A stretch of 64,000 nt of DNA, from positions 20,155 through 84,154 of the forward strand of contig PBSN01000004.1 in the NCBI GenBank assembly GCA_002726235.1, read 5' to 3'. The notes under the pieces are model-generated. The model saw nothing but the letters and a program-made list of their open reading frames with translations. It was not told the origin of the DNA and did not search any database. The stretch is from Nitrospiraceae bacterium (lineage in GTDB: Bacteria; Nitrospirota; Nitrospiria; Nitrospirales; UBA2166). Position 1 is the stretch's first letter. Every line of letters begins with the position of its first letter. Positions 1 through 64,000 of the stretch are shown piece by piece. The position numbers and the translations under genes were made by a program.

Positions 1-11
1 CCGTTGTACGG

Positions 12-728
12 ATGGTTTTTGGAGGATCTGTCCTCGCGGTGCTTGCTGCGGTCACCACCATGCTTTCTGGATTTGGCACCCAAAGCGAATGGTGGGATTT
101 CAGAGTTGGTTTTATGGTTCTCAAATGGGGTGCGTACAGTGCGGCGGTGGCCGGCATCTTATGTTTTGGGGGTGGCATGTGGGCCAGCATGTCCGGCCAC
201 TATCACAGTGCGTTCGTAGCGGCAGCCTGCTTGTTATTGAGCATGATCGTCATGGGTATTCCCTGGAGTTGGAAACATACGGTCTCTCAAGTTCCGCCTA
301 TTCACGATATTAGTACTGATATGGTCGTGCCTCCTGAGTTTGTGAGGATCCTTCCCCTCCGAAAGAACGCGCCGAATCCTGCAACGTATGGGGGGCTGGA
401 GATCGCGTCCCAGCAACGTGAAGCCTATCCTGATCTCACCTCTTTGGTGCTTGATCGACCGACCGACCATGTGTTTGTACAGGCCCTTGACGTCATTGAT
501 CATATTGGATGGGAACTCGTTGATGCATCACCCACAGAGGGACGAATTGAAGCGGTCGACACTACCTTTTGGTTTGGATTTAAGGATGATGTGGTGATTC
601 GTGTTCTTCCATCAAAGGCTGGAAGCAAAGTTGACGTTCGGTCGGTGTCACGTGTGGGGCGTAGTGACGTGGGCAGTAATGCCAGACGCATTCGAACCTT
701 TCTTGCCTCAATGAATGCCCAGGAGTAG
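12..728 (+). CDS. DUF1499 family membrane protein, possibly 5'-truncated
   Basis: The protein has about three hydrophobic segments in its first 80 residues, then a soluble C-terminal half from about residue 100 to 238. The soluble part has the features of the DUF1499 family, including the RPTDHVF-type start, a central TFWFGFKDDVVIRV strand pair and a late SRVGRSDVGSNARRI motif. Function is unknown; the family is common in bacteria and chloroplast-related proteomes. The ATG at 12 is the first in frame, but the frame is open to the window edge, so the true start may lie outside. The riboswitch-led B12 operon follows after about 240 bases, so the gene is probably not part of that unit. Confidence 0.75.
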   Translation: MVFGGSVLAVLAAVTTMLSGFGTQSEWWDFRVGFMVLKWGAYSAAVAGILCFGGGMWASMSGHYHSAFVAAACLLLSMIVMGIPWSWKHTVSQVPPIHDISTDMVVPPEFVRILPLRKNAPNPATYGGLEIASQQREAYPDLTSLVLDRPTDHVFVQALDVIDHIGWELVDASPTEGRIEAVDTTFWFGFKDDVVIRVLPSKAGSKVDVRSVSRVGRSDVGSNARRIRTFLASMNAQE

Positions 729-921
729 AAAAATGCGGCGCTGTTTTATGGCTGAAATTTTCGTACGCGTATTGACCGGTACTCTGTTTAAACATCCTGT
801 GGAGAGTCAAGGCGGTATCATGTACTCTCGTGCACCAATCTCTCACTGGCGTGAAAATCGTTTTACCCATGCTGTCTGCCCATTATAAATCAGCACGTTG
901 ACTCTCTGCTTGCAAGACATC

Positions 922-950
922 TTGCTTTTTTTGTGCTTCGCTTCTATGGT
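922..950 (+). promoter_or_regulatory. weak candidate promoter for the B12 riboswitch operon
   Basis: TTGCTT at 922-927 and TATGGT at 945-950 are separated by 17 bases and lie just ahead of the cobalamin riboswitch. The match to the sigma-70 consensus is modest (3/6 and 4/6), so this is a position-based guess. Confidence 0.25.
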
Positions 951-969
951 GAGGCTCTAACAGATGCTG

Positions 970-1143
970 TTCGGGTGTTCATGTTTGTGTGACATGAACG
1001 AAAAGGGAAATGGGTGCAGTGCCCATGCGGTCCCGCCGCTGTGATGGGGGACGAAACTCAGGAAATGCCACTGGGAACCTGAAGGTTTCTGGGAAGGCCT
1101 GAGGAGTAGGACGATCTCAAAGCCAGAAGACCTGCCCGAGCAC
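970..1143 (+). promoter_or_regulatory. Cobalamin (AdoCbl-type) riboswitch
   Basis: The leader of btuB carries the conserved pieces of a cobalamin riboswitch in order. There is a perfect 8-bp hairpin (977-984 with 992-999), an AAAGGGAA segment near 1001, the GCGGTCCCGCCGCTGTGA core at 1027-1044, the B12 box with GCCACTG at 1066-1072, and the closing AGCCAGAAGACCTGCC at 1120-1135. An intrinsic terminator follows at 1198-1237, ahead of the btuB start. This arrangement implies premature termination of the uptake operon when B12 is plentiful. The aptamer is recognised directly; the OFF-switch mechanism is inferred from the terminator. Confidence 0.93.
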
Positions 1144-1197
1144 GTAAAATCTTTTCTCGTGGGTTAGAGAAGGTGTGAGGGTGAAGAAACTGGGTGC

Positions 1198-1237
1198 AAT
1201 CCTCAAGATCCGAATCGGGTCTTGAGGATTTTTTTTT
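1198..1237 (+). terminator. Intrinsic terminator, expression platform of the B12 riboswitch
   Basis: CCTCAAGATCC (1201-1211) pairs with GGGTCTTGAGG (1217-1227) around a 5-base loop, and AAT/ATT extends the stem to 14 pairs. A run of nine T follows immediately. It lies between the aptamer and the btuB ribosome binding site, as expected for transcriptional control. Confidence 0.9.
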
Positions 1238-1302
1238 GGTTTTCGTCCCACAAGACATTCTCTGCCCCTAACCTTTTGGAAGATAAAAGAGGGGGGGGAG
1301 GC

Positions 1303-3222
1303 ATGATGTGTTTGTTCCAACGGTTGCCAGTTTTGGCTGCCGCTTTTGGTATCATGTTCTTTATTGGGACTGTGGGGATCAGTCAGGCTCAAAACACAGT
1401 CCCGCCTCAGGTGTCAAATGAAGGGGACATTCAACGACTGGAAGCAGTCGTGGTCACCGCAACTCGCACACCGGTCTCCACTGAAAAAACCACAAGTTCT
1501 GTCACCATCATTGATTCCAAGGCTATCGCAGCAAAACAGGTTGATACGGTTCTTGATGTTCTGCGGACGGTGCGTGGACTTGATGTGAAACAATCGGGAG
1601 GCTTGGGGGGGGTGACATCAGTATTCATGCGCGGCGGCAATTCAAACCATACTCTGGTGTTGATTGACGGGGTGCAGGCCAACTCGCCGACGACTGGTGC
1701 CTTTGACTTTGCCGATTTGACCGTTGAGAATATCGAGCGAATCGAAGTCATACGTGGACCGCAAAGCACTCTGTATGGCTCGGATGCGATCGGCGGCGTG
1801 ATCCATATCATTACCAAGAAGGGGGAAGGACCGAACAGTGGATTCCTCTCCTCTGAGTATGGGGCTTTCAACACCTTCCAGGAACGGGCCGGCATAAGCG
1901 GGGGATCGGATCGTTTTGATTACGCGCTTACCGTGTCACGCTTGGATAGTGATGGGATTTCACGAGCCAATGAGAAGGATGGCAATCCCGAGGAAGATGG
2001 CTACGAGAACACCACCATCTCTGGCCGCTTCGGGGCCGCTGTGTTGGGTGATGGGCGGCTTGACACGACGATCCGCTATACCAAATCCGAAGCCGACATT
2101 GACGCGGCATTCCCGTTTGCCGATGACTTGGATTCGACGTCGGAGCGCGACGCACTAGTCCTCTCTAGCACCTTTTCCAAGCCAATTACGTCGTGGTGGG
2201 ATCAACGTTTGCAAGTGTCGCTTAACGATGATGACTTAACAGGCAAGGATCAGGATGACCCAACGGATTTCAACCCCACCGGGGATAACGGCTATCTGAT
2301 TGATATTCAAGCGAAACGTTTAGACTGGCAGCATAATTTCGTGCTGACCGAGCACGCCACGCTCACGGCTGGCTATGAGTTGGAACACCAGAAGGCTCGA
2401 AGTCGGGACAATTTCACGAAATCGATCACCAATCATGCTGGCTATACCCAACTGCAACTCAATCCTGTTGACAATCTGTTTCTCGTCGCCGGGGGACGCT
2501 TTGATGCGAATACCCTCTATGAGAACAAGCTGACGTATAAAGTCAGCGGAAGCTATTACGTGGAGCAGTCCGGGACGACTCTGCGATCTAGCTATGGAAC
2601 CGGCTTTCGTGGCCCAACTCTCAATGAGTTGTTTTTTCCGGGGTTTGGCAATCTCGATCTGCAACCAGAAACTAGCAGGGGCTATGAGGTAGGCTTGGAG
2701 CAACAGGTGTTAGCGCAACTTGTGGTTGGAGTAACCTCTTTTCACAATGACTTTGATGATTTGATTGTTGGCACGTTTGATCCGGCGACGAATCTGTTCG
2801 AAGCCGAAAACATCAATGAGGCACGCTCTCGGGGAGTTGAAGCCTATGTGCGTATCTCTCCCGCGGACACCCTTGATGTACAGGCGACCTATACGCGTAC
2901 CGCGACACGTGATCGAGAAACCAGACTTCGCCTCGCACAACGCCCGCTGAACAAAGGCAACCTCAACATTCTGTATGCTCCATGGGATGCGTTACGGATG
3001 AATCTTGATCTACTCTTGGTGGGTTCCTCGTTCAGTGATACGGATAATAAACAGCGAGTTGACGGATATGAAGTGGTCAATTTGGGAGGAAGTTATGACA
3101 TTGCCAAGAATTTCCAAGTCTTTGCCAGAGTCGATAACCTGCTGAATCAGGAGTATGAAGAAGTCTTCGGATTCGGAACCTTTGGCAGGGCGGCCTTTGG
3201 GGGCCTGAAACTCACGTTTTGA
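1303..3222 (+). CDS. btuB: TonB-dependent outer-membrane cobalamin receptor (BtuB-type)
   Basis: This 639-residue outer-membrane receptor probably imports B12 using TonB energy. It has a signal peptide of about 30 residues ending near SQAQ, and a TonB-box-like segment around EAVVVTATRTP. A plug domain follows with the SVFMRGGNSNHTLVLIDG and IERIEVIRGPQSTLYGSDAIGG motifs, and then a 22-strand-type barrel. The protein ends in a terminal phenylalanine, typical of Omp85-assembled barrels. The ATG at 1303 is chosen because a long G-rich Shine-Dalgarno sequence lies just upstream; longer reading starts inside the terminator. Substrate is assigned from the upstream cobalamin riboswitch and the btuFCD genes downstream. 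Confidence 0.92.
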   Translation: MMCLFQRLPVLAAAFGIMFFIGTVGISQAQNTVPPQVSNEGDIQRLEAVVVTATRTPVSTEKTTSSVTIIDSKAIAAKQVDTVLDVLRTVRGLDVKQSGGLGGVTSVFMRGGNSNHTLVLIDGVQANSPTTGAFDFADLTVENIERIEVIRGPQSTLYGSDAIGGVIHIITKKGEGPNSGFLSSEYGAFNTFQERAGISGGSDRFDYALTVSRLDSDGISRANEKDGNPEEDGYENTTISGRFGAAVLGDGRLDTTIRYTKSEADIDAAFPFADDLDSTSERDALVLSSTFSKPITSWWDQRLQVSLNDDDLTGKDQDDPTDFNPTGDNGYLIDIQAKRLDWQHNFVLTEHATLTAGYELEHQKARSRDNFTKSITNHAGYTQLQLNPVDNLFLVAGGRFDANTLYENKLTYKVSGSYYVEQSGTTLRSSYGTGFRGPTLNELFFPGFGNLDLQPETSRGYEVGLEQQVLAQLVVGVTSFHNDFDDLIVGTFDPATNLFEAENINEARSRGVEAYVRISPADTLDVQATYTRTATRDRETRLRLAQRPLNKGNLNILYAPWDALRMNLDLLLVGSSFSDTDNKQRVDGYEVVNLGGSYDIAKNFQVFARVDNLLNQEYEEVFGFGTFGRAAFGGLKLTF

Positions 3223-4041
3223 GTGATCGTGACATCGGACATGCATCGTTTTATATTTGCAAGCTGCATCTCATTCGGATTGCACGCTGTGGCGCTTAGC
3301 GGGGCTACTTTTCTACTTTCAAAACCTGAATCCACCCTACGTGCTCCAGTCGAAGTGGTATTGGTTAAGTTCTCCAATCCGGTGCCCGATTCCGGAAATC
3401 CCATTCCATCTGTGGTTGCCGTGCAATCTGAGTTGCCGATCACAGATTTGCCGTTTAGACGACATAAGGTGCCTGAAGAAGAAAAAGTACCTGAAAAAGA
3501 AAATGCGGCGTTACAAAAGATGCGCATGGTAGAAGCCGAAACCGCCAATGACACGATCCCATACCAAGTGCCACGGTTTGATGCAGCGAATGTTTTTGCC
3601 CCTGTCGAAGAGACCTCAGCCAAGCCCTCAAGTATTGTGGTTGACAATTACGTGTCCGATGCTGGCGCAGTGTATGGTGATCAAGTCGTCACGTTACCAG
3701 CCGATGTGCAATCGTTGAACTTGGATGAGATGTCTGGGCTCATGCGTCCGGACGTCCAATATCTTTCCAGCACCCCCCCACGCTACCCTCGTCTGGCACG
3801 ACAACGGGGATGGGAAGGGACAGTACTATTGGAGGTTGAGGTTCTGTCATCAGGAAACGTTGGGATGATTCGCGTTGTGCGTAGCTCAGGATATAAAATG
3901 TTGGATCGTGCGGCAACGCGGGCTGTCTATGAGTGGCAATTTTCGATAAAGCAGACCAATGGTTCGGACATCACTGCGACGGTCGAAATTCCGGTGACCT
4001 TCACGCTAGCCACCCACACTAATCCGAAGAGACGTGGGTGA
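3223..4041 (+). CDS. tonB: TonB-family energy transducer dedicated to the B12 operon
   Basis: This 272-residue protein has an N-terminal membrane anchor (about residues 8-30) and a proline- and charge-rich spacer through residue 170. The C-terminal TonB domain includes YPRLARQRGWEGTVLLEVEV and SSGYKMLDRAATRAVYEWQF. It would link the proton-motive force to BtuB. No exbB or exbD is in the window, so it must borrow a complex from elsewhere. The GTG start at 3223 abuts the btuB stop; the same 12 bases (stop plus GTGATCGTG) recur at the next junction, which supports GTG as the start. ATG 3241 is an alternative. Confidence 0.88.
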   Translation: MIVTSDMHRFIFASCISFGLHAVALSGATFLLSKPESTLRAPVEVVLVKFSNPVPDSGNPIPSVVAVQSELPITDLPFRRHKVPEEEKVPEKENAALQKMRMVEAETANDTIPYQVPRFDAANVFAPVEETSAKPSSIVVDNYVSDAGAVYGDQVVTLPADVQSLNLDEMSGLMRPDVQYLSSTPPRYPRLARQRGWEGTVLLEVEVLSSGNVGMIRVVRSSGYKMLDRAATRAVYEWQFSIKQTNGSDITATVEIPVTFTLATHTNPKRRG

Positions 4042-4971
4042 GTGATCGTGCTCGTAGCGCGATGGACATGGGTTGCTCTGGTCTCTCTTGGGGTTGGAGG
4101 GGGGATTGTTGCGCAAGGGGAACGAGGGTTGCTGTTTCCCAACGCCGCAATCGTAGCTCCTTCCGTTGCACGCGATAGCACTCCAGCTCGTGTCGTTTCT
4201 CTCCTTCCGTCGCTTACAGAAATCATGTTCGCCATTGACGAAGGACATCGTGTTGTTGGCGTGAGTGATTTCGATGACTTCCCTCCTGAGGTCACAACGC
4301 TTCCCAGTGTTGGCGGGTTGATCCACCCGAATCTTGAATCGATTGTTGCGCTTAAACCAGATTTGATTGTGGCTGATCAATCACATTCGGTGAACGGATC
4401 GGTGTCTAGGCTCCGTGAATTAGGGCTGAGAATCGAGGTCTTTTCCGTGACCACGGCAATGACGTTTGATGATCTGTATCAGGCAATTGGATCCCTTGGC
4501 CAAATTTTTGATGCCACTGAAGCAGCGCGAAATGTCGTACAGACGATGCAGCTGTCCATTACGGAGGTACGACAACGGTTGGGCGGGGTTACTCCCGTCA
4601 CTCTTTACTGCGAGCTTTGGGCAGATCCAATCATCGCCGTATCAGGCGGATCATTTGAGGGCCACCTGATTGAGTTGGCTGGCGGTGACAACATTGCAGC
4701 GTCGCTCTCTGGGCGTTCACCACGTATAGGCACGGAATTTGTGCTGCAACAGGATCCATCGGTGATCTTGCTTCCTGGTGGTGGTGTTGTTCCGGGTCTC
4801 GCTTCGCCGAAGATAATAGCTGCACGTCCGGGATGGAGGCATCTTCAAGCGCTCAAACAGGGACGGGTGTATACGATCAATCACGCACACTTCGCACGTC
4901 ATGGCCCTCGATCTGTTCTCGCCGTGCAGGAAATCGCTCAGCTTTTGCATCCGGAGTTAGTATGGGAGTAG
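4042..4971 (+). CDS. btuF: Periplasmic cobalamin-binding protein (BtuF-like)
   Basis: This 309-residue type III substrate-binding protein has an N-terminal export signal (about residues 1-30). It carries the BtuF/FhuD-like pattern RVVSLLPSLTEIMFAI, then GGLIHPNLESIVALKPDLIVA and a late HFARHGPRSVLAVQEIAQLL. It should deliver B12 from BtuB to BtuCD. It starts with GTG directly after the tonB stop and overlaps btuC by 10 bases, consistent with co-translation. The length is slightly above the E. coli protein. Binding of other corrinoids or a siderophore cannot be excluded from sequence alone; the riboswitch argues for cobalamin. Confidence 0.88.
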   Translation: MIVLVARWTWVALVSLGVGGGIVAQGERGLLFPNAAIVAPSVARDSTPARVVSLLPSLTEIMFAIDEGHRVVGVSDFDDFPPEVTTLPSVGGLIHPNLESIVALKPDLIVADQSHSVNGSVSRLRELGLRIEVFSVTTAMTFDDLYQAIGSLGQIFDATEAARNVVQTMQLSITEVRQRLGGVTPVTLYCELWADPIIAVSGGSFEGHLIELAGGDNIAASLSGRSPRIGTEFVLQQDPSVILLPGGGVVPGLASPKIIAARPGWRHLQALKQGRVYTINHAHFARHGPRSVLAVQEIAQLLHPELVWE

Positions 4972-6005
4972 GAGGGTTTCATGCCCAACGGATCTCGAGA
5001 TGGAGATGGGGAATGATTGGCCTTCTCTGCCTTATGGGACTCGTGGCGCTAGGGGCAATGTGCATGGGAACGGTGAGAGTCTCAGTGATCGAGGTAATTC
5101 ATATTCTATGGCAAGCGATTCTCCAGTCATTGTGGGTGGAGGGCATTGAGACAATGAGCACCAACGAGATTGTCGTCCTCGAGTTGCGCGGGCCTCGTGT
5201 GCTCATGGCCATGCTGGTCGGAATGGCATTGGCGGTCACCGGTGCAACCTTTCAATCAATGTTACGCAATCCATTGGCCGACCCGTATCTGCTTGGTATT
5301 GCCAGTGGCGCGGCTTGTGGTGCGGTCATTGCGCTTATGTTGGGATGGCCGCTTCTTCCGCTTGCTGCATTTGCGGGAGCATTGCTGAGTGCGGCCATTG
5401 TGGTGAGTATTGCACATCGGAGCGGGAGCATGCATCCTCACACATTGGTATTGGCTGGTGTCGTCGTCAATGCATTTTTAGCGTCCGTCATCGCAGTGCT
5501 CATTGTGTTTTCGTCGGCGGATGCGACGCGAGGCATTGTTTTTTGGCTAATGGGAAACGTGAGCACACAGCGACTCGCGATACTCAGCATGATTGCGATA
5601 TGTGTGATTGGAAGCATGGCGCTGTTATTCTGGAAAGCGAGGAACCTCGATTTGCTTGCACAAGGAGAATCTGTGGCCAAACAGCTTGGTCTAGAGGTCG
5701 AAGGCTATAAGTGGTTTCTCTTGGTCATTACATCGCTACTTATAGGAATCGCCGTTGCGTATAACGGTTTAATTGGGTTTGTCGGTCTGATTGTTCCGCA
5801 CATCGGGAGGTTTTTGTTTGGGGCGGACAACCGATTCTTAATTCCAGTGGCTGCCCTAATCGGTGCCATTGTGATGACAGTGGCCGATACGATAGCGCGG
5901 ACCATCATTGCTCCATCGGAGCTTCCGGTCGGAGCGATTACCGCGTTGGCTGGAGGCCCATTCTTCCTTCTGTTGCTCCGGCGAGCACGGCATAGTTTTA
6001 CGTAG
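4962..6005 (+). CDS. btuC: Cobalamin ABC transporter permease (FecCD/BtuC family)
   Basis: This roughly 347-residue permease has about nine to ten membrane segments typical of BtuC/FecCD. It has the family motifs LRGPRVLMAMLVGMALAVTG, NPLADPYLLGIASGAACGA and GLIGFVGLIVPHIGR. The ATG at 4962 is chosen because it overlaps the end of btuF, has a GGAG upstream, and gives normal length; the open frame extends further upstream but without hydrophobic or conserved content. It works with the BtuD-like ATPase encoded 141 bases downstream. Confidence 0.9.
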   Translation: MGVGGFHAQRISRWRWGMIGLLCLMGLVALGAMCMGTVRVSVIEVIHILWQAILQSLWVEGIETMSTNEIVVLELRGPRVLMAMLVGMALAVTGATFQSMLRNPLADPYLLGIASGAACGAVIALMLGWPLLPLAAFAGALLSAAIVVSIAHRSGSMHPHTLVLAGVVVNAFLASVIAVLIVFSSADATRGIVFWLMGNVSTQRLAILSMIAICVIGSMALLFWKARNLDLLAQGESVAKQLGLEVEGYKWFLLVITSLLIGIAVAYNGLIGFVGLIVPHIGRFLFGADNRFLIPVAALIGAIVMTVADTIARTIIAPSELPVGAITALAGGPFFLLLLRRARHSFT

Positions 6006-6007
6006 AG

Positions 6008-6125
6008 GGTGTTGAAAAAGTCTGCCAGCGGCGTTCTCGCTCCTTTATCGTGCGTCTGTGCGTGGTCGTACGCTCTGCGAGCCAAAGCAACTGTCTCTGT
6101 ACTGGACGAGCTTTTTTTAACTCCC
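6008..6125 (+). repeat. Intergenic inverted-repeat element, copy 1
   Basis: The btuC-btuD gap holds a short element with imperfect terminal inverted repeats. The left end reads GGTGTTGAAAAAGTCTGCCAG; its right end, read on the other strand, is GTTAAAAAAAGCTCGTCCAG. Positions 6011-6041 match 41909-41939 (opposite strand) at 27 of 31 bases. From memory it resembles a short palindromic repeat frequent in Nitrospira genomes. It may form a hairpin within the operon transcript. Confidence 0.7.
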
Positions 6126-6146
6126 CCTTAATTAAGGGAATGTGAA

Positions 6147-6977
6147 TTGAAGCCAATCATACGAGTTGAGCGCGTAGGGTTCAATTATGGGCTACGCAAC
6201 GTATCGAGTGAATCTTGCCTTCTTGACAATCTCACCTTCCAAGTCCTTCCGGGAGAGATTCTTGGAATTATTGGCCCGAATGGGTGCGGAAAATCCACAC
6301 TGATCAATCTGCTTTCTAAAGTGCTGACACCTCATGCCGGTGAAATATTTATTCATGCCCAGGCATTGGCAAAGATGAAACAGCAAGATGTTGCACGGGC
6401 AATTGCAGTTTTGCCACAAGATATCTCTGTCAGTTTTCACTATTCCGTCGAAGAAATGGTGCTTATGGGACGTGCCCCATATCGAAACAGATTGGGGTGG
6501 GAGACGAACGCAGATTATGAGGTTGCAGAAGAAGTTTTGGATCTCACATGTATGCGTGATTTTGCAGAACGCTGGTTTCTGGAATTGAGTGGAGGAGAAA
6601 GATGCCGCGCATTGTTGGCGCGAGCCCTCGCACAACGTCCGGAAATTCTTCTGTTGGATGAACCAACTGCCAATCTCGACCTCCAATATCAAACGCAAAT
6701 ACTCGATATGATTGCTGGATTCGCACGAAAACACGGGAGCACTGTTTGCATCGTTACACACGACCTTAATCTCGTGGGGGAATATTGTGACCGCGTCGCT
6801 GTGCTAAAAGATGGAAGAGTGTATAGGGAAGGCAGTCCAGCGGAGATTATTCAGGCGAAGACAATTGCCGATGTCTATAACACCCAGGTACATGTTGGCA
6901 CCAATCCTCATTCAGGTGCTCCACATGTGTTTTTGAAATCCGACCGAGCCGAGCAAACCCTCCGGTCGGGGGATTGA
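6147..6977 (+). CDS. btuD: Cobalamin ABC transporter ATPase (BtuD/FecE type)
   Basis: This 276-residue ABC ATPase has a Walker A motif GPNGCGKST near residue 45, a Q-loop LPQDI, the signature LSGGERCRALLARAL, and Walker B ILLLDEPTANLD followed by the THDLNL switch histidine. It should power B12 import with the BtuC-like permease. The start ATG follows an AAGGGAATGTG stretch. A repeat element separates it from btuC, but orientation and context keep it in the same unit. Confidence 0.9.
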   Translation: MKPIIRVERVGFNYGLRNVSSESCLLDNLTFQVLPGEILGIIGPNGCGKSTLINLLSKVLTPHAGEIFIHAQALAKMKQQDVARAIAVLPQDISVSFHYSVEEMVLMGRAPYRNRLGWETNADYEVAEEVLDLTCMRDFAERWFLELSGGERCRALLARALAQRPEILLLDEPTANLDLQYQTQILDMIAGFARKHGSTVCIVTHDLNLVGEYCDRVAVLKDGRVYREGSPAEIIQAKTIADVYNTQVHVGTNPHSGAPHVFLKSDRAEQTLRSGD

Positions 6978-7043
6978 AACCTGATATGGGTGGCCAGTGT
7001 GGCCAGGATCGGTGGACCTCCCTAGAAGAGGAGTAGCAATGTG

Positions 7044-7622
7044 ATGAGAATCTCAAAGGTATACACCCGTACTGGGGATGGAGGGAAAACACGACTTGCT
7101 GGAGGGCAACAGGTCTTCAAGGATGATCAACGCGTTGAGGCCTATGGGACCATTGATGAACTCAATGCAGTGTTAGGAACAGCGCGTGCGTTTATTGCCG
7201 AACGTCTGCCAGGTGACACGAAGTTGGAAAATCTCGATAAAGAAATTTATTTTATCCAGAGCAAACTCTTTGACGTTGGAGGCATTCTGGCGACCGCTTC
7301 GGGAATGAGTTTTCCTGCCATGCCTGAGGTCACCGAGGATGACGTTACACACCTTGAGGGTCTAATCGATTCGATAAATGCTGAGCTCGACCCATTAAAA
7401 GAATTTATTCTTCCGGGTGGAGGAAAAGCGACAAGTTTTCTTCATATGGCCCGGACGATCTGTCGTCGTGCGGAACGACGGTGCGTGACTCTGTCGCGCG
7501 AGGACTCCCTTAGCCCGACGCTGTTGATGTACTTGAATCGATTGAGTGATGCCCTCTTTGTGTTCGCACGTTTGGTTGCTAAGGTGCAAGGCGAATCCGA
7601 ACATTTCTGGAAGCGGGGATAA
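7044..7622 (+). CDS. pduO: Cob(I)alamin adenosyltransferase, PduO type
   Basis: This 192-residue enzyme transfers the adenosyl group of ATP to cob(I)alamin to make AdoCbl. The N-terminal YTRTGDGGKTRLAGG motif binds ATP, and GTIDELNAVLG, RTICRRAERR and LNRLSDALFVFAR are family hallmarks. GAGGAG at 7028-7033 precedes both GTG 7041 and ATG 7044; ATG 7044 is preferred. It closes the B12 uptake operon, so imported corrinoid is activated at once. The same family is called ATR or CobO2 in other annotations. Confidence 0.93.
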   Translation: MRISKVYTRTGDGGKTRLAGGQQVFKDDQRVEAYGTIDELNAVLGTARAFIAERLPGDTKLENLDKEIYFIQSKLFDVGGILATASGMSFPAMPEVTEDDVTHLEGLIDSINAELDPLKEFILPGGGKATSFLHMARTICRRAERRCVTLSREDSLSPTLLMYLNRLSDALFVFARLVAKVQGESEHFWKRG

Positions 7623-7689
7623 ATGGTGCTGGTTTTTGTTTCGCATTGGACTGGCACTTACGATTCGGGAAAGACTTGAGGCTACTTGC

Positions 7690-8055
7690 ATGTTCAATAA
7701 TATCCTGGCGCATGGGCATGAAATTCGTCATGGGAAAATGGGTGCGCGTGACGAAATAGATTCTGTGTTCATCCACGTGAAGTGTGATGGGTTGGGTGAT
7801 GTAGCTCATGACGTTGATGTCAATGGCGGCGTTTCAATGAGCGGTTGGACAATCTGGGACACGACCATCCACGGTTTGTTCGAAAACTATCAGTTCCGAT
7901 GTGCTGAGGTTGATAGTTTGCGAAAGGTCAAGGGATTATCCCCGCGTTCGGATACGATCGATTTTTTGGATTTTGATCAGAAATGCACTAAGCTAGCTGG
8001 ACTGACGCGATCCCATCTCGACATAGACGCAATCCGGTCACTTTTCAGGAAATGA
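7690..8055 (+). CDS. Uncertain hypothetical ORF between pduO and the epimerase gene
   Basis: A 121-codon frame opens at ATG 7690 and ends ten bases before the next gene. I do not recognise the product and see no signal peptide, membrane segment or motif. The start lacks a good ribosome binding site, and the reverse strand also has short open stretches. It may be non-coding or a degraded gene. This stretch of about 440 bases (7623-8065) contains nothing else that I can support. Confidence 0.25.
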   Translation: MFNNILAHGHEIRHGKMGARDEIDSVFIHVKCDGLGDVAHDVDVNGGVSMSGWTIWDTTIHGLFENYQFRCAEVDSLRKVKGLSPRSDTIDFLDFDQKCTKLAGLTRSHLDIDAIRSLFRK

Positions 8056-8065
8056 GCGCCAGCTT

Positions 8066-9052
8066 GTGAAAGCGCTCGTTCTTGGCGCAACAGGGCATCT
8101 CGGCAATAACTTGGTCAGAGCATTGTTAGCAAAAGGCGTTATGGTGCGTGTCCTCGTCCGGCCGCGTTCCAAGCTTCAAACGCTTATCGGGTTGGATATT
8201 CAATCCGTTGTTGGAGATCTTAACGACGTTGAATCCTTGATGAGAGCCTGCGAGGGGATCCATGTTGTATACCATTGCGCAGGCTACTACCCTGTCCAGA
8301 CAATCCCCGTTTGTGTGGCAACCACTCAAGCGTTGAAAGAAATCCGCAATGTGATTAATGCCACAACGCGTGCATCGATCGATCGCCTTGTTTATGCAAG
8401 TACGTCCACAACTATAGGGTTTCCAAAAGATCCAAATGTCGTGGCCAATGAAGAGTACCAATTTGCGTCAGGGTATCCAGATAATCCCTATCTGATGTCA
8501 AAAGCTGCAATGGAACGCGAAGTAATGGAAGCGGCGAAGGTGGGTTTTCCCGCGGTGGTCGTGAATCCAACTGTCCTTCTCGGTCCTTTTGACAGTAAAC
8601 CAACTAGTGGGACGCAGATTGTAATGATCGCAAAGGGGGTAATGCCCGGATACATCGATGGGCTTGTAAACGTGATTGACGTCCGTGATGTTGCGAGTGG
8701 AATGATTTGTGCGGCCGAACGTGGACGAGTCGGCGAGCGGTACATTCTTGGAAATTGGAACACGACGCAGAAAGCCCTCAATGACCTAATTGCCAAGGTC
8801 GCAGATGTGAATGGCCCGCTGGTTCCAGTGCCGTTTCAGCTGGTGAGATACGGATCAAAAGTAGGTGAGTGGGCATTTCGGAATATTTTTGGAATTGCCT
8901 CGCCTGTCCCTGGATTTTTCGTCGAGATGGTCCGGCACATACAGCATTACGATTGCTCCAAAGCAATTAGCGAACTCGCCTACCCACGGAGTCCGATTGA
9001 ACCAGCCATTCGCGCCGCACTCACATGGTTTCGGGAAAATAGGTACGTTTAG
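8066..9052 (+). CDS. NAD(P)-dependent epimerase/dehydratase (extended SDR)
   Basis: This 328-residue extended short-chain dehydrogenase has the N-terminal nucleotide-binding motif GATGHLGNN near residue 8. The active-site region has a TST stretch, then YLMSKAA (the YxxxK catalytic pair) near residue 148, and NPTVLLGPFD. It resembles dihydroflavonol reductase-like and hopanoid-associated epimerases (HpnA). The substrate is not evident. The GTG start at 8066 begins exactly at the Rossmann fold. No hopanoid genes are nearby, so I do not name it hpnA. Confidence 0.82.
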   Translation: MKALVLGATGHLGNNLVRALLAKGVMVRVLVRPRSKLQTLIGLDIQSVVGDLNDVESLMRACEGIHVVYHCAGYYPVQTIPVCVATTQALKEIRNVINATTRASIDRLVYASTSTTIGFPKDPNVVANEEYQFASGYPDNPYLMSKAAMEREVMEAAKVGFPAVVVNPTVLLGPFDSKPTSGTQIVMIAKGVMPGYIDGLVNVIDVRDVASGMICAAERGRVGERYILGNWNTTQKALNDLIAKVADVNGPLVPVPFQLVRYGSKVGEWAFRNIFGIASPVPGFFVEMVRHIQHYDCSKAISELAYPRSPIEPAIRAALTWFRENRYV

Positions 9053-9147
9053 TGGCAGGAATCTTTCTAGCCCCAATGATGGTGGTCCCCAAGTCGGCTT
9101 GCTACAATACACGTTGCTAACGAGTATCCCGTGAAAAGATTCCTATT

Positions 9148-9954
9148 GTGGCGATGACTGACGAACAGCTTGCGGACTTGTTGCCTCAGGTTATTGCTCT
9201 TGCTAGGCAAGCTGGCAAAGCGATCATGGATGTGTATGCAGGGGATAATTTTGGAACGACCTTCAAGGCTGATAATTCACCGCTTACGAAAGCCGATCTC
9301 GCCTCACACCGTATTATTACTGAGACATTGGGTCGACTGGCACCCTGCTTTCCAGTGCTGTCGGAGGAATCACCCGACACATCCTACGAAACTCGCCGCT
9401 CATGGACTACCTATTGGCTAGTTGATCCGCTAGATGGAACGAAAGAATTTTTGGCGAGAAATAACGAGTTTACGGTTAACATTGCGCTCATTGGCGGGAA
9501 CACTTCTGTGCTTGGGGTGGTGTCAGCCCCTGCGCTTGGGGTGACCTACTGTGCGGCGCGGGGTTATGGGGCGTTTAAACAATTTGATGGCGATGACGCG
9601 ACACAAATTTTTGCCGAGGATCGTCCAGATGATCCCTTGCGTATGGTGGTCAGCCGGTCGCATAGGTGTGAGGAGCTGGAAGCCTTTTTGAATAAACCTC
9701 CGGGTGCTGTTTCTATTCCAACGGGAAGTTCATTGAAGTTTTGCGTCGTAGCCGAAGGGGCCGCCCATCTGTATCCGCGATTTGGCCCGACCAATGAATG
9801 GGATACGGCGGCCGCTCACTGTGTGGTGACCGAAGCTGGCGGAACCGTGACAAATTTCCAAGGAACCCCATTGGTCTATAACAAGCCTGAGTTGCTGAAT
9901 CCCCATTTCATGGTGTCCGGCAAAAGAAAGGTCCCTTGGCAAGATTGGTTGTGA
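9148..9954 (+). CDS. cysQ: 3'(2'),5'-bisphosphate nucleotidase (CysQ, inositol monophosphatase family)
   Basis: This 268-residue, metal-dependent phosphatase probably removes the 3' phosphate of PAP, a by-product of sulfate activation. Metal-binding motifs are visible: LSEES near residue 73, the WLVDPLDGTKEF block near residue 93, and WDTAAAHCVVTEAGG near residue 214. This three-motif pattern is that of the IMPase superfamily, and DGTKEF favours CysQ over inositol phosphatase. The start is GTG 9148 or ATG 9154, with no strong ribosome binding site to decide. Confidence 0.9.
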   Translation: MAMTDEQLADLLPQVIALARQAGKAIMDVYAGDNFGTTFKADNSPLTKADLASHRIITETLGRLAPCFPVLSEESPDTSYETRRSWTTYWLVDPLDGTKEFLARNNEFTVNIALIGGNTSVLGVVSAPALGVTYCAARGYGAFKQFDGDDATQIFAEDRPDDPLRMVVSRSHRCEELEAFLNKPPGAVSIPTGSSLKFCVVAEGAAHLYPRFGPTNEWDTAAAHCVVTEAGGTVTNFQGTPLVYNKPELLNPHFMVSGKRKVPWQDWL

Positions 9955-10032
9955 ATTCGTTCTGACCATCTGGAACATCATTACATCGCGGTGTTATGAT
10001 TACTCTCCCTGTTTTTGACCTGAGAAGTTGGC

Positions 10033-10323
10033 ATGGCGGGTGATGTTCTTGCAACACCAGTGGTTATTGAGAGAGAGAGCTCCGGGGCCGGAGATGGCTT
10101 GGAAGGGCGAGTCATCCTCTTCAATTGCGAGTGCCATACCTACGATGATGTCATTCAGCTTCTGTGTGAAGCGGTTCCTCGGATGACGCCTTCTCGCGCA
10201 TTTGAGCTTGCATGGACCGTTGATAATACCGGTCAAGCAGAGGTGTTTTCCGGATCAATGGACACCTGCAATGAGGTTGCGGCATCCCTTGGTGCAGGGG
10301 GACTGCGCGTTCAAGTACAATAA
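10033..10323 (+). CDS. ClpS-like protein with altered N-degron pocket
   Basis: This 96-residue protein matches the ClpS adaptor fold over residues 26-95. VILFN aligns with the ClpS VILVN strand, FELAWTV with the MLAVH helix end, and the final GLRVQVQ with the last strand. In E. coli ClpS the N-end-rule pocket uses N34, D35, D36 and H66. Here the asparagine is kept, but the next two residues are C-E, and the histidine position is D. It may therefore bind ClpA/ClpC without canonical N-degron recognition. No clpA is adjacent; the next gene is a lipoprotein. Confidence 0.68.
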   Translation: MAGDVLATPVVIERESSGAGDGLEGRVILFNCECHTYDDVIQLLCEAVPRMTPSRAFELAWTVDNTGQAEVFSGSMDTCNEVAASLGAGGLRVQVQ

Positions 10324-10349
10324 ATAAACGTGATGGAGGATTGTATTTG

Positions 10350-11447
10350 ATGAAAAAACGAGACTGTGGTGTGATTGTGCTCCTATTGAGTTCGACGTTT
10401 TTTCTTTTCTCCTGTGCCGCGACTTTCTCCTGTGTTACGACGCCCTCTTTTTCAACGGATACCGCAAATGCCACTGTTAGTCAGCCGAAACAGGAGCGTC
10501 ATCTTGCCAACATCCGACAATTAACGTTTGGTGGCCAAAACGCTGAAGCGTACTTTTCTCACGATGGAACGAAACTGATCTTCCAGTCCAAGAGTGGGGG
10601 GAATGGGTGCGATCAAATCTATACCATGGATCTCAATGGCCAGTCAGTGCAGATGGTGAGCACTGGGCATGGGGCGACTACCTGTTCATTTTTTTCCCCT
10701 AATCAACCGAGACTGCTCTTTTCCTCGACACATGAAGCTGGAGAGGCCTGCCCTCCGAAACCGGATCGCAGTCGCGGGTATGCGTGGGCACTGCATCCTA
10801 GTTATCACATATACACTGCCGACCTTGATGGTGGAAATCTGAAGCGCATTACACATGATGGCCAATATAATGCCGAGGGAGCCTACTCCCCAGATGGCAC
10901 AAAAATTGTCTTTACTTCTCATCGTGATAATGATCTCGACATCTATACCATGAGTAATGATGGCAGCAACATAACCAGGCTGACGACTGCTTACGGATAT
11001 GATGGTGGCCCCTTCTTTTCATGGTCGGGAAACTACATTGTCTATCGATCATTTCATCCAAAAACTGATGCTGAACGCGAGTCTTATCGCGAAGACCTTA
11101 CGAACAACATTTTTCGTCCAAGCTGGTTGGAGCTGTTCGTTATGGCGATGGATGGGAGCGACAATCGTCAGGTGACGAATTTAGGCGCCGCGACCTTCGC
11201 GCCATTTCTGCATCCAAATGATAGGCAGATTATCTTCTCCTCCAATCATGGTGATCCAAAGGGCCGGAAGTTTTCATTGTTTCTTGTGAACGTTGATGGA
11301 ACAGGGTTGGAGCAGGTCACATTTGAAAATGGATTTGCCAGCTTCCCGATGTTCTCACCCGATGGCAGTAAACTCGTTTTTGTCTCATCTCGTAATGCAA
11401 AATCACCGCGTGAATTTAATGTATTCCTTGCCGATTGGGTTCCCTAA
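10350..11447 (+). CDS. TolB-like beta-propeller lipoprotein (PD40/WD40-like repeats)
   Basis: This roughly 365-residue protein has a lipoprotein signal peptide with a lipobox FLFSC near residue 20. Repeated PD40 units follow, recognisable by recurring FSPDGTKIVFTSHRD-like strands (for example AYFSHDGTKLIFQSK, AYSPDGTKIVFTS and FSPDGSKLVFVSS). That pattern makes a six- or seven-blade propeller as in the C-terminal part of TolB. The true TolB N-terminal domain and tol-pal genes are absent, so its role is not the Tol system itself. ATG 10350 is chosen because GGAGGA lies nine bases upstream. Confidence 0.85.
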   Translation: MKKRDCGVIVLLLSSTFFLFSCAATFSCVTTPSFSTDTANATVSQPKQERHLANIRQLTFGGQNAEAYFSHDGTKLIFQSKSGGNGCDQIYTMDLNGQSVQMVSTGHGATTCSFFSPNQPRLLFSSTHEAGEACPPKPDRSRGYAWALHPSYHIYTADLDGGNLKRITHDGQYNAEGAYSPDGTKIVFTSHRDNDLDIYTMSNDGSNITRLTTAYGYDGGPFFSWSGNYIVYRSFHPKTDAERESYREDLTNNIFRPSWLELFVMAMDGSDNRQVTNLGAATFAPFLHPNDRQIIFSSNHGDPKGRKFSLFLVNVDGTGLEQVTFENGFASFPMFSPDGSKLVFVSSRNAKSPREFNVFLADWVP

Positions 11448-11605
11448 TGAGGATGGTGAACACATTCACTAGTGGTGTTGGCTCTTCAGCCTAGGCCGTC
11501 TATTATTCTGGATATTCTAGACGGACCATGTCGTTGCTCGTTTCGTAGGTGGGGTAGGTTCGTTCGTTGCGAGTTAGGTGATAGACCAAATTTGGCCCAC
11601 CCAAT

Positions 11606-12232
11606 ATGACGGTCAAACAGCAGGCCCTGCTTGTTGCGCTCTTCATTTTGACTCTGGGCGTGGCATGGTTTTTCCCTCAGGCTCTTGATCTCCCTGTTCA
11701 TCACGCGCTTCAAACTGTTCACAATCCTCTGGCAGAGCAAATGTGGGATGGAGTCGCCCATTTAGGTAATGGATGGGTGGTTGTGCCAGTCTGTTTCGTA
11801 TTTGCCGGACTCGGTTATTGGTGGCGCTGGGAACTGATTCAGCAAGTCGGGCTTCGCTGTCTTGGATCCTATGCCATTTCTGGTGCCGCCGCGCAAGGAT
11901 TCAAACATCTCTTGGGGCGTCCGCGTCCGCGTATTATGGAGGATCCAACCGCACAATGGGGTCCATCCTTCGCCGGTGGTTTCGATGCTTTTCCGTCCGG
12001 GCATACGACTTGCGCGTTTGCGCTTGCAGTAGTGCTCTCACATACTTATCCACGATGGCGCATTATGTTCTTCATCCTCGCCTGTCTGGTCGCGATGGCG
12101 CGGGTCGTTCGGGGGTCGCACTGGGTTACCGATGTGGTCGCCGGCGCATTACTTGGTATCATGTGCGGCTTGTGGATAGCGACGTTAAAATTGAGACTGC
12201 GGCTTCCACACGTACCAACACCCCCGGCATGA
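11606..12232 (+). CDS. PAP2-family membrane phosphatase
   Basis: This 208-residue protein has five to six membrane segments. It carries the full PAP2 active site in three parts: KHLLGRPRPR near residue 98, FPSGHTTCAFA near residue 130, and RVVRGSHWVTDV near residue 172. It likely hydrolyses a lipid phosphate such as undecaprenyl pyrophosphate or phosphatidic acid on the periplasmic face. The specific substrate cannot be told from sequence. It stands alone between a lipoprotein gene and transaldolase. Confidence 0.85.
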   Translation: MTVKQQALLVALFILTLGVAWFFPQALDLPVHHALQTVHNPLAEQMWDGVAHLGNGWVVVPVCFVFAGLGYWWRWELIQQVGLRCLGSYAISGAAAQGFKHLLGRPRPRIMEDPTAQWGPSFAGGFDAFPSGHTTCAFALAVVLSHTYPRWRIMFFILACLVAMARVVRGSHWVTDVVAGALLGIMCGLWIATLKLRLRLPHVPTPPA

Positions 12233-12393
12233 AATTGCCCCAATCCCCTGCGCAAAAAGATGAGGCTCTGGGCGCAAGGTGAAGGGAGATCAAAAGTTCG
12301 AGTTCCTTCATTGTCATAAGCATCTCGTCCCACGTAGAATGAGCTGATTGGCTACAGGTTATTTACTCGGACTCTCATTCTTGGAGGATGCGC

Positions 12394-13038
12394 ATGAAGC
12401 TTTTTCTGGATACTGGAATCGTTGATGAAATCAAGGCAGCGAATGCCCTTGGCATCTTGGATGGGGTCACCACCAATCCCTCCCTTGTTGCGAAAACCGG
12501 GACCAAACACGAAGATCTTCTTAAAGAGATCTGTGGAATCGTCGATGGGCCGATTAGCGCGGAAGTGCTGAGCGTGACTGCTCCTGAAATGCTGAAAGAA
12601 GGGCGCGAACTGGCAAAAATTCACGATAATATTGTGGTCAAGTGCCCCCTTATCCCAGAGGGATTAAAAGCCACCAAGCAGTTTGCCTCCGAGGGTATTA
12701 GGGTGAACGTGACACTGTGTTTTTCTCCAACGCAAGCGCTCCTCGCTGCAAAAGCCGGAGCTTGGTGCGTAAGTCCATTTATCGGCCGTCTCGATGATGT
12801 GAGTACTGAGGGTATAAATCTGATTGACCAGATCGTGACCATCTTTCACAACTACGACTATGAGACCCAGGTCCTCGTGGCTAGTGTCCGCCATCCACAA
12901 CATGTGGTTGATGCGGCCATGATTGGCGGAGATATCTGCACCATGCCATTTGGAATTTTTAATCAGTTGGTAAAACATCCGCTCACGGACATTGGCCTAG
13001 AGAAATTTCTAGCCGACGCGAAAAACCGGAAACTCTGA
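12394..13038 (+). CDS. tal: Transaldolase, small (TalC/FSA-like) type
   Basis: This 214-residue class I aldolase-fold enzyme transfers dihydroxyacetone units in the non-oxidative pentose phosphate pathway. [11 protein letters not shown] opens the barrel, and [12 protein letters not shown] is the phosphate-binding region. The Schiff-base lysine is in [12 protein letters not shown], and [12 protein letters not shown] follows. Length matches the short bacterial transaldolase group. ATG 12394 is preferred over 12388 because GGAGG lies six bases upstream; the earlier ATG overlaps that site. Confidence 0.92.
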
Positions 13039-13174
13039 CACGCGGTCTCATCGAAGCACAGCTTATCATCCCATATTTATTGCTTTCTTTCTGCGTTTTT
13101 GCTACATAAAACAGTTGATTATCGCCATTCTGCGTTAGTTCAGAGGGGACCTCCGTCACGAAGGGAATACGAGT

Positions 13175-14530
13175 GTGCTAGAGAATATTTCACGCCGTTT
13201 TGACTCCGCCTTGCGGAAACTCAGAGGAAGAGGGGTTCTGAACGAACAGGATGTGGCTACCTCCCTCAAAGAGATTCGTGTTGCCCTGCTCGAAGCTGAC
13301 GTAAACTTCAAGATCGTCAAGAGGATCATCGAACAAATTCGAGGGCGGGCGGTTGGTCAAGATGTACTGAAGAGCCTGACCCCTGGACACCAGGTGGTCA
13401 AGATTGTGCACGAAACCCTGACGGAATTGATGGGGAGTAATCAATCGCCACTGACTGTGGCGCCCAATCCTCCGACAATCATCATGCTGGTTGGACTTCA
13501 AGGCTCAGGGAAAACCACCTCTGCTGGCAAACTCGCGCGTCATTTCCAAAAGCAAAACAAGCGCGTTCTTCTGGCGGCTGCAGATACACGTCGCCCTGCC
13601 GCGGTACAGCAGCTAGTCAGCTTGGGTGCAACGTTGGATATTTCAGTTCATCGTGATGGTACAGCATTGGAGAGTGGGCGTAGCGGTGATCCAGTTGAAA
13701 TTTGTCAGTCCGCTGTCGTGCGGGCGAAAAAAGAACTTTTTGATGTTGTGCTCCTGGATACTGGGGGGCGGTTGCAGATTGATGAATCACTGATGCAGGA
13801 ATTAGTAAACATTCGAGACATTGTGGATCCAAGCGAGACTTTGCTCGTTGCAGATGCGATGATGGGCCAGGAAGCCGTGTCGATTGCAGATCAATTTAAT
13901 CAACAAATTGGTCTCACGGGAGTGGTACTCACCAAGATGGAGGGCGATGCACGAGGTGGGGCAGTGCTCTCGATTAAAGAGGCAACAGGAAAACCAATCA
14001 AGTTTCTTGGGGTAGGAGAGAAGCTTGACGCACTTGAGTTGTTTCACCCAGATCGTATGGCCTCCCGCATTTTGGGTATGGGCGATGTGCTGTCTCTCAT
14101 TGACAAGGCGCGTGAAGCGGCTATCCACGATGACCTTCCGGCTGCCAAAAAGGTTTTTCGCCCTGATGCCCTCACCTTTGAAGATTTTGCGGAGCAACTC
14201 AAACAGATCACTAAAATGGGGCCGTTGGAATCAATTGTCGACATGCTTCCGGGGCGAAAAATTCTGAAGGATGACATTGATGTTAACGCCGATAAAAAGG
14301 CGATATCACGAACGATTGCGATTGTGAACTCAATGACCGTGAAAGAACGTCGTGATCATTCCCTCTTAAGTGGGAGTCGGAAGCTTCGCATTGCTGCGGG
14401 CAGCGGGACGAGTGTGCAGGAAGTGAATCGTCTGGTGAAGCAGTTCCTGACAGCAAAGAAAATGCTCAAAAAGATGACTGGGAGGAAGGGTCAGGGGCAA
14501 TTACAGATGATGATGAGACAATTGGGATAG
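13175..14530 (+). CDS. ffh: Signal recognition particle protein Ffh
   Basis: This 451-residue SRP54-type GTPase guides signal-anchor proteins to the membrane. It has an N domain (residues 1-90), and a G domain with GLQGSGKTTSAGKLA (G1), DTGGRLQ (G3) and TKMEGDARGG (G4/G5). The methionine-rich M domain at about 320-451 binds 4.5S RNA and signal peptides. The GTG start at 13175 gives the conserved MLENISRRFDSALRKL opening. It leads the block ffh-rpsP-rimM-trmD-rplS-rnhB, a standard arrangement in many bacteria. Confidence 0.96.
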   Translation: MLENISRRFDSALRKLRGRGVLNEQDVATSLKEIRVALLEADVNFKIVKRIIEQIRGRAVGQDVLKSLTPGHQVVKIVHETLTELMGSNQSPLTVAPNPPTIIMLVGLQGSGKTTSAGKLARHFQKQNKRVLLAAADTRRPAAVQQLVSLGATLDISVHRDGTALESGRSGDPVEICQSAVVRAKKELFDVVLLDTGGRLQIDESLMQELVNIRDIVDPSETLLVADAMMGQEAVSIADQFNQQIGLTGVVLTKMEGDARGGAVLSIKEATGKPIKFLGVGEKLDALELFHPDRMASRILGMGDVLSLIDKAREAAIHDDLPAAKKVFRPDALTFEDFAEQLKQITKMGPLESIVDMLPGRKILKDDIDVNADKKAISRTIAIVNSMTVKERRDHSLLSGSRKLRIAAGSGTSVQEVNRLVKQFLTAKKMLKKMTGRKGQGQLQMMMRQLG

Positions 14531-14700
14531 TGATTCAGGTTGGGGATCAATGGCAGAGGATCAGGAATCCATAGTCAGAGGAGATCAAGGGTTTTTCTGA
14601 CAGCTGTTCCCGGCCACACCGCACAGCGCAATGTTTATATAGCTGAGCAATGTAGTGCGAAGGCGGGTATTTTAGTCGGAGTGAAGGAAAGGAGTTACAC

Positions 14701-14985
14701 ATGGCAGTCAGATTACGCTTAACGCGAGTTGGAAGGAAAAAGCGACCCTATTATCGAGTGGTGGCCGCAGATTCGGCAATGCCTCGAGACGGCCGTTTTC
14801 TCGAAATATTGGGAACCTATGATCCGCTTCCCAATCCGTCGATATCTCAATTTAAAGAAGAACGGGTGCTGCACTGGCTCAAGAATGGTGCTCTTCCATC
14901 CGAAAGAGTGAGCCGTTTGATGAAACACGCGGGGTTGATGCAGAAGTTCGAAGAGATGAAGGGAGCGAATACCAAGGCAACATGA
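14701..14985 (+). CDS. rpsP: 30S ribosomal protein S16
   Basis: This 94-residue small-subunit protein is recognised by MAVRLRLTRVGRKKRPYYR at the N-terminus and DGRFLEILGTYDP. Length is normal. AAGGAAAGG lies just upstream of the ATG. The stop codon overlaps the rimM start (ATGA), which shows tight translational coupling. A KhpA gene often found between rpsP and rimM is absent here. Confidence 0.97.
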   Translation: MAVRLRLTRVGRKKRPYYRVVAADSAMPRDGRFLEILGTYDPLPNPSISQFKEERVLHWLKNGALPSERVSRLMKHAGLMQKFEEMKGANTKAT

Positions 14986-15563
14986 CACATGCGCACTCTG
15001 CTATCCTCACACCCGCGTCTGTCGGGGTGAACGAGGAAAATACAAATAATCTCGTGACGATTGGTGAAACCGGGCGCCCACATGGGCTCGCTGGCGAGCT
15101 GAAGATACGACCAATCGTGGATAATCCGAATCGGTTTGCCAAACTTCATCACGTCATTTTAGAGGCGCCGGATGGGAGGCGAGCGCGCTTTACCATTCGG
15201 CGCATTCGTAACCAAAATGCAGGCTGTATCGTATCTTTTCATGAGGTTACGTCGATTGAGCAGGCTGCGTTGTGGGTTCGGGCTGAAGTCAAGATCTCCC
15301 AGGATGCCCTTGAGACTCTTCCCGATGGAGAGTACTACCATTTTGATCTCGTGGGGATGGATGTGTTCACGGAAAGCGGTGCTTGCATTGGAACCATCAA
15401 GGATATTTTTTCTACCGGGAGTAATGACGTGTTCGTTGTGAAAAAACAGGATATAGAACATCTTATTCCCAGTACGGAGGAGATTGTTCGCCACGTTGAT
15501 GTTAAGCAGAAACGTATGGTGATTCGCCCTATGGAAGGATTATTAGAGCATGATGAGGTGTGA
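14982..15563 (+). CDS. rimM: 16S rRNA processing protein RimM
   Basis: This 193-residue protein assists 30S subunit maturation by binding S19. The N-terminal half holds VTIGETGRPHGLAGELKIRP, and the C-terminal PRC-barrel half holds DGEYYHFDLVGMDV and a later HLIPSTEEIVRHVD. Some 24 residues precede the first conserved strand, longer than usual, so a downstream start is possible. The ATGA overlap with rpsP favours 14982. It also overlaps trmD by 14 bases. Confidence 0.95.
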   Translation: MTHAHSAILTPASVGVNEENTNNLVTIGETGRPHGLAGELKIRPIVDNPNRFAKLHHVILEAPDGRRARFTIRRIRNQNAGCIVSFHEVTSIEQAALWVRAEVKISQDALETLPDGEYYHFDLVGMDVFTESGACIGTIKDIFSTGSNDVFVVKKQDIEHLIPSTEEIVRHVDVKQKRMVIRPMEGLLEHDEV

Positions 15564-16341
15564 CGTTCTTACCCTCTTCCCCTCCATGGTCGAGTCGGTG
15601 TTGGGGACTAGCATGCTGTCGTTGGCACAGGAAAAGGGATTACTGGATGTCACTGTGGTCGACATCCGATCTTTTACACATGATCGTCATCGAACCGCTG
15701 ATGATCGTCCATACGGCGGTGGTGCCGGCATGCTTCTCAAGCCTGAACCGATTCTCGAAGCGGTTGATTCTATATGTGCGACGTGTCCTGATGTGCGTAT
15801 TGTCATGACCTCTCCTCGTGGGAGGCAGTTTGACCAAGCCTATGCTCGGAATATGTGTGAAGACTCGCGGCGGCTGGTGTTTATCTGTGGGCATTACGAA
15901 GGCATTGATGAGCGTGTTCGTATGGTAATGGCGGCGGAAGGACGTGAGGTTGATGAAGTATCCATTGGTGATTATGTGTTGACAGGAGGTGAACTGGCAG
16001 CTCTTGTCATGATTGACGCATCCGTTCGATTAATTTCGGGCGTATTAGGCGATACGGATTCCGTTAAAGAAGAGTCCTTTTCAAGTACGTTGCTGGAATA
16101 TGCGCAGTACACTAGACCCGTGGAGTTTCGATCAGCCCGCGTTCCGGATGTGCTCTTGTCTGGGCATCACGGTGCAATCCGCGAGTGGCGACATCGATCA
16201 TCTCTTGCCAATACCTATGCGAGGCGACCTGATTTGCTTGAAAAAAAAGTACTTGCACACGACGATCAATTAATTCTCGCAGACATACAAAAGAAAGAGA
16301 GTTCTGAAAATTTGGATTCTTCAAGGAGGCTGTCATCATGA
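15550..16341 (+). CDS. trmD: tRNA (guanine-37-N1)-methyltransferase TrmD
   Basis: This 263-residue SPOUT-class enzyme methylates G37 of tRNAs to prevent frameshifting. [15 protein letters not shown] and the knot segment [18 protein letters not shown] form the SAM site. [13 protein letters not shown] is a further family hallmark. The C-terminal 25 residues run past the usual end as a charged tail. The stop overlaps the rplS start in an ATGA junction. Confidence 0.96.
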
Positions 16342-16790
16342 ATATGCTTGAGCGCGTTCGACAATCCCTCAAGTCAGATCACGTTCCGACGATGAAGATT
16401 GGAGACACGGTTCGCGTGCATGTGAAGATTGTAGAAGGGGAGAGAAAAAGAGTCCAAGTGTTTGAAGGCATCTTGATTGCACAGCGTGGGAGTCTTAACA
16501 CTGAGACCTTTACCGTACGTAAAATTTCTCACGGGGTTGGTGTTGAACGGATTTTTCCCGTGCATTCGCCGAATATCGAAAAAGTCGAAGTCGTCCGTCA
16601 TGGGCGGGTTCGGCGTGCGAAACTCTACTATCTTCGCGATAAAAAAGGAAAAGAGGCGAAGGTGAAAGAACGAGAGTTTCGCCGTGAAGACAAATCTCTT
16701 AGCCAAGTCAAACCCTCGGTGGAGCAGGAGGAACCCACAGAGCCTGAGGAAACGGAGGCTTTAGATTCCGAGGAGGAAAAGAGTGGGTGA
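16338..16790 (+). CDS. rplS: 50S ribosomal protein L19 with acidic C-terminal extension
   Basis: This 150-residue protein has the L19 core in its first 115 residues: [32 protein letters not shown] and [13 protein letters not shown]. Residues 116-150 are a glutamate-rich tail not present in E. coli L19. A strong AAGGAGGC precedes the ATG. The gene ends in a GTGA overlap with rnhB. Confidence 0.96.
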
Positions 16791-17437
16791 CGTCGTTAGC
16801 TGGTGTAGAGCCTGACGGATTTTTTGAAGCCGAAGCCTATGCTAGAGGATTTCGGTATATCGCTGGTATTGATGAAGCTGGACGCGGTCCTCTTGCCGGT
16901 CCTGTCGTTGCGGCTGCCGTAGTCCTTCCACGCCAAAAGACGTTTTTGGGCCTTAAGGACTCTAAGTGCCTTTTGCCTGCGCAACGCGAACAGCTTTTCA
17001 TGCAGATCTTCCATTCCGCACGTGATGTTTCTGTCGGGTATGCCAATGCGGATGAAATTGACGCGATCGGAATTCTTCCCGCAACGCGCAATGCAATGCA
17101 ACGTGCGGTTCACGGTTTGTCGGTCCAGCCGGATTGTTTGTTAACTGATGCGATAACTCTTCCGGACGTACACATTGTGCAAAGGGCTATTGTGAAGGGG
17201 GACAGTCTCAGCCGTTCGATCGCTGCCGCTTCGGTGGTGGCGAAAGTGACGAGAGATCGAACGATGGTCGAGCTTCACGATCGATACCCACAATATAATT
17301 TTCGTGCGCACAAGGGATATGGAACTGCTGAACACTTGCGTCTTCTCGATCGATTCGGGCCATGTGACGAACATCGAAAGTGTTTTCGTCCGATTGCAAA
17401 TATGCTATCCCAGAGATTCGCTCCATCAATTCAATAG
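16787..17437 (+). CDS. rnhB: Ribonuclease HII
   Basis: This 216-residue enzyme removes ribonucleotides from DNA-RNA hybrids. The catalytic block [19 protein letters not shown] lies near residue 27, and [22 protein letters not shown] is the second conserved motif. [17 protein letters not shown] completes the active site. It starts with GTG overlapping the rplS stop, so it is the last gene of this coupled block. No YraN-type gene follows. Confidence 0.96.
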
Positions 17438-17559
17438 ATGCGGCCGAAGATGTGAGCACTCGTGGATCGAATTCTCGCCATGATTCGATCAACGCGCTTC
17501 ATGCTTGGGGAAAAATAACGATGTAAGGACGGCGGGTCGCATGGAGGTGTAGTGCATCA

Positions 17560-17883
17560 ATGTCTTTCGGCATACACGACGAGCAGGTCGCAGCCCATCT
17601 TTACAGAAATGAGGCTATGAAGTTTTGCATCGCAATTATTGGGTTGCACGGGGTGCAATCGATCTGGGTGCTGGCCACAAAGGCATATTTGTGTTTGTTG
17701 TGGTGGGGTTCATCTCACTGTGCGGTTTGGATCATTGGCCAAGCGGTGGACTTTCAGAAACAGGAGAGGTTGGCCCATGAGGGAGTGTTTCACCGGTATC
17801 CCTGTGGGGATCGAAGCTGGCAATTTGATGTTCTTCCTCTCATCCATCAGTCATCTGGTGATGTGCAGATTGAACTGATTTAG
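17560..17883 (+). CDS. Uncertain hypothetical ORF in the rnhB-ftsE gap
   Basis: The 460-base gap between rnhB and ftsE (17438-17897) contains one open frame of 107 codons. The product is rich in Trp, His and Cys and has a weakly hydrophobic middle. I recognise no family, and the start lacks a good ribosome binding site. It may be chance. I see no tRNA or clear terminator in the gap. Confidence 0.2.
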   Translation: MSFGIHDEQVAAHLYRNEAMKFCIAIIGLHGVQSIWVLATKAYLCLLWWGSSHCAVWIIGQAVDFQKQERLAHEGVFHRYPCGDRSWQFDVLPLIHQSSGDVQIELI

Positions 17884-17897
17884 AATGCCTCTGAGAT

Positions 17898-18551
17898 ATG
17901 ATTAAGCTTTTCCACGTGTATAAGCAGTACGACACAAAATTGGTGCTCAGTGACGTCACTCTTCTGGTTGAGAAAGGCGATATTTGTTGCATTGTGGGGC
18001 CGAATGGAGCAGGAAAATCGACTTTATTAAAACTCATGTTTTGCCAAAAGAAGCCAGACCGTGGACAGATCCTAATCAATAATCAGAACGTTACACATAT
18101 GAGCCAAAAGGCGATTTCTGCTGTGAGACAGCGCATGGGATTCGTCTTTGAAGATTATCGACTGATGCTACGCAAGACGGTTCTTCAGAATGTTGCCTTG
18201 GCCTTAACCATCGCTGGAACTCCGCTCAAGCAAGGGCGACAAAATATTGATCGAGTCCTTGCGGCATTGGGGCTTGAGCACAAGAAACATGATATTGCTT
18301 CAACTCTGGCGGCTGGTGAACAACAACGGGTGTGCATCGCTCGTGCGGTGGTGAGTGATCCGCTGGTATTGCTCGCAGATGAGCCGACGGGAATCCTTGA
18401 CTCTGCGGCGGCCATAGAGGTGTTTGATCTCCTTCGGGGCATGAGCATGCGTGGGACAACCGTGGTCCTTGCCACGCAGAATCAGGATGTTGCCGACAGG
18501 TTTCCTCAACATCGTGTGATGCTAAATCATGGTCGGGTGACTGAACAATGA
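17898..18551 (+). CDS. ftsE: Cell division ATP-binding protein FtsE
   Basis: This 217-residue ABC ATPase works with FtsX to control septal peptidoglycan hydrolysis. Walker A is GPNGAGKSTLLKL near residue 36. The signature is LAAGEQQRVCIARAV, which departs from LSGGQ but is functional in form, and Walker B is VLLADEPTGILD. It begins MIKLFHVYKQYD, as usual for FtsE. The stop overlaps the ftsX start. Confidence 0.94.
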   Translation: MIKLFHVYKQYDTKLVLSDVTLLVEKGDICCIVGPNGAGKSTLLKLMFCQKKPDRGQILINNQNVTHMSQKAISAVRQRMGFVFEDYRLMLRKTVLQNVALALTIAGTPLKQGRQNIDRVLAALGLEHKKHDIASTLAAGEQQRVCIARAVVSDPLVLLADEPTGILDSAAAIEVFDLLRGMSMRGTTVVLATQNQDVADRFPQHRVMLNHGRVTEQ

Positions 18552-19447
18552 AACTCGTGAGGTATCTGGTCTATTGTCTTAGTGAAACGGGGGCTAACGT
18601 TTTTGATTATCGAGGATTGTCCGTTGTCGCGTTAGTGACGAGTGCCCTTTCGATGCTTTGCGTTGGACTGTTTTTCCTTATTTATGTCAATATTCATGGG
18701 GTTGTCCAATCATTGGAAGAAGATATTACAATGAATCTTTACCTCGATGAGAATCTCTCGGCGGACAAGATGTTGGAATTAGAACGGGTTATTCTGTCCT
18801 ATCCAGAGGTTGGCAATGTGAGGTTTATATCCAGCCGTGATGCCATTGAGGCATATCTTAAGCGGTATCCAACAGAAAAAGATCTGATGGAAAGTTTTGG
18901 TAACCAGGCGCTTCCTGCGTCGTTTGTGGTTGGTCTTGCACCGACCCATCGAACAGTTGAAGGTGTGGGTTCGGTGGCAAAAAAAATAGAGGGCGTGAGT
19001 GGTGTGAGCGAGATCCAGTATGGGCAGGAATGGATTCAAACACTTTGGTGGAGCACCCAGCTTCTGATGTTGATCGGCTTGGTAGTTGGAGTTACGCTCA
19101 CGCTTGCCTCAATCGCGATTGTTGCGAACACCATTCGGTTGACCTTGTTCAACCGGAAACATGACATTGGCATTCTTCGGATGCTCGGAGCAACCGAAGC
19201 GTTTATCAGGGGACCATTTTTGCTTGAAGGTGTGACATTGGGGGCTTTGAGTGGGGGGGGTGCGCTGATATTGTTGAAGATTATCTTTGAATCATTTATC
19301 TATCGTGTTGGGGATGGATTCATGCAAGGGCACTCCATTGTCTTCTTGCCTCCGCCAACCCTTGCAGGAGTTGTGGTGTGTGGTGCGTTGCTAGGTTTCG
19401 TCGGAGCGTTGCTTTCACTGAAGCAAACTCGGAAGGTATGGGCATGA
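18548..19447 (+). CDS. ftsX: Cell division permease-like protein FtsX
   Basis: This 299-residue membrane protein has four predicted segments: one near residue 25, and three clustered at about 170-290. The extracytoplasmic loop between them includes DITMNLYLDENLSADKM and EVGNVRFISSRDA, the typical FtsX ECD start. It couples FtsE ATP hydrolysis to a periplasmic hydrolase activator. The envC-type partner follows immediately with an ATGA overlap, which supports a working FtsEX-EnvC set. Confidence 0.94.
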   Translation: MKLVRYLVYCLSETGANVFDYRGLSVVALVTSALSMLCVGLFFLIYVNIHGVVQSLEEDITMNLYLDENLSADKMLELERVILSYPEVGNVRFISSRDAIEAYLKRYPTEKDLMESFGNQALPASFVVGLAPTHRTVEGVGSVAKKIEGVSGVSEIQYGQEWIQTLWWSTQLLMLIGLVVGVTLTLASIAIVANTIRLTLFNRKHDIGILRMLGATEAFIRGPFLLEGVTLGALSGGGALILLKIIFESFIYRVGDGFMQGHSIVFLPPPTLAGVVVCGALLGFVGALLSLKQTRKVWA

Positions 19448-20640
19448 GAACGCTGTTAATTGTATCTCTGAGCCTCTTTTTCTCACTTGGTGAGGGCGTG
19501 GTCTATGCGGGAAACTCTGCGATTGAAAAAGCACGAGAACTGTCTGGGAAGATAAAGGATGGACAGGCGGCGTTTGAGGGCATTCGGCGTGAACTGACGG
19601 GGAGTCGACGCGATTTAGACAATGCTGAAAAGCGAGAAAGCTCTGTGCTGGACGAACTGCAAAGGATTGATCAGGCACGGCATGCGAAACAAAAAGCGCT
19701 CAAGCGCCTTATCCACACGGTTGACCAAGCTGGTGAAGACTCCAAGCGCGCTGGGAAGGATATTGATGGCACTGCGGATCAGCTTAAGGTCCGGCGAAAT
19801 TCTCTTCGTGCGCGTGTGAAGATGCACTATAAGGCTGGTCGGCTGGATGCGATGACGCCTCTACTGGCATCGCGCGGGATGGATGATGGACACCTGCACG
19901 ATCGGGTGTTCTCATCGCTATCCAGATCGGAATATGACAAGACACAGCAAAAGGCACAGGAACTTGCGACGTTAGAGCAGAAGAAACGGGAGCACGATCG
20001 CATGGCGCAGCAACTGCTTGGAAAACAGCGTGAGATTGAGGCAGCGCTTGCCGTAATCCAAGCTGAGCAGAAGAAAAAACGCCGGCTAATTGCACGCATC
20101 CATGATGAGCAAGACACATCCAAACGGACAATCGCTGAGCTTGAAGCATCTTCCGCAAAGATTGAAGATTCAATACGCGCCTGGGAGGAAGATAAGGAAA
20201 AGTTCGCACGACTTCTCGAAGCGGGAAATGGACTGACGGAAGTGAAGGGTGCCTTGCATTGGCCGAATGATGGAAAGGTTGTCGCGTTCTTTGGTCACCA
20301 GAAACATCCCAAGTTTGATACCTTCCTAGAGCGCAAGGGCATTGATATTAAAGCCAAACAGGGAAGTGCAATCCGCTCGTCCTCCGACGGGGTTGTGGCA
20401 TTTGCAGACTGGTTGAAAGGGTATGGCTTATTGCTCATTATTGCTCACGGTTTAGGAGATGTCTCGCTGTATGCGCATGCCTCATCCCTATTGGTAGATG
20501 TTGATGATCAGGTCAAGGCAGGGCAGCTGGTTGGAACCGTCGGGGATACCGGTTTGACAGGAAATAGCATGTTGTATTTTGAGGTCCGCGCTGGAGGCAA
20601 GGCGGTCGATCCGATCAAGTGGTTAGTAGCACGGAAATAG
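19444..20640 (+). CDS. envC: Murein hydrolase activator EnvC (coiled coil plus degenerate LytM)
   Basis: This 398-residue exported protein has a signal peptide (residues 1-23) and long coiled coils (about 30-270). A C-terminal LytM (M23) domain follows from about 290. Active M23 peptidases need HxxxD and HxH-type zinc ligands. Here the first site reads ERKGIDIK and the last reads MLYFEVR instead of HLHFEVR, so zinc binding is very likely lost. That matches EnvC-type activators, which switch on amidases rather than cutting peptidoglycan. The start at 19444 overlaps the ftsX stop. Confidence 0.9.
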   Translation: MRTLLIVSLSLFFSLGEGVVYAGNSAIEKARELSGKIKDGQAAFEGIRRELTGSRRDLDNAEKRESSVLDELQRIDQARHAKQKALKRLIHTVDQAGEDSKRAGKDIDGTADQLKVRRNSLRARVKMHYKAGRLDAMTPLLASRGMDDGHLHDRVFSSLSRSEYDKTQQKAQELATLEQKKREHDRMAQQLLGKQREIEAALAVIQAEQKKKRRLIARIHDEQDTSKRTIAELEASSAKIEDSIRAWEEDKEKFARLLEAGNGLTEVKGALHWPNDGKVVAFFGHQKHPKFDTFLERKGIDIKAKQGSAIRSSSDGVVAFADWLKGYGLLLIIAHGLGDVSLYAHASSLLVDVDDQVKAGQLVGTVGDTGLTGNSMLYFEVRAGGKAVDPIKWLVARK

Positions 20641-20663
20641 GTTCAATGGAGGAGAAGGAACTA

Positions 20664-21965
20664 ATGAATACCCAGGGGACATCAGCGCATCGAGGTAGGT
20701 GGATGAGCGTCAGCATAGTTGGCGCGTTGCTCATTGGTATTTTGGTTGGCCGCACGCTGTTGCCGGGTGTGCTGCAAGCCACGGAGCCATACGAGAAGCT
20801 GAAGACCTTCTCGGAGGTGTTGGCGATTGTCGAAAGGGACTATGTAGAAGAAACGAAATCCGTCGATCTCATTCATGGCGCAATCCGAGGGATGCTTGCA
20901 ACTCTGGATCCTCATTCTGGGTACATGCCATCGGATATTTACAAGGAGGCTCAGGTCGAGACGAAAGGGAAGTTTGGGGGTGTCGGGATTCAAATCGGGA
21001 TTCGTGACAAGAAACTCACCGTCGTGGCTCCCATTGAGGACACTCCAGCTGATCGTGCTGGCATTCAGGCGCTGGATCATATTTCGAAGGTTGATGGTGA
21101 AACGACCAAGGATATGACACTTCTGGATGCTGTGCATCGCATGAGAGGTCCTCAAGGGACCAAGGTTACGCTTACCGTCATTCGTGAGGGAGTGGATGAG
21201 GAGATTGTTGTTAATCTCATTCGCGATGAAATAACGATTCAAAGTGTGCGCGGCAGGATGTTGGATGATGACATTGGCTATCTTCGTATCACACAATTTC
21301 AAGAGCAGACAGCCAATGATCAGAAAAAGGTTCTGAGCGAGCTCAAAGAGAAAGGGATGAAGTCTCTTATTATTGATCTTCGGAACAATCCTGGGGGATT
21401 ACTCTCTGCAGCTGTTGGGGCGACTGAGCAGTTTATCCCGCCTGGCAAGCTGGTGGTGTCGATCAAAAACCGACAGGGCAAGCGTGATGAGTATCACGCA
21501 AACGCAGGTGATCCTCTGACCAATATTCCCATCATCGTTTTGGTCAATGCTGGGAGTGCTAGCGGATCTGAAATTCTCGCTGGGGCACTTCAAGACTGGG
21601 GACGTGCAGTCATTGTCGGCACGCAAACGTTCGGAAAGGGGTCGGTCCAGACGATGCTTCCTCTGAGTGATGGGTCGGGTTTGCGTCTTACGACAGCCAA
21701 GTATTTTACTCCGGATGATCGATCAATCCATGGGACCGGCATCACGCCGAATATCAAAGTTGAAGGTGTGCCAGTTCTTCCGCATCCTGAGGCAGAGAAC
21801 GTTGGGAAACCAAAGGCGCCATCGATAACCGAAGAAAAAGCAGATGTCGATGAGACTTCTGAGGAAAAAGAACAACGTTTAATCGATAAGGATGTCTACA
21901 TTCAAAAGGCAATTGAACTTCTGAAAACTTGGGATGTGTTTAGGGCAATCACGCCGCATACGTGA
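20664..21965 (+). CDS. ctpA: Carboxy-terminal processing protease (S41, CtpA)
   Basis: This roughly 433-residue periplasmic serine protease has an N-terminal anchor (about 15-35). A PDZ domain follows around GVGIQIGIRDKKLTV and RAGIQALDHISKVDG. The S41 core has the nucleophile serine in NAGSASGSEILAGAL and the catalytic lysine in GTQTFGKGSVQT. A charged linker and helix end the protein. ATG 20664 is chosen because GGAGGAGAAGG lies just upstream. Together with FtsEX and EnvC it suggests coordinated wall remodelling. Confidence 0.93.
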   Translation: MNTQGTSAHRGRWMSVSIVGALLIGILVGRTLLPGVLQATEPYEKLKTFSEVLAIVERDYVEETKSVDLIHGAIRGMLATLDPHSGYMPSDIYKEAQVETKGKFGGVGIQIGIRDKKLTVVAPIEDTPADRAGIQALDHISKVDGETTKDMTLLDAVHRMRGPQGTKVTLTVIREGVDEEIVVNLIRDEITIQSVRGRMLDDDIGYLRITQFQEQTANDQKKVLSELKEKGMKSLIIDLRNNPGGLLSAAVGATEQFIPPGKLVVSIKNRQGKRDEYHANAGDPLTNIPIIVLVNAGSASGSEILAGALQDWGRAVIVGTQTFGKGSVQTMLPLSDGSGLRLTTAKYFTPDDRSIHGTGITPNIKVEGVPVLPHPEAENVGKPKAPSITEEKADVDETSEEKEQRLIDKDVYIQKAIELLKTWDVFRAITPHT

Positions 21966-22004
21966 AACCCCAAGGTGTCAATCCATCGAAAGGAGACGAG
22001 TTCT

Positions 22005-22346
22005 GTGAAGAAAAACCCTGCCGATAAGCAAAAAATCCCAGCCAGTGTTGGTGTGGAGAAGAGCACCAATTCAAATGCATCCAGCGTGAATTTTCAACCA
22101 TTGGGATCACGAATATTTATTTTGCCTGCAGAACTTGACGAGAAGAGTGCGGGTGGAATTTTCATTCCAGAGACAGCCCGCGAGCAACCAAAGCGAGGAA
22201 CAGTCAAGGCAGTTGGGAAGGATTCGAAACTAGTCAAAGTGGGAGACGTCGTACTCTACGAACGATATGCAGGCAACAAGCTTGTTCTCGATCCTGTGGA
22301 ATATCTGGTGCTCAATGAAGATGAACTCATGGGAGTGTATGAATGA
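22005..22346 (+). CDS. Stand-alone GroES-family co-chaperonin with N-terminal extension
   Basis: This 113-residue protein has a Cpn10 domain from about residue 30. It starts FQPLGSRIFILPAELDE, continues with SAGGIFIPETAREQPKRGTV, and ends with VLYERYAGNKLVL and NEDELMGVYE. The first 28 residues are a polar extension absent from normal GroES. No groEL follows; the next gene encodes an HbpS-like protein, with ATGA overlap. GTG 22005 is preferred because AAAGGAGACG lies upstream. It is probably a paralog of the main groES. Confidence 0.87.
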   Translation: MKKNPADKQKIPASVGVEKSTNSNASSVNFQPLGSRIFILPAELDEKSAGGIFIPETAREQPKRGTVKAVGKDSKLVKVGDVVLYERYAGNKLVLDPVEYLVLNEDELMGVYE

Positions 22347-22825
22347 CGCAACTTCTTGTCATGCTGGCGGCCTTGGCCATGCTGCCTTGGAGTGGACCTA
22401 GTGTATTTGCTGAGCCCATATCTGATCGCCTGACCACAGCGGATGTATATATTGCTCTTCAGGCTGCTGAAGTCAAGGCCAATCAAATTGGTGTGCCAAT
22501 GGGCATTACCGTTACGGACGCGCATGGAGATGTTCGAGGGTTTCTCAAGATGGATGGGACCTTTGTCCATGTTCAAGATACCTCGTTCAGTAAAGCCTAT
22601 ACCGCAGTATCTCTTCGTCAGCCAACGGGCGCATTGCCGCCTTCAGTTGCAAATGAGCTTGGATCTATCACGCAGGGACGACTCACGAACCTCAAAGGAG
22701 GAATTCCTATTGCCGTTGATGGCGTGATTATTGGCGGTGTTGGGGTTGGCGGTGGGATTGGGAATGAGGATGAAGTTGTCGCACGAGCCGGTGCTGAAGC
22801 GGTGGTAAAGAAAAAGAAACGATAA
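22343..22825 (+). CDS. Exported heme-binding/GlcG-like protein (DUF336)
   Basis: This 160-residue protein begins with a signal peptide cleaved near VFAEP. The rest matches the GlcG/HbpS fold: PMGITVTDAHGDVRGFLKMDG, AYTAVSLRQPTG, then GGIPIAVDGVIIGGVGVGG. Members bind heme or small ligands, and several act with oxidative stress sensors. Here it overlaps a GroES-like gene (ATGA). Its ligand is unknown. Confidence 0.85.
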   Translation: MTQLLVMLAALAMLPWSGPSVFAEPISDRLTTADVYIALQAAEVKANQIGVPMGITVTDAHGDVRGFLKMDGTFVHVQDTSFSKAYTAVSLRQPTGALPPSVANELGSITQGRLTNLKGGIPIAVDGVIIGGVGVGGGIGNEDEVVARAGAEAVVKKKKR

Positions 22826-22960
22826 TCTGTCAGCGGCAAGGCAAACAACCGTCTATTTATCCCTCCCCTCCCATTCCTATTTGGTGAGTTGTGCGTTTGC
22901 CTGCAGACGGCTCTTCTTCTATGCTGAGTACAGCCCCTTTGTAACTGGCGAGGTTCTATC

Positions 22961-23866
22961 ATGGGAGCATTGATTGAATGTGTCCCAAATTTTAGCGAGG
23001 GGAGAGTCATTGCGACAATTGATGCTCTCGCCGACGTCATTCGATCTAACCCTGAACTTTCATTGCTAGATCGGCAAAGTGATGTTGACCATAACCGGTC
23101 CGTTTTTACGTTCGTTGGCCGGTCGAATGCCATCGAAACTACTGCGTTTGAATTAGCTAAAACTGCCAAAGCATTGATTGATCTTCGGCAACATCAGGGA
23201 GTGCATCCTCGGATTGGATCAACTGATGTCATGCCTTTCGTTCCGCTGAAACTTGCCGATACGCATGAGTGTGTTGCGCTAGCCAAAGCTGTTGGTTCTA
23301 GAATTGCTTCGGAGTTGAACATTCCGGTGTTTTTGTATGAGCAGGCTACGACGACGATGTCTCGCGTGCTCGAAGATCTTCGTCGGGGATCCGTTGAAGG
23401 ATTGAGAAAACGAATGCGAAATGATCCAAAGTGGGAACCGGATTTTGGCGCGTTATACCCTCACCCTACTGCTGGAGTGATGGCGATTGGTGTTAGACAA
23501 ATTCTAGTAGCCTTTAATGTCAATCTTGCTAGCACTGATCTTGCTATTGCGAAAGCCATTGCGCAAACCGTTCGAACATCAGATGGCGGATTCAAGCATG
23601 TCAAGGCGATGGGAGTGCAATTAAGAAGTAGAGGGATCGTCCAGGTTTCAATGAACCTCACGAACGTTGATGAGACGCCAATTCGGCCCGTGTTTGAAGC
23701 GATAGAGACGGCGGCTGAGCGATATGGCGTGACGATCGTTGGAAGTGAAATTGTGGGTCTTGTACCTGAACGCGCACTTAAAAACACTGAGAATATCAAC
23801 TTGCAGCTCGAGCATTTTAGCGACGAGCAATTATTGGAACGACATCTCCAAGCACCTATCTCCTAA
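22961..23866 (+). CDS. ftcD: Glutamate formimidoyltransferase
   Basis: This 301-residue enzyme transfers the formimino group to tetrahydrofolate. It is recognised by CVPNFSEGRVIATIDAL, DVDHNRSVFTFVG, HPRIGSTDVMPFVPL and a later AIGVRQILVAFNVNL. Only the transferase domain is present; the cyclodeaminase domain of the mammalian protein is missing. No hut genes are nearby, so histidine degradation is not shown; a folate one-carbon role is possible. It converges on thiE with a three-base gap. Confidence 0.93.
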   Translation: MGALIECVPNFSEGRVIATIDALADVIRSNPELSLLDRQSDVDHNRSVFTFVGRSNAIETTAFELAKTAKALIDLRQHQGVHPRIGSTDVMPFVPLKLADTHECVALAKAVGSRIASELNIPVFLYEQATTTMSRVLEDLRRGSVEGLRKRMRNDPKWEPDFGALYPHPTAGVMAIGVRQILVAFNVNLASTDLAIAKAIAQTVRTSDGGFKHVKAMGVQLRSRGIVQVSMNLTNVDETPIRPVFEAIETAAERYGVTIVGSEIVGLVPERALKNTENINLQLEHFSDEQLLERHLQAPIS

Positions 23867-23869
23867 TCT

Positions 23870-24547
23870 CTATTTCTGATTCGAGGCGGTCTCTTTCCCT
23901 TGCGATTGCCACTCCAGGATAAACTGCCGTGTTGCTGCTCCAACATCTGGGGCGTGTAGTATCGCGGATAGTATTGCGACTCCGCTTAGTCCGGTTGATC
24001 GAAGTTCCGCAATGAGAGTTAGATTTATTCCTCCAATCCCGAAGACCGGTATGGAAATTCGCGGGCATAGTTCTCGCGTTGCGTTAGGACCTAGTGGTGC
24101 GAGGCCGGTGTCTTTAGTCTGGGTGTTATATATAGGACCGAAGGCAATGTAATCGGCTCCACCATTCTCTGCTTCAATAGCCTGCTCAATTGAATGGGTT
24201 GAGATTCCGATGAGACGGTCATGACCGAGTATGTGTCGTGCGTCGGCTAGTGGGACGTCGTCTTGTCCCAGATGTACGCCGTCAGCATCGACGGCAAGGG
24301 CAATATCACTGAAGTCGTTAATGATCAGTGTGGCGTCTCTCTGAGCCGTGAGCGAACGAAGCTCCGTTGCAACTCGGTAGATTTCATTTTTTGGCAGATG
24401 TTTCTCTCGATATTGAAAAAGACGACTGCCTTCGTCGAGTGCACTCTTCACGATATCGGAGAGAGGTTTTTTTTCAGCAATTTCGCGGTCAAGAATGATG
24501 TAGAGGCCATTGATGTGGCGATGGTCATTTCGGAATTGAGGTGACAT
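23870..24547 (-). CDS. thiE: Thiamine-phosphate synthase ThiE
   Basis: This roughly 225-residue TIM-barrel enzyme joins HMP pyrophosphate and thiazole phosphate. The motifs SRLFQYREKHLP, LIINDFSDIALAVDADGVHLGQDD, GISTHS, DYIAFGPIYNTQTK and PVFGIGGIN are all present. ATG 24547 is preferred over an upstream TTG. It is the last gene of the aroQ-efp-accB-accC-thiE direction, 143 bases after accC. Confidence 0.93.
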   Translation of the reverse strand: MSPQFRNDHRHINGLYIILDREIAEKKPLSDIVKSALDEGSRLFQYREKHLPKNEIYRVATELRSLTAQRDATLIINDFSDIALAVDADGVHLGQDDVPLADARHILGHDRLIGISTHSIEQAIEAENGGADYIAFGPIYNTQTKDTGLAPLGPNATRELCPRISIPVFGIGGINLTLIAELRSTGLSGVAILSAILHAPDVGAATRQFILEWQSQGKETASNQK

Positions 24548-24690
24548 CTGAGGCTCGTGCAAAATTACATTTCTGAGTGCCTATCAGGCTCGCCTAGCGG
24601 CAGTCACATGACTAATGGGATGATCATTTTTGTGCCTTGCCAGCTAGGTGCCTTAGTGCCCACAATCCGGCAATTTATTGTGCGTGAATC

Positions 24691-26037
24691 CTAGGAAGTT
24701 GTTGAGATAAAGCGCTCAAGGAATTTTGTGGAGAGGCGTCCATTCTGAAAATCTGGGTCCCGAAATACCCGTTTATGGAGAGGGATGGTCGTCTTGATCC
24801 CTTCGACGACAAATTCATCAAGGGCACATTGCATTTTTGTGATGGCCGCTTCGCGTGAATCTCCATGAACGATGAGTTTTGCAACCAATGCATCGTAGTG
24901 AGGAGGGACCATGGATTCATTATCGACACCACTATCAACGCGCACGCCGAAACCTCCAGGTTGATGCCACTGATTTATCTGTCCTGGACTTGGGACGAAT
25001 CGTTCCGGACATTCTGCGGTAATCCGACATTCAAAGCTGTGGCCGCGAACTTCGATGTCTTTTTGTCGGTATTGTGATGACAGTCCGGCAGCAATTCTGA
25101 TCTGTTCCTTGACGATGTCAACGCCTGTGACCATTTCAGTAATCGGATGCTCAACCTGGATACGGGGGTTCAACTCCATGAAGTAAAAATTCTTATCTTG
25201 ATCAAGTAGAAATTCAATAGTTCCGGCATTAAGGTAGCCAACTGCTTGAACTGCAAGAGTTGCGATGTGCCCAAGCTCTTTTCTCATTTTTTTGTTCACT
25301 GCAGGGGAGGGTGTCTCTTCAATGAGTTTTTGGTATTTTCTCTGAATCGAACACTCGCGCTCGCCAAGAAAGATCACATGTCCCTCATGATCCACGAGGA
25401 TTTGCACTTCAATGTGTCGGGGTTCAGCGACGTAGCGTTCAATGTAAACTCCTTCGCGTCCATTGACCGCCGCACCTTCATGTTGCGCTGCCGCAAAAGC
25501 TTTTTTCAATTCAGATGGCCGATAAGCGACACGGAGTCCTCTTCCTCCTCCCCCTGAGCATGCTTTAATGATAACGGGGTACCCTATTTTAGTTGCAATT
25601 TCTTGAGCGATCGATTCATCAGCGACCTCGCCTTCGCTGCCAGGAACGACCGGAATGCCATTCGCCTTCATCGCGGCGCGTGTTTTTGCTTTATCCCCCA
25701 GTGTGGTCAAGTTTGCTGCGGTTGGACCGATAAACGTCAGTCCTATAGACTCGCACATCTCCACAAAATGGCCGTCCTCGGCTAGGAATCCGTAGCCTGG
25801 ATGAAGCGCATCAGCACCAGTAACATCAGCGGCACTGATCACGTTCGGAATATTGCGATAGCTCTGCATCGTCTCTGCAGGCCCAATACAGATAGCCTCG
25901 TCCGCGAGGCGTGTATGTAGAGCATTGGCGTCCGCTTTGGAATAGACTGCCACTGTGTTGATCCCAAGCTCTTTACACGCACGGATTATTCGAATGGCTA
26001 TTTCGCCACGGTTGGCAACGAGGATTTTCCTAAACAT
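24691..26037 (-). CDS. accC: Acetyl-CoA carboxylase, biotin carboxylase subunit
   Basis: This 448-residue ATP-grasp enzyme carboxylates the biotin of BCCP, the first step of fatty acid synthesis. It starts [20 protein letters not shown]. The ATP-binding loop is [11 protein letters not shown], and [11 protein letters not shown]-like and [19 protein letters not shown] catalytic segments are present. Its partner accB lies upstream, separated by 234 bases that hold an inverted-repeat element. The length is standard. Confidence 0.96.
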
Positions 26038-26091
26038 GGGACACGCTTTTTGCTCCGAATGAATGAAGGATACGTATTATAAAGTTATAAA

Positions 26092-26248
26092 GGCAACTAC
26101 TCAGGCATTTAGGCTAAAGGTAAAAACAGGTAAAACCCTTTACAAGGACGAATGCGCTATTCGCGGCCTCTCCTCTCCTTGTCTGGTTATTACGTGATGG
26201 GTCTAGTTTGCTGTTTTCGTTTTCAGGCTCAGTACCTGAGTAGTTACC
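26092..26248 (+). repeat. MITE-like element with 16-bp terminal inverted repeats
   Basis: Between accB and accC, GGCAACTACTCAGGCA (26092-26107) is the near-perfect reverse complement of 26233-26248 (14 of 16 bases, 11 contiguous). The 157-base unit has no gene. The form suggests a miniature inverted-repeat element. No second copy was seen in the window, and no clear target duplication. Confidence 0.55.
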
Positions 26249-26271
26249 TAATCAGAGAAGGGTGGTCGAAG

Positions 26272-26799
26272 TTATCCTTGTGGCCGAATGAGGGCTAAAG
26301 GTTCGCCATATTCAACTGGGGTCCCGTTCTCGATCAGGATCGAGACTACGGTTCCGTCGACCTCAGATTCAACTTCGTTCATCAGCTTCATGGCCTCGAT
26401 CAGTCCAAGAACCTGTCCCTTACGCACCTTGTCACCCTCTTCGACATATGGTTTGGCATCTGCTGACGATGCTCGATAGAAGGTTCCAACAAGCGGGGAA
26501 GTAATTGGAAATAGGTTGGGATCAGACAGTGTCTGATCGATGGGTGTTCTCCCTTTTTGCGGCGAGGGACGCTCAGGGCTGGATGATTGCGTACGTTGAG
26601 TTCCACTTTCGTTCTGCTTCCCAAGTTTTACCCGGATCCCAGCCTGCTCAACCTCAAGTTCGGTAATGTCTTTACGCTGGAACAGATCAATAAGTTTCTC
26701 AAGTTCGAATATATCGAATGTCGAACTCGTCCCTGTCTTTTTCTGACGTGTGGATATTTTTTTTCGGAGGCTAGGTCTTTTACCTGACGCGCTCGACAT
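26272..26799 (-). CDS. accB: Acetyl-CoA carboxylase biotin carboxyl carrier protein
   Basis: This 175-residue carrier has the biotin attachment site IEAMKLMNEVESEVDG near residue 140, where lysine is biotinylated. The N-terminal domain includes DIFELEKLIDLFQRKDITELEVEQ. The first 27 residues are a basic, Ser/Thr-rich extension beyond the usual start. The ATG overlaps the efp end by 20 bases; a later start would remove the extension, but no better one is evident. Confidence 0.94.
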   Translation of the reverse strand: MSSASGKRPSLRKKISTRQKKTGTSSTFDIFELEKLIDLFQRKDITELEVEQAGIRVKLGKQNESGTQRTQSSSPERPSPQKGRTPIDQTLSDPNLFPITSPLVGTFYRASSADAKPYVEEGDKVRKGQVLGLIEAMKLMNEVESEVDGTVVSILIENGTPVEYGEPLALIRPQG

Positions 26800-27346
26800 A
26801 GGCTCGTGTTCTGGTATCGATTAAAATGACCGTTCCGGCTTCCAGATAGAGTGGGACTTTTACCACCGCACCGGTTTCGACGGTAGCGTTTTTGCTTCCA
26901 CCTGATGCGGTGTCTCCACGAACGCCAGGGTCCGTTTCGATTACTTCGACTTCGACAAAATTTGGCAATGTAACGGAAATGGGTTGTCCCTTGTAGAGCA
27001 GGATCTTGACCATCATGCTCTCTTTGAGCATGTCCGCGTTGTTACCCACTTGTTGTGAGGTAAAGAATTGTTGCTCAAAGGTTTCGGTGTCCATGAAATG
27101 CCATTCGTTCGCGGTAGCGTCATGATAGAGAAATTGCATGTCGTGCTCTTCGCAGTCGGGTTCTTCTACTTTTTCCCCGGCTCGGAAGGTTTTGTCAATT
27201 ACGTTCCCAGACTTGAGTTTTCGTAATTTTGTTCGCACAAAAGCACCGCCTTTGCCCGGCTTGACGTGCTGAAACTCGAGAATCTCCATGGGCTCCCCAT
27301 CGAGTTCAAGCCTAGCTCCACCACGAAACTCTGCCGTTGATATCAT
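26780..27346 (-). CDS. efp: Translation elongation factor P
   Basis: This 188-residue factor relieves ribosome stalling at polyproline. It has the N-terminal KOW-like domain with the tip loop KPGKGGAFVRTK, where the lysine is the modification site. The middle domain and C-terminal OB domain are present, ending ILIDTRTRAYVERV. ATG 27346 is chosen because it overlaps the aroQ stop (ATGA) and has GGAGAAG upstream. No epmA/epmB-type modification gene is nearby. Confidence 0.95.
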   Translation of the reverse strand: MISTAEFRGGARLELDGEPMEILEFQHVKPGKGGAFVRTKLRKLKSGNVIDKTFRAGEKVEEPDCEEHDMQFLYHDATANEWHFMDTETFEQQFFTSQQVGNNADMLKESMMVKILLYKGQPISVTLPNFVEVEVIETDPGVRGDTASGGSKNATVETGAVVKVPLYLEAGTVILIDTRTRAYVERVR

Positions 27347-27792
27347 TCGGTTTCTTCTCCCTTCAACGTCTGTATTGCCGCACGTATTCCAAGGCAATAG
27401 CTGTATGGGCCAAATCCTGAGATCTGTCCGATTGTCACGGCTGCGGCATAGGAATGCCGTCGAAACTCTTCTCTTGCGTAAATGTTTGAGAGATGGACTT
27501 CGATTGTTGGAGTTGGAACGGAGGCAATTGCATCGCGAATAGCAATGCTGGTGTGGGTGAATGCTCCTGGGTTCAACACGATGGCATCATAACGTGAAGG
27601 AGCCTCTTGAATCCATTGGATCAGATCGGCCTCGGCATTTGATTGTCGCGCTGTGACCTCCGCGCCTGCGGATTTTCCCCACTCAACAAGTTTGCGGTCC
27701 AATTCCTCAAGGGATCCTGCTCCATAAATTGAAGTTTCTCTTGATCCGAGGAGATTAAGGTTAGGACCGTGTAAAACTAGGAGCTGGTGCAT
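27343..27792 (-). CDS. aroQ: 3-dehydroquinate dehydratase, type II
   Basis: This roughly 149-residue enzyme catalyses the third shikimate step. It is recognised by LLVLHGPNLNLLGSRE, a catalytic tyrosine in SIYG, LNPGAFTHTS, the catalytic histidine in TIEVHLSNIYAREEFRRHS, and a terminal GFGPYSYCLGI. The ATG at 27792 gives the standard N-terminus; two upstream starts (27804 and 27816) are possible. Its overlap with efp is a common bacterial arrangement. Confidence 0.94.
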   Translation of the reverse strand: MHQLLVLHGPNLNLLGSRETSIYGAGSLEELDRKLVEWGKSAGAEVTARQSNAEADLIQWIQEAPSRYDAIVLNPGAFTHTSIAIRDAIASVPTPTIEVHLSNIYAREEFRRHSYAAAVTIGQISGFGPYSYCLGIRAAIQTLKGEETE

Positions 27793-27954
27793 ATGAACTC
27801 GCATGAACCCACGCACAGCATCATAATGGATTCGTTGGTAAAAGAATAGCCTTGCGTGGCAATATGTTATGACACTTCACTCGTTGACCTGAGAGAAACT
27901 GCTTTGTTAAAATCGCGCGGATTTTGATCGTTTGAGGATGAGGATATCAATACG

Positions 27955-28839
27955 GTGGACGGTGCGGCATATCTCGCTGCTCAGCGAGAAAAAATTGACC
28001 GATTTCTCGACGAGACTCTCCCAGGCTCAGATAGTACCCTTCATGAAGCTATGCGGTATAGCCTGCTTGCAGGGGGGAAGCGTTTACGCCCTGGACTTGC
28101 CGTTGCCGCGTACGAAGCCGTTGAGGGGACATCTCAGGATATTATACGTATGGCTTCGACTCTCGAACTGATTCATACCTATTCGCTGATTCACGACGAT
28201 TTGCCGGCCATGGATGACGATAACTATCGTCGAGGAAAACCCGCAAGTCACAAAGCATTTACTGAAGCAATCGCGATCTTGGCGGGTGATGCTTTGCTGA
28301 CATTGGCTTTTGAAGTTGCAAGTCAACCAGGAGTATTAGCAAACGATATTAGTGAGGGGACTCGTCTTCAAGTAATCCGTGAACTGGCCGAAGGATCTGG
28401 AAGCTTCGGAATGGTTGGTGGCCAGGCGATCGATATTGAATCAGAAGGTATGGCAATTGATGCTAAACGCCTTGAGCATATCCACAAACATAAAACTGGG
28501 AAACTCTTTCGTGCGGCGGTGCGTATTGGGGCCCTCATGGGTGAGGCATCGGCGGAGCAGTTGGATTTGCTCACAAGATACAGTGAGGACATTGGCCTTG
28601 CATTTCAAATCAATGACGATATTCTGAATGTCGTCGGAGCCCGGACGAAACTTGGCAAATCAACTAATAGCGATGCGGCGAGAGGAAAACCCACCTATCC
28701 TGCTTTTTTCGGTATTGACGCATCGCGACAGAAGGTTAAGGCGCTCACCGAGCGAGCGATCCACTGGCTTGAGTCATTTGGCCTCCCTGCCGAGCCGTTA
28801 AGGGCCATCGCCATCTTCCAACTCAGTCGCACTTCGTAA
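27955..28839 (+). CDS. ispA: Polyprenyl (farnesyl/geranylgeranyl) diphosphate synthase
   Basis: This 294-residue trans-prenyltransferase has the first aspartate-rich motif LIHDDLPAMDDDNYRRGKP near residue 82. The second motif is FQINDDILNVVG near residue 220, and GGKRLRPGLAVAAYEAV binds the pyrophosphate. It makes the C15 or C20 diphosphate for quinones and carotenoids. The short residue spacing ahead of the first motif is that of the IspA group. The start is GTG 27955. The dxs gene often found next is absent. Confidence 0.9.
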   Translation: MDGAAYLAAQREKIDRFLDETLPGSDSTLHEAMRYSLLAGGKRLRPGLAVAAYEAVEGTSQDIIRMASTLELIHTYSLIHDDLPAMDDDNYRRGKPASHKAFTEAIAILAGDALLTLAFEVASQPGVLANDISEGTRLQVIRELAEGSGSFGMVGGQAIDIESEGMAIDAKRLEHIHKHKTGKLFRAAVRIGALMGEASAEQLDLLTRYSEDIGLAFQINDDILNVVGARTKLGKSTNSDAARGKPTYPAFFGIDASRQKVKALTERAIHWLESFGLPAEPLRAIAIFQLSRTS

Positions 28840-29520
28840 TTTCCTAAGGAACAGTCATTTGATTGTTGTGCCTCAAGGAAACCTCATCCATCCCGTTTGC
28901 CCTGAGCTAGTCGGAGATAGCCCTTTCCAACGATTTGTATTTTCGGTTTTCGGCGCTTCCCGCTAAGCAACTTTGCCGGCTGGGCCTTTGTGGGAATGAG
29001 TTCTCTTCTTGTGTTTACGATGTGGAAATCGCGTTTCTCGCGTCACAGGGAAGATTTGTCGTCGGATCGGGCGCCTTGGTCTTTATTAGGCCATTTACCT
29101 CAAGCACAACTTAGGCACAAATAATAGTAGACAAAAATTTCATCTTTGAGGTATTGTGCGTTTTATCGGAGACCGAGGAATAGGGCTTTACTGTCTCGTC
29201 TTGATATTCAATTCGGCGGCAACTTTTTGGATTGGGGAGTTTTGGCTTGGAGTGCCAGGAACTACGATTTATCTTTTGCTCAGCCTCTGGCTTCTGATGA
29301 AAAATTGCGCTTTATCAATTAAACTACCTACTACATGATGTATCCTTCTAGATAATAGGCACAGCATACATGATTTATCTGGGATGGTTTGCGCGTTTCA
29401 GTGTGTGGCAGGTGCTTCTTGGGCCAAATGCTTAATCCTTCTAGGTCTTGAGGTCATAGAGCAATTTGGGTATCGTATGTCGCTTGTGTGTTTACTAGCA
29501 AAGAGGGAAAGGACACTGGA
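28840..29520 (+). other. Long intergenic leader upstream of the reductive TCA cluster
   Basis: About 680 bases separate ispA from aclB. The only small frame (29156-29338, 60 codons, hydrophobic) lacks a convincing ribosome binding site and is not called. The region becomes AT-rich toward aclB and contains the palindrome TACATGATGTA near 29331, with a related TACATGATTTA near 29368. These may be regulator sites for the cluster; no consensus is known to me. Confidence 0.4.
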
Positions 29521-30765
29521 ATGGCAAAGGTTTTAGAAGGATATGGAATGGGGATTCTCCAGAAATGGAATATTGCCGTGCCACGAAATGTTGTGGTGAC
29601 TTCGGTTCAGGATCTTGACCGGCGTGTTTCTGACAATCCGTGGCTGAAAAACACGCAGCTTGTTGCGAAGGCTCATGAAGCTCTTGGATCACGTTTCAAA
29701 CTCGGATTAGTCAGGGTCAAGCTCAACTTCACGCAAGCACGAAGTGCCGTGAAGGGCATGATTGGACGCCAAGTCGGTGGATTGACCGTTAGTGAGGTCA
29801 TTGTCTCGGAGATGGTGCCACATTCTCATGAGTACTATGCAGCAGTCCAAGCGACGCGCAACGGTGCGGATATTTTGCTTGCAACCTGTGGGGGAATCGA
29901 CGTTGAGGAAAATTGGGATCGCGTGAAATCCCTCGCCGTGGAAGTTGGGAACACTCCTTCCAAGAACGCTCTGGAGACGTTGGCGCGCAAGGCTGGGTTT
30001 TCTGGTGATCTGGTTGGTAAGGCTGCAGATTTCGCCGGAAAGCTGTTTGCCGCGTACGATAATGAAGATGGACAGTACTTAGAAGTCAATCCGCTGGTCC
30101 ATCGGAGTTTGGACAGAACATTGGTTGCGCTTGATGTGGTGACATTGCTTGATGGTGATGCAAAATTCCGTCATCCGGATTGGACCTTCCCCTTTGCGGC
30201 TGAATTTGGCCGGGCCTATACCGAAAACGAAAAAGAAGTCATGGCGGTTGATGCGAAAATCAAAGGCTCCGTCAAGTTCATCGAAATTCCGGGTGGAGAT
30301 ACCGCTTTGCTTCCTGCCGGCGGTGGCGCCAGCGTGTATTACTCCGACGCGGTCGTTGCGCGAGGAGGCACTCTCGCAAATTACTCTGAATATTCCGGCG
30401 ATCCTCCCGATTGGGCGGTGGAAACATTGACTGACAAGGTGTGCTCGTTGCCGGGAATAAAACGCCTTATTGTCGGCGGCGCGATTGCTAATTTTACCGA
30501 CGTCAAAAAAACATTTGGGGGCATTATTGCCGGCTTTCGAAAGGCGAAAGCAAAAGGCAAGATGGATAAAACTCATATTTGGGTTCGTCGTGGCGGGCCA
30601 CGTGAGAAAGAGGGGCTTGCAGCGATGCGTGAGTTGGCTAAGGAAGGATTTAAAATTCACGTGTTTGATCGCAACACCCCCTTGACCGATATTGTCGACA
30701 TGTCGCTTGGGAAAAAGTCTCGATCAGGAGCGAAAGGCTCAAAGAAGAAAGCGGTGTCCACATGA
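29521..30765 (+). CDS. aclB: ATP-citrate lyase, small (ATP-grasp) subunit
   Basis: This 414-residue protein is the SucC-like subunit of the two-subunit ATP-citrate lyase, which cleaves citrate to acetyl-CoA and oxaloacetate in the reductive TCA cycle. It starts MAKVLEGYGMGILQKWNIAVPR. The ATP-grasp segment includes GQYLEVNPLVHR, and the C-terminal half has a citrate-binding GGGASVYYSDAV loop. ATG 29521 follows GAGGGAAAGGAC. Its stop overlaps aclA (ATGA), so equal subunit production is likely. The lysine-rich tail is unusual. Confidence 0.93.
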   Translation: MAKVLEGYGMGILQKWNIAVPRNVVVTSVQDLDRRVSDNPWLKNTQLVAKAHEALGSRFKLGLVRVKLNFTQARSAVKGMIGRQVGGLTVSEVIVSEMVPHSHEYYAAVQATRNGADILLATCGGIDVEENWDRVKSLAVEVGNTPSKNALETLARKAGFSGDLVGKAADFAGKLFAAYDNEDGQYLEVNPLVHRSLDRTLVALDVVTLLDGDAKFRHPDWTFPFAAEFGRAYTENEKEVMAVDAKIKGSVKFIEIPGGDTALLPAGGGASVYYSDAVVARGGTLANYSEYSGDPPDWAVETLTDKVCSLPGIKRLIVGGAIANFTDVKKTFGGIIAGFRKAKAKGKMDKTHIWVRRGGPREKEGLAAMRELAKEGFKIHVFDRNTPLTDIVDMSLGKKSRSGAKGSKKKAVST

Positions 30766-32579
30766 GTATTATGGCGACCACAAAAACGAAAGTTGTGATT
30801 CAAGGTGGTGTGGCCGGACTCAATGCAGCGCGCCGGATGGGAGAGTTTTGCTACCTGATTCATAAACCGCTGAATGTTGAAGCGTTTGTTTATCCACCAG
30901 ACGCAGGAAAAAGTTATGACGTGCCGTTTGGGAGTCAGATCATTCCCGTTCCCGTGTATCGAACGATAAAAGAAGCGACATCAAAGCATCTTGTGAACAC
31001 CAGCTTGATCTATATGGGCGCAAATCGCGCTTACTCCGGAGCCATGGAAGCACTCGAATCTCCGGATATCAAATCCATCTCGATGATTACCGAGGGTGTG
31101 CCTGAACGTGATGCCAAATTGCTGGCAAGGGAAGCTAAGAAACGTGGAAAGCTCTTTAATGGTCCCTCTTCGATAGGCGTTATATCTGCTGGCGAGTGCC
31201 GGCTTGGGGTCATTGGAGGATCGTACGATAATTTGGTTGCTTGCAACCTGCATCGTCCTGGATCATTCGGGGTCATTACGAAATCAGGAGGTCTCTCCAA
31301 TGAAATTATGTGGATCACAAGTCAGTTTGCCGATGGAATTACGACGGCCATTGGAATTGGTGGAGACGCATATCCCGGAACGGATTATGTGACCTACCTC
31401 GAAAAATTTGAAAAAGATCCCAAAACGAAGGCCGTGATCATTGTCGGAGAGATGGGTGGAACTCTCGAAGAAGAAGCTGCGGCATGGTATGGCGCAAAGA
31501 AGCGGCGGGTTCAACTCCTTGCCGTCGTGTCCGGTTTCTGTCAGGAATCGCTGCCCAAGGGTATGAAGTTTGGGCATGCGGGGGCAAAGGAAGGCATGCA
31601 TGGTGAGGGCTCCGCGCGTTCCAAGGCACAGTTGCTCAAAAAATCGGGTGCGATTGTCCCTGATACATTTGGTGCTCTAGGTCCGGCCATCAAGAAAGTC
31701 TATGCGAACCTGATCAAGTCTGGGCAGGCGAAGGAAATTCCAGCTATCCCAGCTCCTCAGCTCCCCAAAACCGTAGATGCTGCGGTAAAAGCTGGCGATG
31801 TCGCCGTGACTCCGCTCATTCGAACAACCATTGCTGATGATCGAGGCGAGGAACCATGTTATGACGGGTATCCTGCGTCAGAACTGATCAACAAAGGCTA
31901 CGATATCCCACACGTCATGGGATTGTTATGGGACAAGCGACTAATCTCAAAGCAAGAGGCGGAAATCATTCGTCGGATCATCATTCTCTCTGCCGATCAT
32001 GGACCTTGTGTCAGTGGTGCCCTCGGAACAATTATCGCAGCCTGTGCGGGCATTGGAATGTCGCAGGCTGTTGCAGCCGGTCTGATCATGATTGGGCCAC
32101 GCTTCGGCGGAGCCGTGACAGATGCCGGTCGCTGGTTTCAATATGGCGTCAAGAACCACAAAGGCGATATTCCCGGCTTCCTCGCGTACATGAAGGATAA
32201 CGTTGGGCCAGTTCCGGGAATTGGACATCGAGTCAAAAGTGTGAAAAACCCAGACAAACGGGTAAAGGAATTGGTGAAGTACGTAAAGTCCACTAGAATC
32301 AAGACTCCACATCTTGACTTTGCGTTGGCACTCGAACAGGTAACTGCTGGAAAAAAAGATAATTTGATTCTTAATGTCGACGGCACCATGGCTGCCATTC
32401 TCGTGGATATTGGATTCCCGGTCGACAGCCTAAACGGATTTTTTGTTCTCTCCCGAACCATTGGTTTGATCGGCCATTGGACAGACCAGAAAAGACAGGG
32501 GGGGCGTCTCATTCGCCTGTTTGATTATCTTGTAAACTATGCGACATCCAAACGACGCGAAGTGCCAAAACTCAAATAG
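30762..32579 (+). CDS. aclA: ATP-citrate lyase, large subunit
   Basis: This 605-residue protein joins a SucD-like half to a citrate-synthase-like half. The phosphohistidine is in FGHAGAKEGMHGEG near residue 272, and the citryl-CoA lyase half has the LSADHGPCVSGAL and GPVPGIGHRVKS motifs. With AclB it forms the ATP-driven key step of carbon fixation by the reductive TCA cycle. The adjacent genes acn, icd and sucCD complete the succinyl-CoA and citrate ends of the path. Presence of both subunits points to genuine autotrophy. Confidence 0.95.
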   Translation: MSIMATTKTKVVIQGGVAGLNAARRMGEFCYLIHKPLNVEAFVYPPDAGKSYDVPFGSQIIPVPVYRTIKEATSKHLVNTSLIYMGANRAYSGAMEALESPDIKSISMITEGVPERDAKLLAREAKKRGKLFNGPSSIGVISAGECRLGVIGGSYDNLVACNLHRPGSFGVITKSGGLSNEIMWITSQFADGITTAIGIGGDAYPGTDYVTYLEKFEKDPKTKAVIIVGEMGGTLEEEAAAWYGAKKRRVQLLAVVSGFCQESLPKGMKFGHAGAKEGMHGEGSARSKAQLLKKSGAIVPDTFGALGPAIKKVYANLIKSGQAKEIPAIPAPQLPKTVDAAVKAGDVAVTPLIRTTIADDRGEEPCYDGYPASELINKGYDIPHVMGLLWDKRLISKQEAEIIRRIIILSADHGPCVSGALGTIIAACAGIGMSQAVAAGLIMIGPRFGGAVTDAGRWFQYGVKNHKGDIPGFLAYMKDNVGPVPGIGHRVKSVKNPDKRVKELVKYVKSTRIKTPHLDFALALEQVTAGKKDNLILNVDGTMAAILVDIGFPVDSLNGFFVLSRTIGLIGHWTDQKRQGGRLIRLFDYLVNYATSKRREVPKLK

Positions 32580-32602
32580 ACCTGAGTACAGGAGAAACTA
32601 GA

Positions 32603-34924
32603 ATGTTGGCTGAACACGTTAAAGCACTGTATGCATCAATGTCAGAAAGGGTGGACGCAGCACGGAAGAAGTTTGCTCGGCCGTTGACACTTGCGGAAAA
32701 GATCCTAGTTTCGCATGCCGACAACTTTGATACCCAAGTGTGGGATCGAGGCAGGGCGCAATTGCTCCTCCGTCCGGATCGTGTCGCCATGCAAGATGCC
32801 ACCGCGCAGATGGCGATGTTGCAATTCATTCAGGCCAAGAAGTCCCGCGTTGCGGTATCCAGCACGATTCATTGCGACCATCTGATTCGAGCTCAGGTTG
32901 GTGCAGACGCCGACCTGCTTCTGGCAAACAATGAAAATCGTGAGGTTTACAATTTTCTTTCGTCGTCGGCCAAAAAGTATGGAATTGGATTCTGGAAGCC
33001 AGGGTCAGGAATTATTCATCAGGTTGTGTTGGAAAATTACGCGTTTCCCGGTGGACTGATTATCGGAACCGATTCACACACCCCCAACGGTGGCGGCCTC
33101 GGCATGTTGGCAATTGGTGTTGGTGGTGCAGATGCTGGAGAAGTTATGGCAGGGTTGCCGTGGGAAGTGCTCCACCCTCAGTTGATTGGCGTCAAATTAA
33201 CCGGAAAGTTGAATGGGTGGACATCGGCAAAGGATGTCATCCTTTACCTTTGCGGGCTTCTCACAACCAAGGGCGGGACCAACAGAATTATTGAATACTT
33301 TGGCCCTGGAGCCTCGACAATTAGCGCGACGGGTAAAGGGACCATCACTAACATGGGTGCTGAGTTGGGTGCGACAACATCAATTTTCCCATTCGATGAC
33401 AAGATGGCTGCATACTTGCGTCTCACCGATCGTGCGGATGTGGCTGAGTTGGCAGAAGCGAACCACAAGCTACTGGTTGCTGATCCTGAAGTAACACAGG
33501 ATGCTGAGAAATTCTATGACAAGATCGTTGATGTTGATCTCTCCACTCTTGAGCCATACGTGGTTGGCCCACATACCCCTGATCTTGCAAGGCCGATTTC
33601 GAAGTTGTCCTCCGAGGTCAAAACAAAGAGCTATCCAGCCAAACTAGGCGCGGCATTGATTGGAAGTTGCACAAACTCCTCTTATGAAGATATCAGCCGG
33701 GCGGCCCACGTGGCCAAGCAAGGGTTAGCTGCTGGCTTGAAAGCGAAGGCTTCGTTCTTTGTGACCCCAGGGTCCGAACGGATTTATCACACTATGAAAC
33801 GCGATGGATTTATGGAGATCTTTGAATCCATGGGGGGGACTGTTCTTGCCAATGCCTGTGGCCCCTGCATTGGGCAGTGGGAACGCGGTGGTAGCAAAAA
33901 AGGAGAGGCCAATTCAATCGTGAGTTCCTATAACCGAAACTTTCCAGGACGAAACGATGGAAATGCCGAGACGCTCTCATTTCTTTCGAGCCCTGAGATC
34001 GTAACGGCTCTGGCATTCTCTGGCGATCTGCATTTTGATCCCGTAAATGGGTCTATCGATACGAACGATGGAAAGACGTTTAAGTTTGAAATGCCTCAAG
34101 GCGAGGAACTTCCGAAGCAAGGTTTCGCCAAGGCAGAAGAAGGCTTTGTCCCACCAGCAGACAATGGTACCGACCTTGAGGTTGACCTTCCGCCAACCAG
34201 TGAACGATTGCAGTTGTTAGAGCCGTTTCCCGCGTGGGATGGACGAGATTTTCGAATGCTTCCAATTCTGATCAAGACCAAAGGCAAGACGACGACCGAC
34301 CACATTTCTCCAGCTGGGCCGTGGTTGAAATTCCGTGGTCATTTGGACAAGATCAGCGATAACATGTTTCTTGGAGCCACAAACGCATTTTCAGATACTG
34401 TCGGAGAAGGCACAGACGCACTTGAAGAAGACGACGGCTTAGAGGGGAAAAGCAGCTTAAAGATTGCCGAGATTGCACGGCGGTATAAGGCTAAGGGTAT
34501 TGGCTCCGTTGTGATCGGAGACGAGAATTATGGTGAGGGAAGTAGTCGTGAACATGCTGCCATGTCGCCGCGCTTCCTCGGCGTCCAAGTGGTTATTGTG
34601 CGGAGCTTCGCTCGTATTCACGAGACAAATCTTAAAAAACAAGGCATTCTTCCGCTGACATTTGCCAATCCTGCCGACTATGACTTGTTTGAACAGGATG
34701 ATCGTGTATCGGTCATGGGGCTGAGTCACCTGGCCCCAGGCCAACCGGTAAGAGTTGCCGTGTCGAAATCAGCTACCGAAGTGGTGATTGATACGAATCA
34801 TAGCTTCACAGAACAGCAGATTGGGTGGTTCAAGGCGGGTTCTGCACTGAACGCGCTGGGCACCACGGAATCAGACGGGAGCGCCGTGCTCGGATTGGGT
34901 AATGGGGCCAGCTGTCAATCATAG
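32603..34924 (+). CDS. acn: Aconitate hydratase (mitochondrial-type)
   Basis: This 773-residue [4Fe-4S] enzyme interconverts citrate and isocitrate. The three cluster cysteines are in GSCTNSSYEDI (near residue 355) and ANACGPCIGQW (near residue 418). The swivel domain has YGEGSSREHAAMSPRFLG. The length and DSHTPNGGGLGMLAIGVGG block fit the mitochondrial-type family rather than AcnA or AcnB of E. coli. CAGGAG lies upstream of the ATG. Confidence 0.94.
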   Translation: MLAEHVKALYASMSERVDAARKKFARPLTLAEKILVSHADNFDTQVWDRGRAQLLLRPDRVAMQDATAQMAMLQFIQAKKSRVAVSSTIHCDHLIRAQVGADADLLLANNENREVYNFLSSSAKKYGIGFWKPGSGIIHQVVLENYAFPGGLIIGTDSHTPNGGGLGMLAIGVGGADAGEVMAGLPWEVLHPQLIGVKLTGKLNGWTSAKDVILYLCGLLTTKGGTNRIIEYFGPGASTISATGKGTITNMGAELGATTSIFPFDDKMAAYLRLTDRADVAELAEANHKLLVADPEVTQDAEKFYDKIVDVDLSTLEPYVVGPHTPDLARPISKLSSEVKTKSYPAKLGAALIGSCTNSSYEDISRAAHVAKQGLAAGLKAKASFFVTPGSERIYHTMKRDGFMEIFESMGGTVLANACGPCIGQWERGGSKKGEANSIVSSYNRNFPGRNDGNAETLSFLSSPEIVTALAFSGDLHFDPVNGSIDTNDGKTFKFEMPQGEELPKQGFAKAEEGFVPPADNGTDLEVDLPPTSERLQLLEPFPAWDGRDFRMLPILIKTKGKTTTDHISPAGPWLKFRGHLDKISDNMFLGATNAFSDTVGEGTDALEEDDGLEGKSSLKIAEIARRYKAKGIGSVVIGDENYGEGSSREHAAMSPRFLGVQVVIVRSFARIHETNLKKQGILPLTFANPADYDLFEQDDRVSVMGLSHLAPGQPVRVAVSKSATEVVIDTNHSFTEQQIGWFKAGSALNALGTTESDGSAVLGLGNGASCQS

Positions 34925-34975
34925 AAACGAACACCGCAGCATCTGAAGGATTTTGAAGGCTACCTACTTAGAAGG

Positions 34976-37222
34976 ATGACGACTATGCCTGCACAGCCAG
35001 ATATTGTCTATACCAAAGTTGATGAAGCGCCCCAGCTTGCGAGCGGATCGTTTCTTCCCATCATACAAGCTTTTGCAAAAGTCGCGAATGTAGACGTTGG
35101 CATAAAAGATATTTCGCTTGCCGGAAGAATCATTGCACAATTTCCTGACAAGCTTGCCGACACACAACGGCAGCCAGATGATCTGGCATTGCTGGGTGAG
35201 TTGGTGCTAAAACCGGAGGCTAATGTTATCAAACTTCCCAATATTAGCGCCTCCATCCCCCAGATCAGAGCAGCAGTCGCAGAACTGCAATCACAGGGTT
35301 ACGCTATTCCTGACTACCCAGAAGATCCGCAAAGTGATGTGGAAAAAGACATCAAGGCCAGGTTCGATAAGGTCAAGGGAAGTGCGGTCAATCCCGTGTT
35401 GCGACAGGGGAACTCAGATCGAAGGGCTGCAACATCGGTCAAAAATTACGCCAAAAGTAATCCGCATAGGATGGGCAAGTGGGCCAAGGACTCAAAAACG
35501 AATGTCGCGACCATGTCAAGTGGCGATTTTCGCTCCAATGAAACGTCGGCGGTCATTACCGAACAGTCTGCTGGAGAGGGCAGAATTGAATTTATTGGTT
35601 CGGCCGGAAGCACCACGGTGTTGAATGCGAAACTTGCGTTTGATAAAGGCGATGTTGTTGATGCAACGAAGATGAGCGTCCGCGCATTGCGACAGTTTAT
35701 TGAGGACCAAATTACTGAAGCAAAAAAAGATTCTGACGTGTTGTTGTCCCTGCATATGAAAGCCACCATGATGAAGGTCTCGGATCCCATCATCTTTGGT
35801 CATGCTGTGACTGTGTATTTTGATGACGTGTTTGAAAAACATAAAGACGCATTTCAGAAATTAGGCGTCAACCCGAATAACGGGTTGGGGGACGTTTATA
35901 CGAAAATGAAGAGTTTGCCGGAATCACAGCAGAAAGAAATTGAAGTGGACATCCAAACATGCTTGAAGAATGGGCCAGATCTCGCGATGGTAGACTCTGA
36001 TAAAGGCATTACCAATCTGCACGTGCCTAGCGATATCATTGTTGATGCTTCGATGGCGGCGTCAATTCGCGCCTCCGGGAAAATGTGGGGTCCTGACGGG
36101 AAAGAATATGACACTCTGGCCATGATTCCTGACAGTAGCTATGCAGGCGTGTATCAGGCAGCTATCGATTTTTGTCGTGACAATGGCGCGTTTGATCCAA
36201 CAACGATGGGCACGGTTCCCAATGTTGGCCTGATGGCCCAAAAGGCAGAAGAATATGGATCTCACGATAAAACCTTTGAAGCTCTTGGAAAAGGTTCGAT
36301 TCGTGTAATTGATGGCGCTGGGAATACTGTGCATGAACACAATGTCGATGCCGGCGATATCTTTCGCAGTTGCATCGTCAAGGATATCCCAATTCAGGAT
36401 TGGGTAAAGCTGGCGGTCAGCCGAGCCAGGTTATCCTCAACACCAGTTGTATTCTGGCTCGATAAGAATCGCGCACATGATGCGCAGCTTATTGAAAAGG
36501 TAAACTGCTATTTGAAAGATCATAATGTCGACGGCCTCGATATTCAGATCATGGCCCCTGTGGATGCGATGAAGCGTTCATTGCAACGTGCCAAAGACGG
36601 TCAAGACACTATTTCCGCAACCGGGAATGTGTTGAGAGATTATCTAACCGACCTCTTCCCGATTCTGGAGCTTGGCACCAGTGCAAAAATGCTGTCCATC
36701 GTTCCCCTCATTAAGGGGGGAGGGTTATTTGAGACAGGGGCAGGGGGGTCGGCACCCAAACATGTCCAACAGTTCGTGAAGGAAGGTCATTTACGATGGG
36801 AGTCTCTTGGCGAATTTTTGGCTCTTTCAGAAGCATTCGCCCATTTGAGTAGAACAACGAAGAATGCGAAAGCTCAAGTTCTTGCGGATACGCTTGATCG
36901 TGCCACCGGCAAGCTAATGGAGAATAAGAAGTCGCCGGGTCGTGTCCTTGGCCAGTTGGACAATGCTGGAACTCATGTGTACGAAACACTGTATTGGGCA
37001 CAAGAATTAGCTGCGCAGAATGACGATCGGGCGCTGAAGGATAAGTTTACGCCAGTCGCGAATGAACTTGAGGCGAAATTAGATGGAATCCTTGAAGACT
37101 TGAACACCTCGAAGGGCAAAGCAATTGATCTCGGCGGGTATTATCGGCCGGATGCAGACAAGGTAGAGGCGGCCATGAGGCCGAGCTTAACATTCAACTC
37201 AATATTGGGCAGTCTGAGTTAA
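34976..37222 (+). CDS. icd: Monomeric NADP-dependent isocitrate dehydrogenase
   Basis: This 748-residue protein is of the large monomeric type (IDH-II), unrelated in length to the 400-residue dimeric enzymes. It begins [20 protein letters not shown] and holds the family motifs [20 protein letters not shown] and [11 protein letters not shown]. Later motifs include [17 protein letters not shown] and [20 protein letters not shown]. In the reductive cycle it would reductively carboxylate 2-oxoglutarate with NADPH. ATG 34976 or 34985 could be the start. Confidence 0.95.
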
Positions 37223-37272
37223 TTCACTAGACACCTGTGAACCTCTGAGTATCGAGTAGAAACGGAGCGCTG

Positions 37273-38469
37273 ATGAACGTCCACGAGTTCCAAGCAAAGC
37301 AATTACTGGCGCGGTACGGTGTTGTAGTTCCCAAAGGCAAAGCCGTGACCAGCAAAGACGCAGCTGAGAAGTGGGTGTCTCAACTGGATAGCTCGATTTA
37401 TGCAGTCAAAGCCCAAATACATGCAGGTGGTCGTGGATTGGCCGGCGGCGTTAAGTTAACGAAGAAACGGGAAGAAGTTGGGGCTCTGGCGAAATCGTTG
37501 CTCGGCATCACATTGGTGACTCATCAGACGGGGCCACAAGGCCAAAAGATTCGCAGGGTACTCATCGAAGAAGGGGTGGCGATCAAGAAGGAGCTCTACC
37601 TCAGTCTTCTCATTGATCGGCGTACCGGTTGGCCGGTATTCATTTCCTGTCCCGAAGGCGGAATGGATATTGAAGAATTGGCCAAAACAAATCCTCAGGC
37701 AATTCACAAGGAATATATCGACCCATCATCGGGTTTCCAGCCATTTCATGGTCGCAATCTTATGCTCAACCTCGGACTCCATGTCATGGGACCGCAAGTC
37801 GCCAAATTGTTTAGGGCGCTGGTGGGTAATCTCTATCGATTTTTTATGGAAAAAGACGCCTCACAGGTCGAGATCAATCCGCTAGTGATCACGGAAGATC
37901 AGGAAGTCATTGCGCTCGATGCGAAGGTCATCTTCGATGACAATGCTCTGGCGCGGCACCCTGACGTGCTGAAAGTTCGCGATCTGCACGAAGAAGAGAA
38001 GCTAGAAATTGAAGCCTCGAAGCACGGGTTGAACTATGTCAAGCTTGATGGAACCATTGGGTGCATGGTCAATGGTGCCGGTTTGGCCATGGCAACCATG
38101 GACCTCATCAAGCTGGCTGGAGGCGAACCGGCAAACTTTCTTGATGTAGGAGGCGGTGCGTCTCAGGAGACGGTTAAGGAGGCGTTTAAAATCCTCCTCT
38201 CTGACCGCAAGGTCAAAGGAATTTTCGTGAACATTTTTGGTGGAATTGTACGTTGCGAACGGATTGCCGGAGGGATCATTGCGGCCGCAGAGGAGATGCA
38301 TGTTCGTGTGCCCATTGTGGTTCGGTTGCAGGGTACGAATGCAGAACAAGGAAGAAATCTTCTCAATAAATCTGGTTTGAAACTGAAAGCCACGACAGAT
38401 CTTTGGGAAGGAGCACAAGCAGTGGTTGAGTTAACGTCAGGCCCCTCCAAGAAAAGTCGTGCCGCATGA
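37273..38469 (+). CDS. sucC: Succinyl-CoA synthetase, beta subunit
   Basis: This 398-residue ATP-grasp subunit activates succinate to succinyl-CoA. It opens [17 protein letters not shown], has [17 protein letters not shown] for nucleotide binding, [10 protein letters not shown] for the catalytic pocket, and [19 protein letters not shown] with a FLDVGGGAS loop. The stop overlaps sucD (ATGA). A GGAG lies ten bases upstream. Confidence 0.96.
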
Positions 38470-39350
38470 GTATTCTGGTTAATAAATCAACGAAAGTAGT
38501 CGTTCAGGGGATCACCGGAAAAGAAGGCGGATTTCATGCGGGTCAGTGCCGAGAGTATGGAACCCAAATCGTTGCCGGGGTGACACCAGGGAAAGGTGGA
38601 AAAAAGGCTGACGGTGTTCCAGTGTTCGACACCATGCACGAAGCGGTCGAGGAGACGAAGGCCGACACGTCGTTGATTTTTGTACCTGCCGCGCTCTGTG
38701 CCGACGCTATTTACGAGGCCGCTGCCGCTGGGATCAAGCTAATTGTGTGTATTACCGAAGGGATTCCAGTCAATGACATGGTTGAGGTCAAGCGGTCGCT
38801 GGTGGGAACTGGCATTCGACTAATTGGACCCAATTGTCCCGGGATTATTACCGTGGGTGAAGCGAAGATCGGAATCATGCCGGGATTTATTCATAAACGC
38901 GGACGTGTCGGCGTGATCTCGCGGAGCGGAACCCTGACCTATGAAGTTGTGAAACAACTGACGGATGAAGGCTTAGGTCAGACTACTTGTGTTGGAATTG
39001 GTGGAGATCCTGTTGGGGGAATGAATTTCGTCGATGTTCTCGATCTATTTGAAAAAGATCCGAAGACTGAGGGTGTCGTTATGATAGGCGAAATCGGTGG
39101 TGACGCCGAAGTTCAGGCCGCAGAGTTTATCAAAAAGATGATGAAAAAGCCTGTTGTGGCCTTTATCGCGGGGATTACCGCGCCTCCCGGCCGCCGGATG
39201 GGACATGCCGGAGCGATCGTGACTGGTGGTGGTGAAACAGCGGCCGAGAAAATGAAAGTCCTCAAATCAGCCGGCGCGCATGTCCTCGACAACCCCGCCA
39301 AAATTGGTGCGTGCATGACACAGGTACTCAGCTCAATAGAAAACTCCTAA
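38466..39350 (+). CDS. sucD: Succinyl-CoA synthetase, alpha subunit
   Basis: This 294-residue subunit has the CoA-binding Rossmann N-terminus ([18 protein letters not shown]). The catalytic phosphohistidine is in [13 protein letters not shown] near residue 242. [22 protein letters not shown] is a family mark. It completes the cluster and is followed by a strong terminator, which makes it the last gene of the transcript. Confidence 0.96.
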
Positions 39351-39371
39351 ATCGTTCGGGTGAAATCTAGC

Positions 39372-39404
39372 AAAAACCCGTGGCATAGGCTACGGGTTTT
39401 TTTT
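39372..39404 (+). terminator. Intrinsic terminator of the reductive TCA operon
   Basis: AAAAACCCGT (39372-39381) pairs with ACGGGTTTTT around a 10-base loop, followed by more T to 39404. It sits 21 bases past the sucD stop and ahead of the convergent membrane-protein genes; the A-rich 5' arm may let it act on both strands. Confidence 0.88.
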
Positions 39405-39485
39405 GTGCCGTTTGGATTTCCATGCGATGAGCTGGAAGGATGCCCCCCTCCACATGGGTGCATCGCGACCCATATCACATAGTCG

Positions 39486-40265
39486 TCAACTCTTCTCCTC
39501 AGCGGTCGTCTGAGGCGTTTGTTTCTCCCTATACGCCCAATAGACCAAAACCCCGATGGTTAATACAAGCAATACAAAGGTCGGACGGCCGTATTCGGCA
39601 CCTGAGAATATAATCAGGTCATCAAATCGCCCGATGAGCAATGACATGCGCGACATAACGGTATAACCAAATGCCGCTCCAAACGCGATCATTAAGAACA
39701 CAATTCCAGTTCGTGCGACTGCCTGTCCTGCCCCGCGATGTTCAACCGAAAAGAAAAAGTAGAACAACACCGAGAGCACCCCAATAAGGGTGATCAAGTT
39801 GTTGATATCGCTTTTTGGATCGAGGAAGTTTATTGTATAGGTCAGTCCCGATGCTGTCATCGTCGCCAACGGCCTGATGGTGTCTTCTAATTGGCTAAGC
39901 ACGTTAGAGGAGATAAGCCGCGGGATAATGGTTCCGGATCCAAAGCCGACGACGAATGCGAAACTAATTCTGGACAGCCAGGCAATCCTTGGGAAAAACC
40001 GAGCAGAGATCATCAGGCCGAGCAGAGACGGAATGAGAAGCTGCCACTGGCCTTCTTCTGTCATGGGCACCCACAACAGTTTCACTCCAACAGCATAAAT
40101 CGTAATCACGATACTATACCCGACAGAAATCCCGACATACAGATGCTCTCCGAGTTTGAACAATGGGTTATCCCTATACAGAAAGGTATAGATAAAGAGA
40201 GTCAAGCCCGTCGCCACCCAGGCTCCAATTAGCACGTCTATCGGTATTCCGTCAGTCGGCATCAA
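39486..40265 (-). CDS. Conserved multi-pass membrane protein of the DUF6754/MutL-like locus
   Basis: This 259-residue protein has about seven predicted membrane segments, starting with GAWVATGLTLFIYTFLY. It is the last gene on the minus strand, directly abutting the gene before it (stop and start adjacent at 40265/40266). I do not recognise a transporter or enzyme motif. A small soluble segment with DPKSDINN lies near the middle. The polar C-terminus ends TAEEKS. Its tight placement suggests it works with the three genes upstream. Confidence 0.8.
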   Translation of the reverse strand: MMPTDGIPIDVLIGAWVATGLTLFIYTFLYRDNPLFKLGEHLYVGISVGYSIVITIYAVGVKLLWVPMTEEGQWQLLIPSLLGLMISARFFPRIAWLSRISFAFVVGFGSGTIIPRLISSNVLSQLEDTIRPLATMTASGLTYTINFLDPKSDINNLITLIGVLSVLFYFFFSVEHRGAGQAVARTGIVFLMIAFGAAFGYTVMSRMSLLIGRFDDLIIFSGAEYGRPTFVLLVLTIGVLVYWAYREKQTPQTTAEEKS

Positions 40266-41108
40266 TCACGTCCTCTTCTGTCGTCGTGAGATCACGTAAA
40301 ACACATTGCAGATAATTACAAGCACAATAATCACAAAATGTGTGGCGGATTGCGAATCCATTCCCGCCGTAGCTTTTCCAGACTGATCAAGCAACTTTTC
40401 ATATTCTGCAGCACCACGGAGACCGCCAATGAGTCCGTTAATTTGACCCGCGCGAAGGCGAGGATACAGCCCGGGCGCCATGACCGCAGTGCTTCCTCCT
40501 CCTAATTCAAACCGATACTTATCCTTTCCATATATGTACCACTCATCGACCCCGGGAAAGCCTGCGGCGAGACTCACCGCATAGTCTACATCCCGGAGCG
40601 TTTTCACATTGTGCATCACGGAAAGCTCATCAATAGGTATCCCATAATGATCCTGAGGGAACGTCCCCACAAGATCCTGCCCCATGCTCAAAATGACCGC
40701 TGATGCTCCCGGGCGCCATCCGAGAAACGCATAGTCTGTTCCATTAATCTTCTCCAGCTCCTCTGCCACCGTCGCCATGGCTTCTTCTGCCATGCCTGTT
40801 CCTGTTACGAGGAGTGTCAGTCCAATCACCTTCAGGTTCTTTTTGAATGCATGGCGGAGAAGAGCGATGGCTTGAGGATAGACCTCAGGCTTAGATGCAG
40901 GATCAAAATCCATAGAGAGTAAGAACACTGACCCTTCAGGGAGCGATTCCATATGGTCATAAACGGCTCGTACTTCTGGCGAAATCATGATTGGGAGGTT
41001 GATGGGGTTGAGCAGCGGAATCAAGGTCGCAAGCGCGATAAGCATGAAAATAAAGCGGCGATCAATCGCAAGCATCCTGGTCACAATGGAATGATTGGAC
41101 AGGTTCAT
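40266..41108 (-). CDS. Membrane-anchored protein with a large soluble domain, DUF6754/MutL-like locus
   Basis: This 280-residue protein has one membrane segment near residue 18-38 and one at the very C-terminus (about 250-272), with about 200 soluble residues between. The soluble part alternates strands and helices (VFLLSMDFDPASKPEVYP, KVIGLTLLVTGTGMAEEA, AFLGWRPGASAVILSMGQD), which suggests a Rossmann-like alpha/beta fold. It ends with GGSTAVMAPGLYPRLRAGQ and GGLRGAAEYEKLL. No known catalytic motif is visible. It overlaps the previous gene by four bases. Confidence 0.8.
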   Translation of the reverse strand: MNLSNHSIVTRMLAIDRRFIFMLIALATLIPLLNPINLPIMISPEVRAVYDHMESLPEGSVFLLSMDFDPASKPEVYPQAIALLRHAFKKNLKVIGLTLLVTGTGMAEEAMATVAEELEKINGTDYAFLGWRPGASAVILSMGQDLVGTFPQDHYGIPIDELSVMHNVKTLRDVDYAVSLAAGFPGVDEWYIYGKDKYRFELGGGSTAVMAPGLYPRLRAGQINGLIGGLRGAAEYEKLLDQSGKATAGMDSQSATHFVIIVLVIICNVFYVISRRQKRT

Positions 41109-41758
41109 TCCTTCTTCCCACCGAGATACATACGCTCAATCCCAAAAATTATTTTGATCGAAAGTGCAATCACGCCCAAACTGACCCCAATGAGTATCGC
41201 TCGTCGAACCGACGAATTTATGACATTGAGTATCCATTGTGCGATGTCCCCCGAAAACGCCCAGAGATATTCCCCAAGCGGGACCCTGCCCCACATCACG
41301 AGAAGCGCGGCGATGAGCAACAGTGCTGCTTCCTTTGTCCTCGCCCGAAAGGCACGATAGGCAGCCGATGCAACGAAAAACGCCAGGAGCGAAAACATGG
41401 TCCCCTGCAACGGAACCATTGCGTATGAGTATGCCCATCCGTAACCGGTTAACGCTCGCTCCGAATCAAGGTTTTTTCCACCTGCCAAAATCCCTGCGAT
41501 GACCATTGCAAACATTGCAGCAAAGAGCACAGCGCTGTATCCCCAGCCTCCCACGTTCCGTTGAATACGATGCATGTGCAGTTGGATCAGGCTGACTAAT
41601 CCCAAAATCAACGCGAACCCACCGATGATGATGATCCAGTTGGACGCATTCTTGAGCAGTGCCTCAGAGGTCGGATGGGGAACGTAGTATTGCATGGCAA
41701 ACACTACCCCCATGCAAAAGGTCACTACGAGTGGAAGTTGTCGCTTTAGAAAAATCAT
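41105..41758 (-). CDS. Conserved membrane protein of the DUF6754/MutL-like locus
   Basis: This 217-residue protein has about six membrane segments, with a short loop around HMHRIQRNVGGWGYSA and a charged stretch RAFRARTKE. The first segment is at residues 6-25. I do not recognise a family. It overlaps the downstream gene by four bases (41105-41108), so coupling is likely. An inverted-repeat element separates it from the DUF6754-type gene upstream. Confidence 0.8.
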   Translation of the reverse strand: MIFLKRQLPLVVTFCMGVVFAMQYYVPHPTSEALLKNASNWIIIIGGFALILGLVSLIQLHMHRIQRNVGGWGYSAVLFAAMFAMVIAGILAGGKNLDSERALTGYGWAYSYAMVPLQGTMFSLLAFFVASAAYRAFRARTKEAALLLIAALLVMWGRVPLGEYLWAFSGDIAQWILNVINSSVRRAILIGVSLGVIALSIKIIFGIERMYLGGKKE

Positions 41759-41823
41759 TGGTTAGGAGTCAGCAAACGACACGATATAAGCCGGAAGCAC
41801 TTGATGGATTGCTGAAACATAAT

Positions 41824-41944
41824 GGACTGTTCAAAAAATCAAATCTAGCAGACCATAGCTATTTTGATGCGCGGAATGTACCGGTAAGTACGGCGAACAT
41901 GACAAAAAAGCGAGAATGCCACTGGATGACTTTTTCAACATTCC
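41824..41944 (-). repeat. Intergenic inverted-repeat element, copy 2
   Basis: The left end holds GTTCAAAAAATC; the right end read on the minus strand is GGAATGTTGAAAAAGTC. Positions 41909-41939 match copy 1 (6011-6041) at 27 of 31 bases. It interrupts the membrane-gene cluster between the DUF6754-type gene and its next member. Confidence 0.7.
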
Positions 41945-41946
41945 TA

Positions 41947-43188
41947 TCATTTAAAATCATAGAACACCTGAACGGCATACATAAACGTCTCAGTCTGAAA
42001 GATTTCCCCTGCCGTGCTGAGAGCCACACCCAAGATTAACGCCCCAAGTAGCACGGCCTTTCCCAGATCCTGTGCTCGCAATGTTCCCACCATTACCGGC
42101 TCACGGGATAGATATGCGCTCGCAGCATACAATTCCTCACCCATAAGCGTGTAATCGCAGGCAATGACGAAAAAAGGAAGCTGATGGTCCGCATCGGTCC
42201 CAGCAATCTGAATGGCTCCCGCTTCGTGCCCGGTCTCTGCCAACAGCAAAGACTCCGCAAAGTAATAGCCTAACAGAAAGATAGCTGCTGGCCGTTCTCT
42301 AAGCATGATGCCTTGAACTGCTGCGGTGTAGCTGAATTGATCATCTGTAATATAGAAGTTCATTTCCGATGTGTACGCATCCGGATGTCCCGTCTGTGTG
42401 TACGCTTCTTTGGTGATTTCTTGGCAAATCGCCAACACAATGGGATCTCGATGCGGCACAATCAGGCCGGTCTCATACGTCGACACCTTTTTGGCGACCT
42501 CGCTCAGCACGACGGTTGCTGCTATGGTCGATGGATTATCCATAGACGCGGAACCTGTCAGATACAAAATTGGCTTCCCCATTTCCGTGGCTCGCCCGAT
42601 CGCCTCCTCAACGGCATCCAATCCCCCGATGCGGCGGAGAAACCTGTGAGGGGCTTTTCGTGCCCTGCGAATGGAAAACAACACAGCCACTGTAAAGAGG
42701 ATCAGAAGTAGCAGGTTATTAGATTGTGCCCGATTGAACAGATTTGGGCGTGGAGTCGCGCTTAATGGCTTGGTTTCAGCGGAGTGCATTCCGTTATCGA
42801 TAGCAAGCTTGACCCAATAGGGTGTTCCGTCCTCAAACGTTACCTGTTTACCGGACTGAAGATCGAATCGATGATTGTTCGGTGTGGCCAGACGTATCCA
42901 CCATGGGTGTTTCGGGCCTTTTCGAAAGTGCTTGTCGTGCGGAAATGCAGCAACTTCCTGATACGGACCATCTACAGAGCCCGCAATCAACACTTGATAC
43001 CGAAGAGATGATCCATCAACCGGCAAAATGCTCCATCCCAGAGTGAGGCTTCCACCCCCATCATTCGGAGTATCAATCACACGAAAGTCCTGAGGAGGCT
43101 GAAGATGTCGGGTGTCAGCGCTGGCTAAGGGTGCCAAAAGTGCTATTATCGCGATGGTAAGACCGAGATCAACTGCTCGCTTACACAT
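41947..43188 (-). CDS. FN3 and DUF6754-type membrane protein
   Basis: This roughly 413-residue protein has a signal peptide ending near PLASA. A fibronectin type III-like domain follows (about 25-130, from FRVIDTPNDGGGSLTLGWSI to HSAETKPL), then a membrane segment LLLLILFTVAVLFSI. A large domain of about 200 residues comes next with VEEAIGRATEMGKPILYLTG, LAICQEITKEAYTQTGHPDAYTSEM and FFVIACDYTLMGEELYAASAYLS. A C-terminal segment near 380-400 may be a second anchor. I associate this arrangement with DUF6754, a family of unknown function. ATG 43188 is chosen over an upstream TTG. Confidence 0.75.
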   Translation of the reverse strand: MCKRAVDLGLTIAIIALLAPLASADTRHLQPPQDFRVIDTPNDGGGSLTLGWSILPVDGSSLRYQVLIAGSVDGPYQEVAAFPHDKHFRKGPKHPWWIRLATPNNHRFDLQSGKQVTFEDGTPYWVKLAIDNGMHSAETKPLSATPRPNLFNRAQSNNLLLLILFTVAVLFSIRRARKAPHRFLRRIGGLDAVEEAIGRATEMGKPILYLTGSASMDNPSTIAATVVLSEVAKKVSTYETGLIVPHRDPIVLAICQEITKEAYTQTGHPDAYTSEMNFYITDDQFSYTAAVQGIMLRERPAAIFLLGYYFAESLLLAETGHEAGAIQIAGTDADHQLPFFVIACDYTLMGEELYAASAYLSREPVMVGTLRAQDLGKAVLLGALILGVALSTAGEIFQTETFMYAVQVFYDFK

Positions 43189-43439
43189 GCTAATCACTTC
43201 AAGCACCCCTGTCTCTATTGCCAAAAATACACACGCGCTATGGTAACGAAGAATGACTGTTGATTTCTACACCCAAGTGGCGATTGGTAATCCAAGCGTA
43301 TCAAATGATAAAATTGCTCAGTTTCGATGCAATGTTTTGCTTTTTGGCCCCGTGATTGATACCCTAAGGGTGCTTATTCATCCGACACAGCAGTATCAAC
43401 CCAAAGGAGGACCAGATAGCTAGACCATCACAGCTTGCC

Positions 43440-43634
43440 ATGGCCAAACGCAATCGCGAACGGGCCAAACAAGCCAAACGAAAAGCTAAAGAGGAGCGAA
43501 AAGCACAGCGAACAGCTGACAAGCTTCAGCGTCCACAGGCAGTCTTGGACGAATTTGGGAATCCCATCGAACTCAGTGATGATCTTGGTCAGCTCACTGA
43601 GTCAGAGGTAGCTGACGTCCCAGAAGACCAGTAA
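43440..43634 (+). CDS. Small highly basic protein
   Basis: This 64-residue protein has a Lys/Arg/Ala-rich N-terminal half (MAKRNRERAKQAKRKAKEE) likely to form one charged helix. An acidic tail ends EVADVPEDQ. It lies on the plus strand inside the minus-strand cluster. AAGGAGGA occurs about 36 bases upstream, too far for the ATG, so the start is uncertain. Similar short basic proteins occur in other Nitrospirota and deltaproteobacteria, from memory; the function is unknown, perhaps RNA-binding. Confidence 0.6.
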   Translation: MAKRNRERAKQAKRKAKEERKAQRTADKLQRPQAVLDEFGNPIELSDDLGQLTESEVADVPEDQ

Positions 43635-43659
43635 AGCACCTCATCGCCTCTTCCCAGTA

Positions 43660-44796
43660 TTACCCTTCAAGAATTTCTACATTCGTGCGAGGGACAATAA
43701 TCTGTGCAGCGTTTGGCAGTTCTACCTCAATCACCCGAACATGGCTTTCGGTTGGAATAGTTTGAAGGTCTGCGGGGAGAGCGGTTACTTTTCCAATCTG
43801 GCCAAAATGAGGTTCGCGGATAATGCGAATCTGATCCCCTATTGCAATCCCCTCTCGTGATTTTGTGTTTTTCCAATTACTCGGTGACGACTCATCGGCA
43901 TCCCGCCGCAAAGGAATAATGATTTCAGGGCGAATGACACCGGCGCGAATCTGGGTAGCACCAGAAATAGAGGTCTTGCGCCCAACATGGTGGGATAAGA
44001 GATGGAACGTCTTCTGTGCCATAGGGATTGCGCCAAATCCTTCTGTCACGATAAGAGTGAACCCAATTGTTTCCGTTCCTGTAATGGCAACACCAATATC
44101 GTATCCCAACAGTGTGTTGAGATCCTGCGCATCGACTCCTCCGACGATCAACCCTCGAAGGCCGCGGTCCTTGGCCTTTTGCAATACATCCCAACTCGCG
44201 TACGCACCGCCGAATACTACTGCTCCACACATGTCCGCAGTGATGTGAATTGGGTGCATAATTTCATCTGGTGTTTCGGTTGCCTTGACCAGCGGCCCCC
44301 AGACTTCACCGCCCACACCGAAAATGCCCTGAAGCAAGCTGCATGTGGTTTCAACTATCACGCCTTCTTCGGAAATAATCTCTTGAACAATCCCATCAAC
44401 ATATGCCATTACGTTCAGGGGGGCCGGGTTTTCACGAATGAGTACCTGCCCTGTCACGTCAGAAATGCTCTCTATTGACCCGGATATTGGCGATTCGACC
44501 TGAGTTTTAAGCCAAGCAATGAACGGCCTGTCCTCGGCGATGATATCACCACGCTCAATCTCGTCCCCTTTTTTCTTAAGCATGAAGTCCTGAATGTCGG
44601 TAGGGAGAATACCCAACTGATTGACCACATTCAGTACGTGAACTTTTCCTGGAAGCTCGGTTCGTGCAATGACGGTTGTCGGATCGACCGCCTGCCCTCT
44701 CTTAACCAACACGACGCCGGGAAGCGGGAGAACCCGTTTCTTTCGAAGAATAGTTCGATCGGTGATGGTGAGTCCAGGGGTGTATGCGTGAGCCAT
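43660..44796 (-). CDS. Conserved protein with barrel-like domains and a C-terminal KOW-like motif
   Basis: This 378-residue soluble protein starts with a barrel-like segment (LPLPGVVLVKRGQAVDPTTV) and a second one (VESPISGSIESISDVTGQVL) that recall lipoyl/RnfC-type sandwich domains. A middle alpha/beta part includes GLRGLIVGGVDAQDLNTLLG. A C-terminal KOW-like strand pair follows (GDQIRIIREPHFGQIGKVTAL). It sits four bases downstream of the MutL-like gene and is almost surely cotranscribed with it. No enzyme motif was recognised. A scaffold or assembly role is only a guess. Confidence 0.75.
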   Translation of the reverse strand: MAHAYTPGLTITDRTILRKKRVLPLPGVVLVKRGQAVDPTTVIARTELPGKVHVLNVVNQLGILPTDIQDFMLKKKGDEIERGDIIAEDRPFIAWLKTQVESPISGSIESISDVTGQVLIRENPAPLNVMAYVDGIVQEIISEEGVIVETTCSLLQGIFGVGGEVWGPLVKATETPDEIMHPIHITADMCGAVVFGGAYASWDVLQKAKDRGLRGLIVGGVDAQDLNTLLGYDIGVAITGTETIGFTLIVTEGFGAIPMAQKTFHLLSHHVGRKTSISGATQIRAGVIRPEIIIPLRRDADESSPSNWKNTKSREGIAIGDQIRIIREPHFGQIGKVTALPADLQTIPTESHVRVIEVELPNAAQIIVPRTNVEILEG

Positions 44797-44800
44797 GGGA

Positions 44801-46603
44801 TTAGGGAGTAGTGCTCGGATAGAGATTCAATAAATCATTCCACCTCATGAGGGTGGCGATACGATGATTGTGATTGTCAGGAAGTTGTAGTGGTCGCCCG
44901 CGGCAATCAATGATCAGACCAACTATTCCTCCGCTCAATTCGCGCCTAATGCGCTCGCCTTTTCCGATCCCCAGGTCAACACCTCTGGATGGGATGAGTG
45001 TGAGAGACGCCCCGTTCCAATTGGCAGAAGGACGTAACAGAATTTCTCCCCACTTCACAGATCCCGCATCAAGCCGGCGCTGCGCGACACCACGAACTTC
45101 ATATTCGAGACAGGGATCATTCAATTTTCCTTGTCCTAAGGGTGCAACGCAAGTTCCCAACGGAATCAAGCAATCATGGAAAAATACGTCAGTCGCAGCG
45201 CGTTCGTCCACCGTCGATAGTACCCCTAAATGAGGCATCATGAAAATACTGTCTACTGCAAGTTCTGTAATTCCGACCGGCTCATAGGCATCGATCATCA
45301 TGACCATCGAATGGACACGACGCGGAGCATGAGAAATAATCCCACCACTTCCAACGATTAAATCGAGGCATTGCATCTCAATTAACGAGTCTCCTGCAGT
45401 CTGTTGCTGAAACACATCTGAAATCGATCGTTCCTGCTGTAGACCCTTAAGCCCGGTGGCTAGAGTTTTGTGATGGTTCATTGCCAAGCGAAGCGCTTCA
45501 CGTGCAATGGCCTGTTCAATTTGCAATTCTTCCAGTGTCTGTGGAATGGTGGTCGGGCGGATCATCTTGTTCTTGATCCGATTTCGAAGGTCAGCTTCAG
45601 GAATTCCAAATGGAAGCCAACGCAGGACATTTTCGATGCCCGTTTCAGCTAAGACATTGGAAATGCTGTAGCTCATGCCGAGGTTGGCACTGACCGTCCG
45701 ATTGAACACCTGATCGAAGACAGAAAAAACATCAGTTGTTGCTCCGCCGATATCCACCCCGACAATGTTGATGTTGTGCCGTTTTGCGAGACTCTGCATC
45801 ATTACGCCAACCGCTGCGGGAGTGGGCATGATCGGCGCACCGGTCCATAACATGAGAGTTTTGTACCCTGGGGCTTGGGCCATCACGTGTTCGAGGAATA
45901 GGTCGTGAATCTTCGCACGTGCAGGGCCAAGGTTTTCGCGTTCAAGCGAGGGTCTGAGGTTTTCCGAGATCGAGAGCGCCATCTTCTCTCCTAAAGTGTG
46001 TTCGATTTGTTTGCGTGCCTTCATATTCCCAGCGTAGATTAGTGGAAGGCGATATCCAAGTCCCAATCGTGGTTTTGGATCAGCAGCCGCAATGTATTCT
46101 GCAAGTTCAACTACGTGGGTAATGGTGCCGCCATCTGTCCCTCCGGACAGCAAGATCATGTCGGGACGCAAGGCGCGAATACGCTCGATTTTTTCATGAG
46201 CCGGCCTTCCATCATTTGAGGCTAGGGTATCCATCACAATGGCACCAGCGCCTAATGCGCATCGTTGTGCACTTTCCCCGGTCATATTTTTGACCGCTCC
46301 AGCCACCATCATTTGAAGACCGCCACCGGCGCTACTAGTTGATAAGTACAGGTCGATGCCGTCGTTGCCATGGCTCGGTGTTCGAAAACGTTCACCATTG
46401 AGAATAGTACGTTCAGATAGTTCTTCAATTTCAGCGATGGCGTTCAAGACGCCACGTGTCACATCTTCGAATGGAGCTTCAACTGTCGTTGGAGCCTCTC
46501 CTCGAAACGTCTGGCGATATTTGCCGTCTTTTTTCTCAATCAAAATGGCTTTCGTCGTTGTACTGCCACAGTCTGTGATGAGGATCGTCTGGAGGTTATT
46601 CAT
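44801..46603 (-). CDS. MutL-like (glutamate mutase L family) ASKHA ATPase
   Basis: This 600-residue protein has the ASKHA nucleotide-binding pattern: phosphate-1 ITDCGSTTTKAI (residues 9-20), phosphate-2 VGVDIGGATTDV (281-292) and an adenosine motif VGSGGIISH (417-425). It belongs to the family annotated as glutamate mutase L, thought to help reactivate a B12-dependent mutase in clostridia. No mutase subunits are present here, so this label is by similarity only. Its neighbours are a small soluble gene (8-base overlap) and the KOW-like gene. It may power assembly of the membrane proteins of the locus. Confidence 0.85.
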   Translation of the reverse strand: MNNLQTILITDCGSTTTKAILIEKKDGKYRQTFRGEAPTTVEAPFEDVTRGVLNAIAEIEELSERTILNGERFRTPSHGNDGIDLYLSTSSAGGGLQMMVAGAVKNMTGESAQRCALGAGAIVMDTLASNDGRPAHEKIERIRALRPDMILLSGGTDGGTITHVVELAEYIAAADPKPRLGLGYRLPLIYAGNMKARKQIEHTLGEKMALSISENLRPSLERENLGPARAKIHDLFLEHVMAQAPGYKTLMLWTGAPIMPTPAAVGVMMQSLAKRHNINIVGVDIGGATTDVFSVFDQVFNRTVSANLGMSYSISNVLAETGIENVLRWLPFGIPEADLRNRIKNKMIRPTTIPQTLEELQIEQAIAREALRLAMNHHKTLATGLKGLQQERSISDVFQQQTAGDSLIEMQCLDLIVGSGGIISHAPRRVHSMVMMIDAYEPVGITELAVDSIFMMPHLGVLSTVDERAATDVFFHDCLIPLGTCVAPLGQGKLNDPCLEYEVRGVAQRRLDAGSVKWGEILLRPSANWNGASLTLIPSRGVDLGIGKGERIRRELSGGIVGLIIDCRGRPLQLPDNHNHRIATLMRWNDLLNLYPSTTP

Positions 46604-46952
46604 CGCGGCGAGGAGAAGTGGAGAGTGTCTTGCCTGCTTTGAATTCGATAAGAGTAATCAGTTTCTGGATGCTGTCGCGGCGTTCAAGAAGATGTGCAAT
46701 GCGATCGGTTTCTTCGGCGTGGCCAACAAGATTGATCAATGGCGATAGGGCGTGTAAAGCTTGGCTCCCCAGGAAATTCATGGGTCCAACTGATTCAAGC
46801 AGCAAGACCATAGGGGTTTCCATACGTCGCGAAACCACTTTCGTCGCAATATGGTCGAGTAGAGCGAGATCTTTGGCGGTGAGAGGCGTTGCGTTCGACT
46901 TCACAGCAAATGCATATTTGAATGCTTGAGTTAACCTCACCTTCAAACTCAT
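46596..46952 (-). CDS. Small conserved soluble protein, first gene of the MutL-like unit
   Basis: This 118-residue, mostly helical protein contains KDLALLDHIATKVVSRRM, then METPMVLLLESVGPMNFLGSQ-like and HALSPLINLV segments, and a charged end. I do not recognise a family. It overlaps the MutL-like gene by eight bases, so it is the lead cistron of that unit. The promoter must lie in 46953-47186, where I see no clear motif. Confidence 0.75.
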   Translation of the reverse strand: MSLKVRLTQAFKYAFAVKSNATPLTAKDLALLDHIATKVVSRRMETPMVLLLESVGPMNFLGSQALHALSPLINLVGHAEETDRIAHLLERRDSIQKLITLIEFKAGKTLSTSPRRDE

Positions 46953-47186
46953 GCAGCTACTCTAAATACTTTCAAGCCTAAGAGTCAACGCGGTACATAT
47001 ACAGTGCCCCTTGCTATTGTTTGTACGATTGCTGGCAATGCTTTCGTTCGGAACGCAATTGTTGATAAAGGGGAAAGGGCATAAGAACATTGCAAATCGC
47101 GACACGCATTCAAGTCGCGCACGTGATCGCTGCATTATTGGCAGACAAGATTAACGCACTGCGCTCAAATGGCGTGCTATTTCATC

Positions 47187-48320
47187 TCATCCTCCAAAGA
47201 TAAATCTTGACCCCGTGTATGAAAGAACGAGTTTTTCCGGAAGTTTGTTCTGCATCTCGCTAATGAAGCCTGGGCCGCTGCAATGCATGGGCATGATGTG
47301 GTCAGGGTTGATTTTTTTCAGCTCCTGAACGGTTTTTGCGATATACGCCTTCGATGCTGGAGCCAAGTGGAATCCGCCCATGACGGCGTGCACCTTCTGC
47401 ACTCCTGACGCGGCTTGTGCTTGCCGCACTGAATTGACAATGCCTTTATGTCCACAGGAAGAAATCACAACGAGCCCACGATCTTTGACGTGGTAGCAGG
47501 TGGCATGTTCTCCAGGAAAATCGTCGATAATTGTTTTTCCTGCTTCACTATCGTGCGAAAAGAGGGTACTGTGACATCCCAATCCGTTTCGCATGCCCAC
47601 TTCAACGTGTGGGGTCGGCAGGATTTTCTCAAAACTGACGTTTGGAATCTCCCCGGTGGTAAAAGCATGGCCGGCAACCACGGTCGGTTGCTTCGCGAGG
47701 ACAAGTTTCACGTTGGTAGCTTCAATTTCTTTCCGATCAAGCACGTAGCTGATGCTAGTCTCTTGGCCTGGTCGAATCCAGCGGTAACAGAACGTATCCT
47801 CTCCTCCGACATAGACCTGAAGGGTTTTCCTCATTATTGAGCGATACTGTCTGAGCATTGGAATTAGCCCATCGAAATGATCATCGTGCCCATGACTTAC
47901 AATAAGGGCGTCGATCTGAGCCGGATCAATCTTCAGGAGGTCATAGTTATGGAACAACACGTCGGCTGTGCTACCAAAGTCGAGTAAGATCTGCCTGGTT
48001 TCACCGTTTCGCTGCGATTCCAAGTGGGTGGCAAAGCCCCACTGACTCTGAAGCATGCTATTGCCTCGAGGATCCCGTATGGTTCCCGTCCGTTCTACCT
48101 TAACATTGCCGACGTGTTTGTTTCGTGTAAGGATGTCGTGAAACGAGTCGATGACGATGCGAACTGCAAGGCGATCGACAACAGGGGGTGCGCTGGATTT
48201 TGCCAACGCCATGGACGGTCTGCTTTCCAACATCGGGATACCGACCAACACCGCGCCTGCGAAGCGAACTCCGGTCTGTAACACATCGCGTCGGGTGATG
48301 TAGATTTCGTCTTTCTCCAT
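47187..48320 (-). CDS. Tat-exported metallo-beta-lactamase-fold hydrolase
   Basis: This 377-residue protein has a twin-arginine signal (ITRRDVLQTG then a hydrophobic stretch, residues 8-32). The MBL-fold metal site VSHGHDDHFDGL is near residue 140, with later histidines in SSCGHKGIVN, GGFHLAP and MPMHCSG. The overall pattern is like MBL proteins related to dihydropterin aminobenzene phosphate synthase. A Tat signal on this group suggests a periplasmic, cofactor-loaded enzyme. Substrate is unknown. Confidence 0.85.
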   Translation of the reverse strand: MEKDEIYITRRDVLQTGVRFAGAVLVGIPMLESRPSMALAKSSAPPVVDRLAVRIVIDSFHDILTRNKHVGNVKVERTGTIRDPRGNSMLQSQWGFATHLESQRNGETRQILLDFGSTADVLFHNYDLLKIDPAQIDALIVSHGHDDHFDGLIPMLRQYRSIMRKTLQVYVGGEDTFCYRWIRPGQETSISYVLDRKEIEATNVKLVLAKQPTVVAGHAFTTGEIPNVSFEKILPTPHVEVGMRNGLGCHSTLFSHDSEAGKTIIDDFPGEHATCYHVKDRGLVVISSCGHKGIVNSVRQAQAASGVQKVHAVMGGFHLAPASKAYIAKTVQELKKINPDHIMPMHCSGPGFISEMQNKLPEKLVLSYTGSRFIFGG

Positions 48321-48381
48321 CTGTCGCCTCCCATATGAAATAATCGGATTCTAGGAGCCTGTCTGACTTAGGTATTCATAA

Positions 48382-48822
48382 CTATTGTGCAGTCCGGCGA
48401 ATAAGATTTTTCTTGCCTTTCTCACCCAAAATAATGATGACTACCTTCAATGGCACATCCCCGGCATTTCTTCCATTGTGCCATGTATTGAGGACATCAA
48501 GCAGCCCTGAGCCAGCGGGAAATTCCATAGTGTTTCCGTCTTCAAAGTCTATGGTTAAGGTGCCTTCAATGACCTGAGTGTAGGTGGGGACAGGATGTTT
48601 ATGCCATTCTGTCTCTTGCCCTGGAGCAAAATTTGAAATTCTTGCAATGATTTCAGGAGTATCAGTTGCTGGATACTTGATCTGTTGACCAGTCACCGTT
48701 ATGGCTCCACGAAACTCAGGCGTTTCTAGCAATGGTTGCGAGGCAACCCGTGTGGATTTTACGTGGCTACATCCACTGAAAACAATCAACGCAACCGCAC
48801 ACAATACGATTTTCAGATCCAT
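48382..48822 (-). CDS. Cupin-domain lipoprotein
   Basis: This roughly 146-residue protein starts MDLKIVLCAVALIVFSGC, a lipoprotein signal with the lipobox FSGC. A single cupin domain follows, with the metal-ligand pattern EWHKHPVPTYTQVIEG and GNTMEFPAGSGLLDV. It is likely periplasmic and binds a metal or small ligand. It lies upstream of the MBL-fold gene in the same direction, so the two may act together. Confidence 0.82.
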   Translation of the reverse strand: MDLKIVLCAVALIVFSGCSHVKSTRVASQPLLETPEFRGAITVTGQQIKYPATDTPEIIARISNFAPGQETEWHKHPVPTYTQVIEGTLTIDFEDGNTMEFPAGSGLLDVLNTWHNGRNAGDVPLKVVIIILGEKGKKNLIRRTAQ

Positions 48823-49197
48823 CCCCTTCCTCCACTCTGTTGTCATAGCCAGATACGCGTTTCACTTTCCCAAGTAACAATTTTACGCCTCTCTCACACC
48901 AAGATCCATATATTTATAGAACAGTTCAGCCCTGACGAGTGAAACATGCAACGCTATCTCCAATGCCTACGCTGTTGCTACGGTCTCCCGGCGACCATGC
49001 AATATTCTCCTTCTAATCAGAATTCGACAGCCGCAGACATGTTCCACGATGATGCTGGTATACTTCGGAATCACCTTCATCAATATCTTCCGCTCGTGGC
49101 ACAACTTCGCGCTTCTAAACATTGCTTCCAATCGCTGTTTGCTTTTATGTAGAAATTTTTAGATGATGCGACACGAAAGATTGCGTGGTATCCCACT
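48823..49197 (+). other. Divergent intergenic region
   Basis: This stretch lies between the cupin gene (minus) and the pentapeptide gene (plus). It has AT-rich patches such as TATATATTTATAGAACAG near 48908, which could hold promoters. A 68-codon frame at 48946-49152 has no recognisable product and is not called. No RNA gene was seen. Confidence 0.35.
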
Positions 49198-49848
49198 ATG
49201 ATTAGAACTGTTCTTCGCTACACCCTTCTCAGCATCTTGCTGATCACAATGGCCATGGCTTCTGTCGGACACGCCCACCCTGCAATGATCAAGAAGATGT
49301 TGGCGGCACATGCGCTATGGTTGAATACGTATGGCCTGGAAGGGAAACGCGCAAATTTCATGGAAATGGACCTGAGCGGTCACAACATGATCCACGTCGA
49401 GTTGGCATTTGCAGAATTGCGAATTTCTAATCTCAGCGCCATCGACCTTCGGTGGGCAAACTTGTGCAATGCCATTCTTAGCGGATCCAATTTCTCCGGA
49501 GCCGATTTGGGTGAAGCAAATCTTATTGAGGCAACATTGACCGCCGCCTACTTAAATGGTAGCGACCTGACAGGGGCAAATCTTAAAGGCGCCTCTCTTG
49601 CTATGGCCGACCTTAGTGGAGCATCGCTTCGCTTCGCCAATCTAACCAATGCCGACCTCAGTGGGGCCGATCTTCGAGACGTGGACCTGACGGGCGCAAT
49701 CTTAGATGGCACCAATCTTCAGAGCGCCAGACGCTTGACTATCCCCATGCTATCGAAAGTTGAAACATTATACGGTAGCAACCTCAATCCCCACCTCATG
49801 CAAACCCTTCAGGACTTCGCACCCCACCTTTTTCAACCACCTGAATAG
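49198..49848 (+). CDS. Exported pentapeptide-repeat protein
   Basis: This 216-residue protein begins with a signal peptide ending near VGHAHP. From about residue 60 to 180 it is a run of A(D/N)LxX pentapeptide repeats, for example GADLGEANLIEATLTAAYLN and SGADLRDVDLTGAILDGTNL. Such repeats form a right-handed square beta helix. Exported members have no single known function. It is monocistronic and converges on the NADHX epimerase gene. Confidence 0.9.
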   Translation: MIRTVLRYTLLSILLITMAMASVGHAHPAMIKKMLAAHALWLNTYGLEGKRANFMEMDLSGHNMIHVELAFAELRISNLSAIDLRWANLCNAILSGSNFSGADLGEANLIEATLTAAYLNGSDLTGANLKGASLAMADLSGASLRFANLTNADLSGADLRDVDLTGAILDGTNLQSARRLTIPMLSKVETLYGSNLNPHLMQTLQDFAPHLFQPPE

Positions 49849-49877
49849 GCGTAAAAACTTCGTGTAGCGCGACATGT

Positions 49878-50609
49878 TTAATTATGCTGGAGCGGAATGA
49901 GAAAACAATGTTCAAATGGCGAAATATACTCCAAGTTTAGTTTTTGAAATACAGTCTCCGGAATTCCGATGTCCGCCAACCACAAGTGCCCCGTCGTTTC
50001 TGAAAGAAGTCCTGTTTTTGGCAGGGCTAATGTTACGGTTCTTGTTGCGTTGATGAACTGACCTGGAGTTTCCCCGGTTGTTGAATCAACTCCAGAGGGA
50101 ATATCCAATGATAAAATAGGCGTGTCTCTTTCATTCGCCCACTGAATAAGCTCGGAGGTCTTGCCAGTTGGTGCACCGTGAATGCTATATCCAACCAACG
50201 CATCGATGATAAGATCCGGCTTTATCTTTGCAAGCTGGTCCATCTCACATTCTTTTCCATGTGTTGATCCAAATATTTTTCGTTGATAGGCAGGAACGTC
50301 TCCGAGCTTTTTAGGAGAACTTAAGCAAAGATGTACGTTAATCTTTTGACTGCGGTTTGCAAGATGTCGTGCAGCACAGATTCCACCGCCGCCATTGCCA
50401 CCCGATCCAGCCAACACGACAATCGTTGCATGGGTCCATTGCTTGCCACGCATATCGAGAGCGGCTAATGCACAATTGCGTCCGGCATTCTCCATCATTT
50501 GATAGAGGTTAGGACCCGTTTCTTCAATTGCAATGCGATCGAGTTCCTTCATTTGCATTTGTGTTACCGCTGGCACAACAACTCCGGTGTCTGTCCTATA
50601 TTGTTTCAA
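49878..50609 (-). CDS. nnrE: NAD(P)H-hydrate epimerase (YjeF N-terminal domain)
   Basis: This 243-residue enzyme repairs damaged nicotinamide cofactors by epimerising NADHX. It has the motifs MKELDRIAIEETGPNLYQMM, VVLAGSGGNGGGGICAARHL, DLIIDALVGYS and LDIPSGVDSTTGE. The YjeF C-terminal kinase (NnrD) domain is absent, so the repair partner must be elsewhere. A TTG start with GGGAG seven bases upstream is likely. The 32-base gap to the divergent MltD-like gene is short. Confidence 0.9.
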   Translation of the reverse strand: MKQYRTDTGVVVPAVTQMQMKELDRIAIEETGPNLYQMMENAGRNCALAALDMRGKQWTHATIVVLAGSGGNGGGGICAARHLANRSQKINVHLCLSSPKKLGDVPAYQRKIFGSTHGKECEMDQLAKIKPDLIIDALVGYSIHGAPTGKTSELIQWANERDTPILSLDIPSGVDSTTGETPGQFINATRTVTLALPKTGLLSETTGHLWLADIGIPETVFQKLNLEYISPFEHCFLIPLQHN

Positions 50610-50641
50610 AAAACTCTCCCATGAATGATCTAAAATAGGGG

Positions 50642-51670
50642 TTGACGATTCACACTGGTAATTGTACCATCGTCAGAGCGGATGATTCGATCGATTGCAC
50701 GAATGGCGTTCGACAGCATGGTGCTTCTTCCCATGAGAGGGTGGCGAGCATAAGATACGCTGGCATAGCATTCGTGGCGCTGTTTCTCGCTGTCGGAAGT
50801 TTCGTCCTCGTCGATTCATTTGCCCCTGTCCAGTCGAACAACAATACGTACAGCGAAGAAGATTACGCGCTCTATCCGTCCGTCCCTCGGCTTCCTGAAA
50901 CAATGCCGTTTGCGGGGGAGCAGGTCGACCTCTCTGACAATTTTATTCGCGAGCGGGTTGAGCGGGAATTTTATGATTTTCTCGGAGCCTCGGACAGTAT
51001 TATCGTCGCCAAACGAACTGGGCGATGTTTCCCACCCGTGGAGACAATGCTCGCTGAAGCTGGAATGCCTGATGATTTGAAATACATCCTTGTCGTGGAA
51101 AGCAAGTGTAGAGAAAATGCCGTTTCGAGTGCTAACGCAGTAGGACCGTGGCAATTTATCCGATCAACTGGACGAAACTACTCGCTTACGATTAATCGAT
51201 GGAAAGACGAACGACGCGACCTTCATCTGGCGACACAAGCCGCAATCAAGTTCTTGCGAACCCTGCGCGAACAACAATTTGACAGCTGGCCACTGGCACT
51301 CGCCGCGTACAACACCGGAGGGACACGCGTTCGCAATGCGATGAACGCCCAGAAATCACAGGATTATTGGAATCTATATCTGTCGAACGAAACCATGCGA
51401 TATGTCCCACGTATCCTTGCGGCCAAGGAACTTTTCTCAAAACCTGGGAAGTACTTTGGCCTTCACATGAATGATCTTTGGAAGCCACGTCCGTTTGAGC
51501 AGGTCACGGTTCAAGTCAACACGAAACAGAAATCCCTCTCCGCGATCGCGGAGGATCACGGCACCCATCTCCGGTTCGTGAAACAACTCAACCCTGAACT
51601 TCGCAAAGCGTACCTCCCGCGTGGAACGCATAAGATTCGCATTCCCCCGTCCCAGCACAGTAAAATTTAG
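50642..51670 (+). CDS. MltD-like membrane-bound lytic transglycosylase
   Basis: This 342-residue protein has a membrane anchor (about 40-60) and a lysozyme-like SLT domain. Its catalytic glutamate is in VVESKCRENAVSSANAVGPW and it also has FIRSTGRNYSL and LALAAYNTGGTRV. A LysM-like segment ends the protein (SLSAIAEDHGTHLRFVKQLN). It cleaves peptidoglycan glycan strands. The TTG start at 50642 is doubtful: only 32 bases separate it from the divergent nnrE, and a GTG at 50741 would give a normal anchor with room for a promoter. Confidence 0.88.
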   Translation: MTIHTGNCTIVRADDSIDCTNGVRQHGASSHERVASIRYAGIAFVALFLAVGSFVLVDSFAPVQSNNNTYSEEDYALYPSVPRLPETMPFAGEQVDLSDNFIRERVEREFYDFLGASDSIIVAKRTGRCFPPVETMLAEAGMPDDLKYILVVESKCRENAVSSANAVGPWQFIRSTGRNYSLTINRWKDERRDLHLATQAAIKFLRTLREQQFDSWPLALAAYNTGGTRVRNAMNAQKSQDYWNLYLSNETMRYVPRILAAKELFSKPGKYFGLHMNDLWKPRPFEQVTVQVNTKQKSLSAIAEDHGTHLRFVKQLNPELRKAYLPRGTHKIRIPPSQHSKI

Positions 51671-51897
51671 AGACCAAGAATTCATGAGGAGCCATCCGAA
51701 TCAGCATTTCGTGGATTTGCTACTCATGTATTAATCCCTAGCTTTTGTCGCACAGACCATCGATCCCCATTCCCTAACAGAAAATTCCATTATGATGTTC
51801 GGCGAGGCCACAGCAAGCGAGGAGTCGAATCATACTCTCCTACGTTGCGCCTCAGAGTGAGGCGAGAACTAATCTTGAGAACTTTTTCACCATTCTG

Positions 51898-52593
51898 CTA
51901 ATCCCCGATCCATCGTCCCAGCACAATTGCCGCCGTTCCAAAGCTGAGCGATTTAATGTGAATGTCCGTAAAGCCGTTCTGTTGCATGGCATGGCAAAGA
52001 TCAGCAACCCAAGTGGTTTCACGCAATAATTTTGGCAACCCACGAAATGCCTCGCTCCACTGGCGGAGTTGCGCACTTGGCATCCATTGCAGAATTGGAA
52101 AGTACAGTTCCCATACGCGTGCAACGAGTGGATTGGTGGGATAGGTGAATTCGTGCATTAGCAGCAATCCACCAGGTTTCAGCATTGAAGCCGCGTTGGC
52201 AGTTACAACATTCAGATCGGCATACTTTGCCAAGTATGAAGAGACAATTGCATCGAATGGCTCGGCATTCCTGAAATTTTCCGCGGATGAATGCAAAAAT
52301 TGAATGTCGGATCGGCCTATTGTTGCCGCTCTTTGCTTCGCTATACCAAGATATTCCGCAGTGAGATCAACCCCAACGATATCACATTTTGAATGCTGCT
52401 CTGCTATCGTAAAGGTAAGGATTCCAGTTCCACAGGCAAGATCAAGGACGCGAGTGGGAGTCGAAAGACACTGAACAATCTGCTCCTTCCATAGGCGATC
52501 GCCTCCGAATGTCGCAAGGCGTACTACATTGTCATAGGATTCTGCATTTCCGGCAAAAAACTCATGTGCGAGAGCAATTTTGCTATCGGTCAT
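51898..52593 (-). CDS. UbiE/MenG-like SAM-dependent methyltransferase
   Basis: This 231-residue class I methyltransferase has the SAM motif VLDLACGTGILTFTI near residue 48, an acidic DIVGVDLTAEYL, and a late MLKPGGLLLMHEFTYP. The family methylates quinone precursors, but the similarity is not strong enough to assign menaquinone. ATG 52593 is chosen; upstream sequence in frame is not conserved-looking. Confidence 0.82.
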   Translation of the reverse strand: MTDSKIALAHEFFAGNAESYDNVVRLATFGGDRLWKEQIVQCLSTPTRVLDLACGTGILTFTIAEQHSKCDIVGVDLTAEYLGIAKQRAATIGRSDIQFLHSSAENFRNAEPFDAIVSSYLAKYADLNVVTANAASMLKPGGLLLMHEFTYPTNPLVARVWELYFPILQWMPSAQLRQWSEAFRGLPKLLRETTWVADLCHAMQQNGFTDIHIKSLSFGTAAIVLGRWIGD

Positions 52594-52938
52594 ACGTAAC
52601 CCATGGGGTAAGAGATCATTTGTGTTGCGATGCCTATCGATACAAATCAGAATGATCAGAATTATTCGAACCCGCTGAGAGATATGATACCTTATGTGCT
52701 GTGTACAAGACGTATTCATTGGATGATTTATCTTCATAATAATGGATATTACCGCGAGATAGAATCACAAGTCGTGTCCTGTACGGAGCCTAAGCTTGCT
52801 AAAATCCAACAGAACTTCATTGTTATTTCCACCGTTTCATGTCTTAGCAACTTTTTTCGTTGCCTCGATTCTAGCTCCATGTGCTGGTGCGGGATGATAC
52901 GTGAACTTCTCAGTCACGGCATGTCGCGAGGAACCTGA
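52594..52938 (+). other. Intergenic region between divergent genes
   Basis: This 345-base stretch separates the methyltransferase (minus) from the membrane-fused spermidine-synthase-like gene (plus). A frame of 102 codons reads through but lacks a ribosome binding site or known motif. The region is rich in TATA-like and TTTT tracts and may hold both promoters. Confidence 0.35.
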
Positions 52939-55530
52939 ATGACATCATCACGACTGTTTATATTCAGTGTTTTTTTCCTCTCCGGCATCGCAGGAATCAT
53001 CTATCAAATCCTCTGGATGCGAGAGGTTCAAATTCTCTTTGGAAATACTGCGCAGTCCGCAGCGGCGGTATTGCTCGCTTTTTTTCTCGGCATGGCACTG
53101 GGAAATGCATGGGGTGGGCGCCTCTCGGCACGCGTTCATAACCCGCTCGTCACATATGCGATTGTTGAGTTTGGAATTGCGCTCACCGCAGTGCCAGTTC
53201 TCCTGCTCACACCGTTATACCTGCACCTGTCCCCGATCCTTCTGTCTGCGTTTGCAACTGTTACGTGGGCATTTGACCTGTCGAAACTCGTCTTAGTGCT
53301 TGGCTTCATGCTTCCAGCAAGTATCCTGATTGGCGCAACCTTTCCACTTCTGGGCACTGCAGTCATTGTTAAGCGGTCATGCCTTGGAATGGATGCCGGA
53401 CGACTATACGGAATCAATACGCTGGGTGCAGTATGTGGGGTAGCTCTGAGCGGATTTTTACTGCCAGTACTCCTTGGAAACACGCTTACCTATGTGTTGG
53501 CGCTTCTTACCAACTGCGCCATCGGCGCGACAGTTTTGCTCTGGCAAAGGAAAAGAGCCGGAGCGGGAGGTGAACAGCTTCGCAAGGCTGTTCTTGATCA
53601 TCGTGAAGTACAGAACGATCCTATTCTTGAGGTCTCTGATACCCCGTTCCTGCCACAACATGTGCTTTTCGCGATTGCATGTGGGTCTGGCCTGTGCACG
53701 ATAGCACTCGAGGTGCTCTGGACAAGAATGTTTGCACTTGTGTTCCAAAACTCAGTCTATAGTTTTTCTGCCATTGTTCTGATTTTTCTCGTCGGACTGG
53801 CCATTGGGGCCTTGCTTATTGCGACATCACAGAAATTCCTTCGGTTTGGCGTCGGCCTTCTTGGTGTGAGCTTGGGAATGACGGCATTTTGTGTTCTATT
53901 GACCCCAATACTCTTTTCTGCAACGACCGATCTTTCCCTGTTTGCCAGCGGCGTTGGGTGGCCATGGTACCTGTTCAAAGTCATTGGGCTCGTTGCCGGA
54001 ATCATTCTTCTCCCAGTAATTCTTGCGGGCTTTACCCTCCCTTTGTTGTGGAAGCTCTATGAACATTTTCAACGTCCTGTGGGATCAACGCTTGGCACGA
54101 TCAATCTGTGGAATCTTCTTGGAGCCTTGAGCGGAGGGATTGCCGCAGCCTATCTTCTCATTCCCATGCTGGGTTTATGGAACGCCATTGTGGCTGTGGC
54201 GATATTGCTTTTGGTGCTCTCTCAACTGGCCGTGTTCTATGCTAGTCCGGGCTGGATGAGAAGATTTGGCGTGGTTCTGGTACCCGCATGTGTTGCCGTA
54301 TTGTTGTTTGCCAACCCGACACAGTATTCATCGCAAAAGCTTCTACCAGGGGAACGCCTATTATATTTGGATGAAGGCAAAGAGGCGGCCATTTCCGTCG
54401 TCGAAGATTCTAACCAAGTCAGATGGCTCAAAAGTAACAACACATATCGTCTTGGAGCGACAACAGCGATTCGTGGCGAAAAACGATTGGGGCATTTACC
54501 CCTTCTACTTCATCCTTCACCGAAGAATGTTGCCTTCATTGGTGTTGCAACGGGGGTCAGCGTAAGCGCTGGGATTGATCACAATCTTACTGAGTTGGTC
54601 GGCGTCGAGATTCTTCCTGGGGTGTTAAATGCGCTGTCATATTTCGAAGATCACAATCGCAACTTGCTTGCACATGACAACGTGACCGCGATTCTTGACG
54701 ATGGACGAATTTACCTTCGAAGTACTGATCGTAGGTTTGACGTGATCGTAGCTGACCTGTTCATCCCATGGCACGCTGGAAACGGGAGTCTGTATACGCG
54801 TGAACATTACGAAGCTAGCCGACAACGATTGAGTGCACAAGGCATTTATTGCCAGTGGCTTCCGCTCTATCAGTTGTCAGAACGAGAGGTTGGGATTATT
54901 GCCGCCACTTTTGCTGAGGTATTTCCACATGTGTCGGTATGGAGATCAGATTTTTCCGCGAACGCGCCTATTCTCGGGCTGATGGGATCAAATGCACCGA
55001 TTGTGATCGATTCGACAGTCTTGCAATCACGGCTCGATGCCTTACAGCGAAAGATCTCACCAAAAGATCGCCTGCTTCAGGAAGTAGTAGACGTTTCGCT
55101 GATGTATGCTGGAGACATCTCGTCAGTGAAACCGTGGCTAGCGCGGTTTCCAGTCAACACCGAAGATTGGCCGATCATCGAATTCGACGCGGCAATAAGC
55201 GAAAGTCACGGGCGTATATTTGCTGGGTTACCCCTTGCCGATTTTTATTACCAATTGGGCAATCAAGATGGAACTGCCATTCAGCTTAAAGTAGCCGGTG
55301 AGAATCATCCAATGCCCATGTCTCCAAAAGCGGGCAACTTGCTTTTTCGAGCGGTTGCTTTAGGTGACAGTGGTGATATTCGCGGGCAGGTATCTACCTT
55401 ACAAGAAGCGACACGGTCTCTTCCGCACAGCTCTTATCTCAAAATGGTGAATGCTATTTTACGTTCGCGAGTGATGCAAAGAGGAAGAGGGGTGGACCGA
55501 CCATCTCCGAATCCAACACGCCGTCCCTAG
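52939..55530 (+). CDS. Fused multi-pass membrane/spermidine-synthase-like protein
   Basis: This 863-residue protein has about 12-14 membrane segments (residues 1-470) with the repeated MFS-like halves FLSGIAGIIYQILWMREVQI and GSGLCTIALEVLWTRMFALV. A SpeE-like soluble domain follows (about 500-720) with FIGVATGVSVSAGI, VGVEILPGVLNAL and IVADLFIPWHAGNGSLYT. A further 140 residues have no motif I recognise. The SAM-type site is modified (no classic GGG). Such fusions are common in bacteria, but whether they make polyamines is not established. Confidence 0.87.
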   Translation: MTSSRLFIFSVFFLSGIAGIIYQILWMREVQILFGNTAQSAAAVLLAFFLGMALGNAWGGRLSARVHNPLVTYAIVEFGIALTAVPVLLLTPLYLHLSPILLSAFATVTWAFDLSKLVLVLGFMLPASILIGATFPLLGTAVIVKRSCLGMDAGRLYGINTLGAVCGVALSGFLLPVLLGNTLTYVLALLTNCAIGATVLLWQRKRAGAGGEQLRKAVLDHREVQNDPILEVSDTPFLPQHVLFAIACGSGLCTIALEVLWTRMFALVFQNSVYSFSAIVLIFLVGLAIGALLIATSQKFLRFGVGLLGVSLGMTAFCVLLTPILFSATTDLSLFASGVGWPWYLFKVIGLVAGIILLPVILAGFTLPLLWKLYEHFQRPVGSTLGTINLWNLLGALSGGIAAAYLLIPMLGLWNAIVAVAILLLVLSQLAVFYASPGWMRRFGVVLVPACVAVLLFANPTQYSSQKLLPGERLLYLDEGKEAAISVVEDSNQVRWLKSNNTYRLGATTAIRGEKRLGHLPLLLHPSPKNVAFIGVATGVSVSAGIDHNLTELVGVEILPGVLNALSYFEDHNRNLLAHDNVTAILDDGRIYLRSTDRRFDVIVADLFIPWHAGNGSLYTREHYEASRQRLSAQGIYCQWLPLYQLSEREVGIIAATFAEVFPHVSVWRSDFSANAPILGLMGSNAPIVIDSTVLQSRLDALQRKISPKDRLLQEVVDVSLMYAGDISSVKPWLARFPVNTEDWPIIEFDAAISESHGRIFAGLPLADFYYQLGNQDGTAIQLKVAGENHPMPMSPKAGNLLFRAVALGDSGDIRGQVSTLQEATRSLPHSSYLKMVNAILRSRVMQRGRGVDRPSPNPTRRP

Positions 55531-55537
55531 CAGAATT

Positions 55538-56743
55538 CTAGGTTGGATAGTGTGCGTTGAGTGCAACGTAAGCGGGAGTCAGATCAGTAGTCCAAATCCG
55601 ATCATGCCCTTGACCAATTCCAAGGTCGATGGTGATGGTAAATTCTCTTTTTCTCAGGACTTTTTTTGCAGCTCGATCAGATGCGATGCCTATACCAATC
55701 CCATTTTTGACGACGGTGACAGTATCAAAGGCAAGAGAGATGCGGTCAGGTTTGATTGGGACGCTCGCTCGCCCAATCGCCGCCATGATACGTCCCCAGT
55801 TGGGATCTTGACCGAACATCGCAGTTTTGACAAGATTTGAGGTGCCAATCACCATTGCCATTTTCTTTGCATCGCGTCGCGTTCGAGCTTGATTGACGAC
55901 CACTTGGATGACTTTAGTTGTTCCTTCGCCGTCATGGCAAATTTGTTTGGCCAAATTGAGACACACTTCTGTGAGCAGACGTTGAAATGATCGCATTGCT
56001 GAGGTTTCTAGGCGAATTCTAGAGTTTTTAGCGAGGCCGTTGGCAAGGCAAAGCACCATATCGTTCGTACTTGTCTCGCCGTCTATTGTCACCGCATTGA
56101 ACGATTCCTCAACCGCGAATTTCAACGCGTGTTGCAGTGCTGTACGCTCAACCTCTGCATCTGTCGCGAGATAGCCAAGCATCGTGGCCATATTGGGGTG
56201 AATCATGCCTGCGCCCTTCGCGATTCCCCCAATGGTTACGAGTTTTCCTGAAATGTTTGCCGTGGCGCTCGCCTCCTTAATGCGAGAGTCTGTGGTAATG
56301 ATCGCGCGTGCTGCATTGCGTCCGCCCGATGGTTTTAATTGCCTGACCAATTCTGGAACGGCTTTTCGAATGCGTTGGATGGGAAGTGGCTTCCCAATAA
56401 TTCCCGTAGACCCCACACAGACTTGGTTCGGTTTGAGATCCAATGCCTCTGCGGTGAAACTGGCCATATTAATCGTATCTGATAGTCCGCGTTGTCCGGT
56501 ACAAGCATTTGCGTTTCCGCTGTTAGTGATAATTGCACGAATCTTTCCTGCACGAATATGGCGCCTAGTAACGGCAACCGATGCTGCGGAGCATTTGTTG
56601 GTGGTGAACACTCCAGCTGCGGTCGTGTCATGTGTGGATAATATGAGGGCGAGGTCGAGTTCCGGTGCACGTTTAATTCCGGAATGGATACCTGCGGTAA
56701 GAATGCCAGGCACGGTCGACAGACCAGTATGTTTGGCGCTCAC
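55538..56743 (-). CDS. argJ: Glutamate N-acetyltransferase/amino-acid acetyltransferase ArgJ
   Basis: This 401-residue Ntn-type enzyme recycles the acetyl group in arginine synthesis. The autoproteolysis site is IHPNMATMLGY, where the threonine becomes the nucleophile of the beta chain. NSGNANACTGQRG and DGETSTNDM are further marks. The GTG start at 56743 overlaps the argC stop (GTGA) with AGGAA upstream, giving the normal length. It is likely bifunctional (EC 2.3.1.35 and 2.3.1.1), as many thermophile and Nitrospirota enzymes are. Confidence 0.94.
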   Translation of the reverse strand: MSAKHTGLSTVPGILTAGIHSGIKRAPELDLALILSTHDTTAAGVFTTNKCSAASVAVTRRHIRAGKIRAIITNSGNANACTGQRGLSDTINMASFTAEALDLKPNQVCVGSTGIIGKPLPIQRIRKAVPELVRQLKPSGGRNAARAIITTDSRIKEASATANISGKLVTIGGIAKGAGMIHPNMATMLGYLATDAEVERTALQHALKFAVEESFNAVTIDGETSTNDMVLCLANGLAKNSRIRLETSAMRSFQRLLTEVCLNLAKQICHDGEGTTKVIQVVVNQARTRRDAKKMAMVIGTSNLVKTAMFGQDPNWGRIMAAIGRASVPIKPDRISLAFDTVTVVKNGIGIGIASDRAAKKVLRKREFTITIDLGIGQGHDRIWTTDLTPAYVALNAHYPT

Positions 56744-57810
56744 GGAAAGATTCCTACCACGTCCAAACCGGTGGATTCCAAATTCCCAACCATGAGGTTC
56801 ATGGCTTGGACGGCTTGCCCTCCAGCACCTTTTACCAAGTTGTCGAGTGCCGCTAACACCGTTGTCCAACCGGTCCGTTGATCGACATATACTGCGAGGT
56901 CACATCGATTCGACCCACGTACATCGTGTGGATTGGGCAGTCGATCCTTCGGGGTTATACACACAAATGGTTCATCGTGATACCACTCTTGGAAGATAGC
57001 TCGAAGATCCTCAGTCGACATCGGAGTCCGAAGTCGCACAAATGCCGTGCTGAGGATTCCGCGATTCATTGGGACACGCGTTGGTGTAAAAGTCACCTTA
57101 ATTTCTGATTCAGGCGCAGATGTATCTCGCGGGTATCGATTCGAGACCTCACGTAATCCTTGCTCTATTTCCGGCGTATGGCGGTGATGCCCAAGGTTAT
57201 ATGCTTCAACTCCATCATGTGCTTCTGAGAAGTGGGAAGTGAGGGTGGGTTTTCTCCCAGCTCCTGAAATTCCAGATTTTGCGTCGATCGCAATGAGATC
57301 ATTATGAATCAAATGTTGCTGCAATAACGGAGCTATCTGCAGTATTGCGGCTGTCGGGTAACAACCCGGTGCCGCAACAAGGAGTGCGTTTCGGATCCGT
57401 TCACGATTGAGTTCAGGCATCCCATACACAGCTTCTGACAGTAATTCCGGAAAGAGGTGCGCAGAACCGTACCAGGTTTGGTAAGCCTCGGGATCGTTGA
57501 GCCGAAAGTCTGCACTGAGGTCAATGACTCGCAGTCCGGCTTTGAGACAGGCATCCACTGCCGGCATCGATGTCATATGTGGGAGCGCTAAAAATACAAG
57601 GTCAGTCTTGCTGGCAAGCTGGGTGGCATCAAACATTTCAAGGGTGAGCGAAAAACGGCCTGCGAAGTGAGGAAATACCTCTTGGATGGGTTTTCCCGCA
57701 TTGTGCTCTGACGTGACGGCCGAAACGACCACATTGGGGTGTCCGGCCAGTATGCGAAGGAGTTCAGCGCCGACATACCCACTCGCACCCACAATGCCGA
57801 CACGCAACAT
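56740..57810 (-). CDS. argC: N-acetyl-gamma-glutamyl-phosphate reductase ArgC
   Basis: This 356-residue NADPH-dependent reductase makes the arginine pathway semialdehyde. GIVGASGYVGAELLRIL is the nucleotide fold, and the nucleophile cysteine is in VAAPGCYPTAAIL near residue 150. GISGAGRKP is a second mark. It overlaps argJ (GTGA), so the two form an operon. Confidence 0.95.
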   Translation of the reverse strand: MLRVGIVGASGYVGAELLRILAGHPNVVVSAVTSEHNAGKPIQEVFPHFAGRFSLTLEMFDATQLASKTDLVFLALPHMTSMPAVDACLKAGLRVIDLSADFRLNDPEAYQTWYGSAHLFPELLSEAVYGMPELNRERIRNALLVAAPGCYPTAAILQIAPLLQQHLIHNDLIAIDAKSGISGAGRKPTLTSHFSEAHDGVEAYNLGHHRHTPEIEQGLREVSNRYPRDTSAPESEIKVTFTPTRVPMNRGILSTAFVRLRTPMSTEDLRAIFQEWYHDEPFVCITPKDRLPNPHDVRGSNRCDLAVYVDQRTGWTTVLAALDNLVKGAGGQAVQAMNLMVGNLESTGLDVVGIFP

Positions 57811-57925
57811 GTGATCGGACTACAAGTTCGTTCCGCCTAGCACGAGCCGGCCATTGAGAAGTCTGATTTTGTTTGCGAAGAATGTTGCATTTCCACGCAT
57901 AAAATAGTCGGCAGGTTGCTCCACA

Positions 57926-58033
57926 GAATGTTCAAAATTTCCCCAGCGTGGTCATTGTGGCGAATTGGCGACACACACAGATTGAAACCATGAGACATAC
58001 GAGGCATAAAGCCGGAAGCCTTCTTCAACATCC
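57926..58033 (-). repeat. Intergenic inverted-repeat element, copy 3 (decayed)
   Basis: The gap between argC and rpsI has GAATGTTCAAAATTT at its left end and GGATGTTGAAGAAGG at its right end when read on the minus strand. These recall the ends of copies 1 and 2, but the middle has diverged. The 108-base size is also close. Confidence 0.5.
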
Positions 58034-58098
58034 ATACTAGATGCACGGGGAAACCAGCGAAAACAAACTGAGATTGAGGCTGATGCGCTGACGATATC

Positions 58099-58491
58099 TC
58101 AGCGTTTGGAAAACTGAAACTTTGCTCTAGCGCCTTTTTGACCGTACTTCCGCCGTTCTTTTTTTCTAGGGTCACGCGTGAGAAAACCTTCCTTTTTGAG
58201 GGTTTCTCTGTATGTTGAATTGAGTCCAACAATGGCTTTTGCAACCGCGTGTCTTAGGGCGAGAATTTGTCCCGTCTGGCCTCCCCCTCGAACAGTGGCG
58301 TGAATATCGTATTTCCCTAATAACCCTGTGATCTCAAGCGGGGGTTGCATCATCAGCTTGTGTGATGCTCGTTGGAAATACTCATCAACTGCACGGGAAT
58401 TGATCGTAACCTGGCCTGTTCCTGGCGTTAGCCACATTCGCGCAATCGCATTTTTGCGTTTCCCTGTGGCGTATGATGTCGTAGCGTCCAT
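58099..58491 (-). CDS. rpsI: 30S ribosomal protein S9
   Basis: This 130-residue protein is recognised by SYATGKRKNAIARMWLTPG at the N-terminus, GGGQTGQILALRHAVAKA and the invariant tail RKKERRKYGQKGARAKFQFSKR-type end. The terminal SKR reaches the ribosomal P site. It pairs with rplM 164 bases upstream, the standard order. Confidence 0.97.
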   Translation of the reverse strand: MDATTSYATGKRKNAIARMWLTPGTGQVTINSRAVDEYFQRASHKLMMQPPLEITGLLGKYDIHATVRGGGQTGQILALRHAVAKAIVGLNSTYRETLKKEGFLTRDPRKKERRKYGQKGARAKFQFSKR

Positions 58492-58655
58492 AAAATAAGT
58501 CCTTCTCTTTAAGTGTTAGTTAAGACTTGCCGTAGAGCTGAGTGGTTAGACATCGGCACTTAGCCATCATAAATACATGAAGGCACGTGCATCCATTCAT
58601 TTTTGTTATTGTTTTCCGTCTTTCTGATGTCCAGCTATTGACCTGTATCTACTAT

Positions 58656-59084
58656 CTATACCGTCAGTGGCTGTGGTTTTTGTGCGCTATGGGGGTGTTC
58701 AGGCCCCGCATAGACGCGAAGTTTTGCGGCTAGTTGCTTTCGCAACTTATTTTTCGGAAGCATCCCATATATTGCCTTACATAAGAGATCGGTGGGCTTC
58801 TTTTCAAGTAATTGCTCTGCAGTGATTGACTTGAGTCCACCTGGGAATCCTGTGTGATGATGGTAAACTTTTTTCTTCAATTTCGATCCGGTGAGATGAA
58901 TTTTCTCTGCGTTCACAATAATAACGTGGTCGCCAAGATCAAGGTGTGGAGTGAATGTTGGTTTATGCTTGCCGCGAAGAATACCAGCCACTCTGGACGC
59001 TAATCTTCCGAGGACCTTTCCTTGGGCATCAATGACATGCCATACGGGAATCATATGTTCAGGTTGAGCGGGACGGGTTCTCAT
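58656..59084 (-). CDS. rplM: 50S ribosomal protein L13
   Basis: This 142-residue protein has [36 protein letters not shown] and the [19 protein letters not shown] block. The length is standard from ATG 59084, which overlaps the end of the bifunctional nuclease gene by 26 bases. That overlap links ribosome genes with the two BFN genes. Confidence 0.96.
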
Positions 59085-59547
59085 CGCAGTTAAACCTCAT
59101 ATATTTTTTTCCGGAATTTTGCGGATCAAGCTTCTGCAACCACGCGTCCAGTTTTTCTCCGGCGCGATGTTTCATGACGTCACCTGTTGCATAGATTGGG
59201 CAAGGCACCCGTAAGGCAAATGCGATGGCATCACTTGGACGTGCGTCAATGGTGTGTTCCGAACCGTTCATTTTGACATAAATAGCAGCATAATACGTAT
59301 TGTTGCTGATATCGGTTACCACCACTTGAGTTACGACGAGTCCGATATTTTGTGCAATGTCCTTGAGCAGATCATGGCTTGTGGGGCGTGGGGGGACAAC
59401 GCCTTCCATTGCCAAGCGTATGGCATGCCCTTCTGCTCCCCCAACCCAGATTGGAAGAACCTCAAATCCACCTTCTTTACGAAGGACGACGACCTGTGTA
59501 TCTGTGTTTGGATCAGCAAGGACTCCATGCACTTTGAGACGTACCAT
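59059..59547 (-). CDS. Bifunctional nuclease-domain (DUF151) protein 1
   Basis: This 162-residue protein is a BFN/DUF151 family member with [21 protein letters not shown], the invariant [13 protein letters not shown] and a terminal LDAWLQKL. Known plant members act as nucleases. It is followed by rplM with overlap, and preceded nine bases away by a second BFN gene. Confidence 0.9.
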
Positions 59548-59556
59548 CGTGCCGCA

Positions 59557-60012
59557 TCACACCTCATATTTTCCAAAGTCCTCTGGCTTGAGGTTCTCAA
59601 GCCACCGATCGACCTCTTCGGCATCGTGCTTTTGGATCACATCTTCTGAGGCGAATATGGGCGCTTCTGTCCGAATGGCAAAGGCAATGGCATCGCTCGG
59701 TCTGGCATCGATAGCAAAAAATGAGTTCCCATAGGCAATATGGACTTTGGCATAATACGTGTTGTCTTTCAAGTCAGTAATGTTGGCACTCAATACCTTT
59801 GCATCAACCGAATCGACAAGAAGTTTCATCAGATCATGAGTCATTGGGCGTAGAGTGGGAACGCCTTCAAGTGCAAAGCTAATTGCGCTGGCTTCTGGCT
59901 TCCCAACCCAAATCGGGAGCATATTCTGAGTCTCTTCGCATCGTAGCAAAACGATGTACGAATTATTGTAGGGGTCAAACATCAATCCCCGAATTTTCAT
60001 CTGGGTAATCAT
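59557..60012 (-). CDS. Bifunctional nuclease-domain (DUF151) protein 2
   Basis: This roughly 151-residue protein is a paralog of the next gene: [42 protein letters not shown] and VDRWLENLKPEDFG. ATG 60012 is chosen because GAAGG lies upstream; the longer frame starts with TTG and has an unconserved basic lead. The tandem arrangement suggests duplication. Confidence 0.9.
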   Translation of the reverse strand: MITQMKIRGLMFDPYNNSYIVLLRCEETQNMLPIWVGKPEASAISFALEGVPTLRPMTHDLMKLLVDSVDAKVLSANITDLKDNTYYAKVHIAYGNSFFAIDARPSDAIAFAIRTEAPIFASEDVIQKHDAEEVDRWLENLKPEDFGKYEV

Positions 60013-60154
60013 CAAACCTTCGTTGAATTTTACACGCTGGACGCGCTTTCGGCCTGCTACCCATGTACCATTTCCCTTGCCCAAGTGTCAATGTAACAGT
60101 GCACATTGCAGGATTGATGTTGATGTGCTGAGAGCGCTTCTACGCTAAAAATTG

Positions 60155-60394
60155 TCATTCTTCTTTTGGGAGATTGAGAAATGTCCACATCTGTTGCTTG
60201 AGTTGATCTCTTCCGCTCGGATCGCCAAGGTTGAGGCGTAACTCGTTGATCACCATTACGCGCATATTTGTCCATTCGACCCAACACGGACGACAAACAT
60301 TGGCCTTAATCAATGGTTCGATTTTTCCCATATAAAGGGCTTCCTCAATCGGGTCTCCTTGGGTCCCGCACTTTGAACACTGCTCTATTGGCAT
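60155..60394 (-). CDS. YggX-like Fe(2+)-trafficking protein with four cysteines
   Basis: This 79-residue protein matches the YggX C-terminal half (ECVEW-like CWVEWTNMRVMVINELRLNL then DQLKQQMWTFL). In place of the single cysteine of E. coli YggX it has two CxxC pairs (C6/C9 and C34/C37), which likely bind zinc or iron. Whether it moves iron as YggX does is not shown. It lies between the BFN genes and a zinc-ribbon membrane protein. Confidence 0.75.
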   Translation of the reverse strand: MPIEQCSKCGTQGDPIEEALYMGKIEPLIKANVCRPCWVEWTNMRVMVINELRLNLGDPSGRDQLKQQMWTFLNLPKEE

Positions 60395-60427
60395 ATGGAA
60401 CTTTTCACCATCTTACGTGTGCTAGAG

Positions 60428-61060
60428 TCAGATGTCTTCTAAACTGGCAGGTTGATTTGGTGGCGGGTGATCCTCAGGTGAAGGATCCATTATTCCCAAC
60501 CCCAAGGCGATGGTCATGATCACGATTCCTGCCCCTAACCACCATACGTAGGGCTGGACGCCACCGACATCAGACAATGTTTGGTTCCAGATGTTTCCGG
60601 AAACTCGTGGCTGACTATGGAGCATGTCAAGACTTCGCTTCACATGGCCGTAATACAAGTAATTGGAGAGTCCTCCAGCAACGATTCCCCAGATGAAAAG
60701 GGGTTCCATGCCCTTCAGTAACGAGATAGTCAGAAAGGGACCGACAGCAAACACAGCGGCGTACAGATACATTTTGCGATAGAGGAACCATAACCACCCC
60801 ACCAAAAATGGATACCAATTCCACGTTAGGGCAAACTGGTCGCCCCCTTCCCCCCGAAAACGTTCGAATTGCTGCAAGTAATATGTGGACCCTGGGCCAA
60901 GAAACTTGACCCAATCTTGCTGCTCGGAGGAAACGTGAGGCGAAGAAGCTGGCGTGGAAGGAGTGTCGGCCTGTTTTTCCGGAGTGCGTTGGCCGCAATC
61001 GCTACAAAAACGTGCATCATCTTCAAGTTGTCGCCCACACGACCCGCAGGGTTTCGTCAT
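60428..61060 (-). CDS. Zinc-ribbon DUF2628-like membrane protein
   Basis: This roughly 210-residue protein starts with a zinc ribbon (PCGSCGRQLEDDARFCSDCG), followed by a Ser/Pro-rich linker. From residue 80 it has three or four membrane segments with FALTWNWYPFLVGWLWFLYR, typical of DUF2628. A final segment lies near 178-195. Function is unknown. ATG 61060 is chosen over an in-frame GTG at 61066. Confidence 0.82.
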   Translation of the reverse strand: MTKPCGSCGRQLEDDARFCSDCGQRTPEKQADTPSTPASSPHVSSEQQDWVKFLGPGSTYYLQQFERFRGEGGDQFALTWNWYPFLVGWLWFLYRKMYLYAAVFAVGPFLTISLLKGMEPLFIWGIVAGGLSNYLYYGHVKRSLDMLHSQPRVSGNIWNQTLSDVGGVQPYVWWLGAGIVIMTIALGLGIMDPSPEDHPPPNQPASLEDI

Positions 61061-61164
61061 GTCCACATTCCGCTTTAGTAAAATCGCTTAATTTTCATCG
61101 AATTCCGCATTCTATCTGGAAGAGGCCGTAGTGTCCATATCACGTTTTTTGTGTGGCCTCTCCT

Positions 61165-62337
61165 TTATGTGATCATGGTAATTCCTAGGTATGCAATTGC
61201 AACGATAAGCATTCCTCCAGCGGTAAGGAATGCTGCGGGATATCCGACGCTTGAGATGAGAACCCCGCTCATAATAGGTCCACTGGCATGGCCGATATCC
61301 AAGAGGGTGCCATACACTCCCATTGCAGAACCCACGAATCGCGGTTCCGTGCTATCCCCAACCAATGCGGCACTCGCCGTCATGATTGCCGCATCGCCAA
61401 AACCGAATATTCCGGCAAGCACGAGTAATCGTTCAAATTCGCTAGTGAATGTGATGCAGGACATCGCGAGAGCACAAAGTAAAAGTCCCAGAAGAATCAA
61501 GGGCCGCCGGCCTATTGCGTCAGATGCCCTCCCAAGCAAGGGTTTTGATACAAGTGCAATTGCACTTTGAATACCGAACAAGAAGCCGATTTGTGTTCCA
61601 CTCAGACCAATAGAGAACCCGTAGAGCGGAAGAAATGCCATCAGAACCCCAGTGCTGACCATTTTCGACATTCCTGCAACGCTGGCGGCAAGGACCGAAC
61701 TATTGCGAATCACAGATCGTACACCGGTTGACATCATAGGCAAGATGTTTTTGATGTTCATCGGCTCTGTACAACGCGTGAGCGCTGCTTCGGTATCAGC
61801 AATGTGGACTTGGAGGATCAGCAAGAGCCCTAAGAGTCCAATCACTCCAGCGACGGCGAACGCGTCGGAAAATGTTGATTGGTCAAGGAAAAACCCACCT
61901 GCCAATGGACCAAGAAGTGCGCCGGATTGAGTCGAAGCAGTATACCATCCTATCCTCGCCCCTCGCTTATCAGCAAACATTGATGCAACGGTCGCAAGAG
62001 CGATAGGTGCGAATACCGCGGTTGCAAGTCCGTGACACAACCGCAGAACAAGCAACGCTTGGAGGTCTTCAATAAGAAGATAGGCAAAGGGTGCGATTCC
62101 AAAGGCGATTGCCCCGATGATCAGCAGACGTTTTCGACCAATGATGTCAGAAAGAATACCCATGGGAAGCTTGAGAAACACTCCGGTCATTGTTGAGGCT
62201 GCGACGATCACCCCTATTGCCTCCGGTGTAGCGCCAAGTGATTCTGCGAACAGCGACAGGAGTGGCATCCGAACGAGGTTGTAGCTAAAGAAGCAACTCA
62301 ACCCCGCAATGCAGAGAAATAGAAAAGGGTGGGTCAT
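61165..62337 (-). CDS. Major facilitator superfamily transporter
   Basis: This 390-residue protein has 12 predicted membrane segments. The MFS motif A-like loop is GILSDIIGRKRLLIIG near residue 60 and is repeated in the second half as GRASDAIGRRPLILLG. Substrate is unknown; drug-efflux or sugar transporters both fit. It follows ribD by 21 bases on the same strand, so co-transcription is likely. Confidence 0.88.
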   Translation of the reverse strand: MTHPFLFLCIAGLSCFFSYNLVRMPLLSLFAESLGATPEAIGVIVAASTMTGVFLKLPMGILSDIIGRKRLLIIGAIAFGIAPFAYLLIEDLQALLVLRLCHGLATAVFAPIALATVASMFADKRGARIGWYTASTQSGALLGPLAGGFFLDQSTFSDAFAVAGVIGLLGLLLILQVHIADTEAALTRCTEPMNIKNILPMMSTGVRSVIRNSSVLAASVAGMSKMVSTGVLMAFLPLYGFSIGLSGTQIGFLFGIQSAIALVSKPLLGRASDAIGRRPLILLGLLLCALAMSCITFTSEFERLLVLAGIFGFGDAAIMTASAALVGDSTEPRFVGSAMGVYGTLLDIGHASGPIMSGVLISSVGYPAAFLTAGGMLIVAIAYLGITMIT

Positions 62338-62358
62338 GCGATCACGTAAGTCTGTGAC

Positions 62359-63489
62359 TTATACGTGATTGACGGTGGAGGGAGGGGGAGTGTCGGAATC
62401 CGGACGGCCTTCAATAATGAGATCTGGGCCGATGTGTCTGACGTGCAGGTCAGTAAGCATAATACGGTCTGCTAGTGTCGACTGTGTGGATCCTTCGAGA
62501 AGTGAGCGCGCACCGTGGCCACCTAGAAACATTGGGGCAGTCATGAGGAGTACATGGTCAACGATTCTGGCTTCAAGGGCGGACGCGTTGATATGAGAGC
62601 CACCTTCGATCATGATGTGCGCGAAGCCCATTTGGCCCAAATGGGCCATCAATAATGGAAATGAAACTCTCCCATGCCCATTGCTGACCTCAATGATCTC
62701 TACTCCTTTTTTTTCAAGAACGCCCTTTTTAGTTGGGTTGGAGGTTGCGCATGCGATAAGTATTCTGACTCCTTGATATGCTCCGATGGCATTTGCTTCG
62801 AGGGGAATTCGGAGCTGAGAATCGATGATCACTCGATGGGGTTGATGACGATTTTCTCCGGGTAGACGGACGGTTAGTGATGGATCATCCATAAGAATGG
62901 TGCCGATTCCAACCAACACCGCATCAACGCGTGAGCGAAGTCGATGAACGTAACGTCGCGCGGGAATCGACGTGATCCAACGCGATTCGCCGTTGGCGGC
63001 GGCAATTTTTCCATCTAGCGTTGATGAAATTTTTAACGTCACATAAGGGCGTCCGGTTGTAGCCAGCTTTATAAACGGTCTATTCAAGCGTGACGCTTGT
63101 GCTCTGCATACTCCGTCAGTGACGTTGAGGCCGGCCTGGCGTAGTGCATGAATCCCCTTTCCGTTCACCGCAGGGTTTGGGTCTGTCATTGCGACGATTA
63201 CCCGCGCCACACCACTAGAAATGATTGTGGGGACGCAAGGTGAGGTTCGTTTATTCTCATGAACGCAGGGTTCAAGAGTGACATACAGCGATGAGCCGCG
63301 GGCTTTCTCTCCTGCGTGTGCTAGCGCGTGTACTTCCGCGTGAGGTTCGCCGATGGCGTGATGGTATCCCTGCCCGATGACCTGCCCATTCTTAACAACT
63401 ACCGCTCCAACCATGGGATTTGCCCCAGTTCTCCCCAGCCCTTTCGTAGCAAGGCGTAATGCCAGGCTCATATGGGTGACATCCGTCAT
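62359..63489 (-). CDS. ribD: Riboflavin biosynthesis protein RibD (deaminase/reductase)
   Basis: This 376-residue bifunctional enzyme has the N-terminal deaminase zinc site [13 protein letters not shown] and [18 protein letters not shown]. The C-terminal reductase domain has [36 protein letters not shown] and IMIEGGSHI. It performs steps two and three of riboflavin synthesis. ATG 63489 overlaps the ppdK stop (ATGA). No ribE, ribA or ribH is within the window. Confidence 0.93.
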
Positions 63490-64000
63490 TGACGAGAACG
63501 CGTAGCGGTCTTGCCTCGCTTTTTTCCAGTTCGCATTTGACGTCTTGGGAGGGAAGCTTGACGTGCAGCAGAGGAAATGCCGTGGTTGATGGCAGCTTGA
63601 GCTGCAGCCAGACGTGCGACAGGTACGCGGTATGGCGAGCAACTGACATAGGCTAGGCCTGCACGGTGGCAAAACTCAACTGAACTTGGATCGCCCCCAT
63701 GCTCACCGCAGATTCCCAGCTTGAGATCAGGGCGTGTCGCACGTCCGCGTTCAATGGCAATTTGAATAAGCTCTCCGACGCCTCTTTGGTCAAGTGTGGT
63801 AAAGGGATCTCCGGTCAAGATGTTATCCAACCGTTCAGTAATTTGGAATCCGCAGGCTCGGCAAAGCATCGTCTTTTGATCGATGTCCATGGCCTGGCAT
63901 CGTGGGCAGTGATCGTGTATGGTCATATAGAAATCGATGATCTTAGCGGCATCGTCGCGTGAAAATCCAAAGGTGGTTTGAGTGAGGTCATTAGTTCCGA
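63486..64000 (-). CDS. ppdK: Pyruvate, phosphate dikinase, C-terminal part (truncated by window end)
   Basis: The window ends inside this gene; 171 C-terminal residues are visible. [19 protein letters not shown] and the active-site block [19 protein letters not shown] with [19 protein letters not shown] identify PPDK. Between these lies an uncommon insert with two CxxC pairs (63897-63908 and 63852-63863), looking like a zinc ribbon. A basic tail of about 30 residues follows the usual end. PPDK makes PEP from pyruvate, the step after reductive TCA carbon fixation. The stop overlaps ribD. Confidence 0.94.

Follow-up and report, generated by a model that had tools for sequence, protein, structure and literature searches.

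A conserved seven-gene set pairs a MutL-type ATPase with a DUF6754 membrane unit and may encode a dedicated membrane complex

Proteins of the MutL/GlmL type (PF13941, NF040745, NF040744) assist glutamate mutase and ornithine 4,5-aminomutase as accessory proteins, and the question raised by the locus described here is what such a protein does among genes for membrane proteins. The locus lies on contig PBSN01000004.1 of a Nitrospiraceae bacterium, in a stretch of 64,000 nucleotides that was analyzed as a whole (the window). A first-pass annotation had proposed seven minus-strand genes, and all seven open reading frames (ORFs), here called A to G, were found (Table 1). Its statement that most neighbors overlap or abut by 0 to 8 bases was true of four of the six junctions: A and B are 0 bases apart, B and C overlap by 4, E and F are separated by 4, and F and G overlap by 8. 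Wider gaps lie between C and D (188 bases) and between D and E (435 bases).

Table 1. Window positions of the seven genes and of the features at the two wider junctions
Feature	Coordinates	Strand	Description
G	46596..46952	-	118 aa, soluble; opens the gene set; no Pfam/NCBIfam family
F	44801..46603	-	600 aa, MutL-like ASKHA ATPase (PF13941 match, motif alignment, tree)
E	43660..44796	-	378 aa, soluble; N-terminal barrel-sandwich (RnfC_N/biotinyl-like), C-terminal KOW-like part
Inserted ORF	43440..43634	+	64 aa, basic, between D and E; outside the conserved set
D	41947..43224	-	Signal/TM, extracytoplasmic FN3, TM, cytosolic Rossmann-like DUF6754 domain, C-terminal TM
C/D spacer	41759..41946	.	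Carries a dispersed element in degenerate form; local to this genome
C	41105..41758	-	217 aa, membrane protein, predicted to cross the membrane six times; no known family
B	40266..41108	-	280 aa, two TM segments flanking an extracytoplasmic Rossmann-like domain
A	39486..40265	-	259 aa, membrane protein, 6-7 predicted TM segments; closes the set; no known family

These two gaps hold the plus-strand ORF and the repeat element that had been said to split the set into two transcripts. Both exist here; the ORF matched no family and was not detected by tblastn in any of the 20 relatives, and the element has only three other partial copies in the genome (73 to 89% identical). However, in the relatives C and D, as well as E and D, lie close together (medians of 6 and 4 bases), and the split is therefore a local feature that is not conserved.

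The first-pass annotation had named two findings that would refute it, genes found apart in other genomes and a MutL-like gene that always sits with B12 mutase subunits; both were checked, and neither refuted it. All seven genes were adjacent, in the order G-F-E-D-C-B-A and on the same strand, in 20/20 relatives at 39 to 70% identity, a conservation far beyond chance. Within the same phylum, D, E, and F occurred in an identical 31 of 148 genomes and nowhere else among these, and in a second phylum D and E were found together in 56 of 246 genomes, with D alone in 6 and E alone in 3. With a pattern scan, D-C-B-A was detected in records from about twelve phyla, and its four genes stayed together in 48 of the 60 loci that could be tested; among 39 genomes with DUF6754 from about twelve phyla, MutL was present in 38 and E in all 39. 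F-E and D-C-B-A sometimes lie at separate places of one genome, and D or E turned up by itself in a minority of the genomes, many of which are fragmented assemblies. The comparison shows D-C-B-A to be a conserved membrane unit of four genes, with F-E (and G) as a partner module that nearly every D-carrying genome also has.

The identity of F was considered next to that of its better-known relatives. F matched the MutL profile PF13941 over residues 7 to 477 (E value 2.8e-124, 415.8 bits) and continues for about 120 aa beyond this domain. In alignments, its phosphate-1 (DCGSTTTK), phosphate-2 (DIGGATTD), and adenosine (GSGG) motifs were intact, as the ATPase motifs are in most F proteins, with no hydrolysis data to accompany them; the F proteins of Chloroflexota have lost the phosphate-2 GATTD motif.

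Given this match and the GlmL naming used by NCBI, F could be a GlmL-type helper of the ordinary kind, reactivating a B12 mutase whose genes lie elsewhere, its membrane neighbors being incidental. The genome does encode a methylmalonyl-CoA mutase, and there is a cobalamin riboswitch within the window. That mutase, however, is encoded on a different contig and has a MeaB of its own, and no B12-dependent mutase subunits were found beside F in the window, so that the earlier remark that no mutase is present held for the cluster but not for the genome. F instead adjoins G and E in the 20 relatives and in most loci of other phyla, and it is tied to E and D over about twelve phyla. It also scored below the curated subfamily cut-offs, with 220 versus 475 for the GlmL equivalog (NF040745), 198 versus 600 for NF040744, and 147.9 versus 204 for TIGR01319. 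In a phylogenetic tree, a 100/100 branch separated all 35 E-adjacent F proteins from all five mutase-linked MutLs, and members of both groups were found together in the same genomes. F shares with MutL/GlmL the ASKHA domain and the phosphate motifs, but it differs in its neighbors (E, G, and DUF6754 instead of mutase subunits), its C-terminal extension, and its branch. We consider a mutase-helper role for F highly improbable and close to refuted; sequence comparison and the tree place F in a MutL subfamily apart from the helpers of B12 mutases.

Of the two soluble proteins beside F, E lies directly after it in most genomes, and a G homologue lies directly before it in 20/20 relatives and in many other phyla; in Chloroflexota the G homologue is placed before D. 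E had been described as having barrel-like and KOW-like parts, and both were recovered through weak similarities only, a sub-threshold RnfC_N/biotinyl match (PF13375, residues 75 to 115, E value 1.8e-4, 21.9 bits versus a cut-off of 25.6) and matches of the C-terminal part to NusG/Spt5 chains. The likeness to RnfC/NqrA does not go beyond this barrel: profile searches found no SLBB, ferredoxin, or flavin domain in E, which has a KOW-like C-terminal part instead of the other Rnf domains.

The description of the remaining genes as encoding three small membrane proteins and one FN3/DUF6754 membrane protein was borne out. Hydropathy and charge predicted 6 to 7 membrane segments in A, 6 in C, and 2 each in B and D. 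D is a full-length DUF6754 member (PF20539, E value 1.5e-110, 368.8 bits versus a cut-off of 27), and the FN3 domain N-terminal to DUF6754 was seen both by profile and by fold (Z 12.2). Pfam gives no function for PF20539, and no paper naming DUF6754 or PF20539 was found in the literature searched. Nor did A, B, C, or G match any family in Pfam/NCBIfam profile searches. Single-chain AlphaFold2 models were obtained for B (pLDDT 95.4, pTM 0.90) and D (pLDDT 86.9), and the fold matches of B and of the cytosolic part of D were generic and were not taken as evidence of function: B was Rossmann-like (best Z 10.6 to 1kjn over 139 residues, rmsd 3.1), without a close PDB relative, and the cytosolic domain of D was likewise only Rossmann-like (Sir2 chains, Z 11.0, 141 to 144 residues, rmsd 3.4 to 3.7). 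Duplication was rejected as the origin of both the B and D domains and the A and C proteins, as profile similarity was absent in each pair. The outer part of D varies; FN3 is found in many D proteins, the D proteins of Fermentithermobacillaceae are 260 to 280 aa long and lack it, and Cloacimonadota frames reach nearly 1000 aa.

The membrane unit is also the part that multiplies. D-C-B-A was amplified to between two and eleven copies, whereas F-E is usually single. Several Zixibacteria, WOR-3, and Eisenbacteria genomes carry 3 to 6 D genes and two Fermentithermobacillaceae carry 10 to 11, with up to eleven copies of the membrane part in a 1.4-Mb genome. The sharing ratio is not strict, because Fermentithermobacillaceae have several F-E pairs, and in Chloroflexota all members stand in one operon without sharing.

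Taken with the conserved order, the D/E/F co-occurrence, and the predicted topology, the confident B and D folds, the split of F from mutase-linked MutLs, the variable outer D, and the amplified D-C-B-A next to mostly single F-E support, as the most likely reading, a dedicated membrane complex served by a soluble platform that binds nucleotide. In this picture, the four membrane proteins A to D would come together in the cytoplasmic membrane; D would expose its FN3 domain, and B its Rossmann-like domain, on the outer side, and the Rossmann-like DUF6754 domain of D would face the cytosol. F, which has an actin/Hsp70 fold, would dock with E and G at the inner face of D. There it may work much as PilM or FtsA does, as a nucleotide-dependent platform or switch for assembling or gating the membrane unit. 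One F-E-G module could serve several D-C-B-A units with differing outer parts, as in ECF or TonB systems, and the likely job would be moving or handling an envelope substrate of unknown identity. The comparison with ECF and TonB-ExbB-ExbD concerns the way of working only, since the set has an ASKHA-type ATPase instead of an ABC ATPase, ExbB/D, or TonB.

Several observations weaken this platform reading: the multiple F-E pairs, the occasional lone D or E, the single operon of Chloroflexota, the lack of any recurrent substrate-linked neighbor in the loci or of a riboswitch in front of the examined D units, and the absence of direct evidence for a complex, for turnover, or for transport. That the seven genes specify a single dedicated membrane complex together with its soluble control module is, in our judgment, a little short of an even call; its formation is inferred, without binding data, and the scaffolded complex first suggested remains an inference.

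F could alternatively be an engine, hydrolyzing ATP and, through E, driving a substrate through an A-C membrane core, each D-C-B-A unit being substrate-specific. Such a transporter would fit the roughly 16 predicted TM segments per unit, the conserved polar residues near the membrane (N33/E40/Q125 in A, H257/N268 in B, and R186 in C), the multiplication of entire units across unrelated sites of a genome, and the intact ATPase motifs of most F proteins. We nevertheless regard it as somewhat unlikely: the missing substrate-linked neighbors and riboswitches speak against it, as does the fact that we know of no transporter with an ASKHA ATPase as its motor. A simple motor role is further disfavored because Chloroflexota F has lost the catalytic phosphate-2 motif, and the earlier label "ATP-driven" was not shown and is weakened by the same loss.

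The catalytic motif, dispensable in Chloroflexota, would fit a complex for envelope assembly or a surface structure, without transport, whose FN3 and B domains act outside in a layout like that of the type IV pilus alignment complex. PilM-PilN-PilO-PilP and FtsA platforms place an actin-fold cytosolic protein beneath membrane proteins with outer domains, and the set likewise combines an actin-fold cytosolic partner with bitopic proteins that have outer domains, including the variable FN3 of many D proteins. The resemblance is one of working layout only. None of the seven proteins had a Pfam match at E <= 1 to PilM/N/O/P, or a match to FtsA or to pilus, secretion, or polymer families, the neighboring genes vary, and the polytopic A and C have no counterpart in PilMNOP/FtsA or in alignment subcomplexes. 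We think this assignment improbable. The function is unproven, with scaffold/switch or transport as the leading readings.

When the neighboring genes were examined for a substrate or pathway, the only recurrent one was a Memo-domain gene, present in 20/20 same-family relatives; it was rejected as a core member, being missing here and also occurring in genomes without the system. Some genomes have accA, a GcvP-type gene, or (by eye) plsX/fabH close to F or E, which was not general. Profile scans of viral contigs found no relatives of E or F, plasmids gave no D match, and none of the seven proteins matched a PADLOC model of a known anti-phage defense system at E <= 0.01.

No description of the gene set was found in the literature searched, where "glutamate mutase L" appeared only on another subject, and we know of no earlier case in which a MutL-type ASKHA protein was linked to a membrane complex. 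We tentatively propose, as a possibility we would not yet call probable, a new class of machine in which a MutL-type ATPase and a barrel/KOW coupling protein serve several interchangeable four-protein membrane units in about a dozen phyla, overlooked because annotation presents the ATPase as a subunit of glutamate mutase. Many public "glutamate mutase L" genes are probably unrelated to glutamate mutase, and a misleading annotation is corrected here. A seven-gene set that is conserved over about twelve phyla and can carry up to eleven copies of its membrane part must do something important.

All seven of the minus-strand genes proposed in the first-pass annotation (A to G) were real ORFs. F and G overlapped by 8 bases and B and C by 4 bases, E and F were 4 bases apart, and A and B abutted with 0 bases between them. 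The sole breaks were the C/D spacer (188 bases), which holds a degenerate element that recurs as partial copies at three other sites in the genome, and the D/E spacer (435 bases), which contains a 64-aa plus-strand ORF that was not detected in the 20 relatives searched. The suggested split into two transcripts is peculiar to this genome, since the median C-D and E-D spacings elsewhere were 6 and 4 bases, respectively.

Features of the seven-gene set, its surroundings and locus L249 (G000:C3:22000-34000), on another contig of the same genome
Feature	Location	Strand	Size or score	Remark
Seven-gene set	window 39486-46952	-		
G, small soluble protein		-	118 aa	first, most upstream
F, MutL-like ATPase		-	600 aa	second
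E, soluble barrel/KOW-like protein		-	378 aa	third
D, DUF6754 membrane protein		-	425 aa	fourth
C, membrane protein		-	217 aa	fifth
B, membrane protein		-	280 aa	sixth
A, membrane protein		-	259 aa	seventh, most downstream
Cobalamin riboswitch	window 956-1153	+	112.6 bits	
Metallo-beta-lactamase fold protein	window 47187-48320	-		immediately upstream of G; not a conserved neighbour of the cluster
Pentapeptide-repeat-like protein	window 49198-49848	+		judged by eye
Methylmalonyl-CoA mutase large chain	L249:5423-7018			acyl-CoA genes also nearby, by eye
MeaB GTPase gene	L249:9983-10747			near the mutase large chain

In domain-family searches, F matched PF13941 MutL (residues 7-477, E 2.8e-124) and D matched DUF6754 (E 1.5e-110), while A, B, C and G had no family match and E only a sub-threshold RnfC_N/biotinyl-like one. 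In a profile search, the C-terminus of E weakly matched NusG and Spt5 chains, consistent at the sequence level with a KOW part there. A profile of D strongly matched FN3 domains, and in its AlphaFold2 model (pLDDT 86.9) an FN3 domain (Z 12.2) was distinct from a Rossmann-like domain. For B, the model (pLDDT 95.4, pTM 0.90) showed two membrane helices flanking a Rossmann-like domain. Hydropathy predicted six membrane segments for C and six to seven for A and, with flanking charge, placed the FN3 of D and the B domain outside and the DUF6754 domain inside.

All seven genes were present, with order and strand unchanged, in 20/20 relatives examined (39 to 70% identity). Of the other flanking genes of the window that were tested, none recurred with the set in these relatives. 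Across the phylum, D, E and F were found in an identical 31 of 148 genomes and in none of the remaining 117, of which one showed a weak, sub-threshold MutL match. The 31 carriers are related and do not represent 31 independent events. In 20/20 same-family relatives (L033-L052), an eighth same-strand gene lay directly downstream of A (median 117 bases), encoding a protein of about 420 aa whose C-terminal part is a Memo domain (PF01875). The window's genome has no Memo gene, and the gene also occurs in genomes without the system.

We then scanned 84,980 species genomes with a DNA pattern built on the best-conserved piece of DUF6754, deliberately avoiding the serine codons of the window's relatives. 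At least 114 stretches matched; by title, those listed came from Zixiibacteriota, Chloroflexota, Cloacimonadota, Elusimicrobiota, Latescibacterota, WOR-3/Stahlbacteria, Eisenbacteria, Planctomycetota, Armatimonadota, Neomarinimicrobiota, Bacillota (Fermentithermobacillaceae) and Kofleriaceae. Among the matches listed, D-C-B-A was consecutive, even under crude ORF calling, in 48 of the 60 loci long enough to judge, and the DUF6754 genomes contained MutL in 38/39 cases and E in 39/39. The full set was contiguous in several phyla, with the order G-D-C-B-A-F-E in Chloroflexota. In a fresh sample of a second phylum (246 genomes), 56 had both D and E, 6 D alone and 3 E alone; in 40 of these 56, no more than 8 kb separated E from D.

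The claim that no mutase accompanies F needs qualifying at the genome level: a methylmalonyl-CoA mutase is encoded on another contig (in L249), and a MeaB of its own lies about 3 kb from it. Fermentithermobacillaceae genomes carrying F-E also hold short MutLs (about 450 aa) adjoining ornithine 4,5-aminomutase or another B12-binding mutase-like protein. One Latescibacterota genome has, in addition to F, a separate MutL encoded next to methylaspartate mutase E and methylaspartate ammonia-lyase. When 46 MutLs were placed in a tree, the five mutase-linked proteins, including the methylaspartate mutase-linked L235, all grouped together (100/100), and the 35 E-adjacent F proteins all lay outside this group; long branches (Chloroflexota, L239) leave details of the tree unsure. 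Given these co-resident MutLs, the split in the tree and the mutase's own MeaB, calling F "glutamate mutase L" is misleading.

Among the 5.39 million open papers searched, we found no mention of DUF6754 or PF20539, and "glutamate mutase L" appeared in a single paper, whose subject was a different one. No part other than MutL, FN3 and KOW had relatives of known function, and in the tests made the set lacked the hallmarks of Rnf, PilMNOP, ABC/ECF and the listed defence systems. On these grounds we regard it as new, in line with the proposal of an undescribed system; its function is unproven.

D-C-B-A was repeated in tandem or dispersed, in unrelated genomic surroundings; a search upstream of the units examined found no riboswitch. 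Several Zixibacteria, WOR-3 and Eisenbacteria genomes had 3 to 6 D genes and one E gene, and two Fermentithermobacillaceae genomes (1.4 to 2.1 Mb) had 10 to 11 D genes and several F-E pairs. In this family (L053, L219-L232), DUF6754 genes lay mostly in complete D-C-B-A units, some as convergent pairs. These copy numbers are consistent with a single control module that serves several membrane units. Outer and accessory parts vary around a constant membrane core: D is 260 to 280 aa without the FN3 part in Fermentithermobacillaceae and can occupy frames of nearly 1000 aa in Cloacimonadota, and Chloroflexota B can be longer than 1000 aa, sometimes carrying zinc ribbons at its N-terminus. In three Zixibacteria loci (L198, L199, L203), a weakly PsbP-like protein of 263 to 275 aa, carrying a signal-like segment at its N-terminus and a single TM at its C-terminus, lay between F and E.

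The comparisons establish that the gene set and its membrane unit are conserved and that F belongs to a dedicated MutL subfamily. By inference, A to D would assemble as one membrane complex, F, E and G would form a soluble module at the inner side of this complex, and F would bind a nucleotide. The phosphate and adenosine motifs were intact in F of the window and of most phyla. In Chloroflexota, F had a changed phosphate-1 motif and had lost the phosphate-2 GATTD motif (L215, L104, L117, L149, L162), yet kept its place in the operon, and may be a pseudo-ATPase there. Mainly because of this loss, the reading of F as the engine of a transporter was placed second; by analogy with PilM or FtsA, a putative role of F as a nucleotide-dependent platform or switch fits better than an obligatory motor.
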